From: a virus
Length of the DNA stretch: 21,132 bases
IMG/VR virus record: IMGVR_UViG_3300025168_000824
Span: 1-21,132 of that record
Direction: 5' to 3' (one strand)
Position numbers and translations under genes: made by a program. This document shows, piece after piece, positions 1 to 21,132 of the stretch. The notes under the pieces were generated by a model that was not told where the DNA came from, did no database searches, and saw only the letters and a program-made list of their open reading frames with translations. The stretch's first letter is position 1. Each line of letters starts with the position of its first letter.

Positions 1-3000
1 GCGCAGATTGTTGCTGAGATACAACGTAACCACCCTAACATTGTTAATAACGATGGCGTATTACTTGAAGACCTAGAAGCCCAACGTTTTGAGAATGAAG
101 CCCAACGTTTTGAGAATGAAGCCCAGACGGAGATGGACTTACCTGAAGGGAAGAAAGATGCAAGCAAAAAAGCCAAAGCTAAAACCCGGAGTAAGAAGTC
201 AAGCTCAGCAAAAGTGGCTAAGCCAAAACAACCCGCAGGTTCTAAGCCAACTCCAAAAGGAGCAGCAGCCCTTAAACGTGGTACAAAAGGTGCGGGGCAG
301 CAAGTCGAAGACCCAAAAGGTGAAAAGAAAAAGACGAAGCCATCTGAACCGGTTAAGCCGGAACCCGCTGTCAGGAAAAAACAACAACCCGCTGATATAA
401 TTTTTGAGGCTACTGATGAGTGGCAGAATTTTCCTGAAGGAGCAATAGCTCCCGGCGGAGCAGAGTTTAGACTTAGTTTGACGGACCCAACACAACGCCA
501 AATACGTTTAATACCTACGGATAAGAAACCAGAAGCATCTCAGCCCACGATAAATCTTAACCAAGACCCTAACACATTAGGAAGAGGCGAAGATCGGTTA
601 ACGTTAGCCAAAGGGCTTATGGAAACAGCCGCTGGCCGTACAGAAGAACTTGACTTTAAAAAAGGTGCTCGCATCCTAATGACGGATGTATTGTTTAATC
701 CACCTACTGGTAAGAAAAACGTATGGTGGAACGAGATGGCTGCTTTAATTAACCAGCCTGAAGGCACTGGTATACTATGGGAGTCACCAAAACAACTCGC
801 TATGTCAAGAGAAGTTTTCCTAGAGTTAGCTGACGAATATCTTGTTTCCGGCAGTACATTAGGAAAAACATTTACTACCACAAAAGACGGGGTTGCAGGG
901 GTAGAACGAGACTGGGTGCGCATTGCCTTAGATATGGGTTGGTACATAGATACTATAGCTGTAATAGCTAAAAACAATGTTGTCCCCACTAAACCTAGTG
1001 CTCGTATTAACGATATAACAAAAAGTTTGGGCAGTAACCCTGATGCTACTGTTGAAGATATTGTTGCTGAAGTAAAAGAGTCAAGTAAAAGAAGTGGTCA
1101 AGCTGACTTAGCTACTTTTGCTTTATTTGATATGATTAGTGACCCCGTTATCAACAGAAAAACTATTGCGTTTTTACAAAATAGTCCTAAAGCATTTGCT
1201 AGTAGAGTTTCCAGTTTAGTTGCAGATGGTGCAGACCTTAGCTTTGTAGTTGAAGGTGCGCCACTTAGTGATTGGTTCCCTAATAATACAACTACTATTG
1301 AGAATGGTAAGTTAAAGCGTCCAACTTCTGCTGAGCAGTCTACACAGGAAAAGCTAGATATAGCTGACACTCGTCCTGTTGAAGGTCGTAACTCTAATAT
1401 AGAAACAGGAAGACCTATTACTCAGCCTATGCCTACTAACTCTCAACGGACTTATATAAACAAAGTGGTTAAAGGGCTAAACAAAAAAGTGAAACCACTT
1501 GTTATGAATGTTGCTGATCTTGCAGAGTTTAAGAAAAAATACCCAAAGAAATATAGAGAGGCTGTAGCTTCTCGTCCTGACAATAAAAATATTATTAATG
1601 AGAATACAGCAGCTCATTCTTTTGGCAACACTGTAGTTATCTTCCGCAATAACATTAAGAATAAACAGCACCTTGCATTTGTTCTAGGCCACGAAATTAT
1701 TGGGCACTTTGGTCTAGCATCTATTATGCCAAAGGCTAAGTTAAAAACACTGATGGATAACATATACGATACTGACCCTCGTATTCGTGCAGAAGCTATC
1801 CGTCGTATGTCAGTATATAATATGAATAAGACTGAAGCTGTAGAAGAAGCTGTGGCTGATCTTGCAGGGGTCATTGAATCTCAAACTATTATGAGAGTGT
1901 GGAACGCTATTAAAACGTTCCTTAATAAACTTGGAGTTAAGTTCTCTGACGATATGGCCCGCTATTATGTTAACCAGTCTCGGCGTATGCTACGCAATGG
2001 AACAACAGGTGATGTCTCTGCAAACGGTATATACTCTGACCTAATGGACATACAGGACCGTTACGTTGAGGGACGTTCATCAGACAACCTAGCTAGCTCA
2101 GCGTTCTCCCATAAAATTTTATCCGGTCAGGTTAGTAGTGAAGGGCTATGGTCTACCCTAACAGATATTGCAGGAGATATGACATCTGCTGAAGGTATCG
2201 ATACAAACGTTGGAAAACTTTCTGCAACTGTCAGCAACTTTGCTACTAACTTTGGACGGTTCGCAGAAATACTACAGACATTAGACCAGAAAGCTATCCG
2301 CAACCGTGGCCTGCAAGAACTATATAAAATTTTTGAAAACCAGTCTGAGCATGTCAAACGGCTACAAACTATTCTAAATGATAAGACTAACTTTTCTCAT
2401 CGTTACGATCCTGTATCACGTATCCTTACTGGTACTAGGCAAAAAGTTACAAAAGAAAACGAGAATGATTGGCAGAATGGACCACCTCCTCAAAAGTTTG
2501 AGCGTGACCAAGCTAACCAGTTGCTACAGGAGGCACGTTTATTCCGCTATGAAGAAGGCTCTGAGGCACTTATACGGGAACAAGGTAGCCTGTTAAATAT
2601 TAGCCCAGAAGGTGCAGTAACCCGCAATGAAGAGGTTATTAAAAAAGTTATAGATGCCGGTAGCGTTACCCGTAAACAGTTTGAAGCTGGTCTTAGAACC
2701 CCAAAGAAAGATGATGCAGGTAATATAATTAAAGGAGGCCCCAGAATATATAAGCCTGATTTTAAAATTACTGATCGGGTATGGAGGTTATACACTGAGC
2801 AACGTAATGCCGTAAATGAAGCCTCTATAATGGTTTACGAAGATAAAGTTATAGGTATGCTTGGCTCTCAGAAAATAGAGATAGACGACATTGTAAGAAA
2901 AAATAAATTAACTCCAGAGCAAGGTCGTATACTGCATGAGCTATCTGCTATCCACAGTAAATTATATCAGGCTAAACCTATAACAAAAGGCAACAAGTTT

Positions 3001-5931
3001 GAGTGGAATCCTGAGTCTATTGAAGCAGCTAGAGTATTTATATACCAAGCTATGCGCGTTATGGATAGTAAGAACGGAGACCGTAAATTAAATGACTGGA
3101 TCAACGGGTCTTCTGACCCTAACGACGCTGGTCTTGAAGCGTTCCGTAAAGATAAAGATTTCCCACAAGATTTTTCTGAGTTAGTAGAAAAGCTAAAAGT
3201 TCTTAACAAAGCTCAATTAAGTGAGCGAAGAGAACTGGATGCTCGCAGAACAATTCAAGATTTAGAAATTTCAAACTCACAATTAATTAACGCTGAGTAC
3301 AAAGCTATAAACGAAATGCTTACTTCGTATGTACCATTTGTTCGCAGGGGGAAATTTCAGGTTCGTGTTCAGGCTTATAGAATAGAAAACGGTAAAGAAG
3401 TACCTGTTGACCTTGACGAAAGCGTTAAGTCAATGCTGTATTACACGCGTACTAATAGCAAAAAAGAAGCTAATGATATACGTGATGCGTTAAATAAAGA
3501 GTTTAATACTTATGATACAACCGAAACTAAAATAAGGGTAGAAGGCGGTAATCAAAAAGCAAATGAAGACGGTACTATTAATCCGGACATCGTAAATGAT
3601 ATTGTATTCCGTGCTGAAAGTAGCACTGCTAGTTCAACTTCTACTCTTGCTAATGGCGTAAACTATGATGATGTAGCCAACACATTATTACGCGCTGGTA
3701 TTTCTTTAAAACAAAAAGATCGTGACAATCTAATAAAAATGATGACCGGCCAGCATTCTGTTGCACGTAAACGGATGGAGTTTAAACAACAGCCCGGTTG
3801 GGAAAATGATATGATGCGTAATATAGCAGAGCATCTTGAGACACAAACACACATAGCAGGTAAGAACCGGTTCAAGCACCAAGTCTCTCGTGTTGTTGCA
3901 GATAAAACTGCGGAGCCTAATCTATGGAATGGTAATCGAAGAGAGCTTGAGCGAAGGCAAAATGCTTACAGAGACGCAGCTAATAAAAGCCGTAAAGGTT
4001 ATAACGAAGCAAAGTCAGACCTTGCCTTTATGGATATGACATCATACCAACATTCATACATAGAGTCTTCTTCTAAAGAGAATATAATTATTTTAAATAG
4101 AGACCTTAGCGAAGGTAAAGTAAACGGAAAAGGTAAAGCAGGACAATATATAGATGACGCTAATAAACTAGTAGAGTTTTACAACAACACGGCTAACATT
4201 GCTGAAGCTACTGGTGAAGAAAAATTTGGTAAGATGTTTGGTAAATTTGCCACAGTCACTGCTGCTATGCAATTAGGTGGCGCAATAGCTCCAGCCCTTA
4301 TTAACTTAACTTCGTTAGGTAGTCACGCCATACCATACCTATCTACAATAAACAACAAGACCGGATATGGTGGTGGCTTTGGTCCCAGTGCAGCAGCGGC
4401 AGCTATCTACAGAGCAGGCAGTGATATGTCTCTTATCAAAGCTGTTCTCAAGATGGACGACGTAACTGGTACTGCGGCCAAACTTGATGTGTTACTTAAC
4501 GGCACTAAAGAAAATCCTAAAGTGTGGAAAGAAGGTGAGCGTGTCTACAATATGACAAGGGATGAGCTACAGTTCCTACAGTCGCTAACAGAGAAGGGTG
4601 TGCTAACACCTAATATGTTTAACGCTCTGGTTGGTACGTCACGTACAGGTAAACAATCCAATCAACTAGCAAGGATGACTGAAACGTGGATGAAGTTATT
4701 CTCTAAAACTGAACAGTATAACCGACGCGTTACGGCACTAGCTTCCTATCGTCTGGAAAAAGAACGACAGCTAAAAGCTGGGGCAAAGGAAAGTGACTTT
4801 GCTACAGGTAAAACAGATGCGGCAAAGCACGTATACGCTCGATCAATTACTGCGGTTAACGCATCCCAAGGTAACTACGCACAGTACAACCGCCCTCACC
4901 TTGCCCGTGGTAATGTTGCTCAGTACCTGTATATGTATAAGCAGTTTGTGGTTATTACAGTTCAACTGATGCGTAACCTTGGTACTAGGGAACGTCTGAT
5001 TATGCTTGGGCTTCTTGTTTTGATGAGTGGTGTAAAAGGTATACCATTTGCTGAAGACTTTATGGATTTGGTGGACACATTAATGCAGAAGTTTGGAATC
5101 AAATCTAAAGGGGTTGAGGCTTATGTTTCAGAAATATCGGAGGCTATGATCCCCGGTTCGTCTCGTATTTTAATGCGTGGTCTTGGAGATTACTTGCTAG
5201 GCGCAACAGTATCTAACCGTCTAGGCCACGGTAACTTGTTGCCGGGTACTACTTTTTTCCTTGCTGGCTCTGATACTGGTAGGGAACTTGCAGATATTGC
5301 TGGTCCTATAGTATCAGCCATGCAGGGTATAGTAGGTGGTACTGCGTTAATAACAAACTATGCCGCTGAGACTGTTGGCCTAAAGCCTGATGTAACCAGC
5401 TTTGAAGATATAGCTCGTACAGGTTTAGGTTCATCTGGTCTTAAAGCTATAGCCGAGAGCTTTATATTTATGTCTGATGGTACTATTACTAATAAACGTG
5501 GGCAGGTGGTAGCTAAAGATTTTGGTCCGTTTGATATGGTAACTCGTATGTTAGGGTTCTACCCATCTGCGGCTACTACCCAGTACGATATTAACCGTAT
5601 GACTCAACGTGCTAGAGATTACAGTAGGGTTATTAAAGAAGGTTTTGTTGCACGATACCGCAAAGCTGATACAGCAAAGGAACGTCGCCTTGTTAGACAG
5701 GAAGTCAGAGAGTGGAACCGAGATGCTGGTAAGAAGTCACCATTCTATATTCGTAACTTCACAGCTTCTGCAAGCCGTTCCGCAAGAGAGGCTAAACGTA
5801 CTGCAACAGGGCGTTTATTAAAGTCAGCACCTAAGTCAGTGCGGGCTATGCAGAAAGACCTAATGCTTGCGTATGGGCTTGATACAAAAGGCAATCTTCC
5901 TGACAACCTTGACCGCGTTAACCAACGTTAG
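1..5931 (+). CDS. Giant PLxRFG-type phage protein with zincin metallopeptidase motif (5' partial)
   Basis: The frame is open from base 1, so the true start lies left of the window; the ATG at 133 is probably internal. The visible protein is about 1,976 residues and ends at TAG 5929-5931. In order: a 7-residue repeat (nt 76-126); a Lys/Pro/Ala-rich low-complexity linker (nt 133-400); a zinc-metallopeptidase motif HEIIGH (nt 1690-1707) followed by EEAVADLAG (from nt 1843), which fits a zincin third ligand; a PFVRRG motif (nt 3334-3351) that matches the naming motif of PLxRFG phage proteins with two substitutions; hydrophobic stretches around nt 4240-4340, 4990-5040 and 5290-5375; and a basic C-terminus. 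Such giant proteins are generally thought to be carried in the virion and delivered with the DNA, sometimes called polyvalent proteins. It is on the strand opposite the replication genes, as expected for a late structural gene. The family call is from motif recognition; the enzymatic activity is inferred. Confidence 0.75.
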   Translation, partial: AQIVAEIQRNHPNIVNNDGVLLEDLEAQRFENEAQRFENEAQTEMDLPEGKKDASKKAKAKTRSKKSSSAKVAKPKQPAGSKPTPKGAAALKRGTKGAGQQVEDPKGEKKKTKPSEPVKPEPAVRKKQQPADIIFEATDEWQNFPEGAIAPGGAEFRLSLTDPTQRQIRLIPTDKKPEASQPTINLNQDPNTLGRGEDRLTLAKGLMETAAGRTEELDFKKGARILMTDVLFNPPTGKKNVWWNEMAALINQPEGTGILWESPKQLAMSREVFLELADEYLVSGSTLGKTFTTTKDGVAGVERDWVRIALDMGWYIDTIAVIAKNNVVPTKPSARINDITKSLGSNPDATVEDIVAEVKESSKRSGQADLATFALFDMISDPVINRKTIAFLQNSPKAFASRVSSLVADGADLSFVVEGAPLSDWFPNNTTTIENGKLKRPTSAEQSTQEKLDIADTRPVEGRNSNIETGRPITQPMPTNSQRTYINKVVKGLNKKVKPLVMNVADLAEFKKKYPKKYREAVASRPDNKNIINENTAAHSFGNTVVIFRNNIKNKQHLAFVLGHEIIGHFGLASIMPKAKLKTLMDNIYDTDPRIRAEAIRRMSVYNMNKTEAVEEAVADLAGVIESQTIMRVWNAIKTFLNKLGVKFSDDMARYYVNQSRRMLRNGTTGDVSANGIYSDLMDIQDRYVEGRSSDNLASSAFSHKILSGQVSSEGLWSTLTDIAGDMTSAEGIDTNVGKLSATVSNFATNFGRFAEILQTLDQKAIRNRGLQELYKIFENQSEHVKRLQTILNDKTNFSHRYDPVSRILTGTRQKVTKENENDWQNGPPPQKFERDQANQLLQEARLFRYEEGSEALIREQGSLLNISPEGAVTRNEEVIKKVIDAGSVTRKQFEAGLRTPKKDDAGNIIKGGPRIYKPDFKITDRVWRLYTEQRNAVNEASIMVYEDKVIGMLGSQKIEIDDIVRKNKLTPEQGRILHELSAIHSKLYQAKPITKGNKFEWNPESIEAARVFIYQAMRVMDSKNGDRKLNDWINGSSDPNDAGLEAFRKDKDFPQDFSELVEKLKVLNKAQLSERRELDARRTIQDLEISNSQLINAEYKAINEMLTSYVPFVRRGKFQVRVQAYRIENGKEVPVDLDESVKSMLYYTRTNSKKEANDIRDALNKEFNTYDTTETKIRVEGGNQKANEDGTINPDIVNDIVFRAESSTASSTSTLANGVNYDDVANTLLRAGISLKQKDRDNLIKMMTGQHSVARKRMEFKQQPGWENDMMRNIAEHLETQTHIAGKNRFKHQVSRVVADKTAEPNLWNGNRRELERRQNAYRDAANKSRKGYNEAKSDLAFMDMTSYQHSYIESSSKENIIILNRDLSEGKVNGKGKAGQYIDDANKLVEFYNNTANIAEATGEEKFGKMFGKFATVTAAMQLGGAIAPALINLTSLGSHAIPYLSTINNKTGYGGGFGPSAAAAAIYRAGSDMSLIKAVLKMDDVTGTAAKLDVLLNGTKENPKVWKEGERVYNMTRDELQFLQSLTEKGVLTPNMFNALVGTSRTGKQSNQLARMTETWMKLFSKTEQYNRRVTALASYRLEKERQLKAGAKESDFATGKTDAAKHVYARSITAVNASQGNYAQYNRPHLARGNVAQYLYMYKQFVVITVQLMRNLGTRERLIMLGLLVLMSGVKGIPFAEDFMDLVDTLMQKFGIKSKGVEAYVSEISEAMIPGSSRILMRGLGDYLLGATVSNRLGHGNLLPGTTFFLAGSDTGRELADIAGPIVSAMQGIVGGTALITNYAAETVGLKPDVTSFEDIARTGLGSSGLKAIAESFIFMSDGTITNKRGQVVAKDFGPFDMVTRMLGFYPSAATTQYDINRMTQRARDYSRVIKEGFVARYRKADTAKERRLVRQEVREWNRDAGKKSPFYIRNFTASASRSAREAKRTATGRLLKSAPKSVRAMQKDLMLAYGLDTKGNLPDNLDRVNQR
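76..126 (+). repeat. In-frame 21-bp tandem repeat
   Basis: The 21-bp unit GAAGCCCAACGTTTTGAGAA plus T occurs at 76-96 and again, identical, at 97-117. A third partial copy (about 8 matching bases) starts at 118. It encodes a repeated EAQRFEN heptad inside the giant protein and keeps the frame. The heptad length and charge pattern would suit a short coiled-coil extension. Perfect identity suggests a recent duplication by slippage. Confidence 0.9.
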
Positions 5932-5939
5932 ATAGCCGC

Positions 5940-6299
5940 ATGGCCCCCAAGAATTTATTAATTATAGCTGTTACTTTAGCCGCACCATTACTGTTAATAC
6001 TTTTGTCCTTGGCAGGGTGTCAATCTTCAAGGGCCCCCAGCGTTGCTCCGACAGTCATAGCACAACCTGTTCTACGGTGTGCTCCTGCTGATGCAGTGAT
6101 TCTATTCCTAGACAGGAAGTTCAAAGAGAAGCCGGTATACTCAGGCGTGTTTGGTAATAGCATTGTGCTAACTGTATTCGTTAGTGATGCAGGTTCGTTT
6201 ACTGTTGTACACACAGGAATAGCAAATGAGATAAGCTGTTTGGTAAGTAGCGGTAACAACTTTAAAAAACTAGAGTGGATAGAGGAAGAAAGAATCTAG
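5940..6299 (+). CDS. Small predicted lipoprotein of unknown function
   Basis: This 119-residue protein begins 8 nt after the stop of the giant gene and is probably co-transcribed with it. The N-terminus has MAPK, then a strongly hydrophobic stretch (residues 6-24) and a lipobox ending LAGC with the lipidation cysteine at 27. It should therefore be exported and anchored in a membrane in a Gram-negative host. The mature part has no recognised domain. It ends in an acidic patch (EWIEEERI). No clear Shine-Dalgarno sequence precedes the ATG, so translational coupling to the upstream gene is plausible. Possible roles are an outer-membrane spanin subunit or a superinfection-exclusion lipoprotein, but it lacks the proline richness typical of Rz1-like proteins and no inner-membrane spanin gene lies beside it. 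Function is unassigned. Confidence 0.7.
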   Translation: MAPKNLLIIAVTLAAPLLLILLSLAGCQSSRAPSVAPTVIAQPVLRCAPADAVILFLDRKFKEKPVYSGVFGNSIVLTVFVSDAGSFTVVHTGIANEISCLVSSGNNFKKLEWIEEERI

Positions 6300-6303
6300 C
6301 CCC

Positions 6304-9180
6304 CTACACTACCCCGATTTGTCCTAGCGTCATATCTTCTGCACCTTGTTGTGCAATGTCAAGGAAGCCTACCATCTCCATGTTACTAAGGTTAATGCCT
6401 AGCACATAATGCTGTCCTGCTTTGAGGTTAGTGTCCTTACTTATAGATACTTTCTTTGTACGAGGTGTGGCATCTGCGCCTACCTCAGCAACCTCACGAC
6501 ACAACGCGTTGTAGTCATACCCACGGCTAGCTACGTACTCTTTAAATTTCTTACGCACTAGCATCACTGTACCCTTATCAAACTTATCCATAGGGGCATT
6601 ACGATACACATCAAATCGTGCTTTGATCTCACCCCGTGGCTCACGGTTAATGTCATGGGTTGCAGGGATGTTACCACTGGTTGTGTGCATGATGGTTAAA
6701 ATGTCAGCGGCGTTCTCGTTTAGGTATTCTTTAATAATATCAAACCCAGTGATACGACTCTCGTCTGCCTTAGTACGAAGCCCCTCAATCTGGTCAACAA
6801 CTAACCGTATACCAATAGCAAAGTCATAGGATATAAGTCCAATCTCTGTAGCTATCGTGCAGGCAACATGTTGTAGTACGAGTGCCGCCTCCCAGAAGCG
6901 CTCAACACCAGCAAATTTAAGCCCATATATTTTTGCAAACTGAAGCGTAGTCTCAGCTATACGTCTCTTCAACTCAGTCTTACCTAAACGTAAGTACTCT
7001 TTCATTAACAGGTCACCAACAACTCCGTGGTTATCTGATAAAAACTCTGAGAACTTACGACCTGCGTCACTAGTCTCCTTGAATAATTTATGAGGGGGCA
7101 TCTCTATCTCTAATAGCCTTGCCATCTGTGCGCTAGTCTCTATGCCTGATGCCGCCATCTTGGAAGCAAAAGATATGTTGGTGGATACTGTCACACTTGT
7201 TGCCCACTCTTTGGCATCTCGTTCACCGCCAGTGCGTGTGAGTCGTTGCTTGTCCTTACCTTGTGTCACCCAGTAACAGAAATTACCTACGTCCTCCATC
7301 ATGGTCGCTTCGTCTATAGTCATAGGCAGATTACAATATGTACCCAACCTGTTAAACAAAGCATTGTGCGTGAACTTAGCCGCAAAATGTAGCTTGTCTG
7401 GGTTACCCCATACGCTCTGCATAAACAACTGGGCAATAGATTTACCACTACCTGACGGACCAAACAGGGAAATGGTCACACCTTTAAGACCAATCATTGC
7501 CCATAGTGGTGCGGCTAGAGAGTTGTTAATTGCGAATATATGATGTGGTAGGTTTGCTGTCTGCAACACGTTGGTAGCACTTGTCCATGCGTCAGCAGAG
7601 CCAGCCATGCTGTACATCTTACTGCCCATGTTAGACGCAGAGTATGACAGGGACACATCTTCTACAGTTATAGTGCCGTCTTCTTTCCGTTTATATAAAC
7701 GTTCGCCAATAACAAATTGGCTGAAGTTATCCTTCCATCCCATGACCCCATGAATGTTAGACATTGATTGAGTCTTGCGTAGTTCGTCCATGTATCCACG
7801 TAGCATGTATTGAAATCCTTGTATCTGCTTCTCAGTCTTAAGAACTATCCCCTGATCTGCAATAACAGTGGGGAACTCTCGGCTCTTAGAGTTGAGATGT
7901 GCTTGCCTAAATACTAAGTCTTGCCATCCTTCATGTGGCCTCTTCCATTTAAATCGTACGGTCTCGTAGCCTAAGCTATCGTCACGCCCATAACCTACTG
8001 GGTATATAAGGAACGGAGAAATTTCTACCTCTGTGCCATCTATTGCCTGCACTATAATATCACCAGATACCTTGAATGGTTTAGGAGGGCTAACCCTATG
8101 AGCCACTTCATCAGGAGCATCTGCCGCCATCTTGGTTTCTTTATACACCCTACCACACATAGCTGGCGACGTAATGTTTCCCTTCAATGGGCATTTGTCA
8201 CAGCCCTTCGGCTTATCCTCCTCCAACTTCTTGCAGGTTGCTGGTCCTGTAGTCCGTGCTTGCCACTGACGTAATTTATTAAGTGTGCTAGCCTCGTTAT
8301 AATCTGGGTGGTTCATGCTCCAGTTCTTAGCTGTCTCTTCTGGATTCTGACAGTGTGCGGCAATACCGATCAGGCTATACCACATAGGCTCTGATACTTT
8401 ATCTTGATTGTCCACACCCCACCGTACCTGCTGGCAACTATTATAAATAGTGTCAGGATTTGATGGTTCAAAGTCTTGTTTGATCTCAAACGTAGGGGCT
8501 GAATGTACAGCGCTCGGCGCTGTAGTTGGTGTTACAGCCCCCAAGATGTTCTGGAGTGTTTGTTTATCGTAGTCCGGGGCGTCACGTAAAAGTTTAACTT
8601 CCTTACCATTCTTGGGATTATGTGTCCCTACTGGACGCAACACCCTTGCGCTGTCTGCTGTAACCGCAGGGTCAAACAGAAACTCATTCACTTTAAACGT
8701 AGCCTTCAACGCATCAGCTAGTGGTTGCCACTCATTCTTAGGCAGGGCTTTATCAAGCACCCAGTATATATGAAGTCCACGACCAGACGATACGATCAAA
8801 GGCTCTGGCATCTTAGTGACGTTGATAAAATCTAGTAGAGCTTGTAGACCTAGAGCTTGGCTAGGGTAACCCTTGTCTGGTACCGGATCGCCATTCTTAT
8901 CGACTTGATCTACTTTATCAGGGCCACAGTCTATATCTAAGAATAGAGTTTTAGATAGTTTAGTGTTGTCCTGAGTACGGTTAAATTTAGTTTTAAATGT
9001 TGATGTTGCGTAGTATGTGTTGTTGCCAGCTTCATCAAAGCGGTTACAGTTGGTTGCGAGTTCCTCCACGGAACCGAAGAACGTTTGTTGTGAGACAGAG
9101 CCGTTGTTTATTACAGTCGCACAGTAGAAGCCTTCGGCTGGGAGAACACGCTTAAGAAAACTTAGCGTATCCATTGACAT
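6304..9180 (-). CDS. PrimPol (AEP) primase fused to DUF927-type ATPase
   Basis: A 958-residue replication protein. The N-terminal half looks like an archaeo-eukaryotic primase (AEP): FLDIDCG with the metal-binding DxD at 82-84, SSGRGLHIYW with the nucleotide-binding His at 137, and a RPVGTHNPK segment near 182-190. Four cysteines at 316, 327, 330 and 342 form a probable metal-binding knuckle. The C-terminal half resembles DUF927/superfamily 3-like ATPases: Walker A GPSGSGKS at 574-581, Walker B-like MTIDEA at 620-625, and a possible arginine finger in ARLLEIEM. It probably primes and unwinds DNA at the fork; no DnaB-like or T7 gp4-like helicase is visible in the window. The ATG is preceded by GGGG at 9185-9188; a second ATG two codons in is an alternative. 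It is the last gene of the leftward unit and its stop lies 4 nt from the convergent lipoprotein gene. Confidence 0.85.
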   Translation of the reverse strand: MSMDTLSFLKRVLPAEGFYCATVINNGSVSQQTFFGSVEELATNCNRFDEAGNNTYYATSTFKTKFNRTQDNTKLSKTLFLDIDCGPDKVDQVDKNGDPVPDKGYPSQALGLQALLDFINVTKMPEPLIVSSGRGLHIYWVLDKALPKNEWQPLADALKATFKVNEFLFDPAVTADSARVLRPVGTHNPKNGKEVKLLRDAPDYDKQTLQNILGAVTPTTAPSAVHSAPTFEIKQDFEPSNPDTIYNSCQQVRWGVDNQDKVSEPMWYSLIGIAAHCQNPEETAKNWSMNHPDYNEASTLNKLRQWQARTTGPATCKKLEEDKPKGCDKCPLKGNITSPAMCGRVYKETKMAADAPDEVAHRVSPPKPFKVSGDIIVQAIDGTEVEISPFLIYPVGYGRDDSLGYETVRFKWKRPHEGWQDLVFRQAHLNSKSREFPTVIADQGIVLKTEKQIQGFQYMLRGYMDELRKTQSMSNIHGVMGWKDNFSQFVIGERLYKRKEDGTITVEDVSLSYSASNMGSKMYSMAGSADAWTSATNVLQTANLPHHIFAINNSLAAPLWAMIGLKGVTISLFGPSGSGKSIAQLFMQSVWGNPDKLHFAAKFTHNALFNRLGTYCNLPMTIDEATMMEDVGNFCYWVTQGKDKQRLTRTGGERDAKEWATSVTVSTNISFASKMAASGIETSAQMARLLEIEMPPHKLFKETSDAGRKFSEFLSDNHGVVGDLLMKEYLRLGKTELKRRIAETTLQFAKIYGLKFAGVERFWEAALVLQHVACTIATEIGLISYDFAIGIRLVVDQIEGLRTKADESRITGFDIIKEYLNENAADILTIMHTTSGNIPATHDINREPRGEIKARFDVYRNAPMDKFDKGTVMLVRKKFKEYVASRGYDYNALCREVAEVGADATPRTKKVSISKDTNLKAGQHYVLGINLSNMEMVGFLDIAQQGAEDMTLGQIGVV

Positions 9181-9192
9181 ATTTCCCCATGT

Positions 9193-9229
9193 TATATTCT
9201 GAGGAGGACCGAAGCCCCCCTCGAATATA
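9193..9229 (-). promoter_or_regulatory. UUCG-capped hairpin upstream of primase gene
   Basis: Read on the - strand, arms TATATTC-GAGGGGGGC and GTCCTCCTC-A-GAATATA pair around a C(UUCG)G loop. The stem has 7 plus 9 pairs, including two G-U pairs, with one bulged A. It fills most of the 53-nt gap between the HTH gene and the primase gene and ends a few bases before the primase ribosome-binding site. No T-run follows on either strand, so it is not a classical intrinsic terminator. An RNA-processing site, a 5'-end stabiliser or a translation control element are more likely. Confidence 0.7.
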
Positions 9230-9233
9230 GATG

Positions 9234-9536
9234 TTACTCTTCTTCTTTCGTTAACTCAAGTAACGTATTGAACCGTTGCGCTGGAGCCATAGCAATTACC
9301 TCTGGAGCAGGCCACGGTTGCTCATCATCAGCTACCAGTACGAACAGTTTCTTTAGTGCCGCACGTACCATCAGGTTGTTTCCCTTGCGGATAGGCTTTC
9401 CTTTAATCCAGCCTCCATATGTCACTCGAGACACCCCAAGAAATTTAGCCATTTGAGATGCGTTAAGTAACATATGTTTCCGAAGAGCCTCAACACCATT
9501 AAAGTCAATGGGCTTTGCTTCTTCTGTGTTAGGCAT
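9234..9536 (-). CDS. Small helix-turn-helix DNA-binding protein
   Basis: A 100-residue protein. Residues about 25-50 (LNASQMAKFLGVSRVTYGGW, then IKGKPIRKGN) fit an XRE/Cro-like helix-turn-helix, with the recognition helix in VSRVTYGGWIKG. It probably binds DNA as a regulator, perhaps of this early unit. The start at 9536 is preferred over the ATG immediately upstream (9539) because GGAGG at 9543-9547 is then 6 nt away rather than 3. It overlaps the end of the ssDNA-binding protein gene by 8 nt, so the two are translationally linked. The C-terminus is acidic (LTKEEE). The fold call is from pattern only. Confidence 0.75.
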   Translation of the reverse strand: MPNTEEAKPIDFNGVEALRKHMLLNASQMAKFLGVSRVTYGGWIKGKPIRKGNNLMVRAALKKLFVLVADDEQPWPAPEVIAMAPAQRFNTLLELTKEEE

Positions 9537-10275
9537 CATCTGCCTCCACTTGCGCCATTAGTGCAGTGATCTCATCAGCTAGACCAGCGGTACTAGCGTC
9601 AGCAACAGGTGCGGCAACAGGCTCCTCTGCTACTACAACTGGTGCAGGTGCAGGTGTAGGTACAGGCTGTGCAACAGGTTCTGGTACGAGTGTCGGTGTA
9701 AATACCGGTGCTGCTTCGACAACGGTTGGAGTGTCTTTAATCTCCGCAGCCGGACCTTCAACAGTAAATCCATCCTCTGAATCAAACCCAAACTTGGTAG
9801 CACCATCAGCACCTTCAACATACTCAATGATCTGCACTGCTCTTAGTCTAAGTGTAACCCCTGCTCCAATTGAGGGGCTAGAATAAAAAGCAATAGAGCC
9901 ATTTACCTTTATGGCTGAACCCCCATAGATATTATGAGAGGTCATCATGTTACCCTTACTATCAAATACAGCAGGTTTATATGCGGCCTTTGATTTAAAT
10001 TTTATAATGACGTTACCAGTAGGCTCACCAGTAGTATCATCCACCTCGTCATGGTATGGCACAGGAGCTTGTTTAACTTCTTTCTTAGATTTCTCTATTA
10101 CCCCTTTAATACCACTAAGAATTTCCGCGTTAATAAGTTTAATAACAGGCTCTGCCTCTGCTTTAGGTATGCAAAGATTAACCTTATATACTCCAGCCTC
10201 ATCAAACTTAGTGTCAGGCTGACTAATATATGGGAAGTAAGCAACGCCTTTGGGTGTAGTAAAAGTTTTATTCAT
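9529..10275 (-). CDS. T7 gp2.5-like single-stranded DNA-binding protein
   Basis: A 248-residue protein matching the T7 gp2.5 family in order of motifs: an N-terminal FTTPKGVAYFPYISQPD, then GVYKVNLCIP, IIKFKSKAAYKP, FDSKGNMM, YGGSAIKVNGSI and GAGVTLRLRAVQIIEY. This is an OB-fold ssDNA-binding protein that coats template strands and works with the family A polymerase. After the core (about residue 170) comes a long Ala/Pro/Val linker with repeated PVPTPAPAP-like segments, then a short acidic end (VEADDA). The gp2.5 acidic tail contacts polymerase and primase; here it is short and lacks the terminal aromatic residue of T7. AGGAGG lies about 11 nt upstream of the ATG. The start overlaps the preceding gene by 8 nt. 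Confidence 0.88.
   Translation of the reverse strand: MNKTFTTPKGVAYFPYISQPDTKFDEAGVYKVNLCIPKAEAEPVIKLINAEILSGIKGVIEKSKKEVKQAPVPYHDEVDDTTGEPTGNVIIKFKSKAAYKPAVFDSKGNMMTSHNIYGGSAIKVNGSIAFYSSPSIGAGVTLRLRAVQIIEYVEGADGATKFGFDSEDGFTVEGPAAEIKDTPTVVEAAPVFTPTLVPEPVAQPVPTPAPAPVVVAEEPVAAPVADASTAGLADEITALMAQVEADDA
9543..9547 (-). promoter_or_regulatory. Ribosome-binding site of HTH gene
   Basis: GGAGG on the - strand, inside the last codons of the ssDNA-binding protein gene. Its 6-nt spacing favours the second of two adjacent ATG codons. Confidence 0.65.
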
Positions 10276-10972
10276 TGTAGTAGGAACCTCCTAAGTTCAC
10301 TGTAAACCCTGTCTCATCTTCAAAACCAAAGTCAGATGCAACAGGAAGTTGATTAGATGAGATTGAAACACGCACAGGTATCTCACCAGTTATCTGTTTA
10401 ACCTGTTCAGACCCGAATAGTTTATCTATTGCAGGCTGAGTCTCGTCGTTAATAAACCCACCAAACTTAAAGTTAAGTTTTGGAAAGGAAACGTTGGGAG
10501 CAAAAGATATACTGGTCTTTACTATGTCAGACGCAATCCCTCTCCCTTTAAGTTGTTTGTCGTATTTATTTAATTCTGTAAGAGAAGTTGCTGTGACTTC
10601 TAGCAGATAGACCATACCCTCTGGCTCATCAGCAAGAACAACGGCTAACCGTTTCTTATCAGCGCAAGATTTAGTTCTCGTACCGTGAGGGGTAACCCTG
10701 CTACCCCATGAGTTTCTATGGCAACTAGCACACAAATCATTTTGTGGCTGTAGGCTTTTGGTGTCAGGCTTTAACCCATTTAAAGTAAAACAATCTGGGG
10801 TGGTATTACTAGAGTCAAGACTCCATTCGTCTGAATACCAAGCCTTAGATAAGTTTGGGTTTGCACCGACTACAACAACTTCTATAGCGTCGGTCGAGAT
10901 GATTGAAACCTCACCGTCTACAACAGTATTAAACATAGAGCTTCTAAGTGATATGCGAGGTATAGTTTCCAT
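10268..10972 (-). CDS. Four-cysteine phage protein beside the ssDNA-binding protein
   Basis: A 234-residue protein with a probable metal site: C61, C81, C84 and C103 in the segments PDCFTLNG, LCASCHRNSWGS and KSCADKKRLA. This spacing is familiar from uncharacterised phage proteins found near ssDNA-binding protein genes. The C-terminal part ends FGFEDETGFTVN, strikingly like FGFDSEDGFTVE near the end of the core of the ssDNA-binding protein encoded immediately downstream. It may thus be a divergent OB-fold paralogue or partner carrying an inserted zinc or Fe-S knuckle; this is inference. No Shine-Dalgarno sequence is evident before the ATG at 10972. A role in replication or recombination is likely from context only. 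Confidence 0.65.
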   Translation of the reverse strand: METIPRISLRSSMFNTVVDGEVSIISTDAIEVVVVGANPNLSKAWYSDEWSLDSSNTTPDCFTLNGLKPDTKSLQPQNDLCASCHRNSWGSRVTPHGTRTKSCADKKRLAVVLADEPEGMVYLLEVTATSLTELNKYDKQLKGRGIASDIVKTSISFAPNVSFPKLNFKFGGFINDETQPAIDKLFGSEQVKQITGEIPVRVSISSNQLPVASDFGFEDETGFTVNLGGSYYNE

Positions 10973-10980
10973 GTTATTAC

Positions 10981-11172
10981 CTATGTCTTGGGCTTTGTGC
11001 CAAGGTCAACGTCCGTAAACATTTCTTGTTGTCTTGGGACATCCAGCTTTGCACGGGCTTGTTGTGCTATAATCTCTTCTGCAATACCTACAGCATCTTT
11101 AGCATACGTAGTAGTAGCCTCCCCTGTAACTGTCTCCAGTAGGAAGCCGTTAGATATGGCATAGACTTTCAT
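10981..11172 (-). CDS. Small protein of unknown function (63 aa)
   Basis: A start at 11172 (MKVYAISNGFLL) is preferred over a longer reading from 11238. GGAGG at 11178-11182 is 5 nt upstream, and the shorter form avoids a 50-nt overlap with the preceding gene. The product looks like a small beta-strand followed by a helix (KDAVGIAEEIIAQQARAKL), with a QQEMFTD segment near the C-terminus. No family is recognised. It is 16 nt downstream of the 134-aa gene and 8 nt upstream of the four-cysteine gene, so it belongs to the replication unit. Confidence 0.65.
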   Translation of the reverse strand: MKVYAISNGFLLETVTGEATTTYAKDAVGIAEEIIAQQARAKLDVPRQQEMFTDVDLGTKPKT

Positions 11173-11177
11173 TACAG

Positions 11178-11182
11178 CCTCC
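11178..11182 (-). promoter_or_regulatory. Ribosome-binding site deciding start at 11172
   Basis: GGAGG on the - strand, 5 nt before the ATG at 11172. The longer in-frame start at 11238 has no comparable site and would overlap the preceding gene by 50 nt. Confidence 0.65.
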
Positions 11183-11188
11183 ATACCT

Positions 11189-11593
11189 TTAAGCCTTCTT
11201 AGTTGGGCGGCGTACGCTGACACTAATCTTAGTGCCAAAATTTACACCACTTGGGATAGCCCCATTAGCATCAATGTATTCACGCACTGCCTTTTTATTG
11301 ACAGCTTTGTTTAACATATCGTAGGCATCGTGTGTCTTAATAAAGTCAAGGACTGCATCCCAATCACCAACGCTAGCGAAATCAGCGGTGGACATGAACG
11401 CTGTACCTGCATCAGTCTTGAAAGACTTGACACCTGTCTCCTCAGACTTAGCCTGTATCCAAGCCTCTAACTTAAGCATCTTCTCTTTGATGCCAGCTAG
11501 TCGGTCCTTAACATCAGCTTCGACCACTTCTTTCTGCGCTCTTAACTTAATGTAAGTATCAATGACAGCATCTACTGTTAATTCTTTTGACAT
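11189..11593 (-). CDS. Conserved-looking phage protein with N-terminal coiled coil
   Basis: A 134-residue protein. Residues about 5-55 are helical and charged (LRAQKEVVEADVKDRLAGIK, then EKMLKLEAWI), fitting a coiled coil. The C-terminal half has TDAGTAFMSTADFASVGDWD and ends in a basic strand (KISVSVRRPTKKA). The pattern is familiar from uncharacterised proteins in phage replication clusters. A Gam-like nuclease inhibitor was considered but there is no diagnostic motif. AGGAG lies 5 nt before the ATG, at the end of the upstream helicase gene, 2 nt of gap. Function unknown; a DNA-metabolism role is inferred from its position between the helicase and the ssDNA-binding protein. Confidence 0.65.
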   Translation of the reverse strand: MSKELTVDAVIDTYIKLRAQKEVVEADVKDRLAGIKEKMLKLEAWIQAKSEETGVKSFKTDAGTAFMSTADFASVGDWDAVLDFIKTHDAYDMLNKAVNKKAVREYIDANGAIPSGVNFGTKISVSVRRPTKKA

Positions 11594-11595
11594 AT

Positions 11596-13146
11596 CTACT
11601 CCTCTTGTTCTTGTTGTATCAGGTCTAGCAACAGCCCTTGTAGCCGTTGCTTGTTCTCAAGGCGTTTATACATTTTACGCTCTAGCTTCGTAGCTTCTAT
11701 ATGGACTACGTTAGAAGTATGTCGCTTACCAATTCTTTCTATACGCCCGTTGGCTTGTACATACTGTTCGTTACTTGTTATCGGGCCGTACCAGATGATG
11801 GATGAAGCCGCTGTTAGCGTCAGCCCATGTGCCATAGTAGCAGGGTGAGCTAGAATAATCTTAGGATCAGAACGCTCTTGAAAACTTTGGAATATAACAT
11901 TACGTTTCTTACTGGTAACTGCTCCGTTAACTACACCAATTGTGTAATGTTTTGACAGTTCCTTTTCTAGCATATGTAAAGTTCCTGTCAAGGGAACAAA
12001 TACAATAACCTTACCTCCAACTTCTTCTATAGTGTCCAACACCGCACGAACCCTAGGTTTACAATCAAGCTCGACGTTTTCCCCAGCATCATTATAAGCT
12101 ACACCGCAAGCTATCTGTACTAGCTTCTGTAACTTTACAGCTTCGTTAACTGCGGTGATCTGCTCACCACCAGCTACATCAGTAATAAATGCTTTCATCA
12201 TTCTGTCGTAGTGCATCTGTTGTTCTGGTGTTAGCTTAACCTCTCTTGTCTGGTACACAGTAGGTGGCAAATCAAAACACTCATCACGCGTATACCTTAC
12301 TGCTGGTTGTAGAACATGTTTCACTGTGTCAAGTGCAGTCTCTCTAGGTTGGTATGACCACCGCCCTAACTTCTGCATTACCTGATCTCGAAACCCACCG
12401 TATGTACGTGGTGCATAAGGACTATCAACTAACTTGGCAAGGGACCATGCGTCAGTAGGGTTGTTAGGTGTAGGTGTGCCAGTCATAAGCCACAACCTAA
12501 CATCAGGGTTAGAGTTCATCCATTTACTGAATAGTCTGAAACGTGTTGTGTTAGGTGTGCGATAGACAGCCGCTTCATCAATGATAACTAAGTCAAACAT
12601 ACCTATTGCTTCATCAGATATAATAGAGAAACCGTCATGGTTAACGATATAGAAGTCAACGTCTGTAGCCAGTAGCTTCTTACGCTTCTTGGCTGTGCCA
12701 TGTAAGACAACATGGTTTCGGTGTATCATACCTTTAAAAATAGCGTCACCCCATACACGTTCCAGTGTAGATAAAGGGGAGATGATAAGTACTTTATTAA
12801 TGACACCCATCTTCATCATATAATCTGCGGCCCACAGAGCAGACTGAGTTTTGCCAGTGCCGATTTCATTAAGTACCAGTGCTTTCTTATTCATAGTAAG
12901 GAAAGCGGCAGTGCTTTTCTGGTGGGCATAGGGTGTAAAGTCTCCTATCCAGTCATAGTAGTGCATGATAGGGGCTGGGGCTTTGATGCCTAGGTTACGT
13001 AGCACTCGTACTTCCTCTGGCTTGTGAGGTAGCACCACTAAGTTATCATACTTAGGCATGATGTGCGCTGTTGGTATGCACTCCAGAACACGTTGTGGGT
13101 TGTTAAGTTTCAAAGCTATTGCTTTGGCCTCCTCAACTACAAGCAT
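11596..13146 (-). CDS. SNF2-type DEAD/DEAH helicase
   Basis: A 516-residue superfamily 2 helicase with both RecA lobes. Motif I is NEIGTGKTQ (about 93-101), motif II DEAA (190-193), motif III MTGTPTPN (221-228). The second lobe has VIVFVPLTG, then AHGLTLTAASSIIWYGP (motif V region) and QANGRIERIGK (motif VI, 464-474), the QxxGRxxRxGQ-like signature of SNF2 enzymes. It should be an ATP-dependent DNA translocase used in fork remodelling, recombination or removal of bound proteins. It overlaps the 3' end of the VRR-NUC nuclease gene by 14 nt; in many phages SNF2 and VRR-NUC genes travel together. Length is near that usual for phage SNF2 proteins, with no large inserts. Confidence 0.9.
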   Translation of the reverse strand: MLVVEEAKAIALKLNNPQRVLECIPTAHIMPKYDNLVVLPHKPEEVRVLRNLGIKAPAPIMHYYDWIGDFTPYAHQKSTAAFLTMNKKALVLNEIGTGKTQSALWAADYMMKMGVINKVLIISPLSTLERVWGDAIFKGMIHRNHVVLHGTAKKRKKLLATDVDFYIVNHDGFSIISDEAIGMFDLVIIDEAAVYRTPNTTRFRLFSKWMNSNPDVRLWLMTGTPTPNNPTDAWSLAKLVDSPYAPRTYGGFRDQVMQKLGRWSYQPRETALDTVKHVLQPAVRYTRDECFDLPPTVYQTREVKLTPEQQMHYDRMMKAFITDVAGGEQITAVNEAVKLQKLVQIACGVAYNDAGENVELDCKPRVRAVLDTIEEVGGKVIVFVPLTGTLHMLEKELSKHYTIGVVNGAVTSKKRNVIFQSFQERSDPKIILAHPATMAHGLTLTAASSIIWYGPITSNEQYVQANGRIERIGKRHTSNVVHIEATKLERKMYKRLENKQRLQGLLLDLIQQEQEE

Positions 13147-13435
13147 CTATCCAGTCCTCTACTTCCTTAATCGTGGCGTCATCGTATACAACGAAACACT
13201 TACCACCTGCACGTTCTATGTCACCCATGCACTTCTCCTGTAAGGCAGTGGGCTTTTTACTATGGTCAGCCTTAGCTTCGATCCCTAACAGATGCCCATT
13301 TACACAGGCTATTCTGTCAGGGATACCAGCCGATCCGAAGGGGCCAGCTTGGGGAGGGAAAGACCACACTCCCTGCTTACCCTTCAGCATTTTTTCTAGC
13401 TTCTTCTTTACTTTACCTTCTGGTGTATTACTCAT
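13133..13435 (-). CDS. VRR-NUC domain nuclease
   Basis: A 100-residue stand-alone VRR-NUC (PD-(D/E)XK) nuclease. Catalytic elements are GIPDRI (P39, D40), GIEAKAD (E53, K55) and a downstream Q66 in TALQEKCM. The family includes structure-specific nucleases that cut branched DNA such as flaps and Holliday junctions; viral forms act alone. It is encoded directly before the SNF2 helicase, overlapping it by 14 nt, so the two probably work together on recombination or replication intermediates. No Shine-Dalgarno sequence is visible at the ATG; the start is chosen because the N-terminal helix (EGKVKKKLEKMLK) is typical of the family. A promoter-like sequence lies just upstream. Confidence 0.88.
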   Translation of the reverse strand: MSNTPEGKVKKKLEKMLKGKQGVWSFPPQAGPFGSAGIPDRIACVNGHLLGIEAKADHSKKPTALQEKCMGDIERAGGKCFVVYDDATIKEVEDWIDACS

Positions 13436-13436
13436 A

Positions 13437-13465
13437 GATATAGTCTTACCTTACATCAGTGTCAA
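13437..13465 (-). promoter_or_regulatory. Promoter-like -35/-10 pair before VRR-NUC gene
   Basis: On the - strand TTGACA (13460-13465) is followed after exactly 17 nt by TATATC (13437-13442), close to sigma-70 consensus. It occupies the 33-nt gap after the Cas4-like nuclease gene. The predicted transcript start would fall a few bases inside the annotated VRR-NUC start, so it would not give a normal leader for that ATG; this weakens the call. It could supply downstream genes from the helicase on. Confidence 0.4.
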
Positions 13466-13468
13466 GTT

Positions 13469-14125
13469 TTATCTTCCAAACTCACATAAATCTTTTGCTG
13501 GACACCAAGGGCATAGACCACTGGGCTTGGGAGGCCATTGATCTTTAGCGAGAGATTGTTCGATGCGAGTAACCTTGCCCATCAACTTCTCCCATAGTTT
13601 ATGAGTGTCCTCTCTCGTATAAGTTTCAGTATCTATCTTCATATCCTTAAGCCATATAAGCGAGGACTTCACACGCTGTACGTCTGGGTATAGCTTGAAC
13701 ACAAGTATGGCGAACAGTTCCATCTGAAAGAAATCAGGTCGGTACTTACCTGTCTTCCAGTCACCAACCACTGCCTCGGTTCCATTGATAACAAGTATGT
13801 CTAGCTTGGCTCTTAGCCATGCGTCAGCATCCCACCAACCTGTTGCTTTGAGGTCTTTGTTTAGGGTGAACTCTTGCTCTGCAACAAGTTCTCCTGCAAG
13901 TGTTAAGAACGCTACGGCCAGCGGTTCATACTTTGCACTCTCTTCCGGCAGGGGTGTACCTTCCTTAAGGCGTAGCTCAAGCTGTTCATGTATACGGTTA
14001 CCATAAATGCTAGCCTCACCAAAGGAAGGCTTAACCTCCTTGGTAATACGTTGCATATAGTATTGCTTCGGGCAGTTATCATACTGCTTAAGAGCTGAGT
14101 AACTGTGAGCTAAGGGCTTAGTCAC
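13469..14125 (-). CDS. Cas4/RecB-like PD-(D/E)XK nuclease with Fe-S cysteines
   Basis: A 218-residue nuclease. N-terminal YSALKQYDNCPKQYY carries C18, and the end LCPWCPAKDLCEFGR carries C205, C208 and C214, the one-plus-three cysteine layout that holds a 4Fe-4S cluster in Cas4, AddB and Dna2-type enzymes. The active site shows H46 (GNRIHEQLE), D109 (AKLDI), D122-W-K124 (GDWKTGK) and Q134. It probably acts as a DNA exonuclease in recombination or host DNA breakdown. The start codon is GTG at 14123-14125, overlapping the polymerase stop by 4 nt (GTGA), a typical coupling. No CRISPR array or other cas gene is present, so a phage recombination nuclease is the better reading than Cas4 proper. Confidence 0.85.
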   Translation of the reverse strand: MTKPLAHSYSALKQYDNCPKQYYMQRITKEVKPSFGEASIYGNRIHEQLELRLKEGTPLPEESAKYEPLAVAFLTLAGELVAEQEFTLNKDLKATGWWDADAWLRAKLDILVINGTEAVVGDWKTGKYRPDFFQMELFAILVFKLYPDVQRVKSSLIWLKDMKIDTETYTREDTHKLWEKLMGKVTRIEQSLAKDQWPPKPSGLCPWCPAKDLCEFGR

Positions 14126-15993
14126 TTACATTCTCCGTAGTTATCACCAATGGCAGACTCGCAAGCCACTGGTAGTGTTGTTGCCCACGCTGGTGGGGTA
14201 CTCATTATCTTCTCCACAACTTGTTGTGCTGTGTGTGCTTCATCAGACCTCGTGTTGATTATGATCTCATCATGCACTTGGAAGACAACATGGTAGTGTT
14301 GACCGACAGCAGTCATCTGGTCTGTAATAACAATACGTGCCAGTGCTTGAATAATATTCTCAGTCACCTTACCCCCATAGATATTAGTCCATGCTATCTC
14401 ATCCGCTGTATTGTCTGTGACTCTAGCGGCTATGAACTTACGAAACGTACGTGCATCAGCTATATACCCAAACCCATTATCTCTTGCACGTAGCGCAGTG
14501 TAGCGTAGCACCATTGTGTTAGGTAGGACAACACCATCAGGGCTATAACCTATAAAGTTACCAACCACACCAGACTGACCATTAACCATATCTCTTAATA
14601 GCGTATTGCATCGTGTCCACAATGCTGTAATCATGGGGTATGTGTTTCTATACAGGTTGACTATACGCCTAGCTTCTCCTCCACCTATATCATTACTGGT
14701 CTGCAACTTAATAGTATCATGAAATTTTAAATGGCCCATGCCATAACCTAGACCTAGTATACAAGTCTTACCAACGAAGCGTTGTTCTTTAGTGATCTCT
14801 GTCTCAGGTATGTTATAAACCTTAGCGGCAAACTGTTTATAGACATCTTCACCACGCCTAAACGCTTCTACCAGATCATGTTGCCCTGCTACATATGCTA
14901 GCATACGTGCCTCTATCTGGCTTGAGTCGCAAGCGATTAGCTTATGCCCTTCAGGAGAACATATTGCAGTACGTATGACGTTGTTCCCGCGAGCGGGCAG
15001 GTTCTGTAGGTTTAGTTTGTCGCCTCCGCTGAACCGCCCAGTGTGTGCGCCGTAGTACTTAAGCATGATAGGCAGAGGCCCACGCTTAGATACCTCGATT
15101 AATCGTTGCGTCCTTGTCTCCTCTATGGTAGACTTGGTGCCAAGTCTAACGCCTACAATAGCACGTACCGCTGGCTTTTCATGGTCAAGCAAGTCCTTCA
15201 TACCTTGGTCAGTCTTAGCAAATGCAAACGTCTCTTTGCCTGTGGTCAAGCTAGTCTTCATTGGTATATCCACGCCCATATAACATAGTAATGACGCAAA
15301 CTTAGGGTTGCTGTTGAGTGATTTCTTGGCAACCTCTGGGTCACCATTACCCAACTTGTTGAGGAGTGCTAGCTTACGATCTTGCTCCGCCTTGAGGTGG
15401 GCTTCTAACTTAAACCTATCTAGCTCAATCACAGACTCAGTATACATACGTATGGTCTGGTCAATGACCATGAGTTCGCTGACAGGAAAACCTTTCCTTA
15501 GTTCCTTGAACAACTTGTATGTTAGTTCCGTATCGTTAATACAATAGTCACCGTACTGGGCTAAGTCAGTGGGCGTAAAGTCCTTGCGCCTCTTACCTAA
15601 TGCGTCAATAACCTCAGTCCCTTTCTCACCTAGACCAAAGTTAAGCACTAGGTTTTTTAAGCTCCCACCTACTGTGACACTGTGCGTAGGCTTAGCCATC
15701 GACATGGTATCGAACCAGAACTTAGGCTTGATACCGAAGTGTTCTGATAGGATAAGCCCATCAAACGCTGTGTTGTGGCAGAGAATAGCCTTGTTGCTGT
15801 AGTCCAACGAGTTGAGGAACGTACGTGTACCCTCCATTGTACCGCTGAACCAATCAGTAGGGCCATCATTAACCTTGATTGACACACCAATCACCTCAAA
15901 CTTATCATGCCTGACGTACTCTTCAGTAGTCATCTTACCAAGGCCATAGTCCTTAGAGTAATAGGTCTCAAAGTCTAGCGTTACTAAGTCCAT
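14122..15993 (-). CDS. Family A DNA polymerase with 3'-5' exonuclease
   Basis: A 623-residue replicative polymerase, shorter than T7 gp5 (704). The exonuclease domain has Exo I LDFETY (D7, E9), Exo II CHNTAFDG (N74, D78) and Exo III YCINDTE (D154), so proofreading appears intact. The polymerase domain has HTGRFSGGDKLNLQNLP (317-333), motif A ACDSSQIEARMLA (catalytic D356), motif B RFVGKTCILGLGYG (K409, Y417), and motif C QVHDE (D575). Motif A has Ser in place of the more usual Tyr after the first Asp. It is the leading replicase of the phage, working with the ssDNA-binding protein and primase encoded downstream. The start overlaps the upstream pyrophosphohydrolase stop by one base (TAATG). 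Confidence 0.93.
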   Translation of the reverse strand: MDLVTLDFETYYSKDYGLGKMTTEEYVRHDKFEVIGVSIKVNDGPTDWFSGTMEGTRTFLNSLDYSNKAILCHNTAFDGLILSEHFGIKPKFWFDTMSMAKPTHSVTVGGSLKNLVLNFGLGEKGTEVIDALGKRRKDFTPTDLAQYGDYCINDTELTYKLFKELRKGFPVSELMVIDQTIRMYTESVIELDRFKLEAHLKAEQDRKLALLNKLGNGDPEVAKKSLNSNPKFASLLCYMGVDIPMKTSLTTGKETFAFAKTDQGMKDLLDHEKPAVRAIVGVRLGTKSTIEETRTQRLIEVSKRGPLPIMLKYYGAHTGRFSGGDKLNLQNLPARGNNVIRTAICSPEGHKLIACDSSQIEARMLAYVAGQHDLVEAFRRGEDVYKQFAAKVYNIPETEITKEQRFVGKTCILGLGYGMGHLKFHDTIKLQTSNDIGGGEARRIVNLYRNTYPMITALWTRCNTLLRDMVNGQSGVVGNFIGYSPDGVVLPNTMVLRYTALRARDNGFGYIADARTFRKFIAARVTDNTADEIAWTNIYGGKVTENIIQALARIVITDQMTAVGQHYHVVFQVHDEIIINTRSDEAHTAQQVVEKIMSTPPAWATTLPVACESAIGDNYGECK

Positions 15994-16337
15994 TACCTGT
16001 CATCCTTACCTATGTTGCGTCCTTCATAGGCGATCAGGAACATAAGACAACAAGCGGCATGCCATAGGTGAGGGCGGGAACTCTCAGCATCAAACTTCTC
16101 GCCACGCCACCAAGCCCACATATGACGCATCAATGCACCGAAGGGGCGTGACCAGTGCATGCCCTCCTCCCAGTTACGTGCGCCGTACTTCTCTGCGCCG
16201 AACTTAAGTATGGTAGCTGTACCCTCAAGGAACTCAGGGGCTAGCAGTTCGTATGGTATTTTATCTTGGTCAAACTTAACAGCCTGTCCCTCTGCGGCTT
16301 CTTTCCTAGATGGTATACGTATCCTTTTCTCTAACAT
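15993..16337 (-). CDS. dATP/dGTP pyrophosphohydrolase-like protein (DUF5664/MazZ-like)
   Basis: A 114-residue protein with the DUF5664 pattern: KFDQDKIPYELL, LKFGAEKYGARNWEEGMHW, LMRHMWAWWRGEKFDAESS and HLWHAACCLMFLIAY. This all-helical family is related to MazG and MazZ enzymes that convert dNTPs to dNMP and pyrophosphate; the conserved Glu, His and Asp residues would bind Mg2+ and phosphates. It may adjust the dNTP pool for replication. In phages with 2-aminoadenine DNA a MazZ relative supplies dGMP to PurZ, but DUF5664 is also widespread in ordinary phages. AGGAGA at 16343-16348 lies 5 nt before the ATG, inside the Ntn hydrolase gene, which it overlaps by 32 nt. Confidence 0.8.
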   Translation of the reverse strand: MLEKRIRIPSRKEAAEGQAVKFDQDKIPYELLAPEFLEGTATILKFGAEKYGARNWEEGMHWSRPFGALMRHMWAWWRGEKFDAESSRPHLWHAACCLMFLIAYEGRNIGKDDR

Positions 16338-16770
16338 AATTATCTCCTAGTGTGTATAGTTTAACACCCAACCCACAGTGGACTGAGTGTTTGTTCGCTG
16401 CTTCTACAGCTTGTTCTGCTGTTGCGCCCATGAATAACGCACCATAGGCGAAGTCTCTACCTTCACCGAAGGCACACGGTGTGCGTCTATGTTCAATGGG
16501 TATTGGCCCTTGCTCCCACCTATATAGTCCGTGTTCGTTTACGACTACAAAGTGACACGCATTAAAGCCAAGTTGTGCGTCTGGGAACTTGTTGTGGAGC
16601 GAACCCTCAACATACCATTGTCTCATCTGTAGTATAGTTTGTAGTGGGCCAGCCCCTGATATTATAATATCGTTAAGTTCCCATGCCTTCTCTGTCTCCC
16701 ATTGGGCAGCACCATCAGTAGCGGCAGCATCAGTGGCTAGGGTGATGCCATCCCATACTATGACTGTCAT
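16306..16770 (-). CDS. HslV/proteasome-beta-like Ntn hydrolase
   Basis: A 154-residue protein resembling phage-encoded HslV/20S proteasome-type peptidases. Removal of the initiator Met would expose Thr2 as the N-terminal nucleophile (MTVIVWDGITLATD). Asp14 and Lys28 sit near the positions of the HslV Asp17 and Lys33 that support catalysis. Further pattern: IISGAGPL, a central strand FVVVNEHGLYRW, GEGRDFAYGALFMGATAEQAVEAANKH and a C-terminal CGLGVKLYTL strand, as in proteasome-fold proteins. HslV needs an ATPase partner (HslU); none is visible here. It may degrade host or phage proteins during takeover, or be a non-proteolytic Ntn fold. It starts at an ATGA overlap with the upstream membrane protein gene. 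Confidence 0.7.
   Translation of the reverse strand: MTVIVWDGITLATDAAATDGAAQWETEKAWELNDIIISGAGPLQTILQMRQWYVEGSLHNKFPDAQLGFNACHFVVVNEHGLYRWEQGPIPIEHRRTPCAFGEGRDFAYGALFMGATAEQAVEAANKHSVHCGLGVKLYTLGDNYVREKDTYTI
16343..16348 (-). promoter_or_regulatory. Ribosome-binding site of pyrophosphohydrolase gene
   Basis: AGGAGA on the - strand, 5 nt before the ATG at 16337. It lies inside the 3' end of the preceding gene and supports the 32-nt overlap as real. Confidence 0.65.
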
Positions 16771-16988
16771 TCAGGAAACTTCAGCTTCCATAGTATGTAT
16801 GGTTCTCCGCATTTAGTGTCGCATATTCTAGCTGGGATGGACTGGGCCTTGAGGTCTAAGGGGGTCTTGCCTACGTAATGCCATGTAGCACCCTGCTCTA
16901 CTTGTTCTTCAGCAGTCTTCAAAAACTCTTGGTTACTGGATACGAATAGTCCTCCAACTGCAACCATGATAGCTAAAATTATTGTCAT
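16767..16988 (-). CDS. Small membrane or secreted protein (73 aa)
   Basis: The N-terminus MTIILAIMVAVGGLFVSS is a hydrophobic signal or membrane anchor, followed by a soluble tail with two cysteines (ICDTKCGEPY). The start at 16988 is preferred over 17006 because GGAG at 16996-16999 is 7 nt upstream and the upstream stop is then 1 nt away. The stop forms an ATGA overlap with the Ntn hydrolase start. It sits two genes after the lysin, so a holin, pinholin or spanin-like lysis role is possible, but a single N-terminal segment and a 50-residue tail do not decide this. No family recognised. Confidence 0.65.
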   Translation of the reverse strand: MTIILAIMVAVGGLFVSSNQEFLKTAEEQVEQGATWHYVGKTPLDLKAQSIPARICDTKCGEPYILWKLKFPE

Positions 16989-16989
16989 G

Positions 16990-17187
16990 TTACGTCTCCG
17001 TTTCATCTAATAGTTTGTCTCTCAACTTCCGAATTGTCCGTTGAGCACTGTCTCTATCCCACTTCAAGTTCTCAGTCTGGTCTTCAAGTACTTTATTTCT
17101 CCATATTAATTCTACAATTTGCGTGTTTAATGCTTCAATTTTAAGAATTAAATTTCTTATTGACCAAGTATTATAATCCATTGTCAT
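16990..17187 (-). CDS. Coiled-coil microprotein (65 aa)
   Basis: Nearly the whole protein is one charged helix with heptad-like spacing: IRNLILKIEALNTQIVEL, then RNKVLEDQTENLKWDRDSAQ and RTIRKLRDKLLDE. There is no membrane segment. It starts at an ATGA overlap with the lysin stop (17184-17187), and a second ATG two codons in is possible. Its place between the lysin and a membrane microprotein raises the chance of a lysis-associated or structural adaptor role. Function unknown. Confidence 0.65.
   Translation of the reverse strand: MTMDYNTWSIRNLILKIEALNTQIVELIWRNKVLEDQTENLKWDRDSAQRTIRKLRDKLLDETET
16996..16999 (-). promoter_or_regulatory. Ribosome-binding site deciding start at 16988
   Basis: GGAG on the - strand, 7 nt before the ATG at 16988, inside the last codons of the coiled-coil gene. 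The upstream in-frame ATG at 17006 lacks such a site. Confidence 0.55.
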
Positions 17188-17843
17188 GTCCGTTTTAGTT
17201 TCTGTAACTTGTTCCAGTCTATCACCTTACTTATAGGTTGTTTAAACCTGACCTCATTCGGACCATCGAAACGCTGGCCTTTCATAGCTTGCTCGAAGTG
17301 TTCTTCTCGTTTCTCGTCATCTTTAATATGGTCAGGCCAACCTCTGTTAATCTTCTGAGCTTTTAAACCACCTAGTTTTGAACTTGTTGGCTGGAAACCT
17401 TGTTTCTTAACTTTCATTCTAACATTCCTTTCCCACCTATAGAAAATATGATCTTCAATCCTGACCTCTCTCGTCATTGCCTTTGCCCAAGATGGACTGA
17501 CCTCAATAGAATGGTAGTGTGTGGCTCCCTCTGTTGGGTCTATCCAATCTTCTCTAACTATACCAGTAGCAAGTTTAGCAGCGATACGAAACGCAGCCTC
17601 GTCTTTTGGCTGGTCACTCTTACCATCGCAGTAGAAGCTGAATTGACATTGGTCCCTAAGAACTGGGGCATCTAAGGGATTGTCGATTTTTCCTTGGGTG
17701 ATGACATCGCAAATATTGTCTGGATAACGGTCATCTTTCACTCGATTCATAGCTACCTGCCCAACTGCAAGCTGCCCGATAAGGGGTTGGTCCCTTGCTT
17801 CAAAGTAGATCATCGTTGCCAAACATATAATACTAGAGATCAC
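17184..17843 (-). CDS. SleB-type cell-wall hydrolase (endolysin)
   Basis: A 219-residue Hydrolase_2/SleB-family protein. LATMIYFEARDQPLIGQLAV (catalytic Glu15 in YFEAR), then GQVAMNRVKDDRYPDNICDV, QCQFSFYCDGKSD, GATHYHSIEVSPSWAK and IEDHIFYRW follow the family order. These enzymes cleave the glycan strands of peptidoglycan, so it is the likely endolysin. The C-terminal 85 residues are basic and unassigned. The start is set at GTG 17841-17843 because AAGGAG (17851-17856) lies 7 nt upstream; a longer reading from a TTG at 17891 lacks any site. The N-terminal hydrophobic stretch belongs mainly to the enzyme domain, so a signal or SAR sequence is uncertain. A lysis gene inside a replication unit is unusual. 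Confidence 0.85.
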   Translation of the reverse strand: MISSIICLATMIYFEARDQPLIGQLAVGQVAMNRVKDDRYPDNICDVITQGKIDNPLDAPVLRDQCQFSFYCDGKSDQPKDEAAFRIAAKLATGIVREDWIDPTEGATHYHSIEVSPSWAKAMTREVRIEDHIFYRWERNVRMKVKKQGFQPTSSKLGGLKAQKINRGWPDHIKDDEKREEHFEQAMKGQRFDGPNEVRFKQPISKVIDWNKLQKLKRT

Positions 17844-17997
17844 AACCTCTCTCCTTATCCAATCCCCCCACTGGAACTTGTAAGGCGACAAGCGACAGTG
17901 GGGGGTAGGTTACAAACCGTATGGGCTGGGGAAGTAACCTAAGCTCTTAGAATATGCGACACCTTATCATACTTTACTCCGCTGTCAAGTTGGAGTA
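17844..17997 (-). promoter_or_regulatory. Leader region of lysin gene with inverted repeats
   Basis: This covers the 141-nt gap, the longest in the window, plus the last bases of the preceding gene. It holds three inverted repeats: AGGTTAC 17907-17913 with GTAACCT 17934-17940 (20-nt loop); CTAAG 17939-17943 with CTTAG 17946-17950 (2-nt centre); TACTCC 17975-17980 with GGAGTA 17992-17997 (11-nt loop). On the - strand TTGACA (17983-17988) and TATGAT (17966-17971) occur but are only 11 nt apart, too close for a standard promoter. No T-run follows any arm. Regulatory function is inferred from length and structure. Confidence 0.45.
17851..17856 (-). promoter_or_regulatory. Ribosome-binding site deciding GTG start of lysin
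   Basis: AAGGAG on the - strand, 7 nt before GTG at 17843. It is among the strongest sites in the window and argues against the TTG at 17891. Confidence 0.7.
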
Positions 17998-18785
17998 TCA
18001 AACACACCATAGGCTTTTCGATAGTGTACGCTGTGTGTATTAAACACGGTATCTACGTTCTCAAGTACCATACTATCAGTAATATGTGTTTGTCTCCACC
18101 CTAAATTAACTGTCTGTACTAATAACCTGAGCAAGTTAGGGGGGTACTTATCAGTACGCATACACTCCAGAACTTGTTGTGTTATCTCAGGCGAGTCCCA
18201 CTGTGGTATAGGGTGGAGGTTGCGTATGTACCCTGTATCTTCTACAACTTCTTGTATGTACCCTTGTAGCGCACCCACCTTAGCCCTTGCCTTCAGTCCT
18301 CTCTTGAACCTCTTCACATCACGTAGCCACTGCTTACGAACCTTTGGTATAACAGTGTCAAGTAGGTTAGGCCGTGGGTTGAGGCAAGTTTGTGTGGCTA
18401 AGTCGAATTGCATACCAGTAAAATACTCAAGTGTGTTAGTATGATCTACATTAAGGTAGCGGTACAATGGAGGGTGATAGGCTTGTATCTTACTTATAAC
18501 GTATACCCCTTTGCGTTTGCGTGACAGCATAAGCGGAATGATCTTATAAAGCACAGTAACCAACGAATGATTTAAGTTTAGCAGTTCCCTCTGCGACACC
18601 GTGAATGTAAGTTTATTATTTCTATCTATCTCGAAGATTTTAATATTACTTATGTAGACAGCGTACAACCTGTTGTGCTGGTGCATCCTCCACCCACCGG
18701 GTAAAGGTTTACCCTTACTAATTGAGCGACAAGTATTAAATAGATCAGCGAAGTCTGAATAAGATGTCAAGTTTACTGGTCTCAT
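17985..18785 (-). CDS. Basic protein of unknown function (266 aa)
   Basis: No family recognised. The protein is rich in Lys, Arg and aromatic residues: PLPGGWRMHQHNRLYAVYIS near the N-terminus, a very basic centre (PKVRKQWLRDVKRFKRGLKA, about 148-167), and a mostly helical C-terminal part with LLRLLVQTVNLGWRQTHITD. The basic patch suggests nucleic-acid contact, but this is inference. There is no signal peptide or membrane segment. AGGAGA lies 7 nt before the ATG at 18785, partly overlapping the end of the upstream gene. The TGA stop falls inside a TTGACA at the start of the 141-nt gap. Confidence 0.7.
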   Translation of the reverse strand: MRPVNLTSYSDFADLFNTCRSISKGKPLPGGWRMHQHNRLYAVYISNIKIFEIDRNNKLTFTVSQRELLNLNHSLVTVLYKIIPLMLSRKRKGVYVISKIQAYHPPLYRYLNVDHTNTLEYFTGMQFDLATQTCLNPRPNLLDTVIPKVRKQWLRDVKRFKRGLKARAKVGALQGYIQEVVEDTGYIRNLHPIPQWDSPEITQQVLECMRTDKYPPNLLRLLVQTVNLGWRQTHITDSMVLENVDTVFNTHSVHYRKAYGVFDTPT

Positions 18786-18796
18786 ATCTAATTCTC

Positions 18797-19456
18797 CTAT
18801 TTAGTAAATTTAGCCAATGCAGATGTGGCAGTCATGGATGCTAGATCAACACCTTCAACCACTACTTCTTTCTTCTTACGGTCCACAATCTGTTTGTGTC
18901 GTTCTTGCTTGTCGTATGGAACCAAGTCCCATAACGGAGGCCATGCTTTGATGGCGGGGGCAAGGGTAGAGTATGTGTCCATAATTGTATTGACCCCAGC
19001 GATAAAGACTTTTCTTTCATCCTCAATCTTACGGATAGCATCACAGTACTTCTTGTACTCAGCCTTGAATGTATCCCATCGAGGGTCAGAAGGGTTGAGA
19101 TACCATCCACCATAGGTACGAGCTTCACCTACTAACCCATGTGACTCTCCAACTATTTCGTTGGGTATAGGTAAAGGAGTAGTTAGTTTCATACTAACAG
19201 TGTAATTATCGCTGGTAGACCACACATTCTCCTGACCACCAAAACCTCTTATTGATACCTCATCATTATTACGGAAGTAACTTTTAGGTAGCGATTGCAT
19301 AGCAATCTTATTATCTTGGAACACCAGATCATAGATTGTCTGACCCCAAGTATCAGGGTAGTTCTTCCGTGCTTTCTCGTCCCTATCACTGAACAGACTC
19401 TTTGCCTTATTAATAATATCGTTTCTAAGTTCACCACTAAACCTAACTGTAGCCAT
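18797..19456 (-). CDS. Possible Nmad5-like nucleotide-modification-associated protein
   Basis: A 219-residue protein. Its layout resembles phage proteins labelled nucleotide modification associated domain 5: an N-terminal SGELRNDIINKAKSLFSDRD, a tryptophan and DLVF segment, LPKSYFRNNDEVSIRGFGGQ, a helical middle (FKAEYKKYCDAIRKIEDERK), and MDTYSTLAPAIKAWPPLWDL near the end. The likeness is in general order and composition, not in a decisive catalytic motif, so confidence is limited. AGGAG sits 9 nt before the ATG. If correct, it would point to altered bases in the phage DNA or to an accessory in their synthesis. Confidence 0.4.
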   Translation of the reverse strand: MATVRFSGELRNDIINKAKSLFSDRDEKARKNYPDTWGQTIYDLVFQDNKIAMQSLPKSYFRNNDEVSIRGFGGQENVWSTSDNYTVSMKLTTPLPIPNEIVGESHGLVGEARTYGGWYLNPSDPRWDTFKAEYKKYCDAIRKIEDERKVFIAGVNTIMDTYSTLAPAIKAWPPLWDLVPYDKQERHKQIVDRKKKEVVVEGVDLASMTATSALAKFTK

Positions 19457-19458
19457 TA

Positions 19459-19605
19459 TTATTTACTCCTAGTTGTGGGTTGTTTTTTCATTGCCTTCTT
19501 GAGAACTTCTTTCATAGCGTCCTCATTCTTAGCAGCCTTGATCTCTTCTGTTATATCAATAGGCTTTTGGTTCGGCATATCAATTATAATACTTGGCATA
19601 TTCAT
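19459..19605 (-). CDS. Small gene encoding a 48-aa protein
   Basis: An ATG at 19603-19605 starts a 48-residue frame, MNMPSIIIDMPNQKPIDITE, then EIKAAKNEDAMKEVLKKAMK and a basic end (KQPTTRSK), with TAA at 19459-19461. It fills the otherwise empty 145-nt space between two genes, overlaps the upstream stop as ATGA, and has an AGGGAAAG purine-rich stretch directly upstream. The product is a short strand followed by an amphipathic charged helix. Function unknown. Confidence 0.65.
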   Translation of the reverse strand: MNMPSIIIDMPNQKPIDITEEIKAAKNEDAMKEVLKKAMKKQPTTRSK

Positions 19606-19796
19606 CTTTCCCTTTTTGTTACATGGACATCCCCATCGGAATCCATACTTACTTTCATTGAACTGTTAGCCAAACCCATAATGGTGTCGGCAAACCTATC
19701 CAATGCCTTACGTTGTTTGTGTATGACAGCTTGTTGCACTACGATAAACGCTATAGCTAATACTAAAGCAAAGACTGCGATCTCATATGTGTACAT
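19602..19796 (-). CDS. Small single-pass membrane protein (64 aa)
   Basis: MYTYEIAVFALVLAIAFIVV is a membrane segment at the N-terminus, followed by a charged cytoplasmic or periplasmic tail ending DGDVHVTKRER. The start at ATG 19796 is chosen because AAAGGAA (19804-19810) is 7 nt upstream; the longer reading from a TTG two codons earlier is less likely. It overlaps the preceding gene by 14 nt and ends in an ATGA overlap with the 48-aa gene. No family recognised. A holin-like or membrane-anchoring role is possible but unsupported. Confidence 0.65.
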   Translation of the reverse strand: MYTYEIAVFALVLAIAFIVVQQAVIHKQRKALDRFADTIMGLANSSMKVSMDSDGDVHVTKRER

Positions 19797-20061
19797 CAGC
19801 AAGTTCCTTTCGTAGTTCCTCGGTGTATAACTTTGAGGACGCTATCTTGTTGGCTTCGACTAGCCGTCCCACTAAGAACGCCGCACTCTCCAACACCCTG
19901 CTATGTACAGGGTCGGATAGAGTACTAGCTATGTACTCCAACTCTGTCACTGTGGCATCAAGGTCTATGGTGTCAGCTATATACTGACATCGTTCATAGG
20001 CTTCGATCCACTTGGCTTCACGTTTAAGCTGGCGGTTATACTCTACCTCTACGCTACTCAC
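19783..20061 (-). CDS. Small helical protein of unknown function (92 aa)
   Basis: An all-helical, charged protein: YNRQLKREAKWIEAYERCQY at the start, then a helical pair around ELEYIASTLSD and ESAAFLVGRLVEANKIAS. It starts at GTG 20059-20061, overlapping the stop of the VWA/metallopeptidase gene as GTGA, so it is translationally coupled to it. No domain recognised. It may be an accessory of the VWA protein, by position only. Confidence 0.65.
   Translation of the reverse strand: MSSVEVEYNRQLKREAKWIEAYERCQYIADTIDLDATVTELEYIASTLSDPVHSRVLESAAFLVGRLVEANKIASSKLYTEELRKELADVHI
19804..19810 (-). promoter_or_regulatory. Ribosome-binding site of 64-aa membrane protein gene
   Basis: AAAGGAA on the - strand, 7 nt before the ATG at 19796, inside the end of the preceding gene. 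Confidence 0.55.
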
Positions 20062-21132
20062 ATCATCACCGTTTCACCAAAGGGGGTATCATCCCCATCT
20101 CTGCCATTGGATACCCACAGTACAGGATAGCTGGGGGCAGAGCCGTAGTCATTGCAGTACAGATCAGTAAGAACAACACAGGCTACAGGCTCAATGCCAT
20201 GCTTCTCGATCTCTGTAAAGATAGGGCTGAACGCAGTACCGCCACCACCATGTGGCTCAATATGTACCTCGTCATCCCGTGCAAACTCATCGACATGGGC
20301 TATCTCAGTGTCGAAGTACATCACTGTAATCTTAGAGGGGTGCTGGTCCTCATGGATAGTCTTAACCTCAGCGGCAAACTGCGCTATCACATCGTCACTG
20401 ATAGAGCCACTGCAATCCACCGCTACAACAAGTTCTCCCATAGCTTCGCCATCCCTGCTTGGAAGGTATAGCCCTTGGCTTATGAAGCGGCGGTTAGGTC
20501 TTGACCATGTACGCCAGTCAGTCCTAGCCTTCTCGACAAAGCGTTGTAGTACATCACGCCAGTCTACCTTGGGGTTGAGTACCTCATCGACTAGCCTCTC
20601 CATGCCAGCAGATAACTTGCCCATCATCTTGGCGGCTTGAGCCGCTTGAGCAACCTTGACTTTCCACTCGCCAGCCTGTTGCTCCTGCTCCTGTTGTGTA
20701 CCCTTGGCATCCATGCAGTCATCCATGCCAGAGCCAGTGCCACCATAGCCCTCATCGCCGCCATCCTCATCCTCTGCTGGTAAGATGCTGTAGATACCAT
20801 CACTAGTACCGCCACCATTGGCATAGATATCCTCATCGTACAGGCCACAGTCAGGCATCTTGCCCACCTTGTCATCAATCAATAGCTTGTTGATAACGTA
20901 GTCACCTGCATGGTTCCAACGCTTATGAGTACGTTCATGCCGTCTGTAATTATGTTCAAGCATGGGGTGCATACACTCATGGGCAACAAGGAATAGAAGC
21001 CCCTCGTCTGTCAAGGTGTCACAGAAGTCAGGGTTGAACATCACCTTGCTACCATCGGTAGCCGCAGTAGGTATCTCATTGGTAATCTGGAACGGCATAT
21101 TCATGGCGATAGTACCAATGAATGGATGATCA
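20058..21132 (-). CDS. DUF2201-like metallopeptidase-VWA protein (5' partial)
   Basis: The frame is open to the right edge (codons for HPFIGTIAMNMPFQ precede and include the ATG at 21104), so the gene begins outside the window. Counting from that Met, AHECMHPMLEH holds an HExxH zinc site (H42, E43, H46). An acidic Gly-rich and Gln/Glu-rich linker follows (about 110-145). The C-terminal von Willebrand factor A domain has an intact MIDAS: D230-C-S232-G-S234, T290 and D314. This matches VWA-like DUF2201 proteins, which usually pair with a MoxR-type AAA+ ATPase encoded just upstream, here beyond the edge. In that family the pair is thought to act as a metal-dependent chaperone-like complex. The gene is visibly richer in GC than the giant gene. 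Confidence 0.82.
   Translation of the reverse strand, partial: DHPFIGTIAMNMPFQITNEIPTAATDGSKVMFNPDFCDTLTDEGLLFLVAHECMHPMLEHNYRRHERTHKRWNHAGDYVINKLLIDDKVGKMPDCGLYDEDIYANGGGTSDGIYSILPAEDEDGGDEGYGGTGSGMDDCMDAKGTQQEQEQQAGEWKVKVAQAAQAAKMMGKLSAGMERLVDEVLNPKVDWRDVLQRFVEKARTDWRTWSRPNRRFISQGLYLPSRDGEAMGELVVAVDCSGSISDDVIAQFAAEVKTIHEDQHPSKITVMYFDTEIAHVDEFARDDEVHIEPHGGGGTAFSPIFTEIEKHGIEPVACVVLTDLYCNDYGSAPSYPVLWVSNGRDGDDTPFGETVMM

Follow-up and report, generated by a model that had tools for sequence, protein, structure and literature searches.

A stretch of viral DNA of 21,132 nucleotides (IMG/VR record IMGVR_UViG_3300025168_000824), here called the window, carries a short gene that was described, in an earlier note made from the sequence, as an HslV/proteasome-like hydrolase lying in a replication operon. 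This raises the question of what such a protein is, and whether an ATPase works with it. Here, the protein is assigned to the family known as PPH, and the explanation that fits best as a whole, which we consider probable, is that it is an accessory threonine peptidase which carries out proteolysis and has no dedicated ATPase.

The PPH gene and its surroundings

The open reading frame at positions 16306–16770 is intact and lies on the minus strand, a detail which the earlier note did not give. At its 5' end it shares nucleotides with the stop of a 79-aa ORF (16767–17006). The features that bear on its analysis are as follows:

14122..15993, minus strand: family A DNA polymerase (PolA), the conserved downstream border of the PPH slot
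15993..16337, minus strand: dATP/dGTP diphosphohydrolase-like protein of 114 aa (PF18909, E 1.8e-33)
16306..16770, minus strand: PPH-type proteasome-like N-terminal-threonine hydrolase of 154 aa, with an ATG start
17184..17891, minus strand: cell-wall hydrolase (Hydrolase_2, PF07486), between C266 and PPH and also present in the closest relatives
17985..18785, minus strand: C266, a conserved lineage protein and the upstream border of the PPH slot
18797..19456, minus strand: C219, a conserved lineage protein with only weak matches
20058..21104, minus strand: metallopeptidase-VWA protein, from matches to the domains DUF2201_N and DUF2201

The surroundings are indeed those of DNA replication, with DNA polymerase A, RecB-like and VRR-NUC nucleases, a SNF2-type helicase, a T7-type SSB and a DUF927 primase/helicase around PPH, and the window edge falls in or near the VWA gene. 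C266 is without a family match in the libraries searched. The matches of C219 are weak (Nmad5 at E 0.0017, below that model's cut-off, and phrog_1965 at E 6e-4); it is well conserved in the lineage and is a candidate for a role in nucleotide modification. PHROGs and many phage records give the metallopeptidase-VWA (DUF2201) protein the name "HNH endonuclease", and this looks like a mislabelling. At 133–5931 on the plus strand there is, in addition, a 1932-aa ORF with an HExxH-type motif (HEIIGH), which is perhaps a large virion protein. Just two PHROG groups match it, phrog_11358 (E 7e-37) and phrog_21376 (E 2e-25); neither has a known function, and both matches fall in its C-terminal third.

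The ORF at 16306–16770 is not a chance one, because it matches phrog_1040, "peptidase HslV family" (E 3.4e-25), has relatives in other viruses, and gives dN/dS values of 0.16, 0.26 and 0.29 against the relatives L004, L002 and L003, that is, it is under purifying selection. The window protein matches phrog_1040, yet that group is broad, and its model finds a match in 9 of the 14 control genomes as well, including E. coli and archaea. No Pfam model was matched by the window protein at E <= 1, and the Pfam Proteasome model (PF00227) was matched by 11 of the 42 A1 family members at E <= 0.01. PADLOC returned nothing, and NCBIfam nothing above cut-off.

A first scan of viral sequences, with MTVIVWDG as a search pattern, recovered 63 PPH relatives, and a second with the C-terminal half of PPH recovered 106, of which 80 were kept. 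After removal of the window's own copy (L001) and a truncated hit (L107), the 137 hits became 135 full-length ones, and these were reduced to 55 representatives less than 80% identical to one another. The closest relative is L004, whose PPH is identical at 138 of 154 residues. Relatives occur both in IMG/VR contigs and in named Caudoviricetes, where many carry the RefSeq label "peptidase HslV family"; the hosts of the named phages are mostly Pseudomonadota. A scan of the genome collection with one pattern gave a single locus, and tblastn with the PPH of L055 or with C219 as query gave no named phage.

Predicted fold, family and catalytic residues

The comparison of a predicted structure with HslV, which the earlier note had suggested, places the protein in the proteasome/HslV-like class of Ntn-hydrolases. 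The AlphaFold2 model of PPH, built from an alignment of 42 sequences, has a pLDDT of 89.8 and a pTM of 0.83, and it matches HslV, BPH and proteasome beta subunits. Its top PDB matches in Foldseek are BPH and HslV, the best BPH being 5ovs (E 6.3e-8). With VIA-align, the top match is E. coli HslV (4g4e; Z 17.0, rmsd 2.3 Å, 139 residues aligned, 19% identity), where model residues 2–146 lie on residues 1–174 of the 4g4e chain and Thr2 falls on HslV residue 1; every one of the 50 entries shown is a subunit or complex of HslV or of the proteasome. The sequence search with profile A1 found proteasome beta subunit 3h4p (E 1.1e-4) and HslV 6kr1 (E 0.0028), and each of the 60 matches shown, from a total of 71, is a proteasome, HslV or BPH entry. 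The PPH model also has 44 matches among the viral models of the BFVD library (E <= 0.001).

The PPH model has one long helix (residues 43–54), followed by mere turns at 59–61 and 64–67 and then by a strand at 73–78, so helix H2 is absent. The early strands of the model carry no inserted helices. The last strand spans residues 136–139, and residues 146–154 form a disordered tail with pLDDT below 50.

These features point to a family that is known and uncharacterised. As described in the 2021 report by Fuchs, Alva and Lupas (PMC8665760), PPH is a proteasome homolog of about 140 residues in Caudovirales and their hosts, which is without helix H2 and for which no genomic context or AAA+ partner was found. 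The window protein is a member of this family and agrees with each published trait that could be checked: it is phage-encoded, it has the core of about 140 residues with the Thr/Asp/Lys/Gly set, and it is without H2, without a C-terminal extension past the core and without an AAA+ partner found. It differs from that description in its length of 154 aa, which includes a short disordered tail, and the lineage and gene context given here do not appear in the sections of PMC8665760 consulted. The earlier name therefore holds at the level of the fold; the protein is not HslV proper and fits the PPH subfamily without H2, as described in PMC8665760, and the name PPH is preferable to HslV.

The two nearest known systems are set apart in other ways as well. 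HslV (ClpQ) is the best structural match and shares the N-terminal catalytic Thr, the Asp and the Lys, whereas PPH is only 19% identical to it, lacks H2 and has Glu103 at the Ser position. BPH (5ovs, 5ovt) is the best Foldseek match and is like PPH in that no unfoldase partner is known for either, whereas PPH is shorter and 18% identical.

The earlier note held that the Thr nucleophile, Asp14 and Lys28 look preserved, and proposed that this be checked in relatives. Among the 55 representatives, position 2 is Thr in 53 and Ser in 2, while Asp14, Lys28 and Gly41 are each found in 55 of 55; thus Lys28 is kept throughout and Thr2 gives way to nothing but Ser. Of the two outcomes that the earlier note had named as refuting, loss of these residues in relatives and a fold of another class, neither was observed. 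The first scan is not an independent test of Thr2, because MTVIVWDG was a search pattern in it, and therefore the scan with the C-terminal half and the named phages serve as independent tests. Among the 19 representatives that only the C-terminal-half scan recovered, position 2 is Thr in 17 and Ser in 2, and Asp14, Lys28 and Gly41 are present in all 19. In nine PPH proteins of named phages, hand-picked from tblastn hits, position 2 is Thr in eight and Ser in one, and reading by eye shows the Asp and the Lys in all nine. Thr2, Asp14, Lys28 and Gly41 correspond to proteasome Thr1, Asp17, Lys33 and Gly47, and Gly41 aligns, in the profile match, with the Gly of the AGS motif of beta subunits.

One position departs from the proteasome set. 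Glu103 stands where proteasomes have Ser129 (from the alignment with "GSG"), and this position is variable in the family (Glu in 18, Ser in 15, Ala in 7 and His in 5 of the 55, with others in the remainder), so that the chemistry of PPH may differ from that of canonical proteasomes. A separate residue, Cys132, is kept in 51 of the 55 representatives and falls, in an alignment made by eye, close to the position of proteasome Ser169.

Enzymes with the Ntn fold carry out many different reactions. The departure at position 103 would suit a fold that serves a reaction other than proteolysis, for example a connectase-like protein ligation, or one that is inactive. We consider this improbable, as the nucleophile and the Asp, Lys and Gly residues vary little or not at all across the representatives. 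Against ligation in particular, the helical insertion in the early strands, which PMC8665760 gives as the signature element of connectase, has no counterpart at that place in the PPH model.

A variable slot and the question of the ATPase

The window's lineage makes up 35 of the 55 representatives. Neighbouring families were labelled by HMM; a single-linkage clustering was discarded, as it mixed families (its cluster 0). The usual order is MoxR, c7, VWA (DUF2201), C219, C266, PPH, sometimes a pyrophosphohydrolase, and then PolA, RecB, VRR-NUC and SNF2; in the exception, L051, PolA comes before PPH.

The pyrophosphohydrolase is the neighbour to which the earlier note had drawn attention, from a 32-nt overlap that hinted at linked expression. 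The overlap is exactly 32 nt (16306–16337) and encodes the disordered C-terminal tail of the PPH model, and the identification of the neighbour as a dNTP pyrophosphohydrolase (PF18909) stands. The gene has its own AGGAG ribosome-binding site, and an overlap of 32 nt is found in the window and L004, with 4–7 nt in four other representatives. The hint of linkage fared less well: just 5 of the 31 lineage representatives with PolA downstream have a pyrophosphohydrolase gene placed between PPH and PolA (L008 adds one next to PPH, with PolA outside the available L008 sequence). Linkage was accordingly rejected as a general feature, and the gene is an occasional neighbour and not a conserved partner.

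The interval from C266 to PolA can be regarded as a slot, and its contents were compared by scans for C219 and for MoxR that were run independently of PPH. New loci only were taken (69 of 80 for C219 and 79 of 80 for MoxR), and the requirement for both borders left 56 and 51, respectively; these do not each represent a separate lineage, and they include contigs that the PPH scans had also recovered. PPH was scored as absent when no ORF of at least 60 aa anywhere in the locus gave an HMM match at E <= 1e-3. By this measure, PPH is present in 50 of the 56 slot-covering loci from the C219 scan and in 10 of the 51 from the MoxR scan. Where it is absent, the slot holds small unrelated ORFs, as seen in the 40 listed of 47 PPH-less loci. 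Across L139–L286, the occupants of the slot alternate between PPH, pyrophosphohydrolase, cell-wall hydrolase and various small ORFs. PPH is thus optional accessory cargo in a variable slot of this lineage.

The earlier note saw no ATPase partner, which is correct within the window; the closest relative, however, carries an AAA+ gene immediately past the point that corresponds to the window edge. In L004, a 327-aa MoxR-type AAA+ gene at 4006–4989 lies about 5 kb before PPH on the same strand and is followed by c7, VWA, C219, C266 and then PPH from 10001. By comparison with the relatives, the MoxR gene and c7 would lie beyond the end of the window. The MoxR label is based on Pfam AAA/AAA_5 (on L005 and L025), on phrog_1297 "ATPase", and on the pairing with the VWA protein, since PMC7824862 describes MoxR paired with a metallopeptidase-vWA protein in jumbo phages.

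The MoxR-type ATPase and the metallopeptidase-VWA protein might be thought to work with PPH, as MoxR is upstream in 25 of the 35 lineage representatives, the other 10 having at most 5.3 kb of upstream DNA covered. The slot comparison argues against this, and we regard it as very unlikely. PPH is missing from 41 of the 51 slot-covering loci fetched with MoxR, and Rhizobium phage RHph_TM3_14A has MoxR, VWA, PolA and the nucleases in order with no PPH in that place. Conversely, no MoxR gene was found near PPH in the available DNA of any of the 20 representatives from other lineages. In addition, PMC7824862 proposes that pairs of MoxR and VWA proteins act as assembly chaperones. The MoxR-type gene upstream of PPH in the closest relative is a new observation, and the suggestion of an ATPase encoded outside the window was correct in that an AAA+ gene exists upstream in that relative; it is of MoxR type, however, and does not track with PPH.

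The other candidate raised by the earlier note is the host's HslU, which would feed PPH and let it replace or compete with host HslV. HslV is the top structural match, and the Pseudomonadota, which are the main hosts of the named phages with relatives, usually have HslU. AAA_2, the HslU/ClpX-type ATPase domain, was detected in 14 of 14 controls and in none of 20 PPH-bearing records (15.7–59.3 kb, several likely incomplete), so that, in contrast to an HslV-type context, no HslU-type gene accompanies PPH in these records, although the host could supply one. The model is without helix H2, as PMC8665760 describes for PPH, and this absence could alter the ring contacts or the docking of HslU. We hold the host-HslU explanation to be possible though unlikely, and the best reading of PPH is an accessory peptidase with an N-terminal Thr and with no dedicated ATPase of the phage's own.

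Other lineages and the proposed role

Outside the window's lineage, the surroundings of PPH change. Twenty of 126 neighbouring proteins were scanned, from 17 of the 20 other-lineage loci (L031, L040 and L052 were left out). In 8 of the 20 (L062, L048, L053, L064, L030, L058, L060 and L059), PPH has a terminase, portal or head gene nearby; a primase/helicase was found in 2, Sak4 in 1 and cysteine dioxygenase in 1, with nothing named for the rest. In named phages, PPH is directly beside terminase in Sinorhizobium phage phiM5 and Caulobacter phage CcrSC, beside a holin in SETP7, beside a polynucleotide kinase in RcXuper and near PhoH in phAPEC8. There is no single PPH context, which fits the 2021 statement (PMC8665760).

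The head and packaging neighbours would suit a protease of virion assembly or head maturation, and some PPH may act in this way. As an explanation of PPH it is unlikely, as replication genes surround PPH in the window's lineage and its neighbours elsewhere include primase/helicase, Sak4, holin and polynucleotide kinase. Furthermore, the phiM5 record notes detection in the virion for the portal, scaffold and capsid and, unlike these, not for the peptidase.

For the preferred reading, an accessory threonine peptidase without a dedicated ATPase, the following mechanism is proposed by homology. Host methionine aminopeptidase would remove Met1, thereby freeing Thr2, whose hydroxyl would attack peptide bonds, assisted by Asp14 and Lys28, while Gly41 would line the oxyanion hole. 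The subunits probably form ring-like particles, as do those of BPH and those of HslV, whose ring is a double hexamer. Because no dedicated ATPase was found, the substrates are most likely proteins that are small, unfolded or specifically bound, cleaved either without an ATPase or with a host housekeeping unfoldase. Given the position in a variable accessory slot, host takeover, counter-defence or the turnover of proteins in the infected cell is a better fit than an essential role in replication, and such a role is what we would expect of PPH. A more specific version, which we put forward tentatively, is that PPH is a swappable, unfoldase-independent, proteasome-like particle, carried as phage cargo, that destroys particular host proteins such as defence or takeover targets.

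No experimental study of PPH appeared in the literature listings searched. The family is common in cultured phages, the protein of one relative alone having 358 matching records, including Salmonella and Escherichia phages, and its function is thus testable in laboratory systems.
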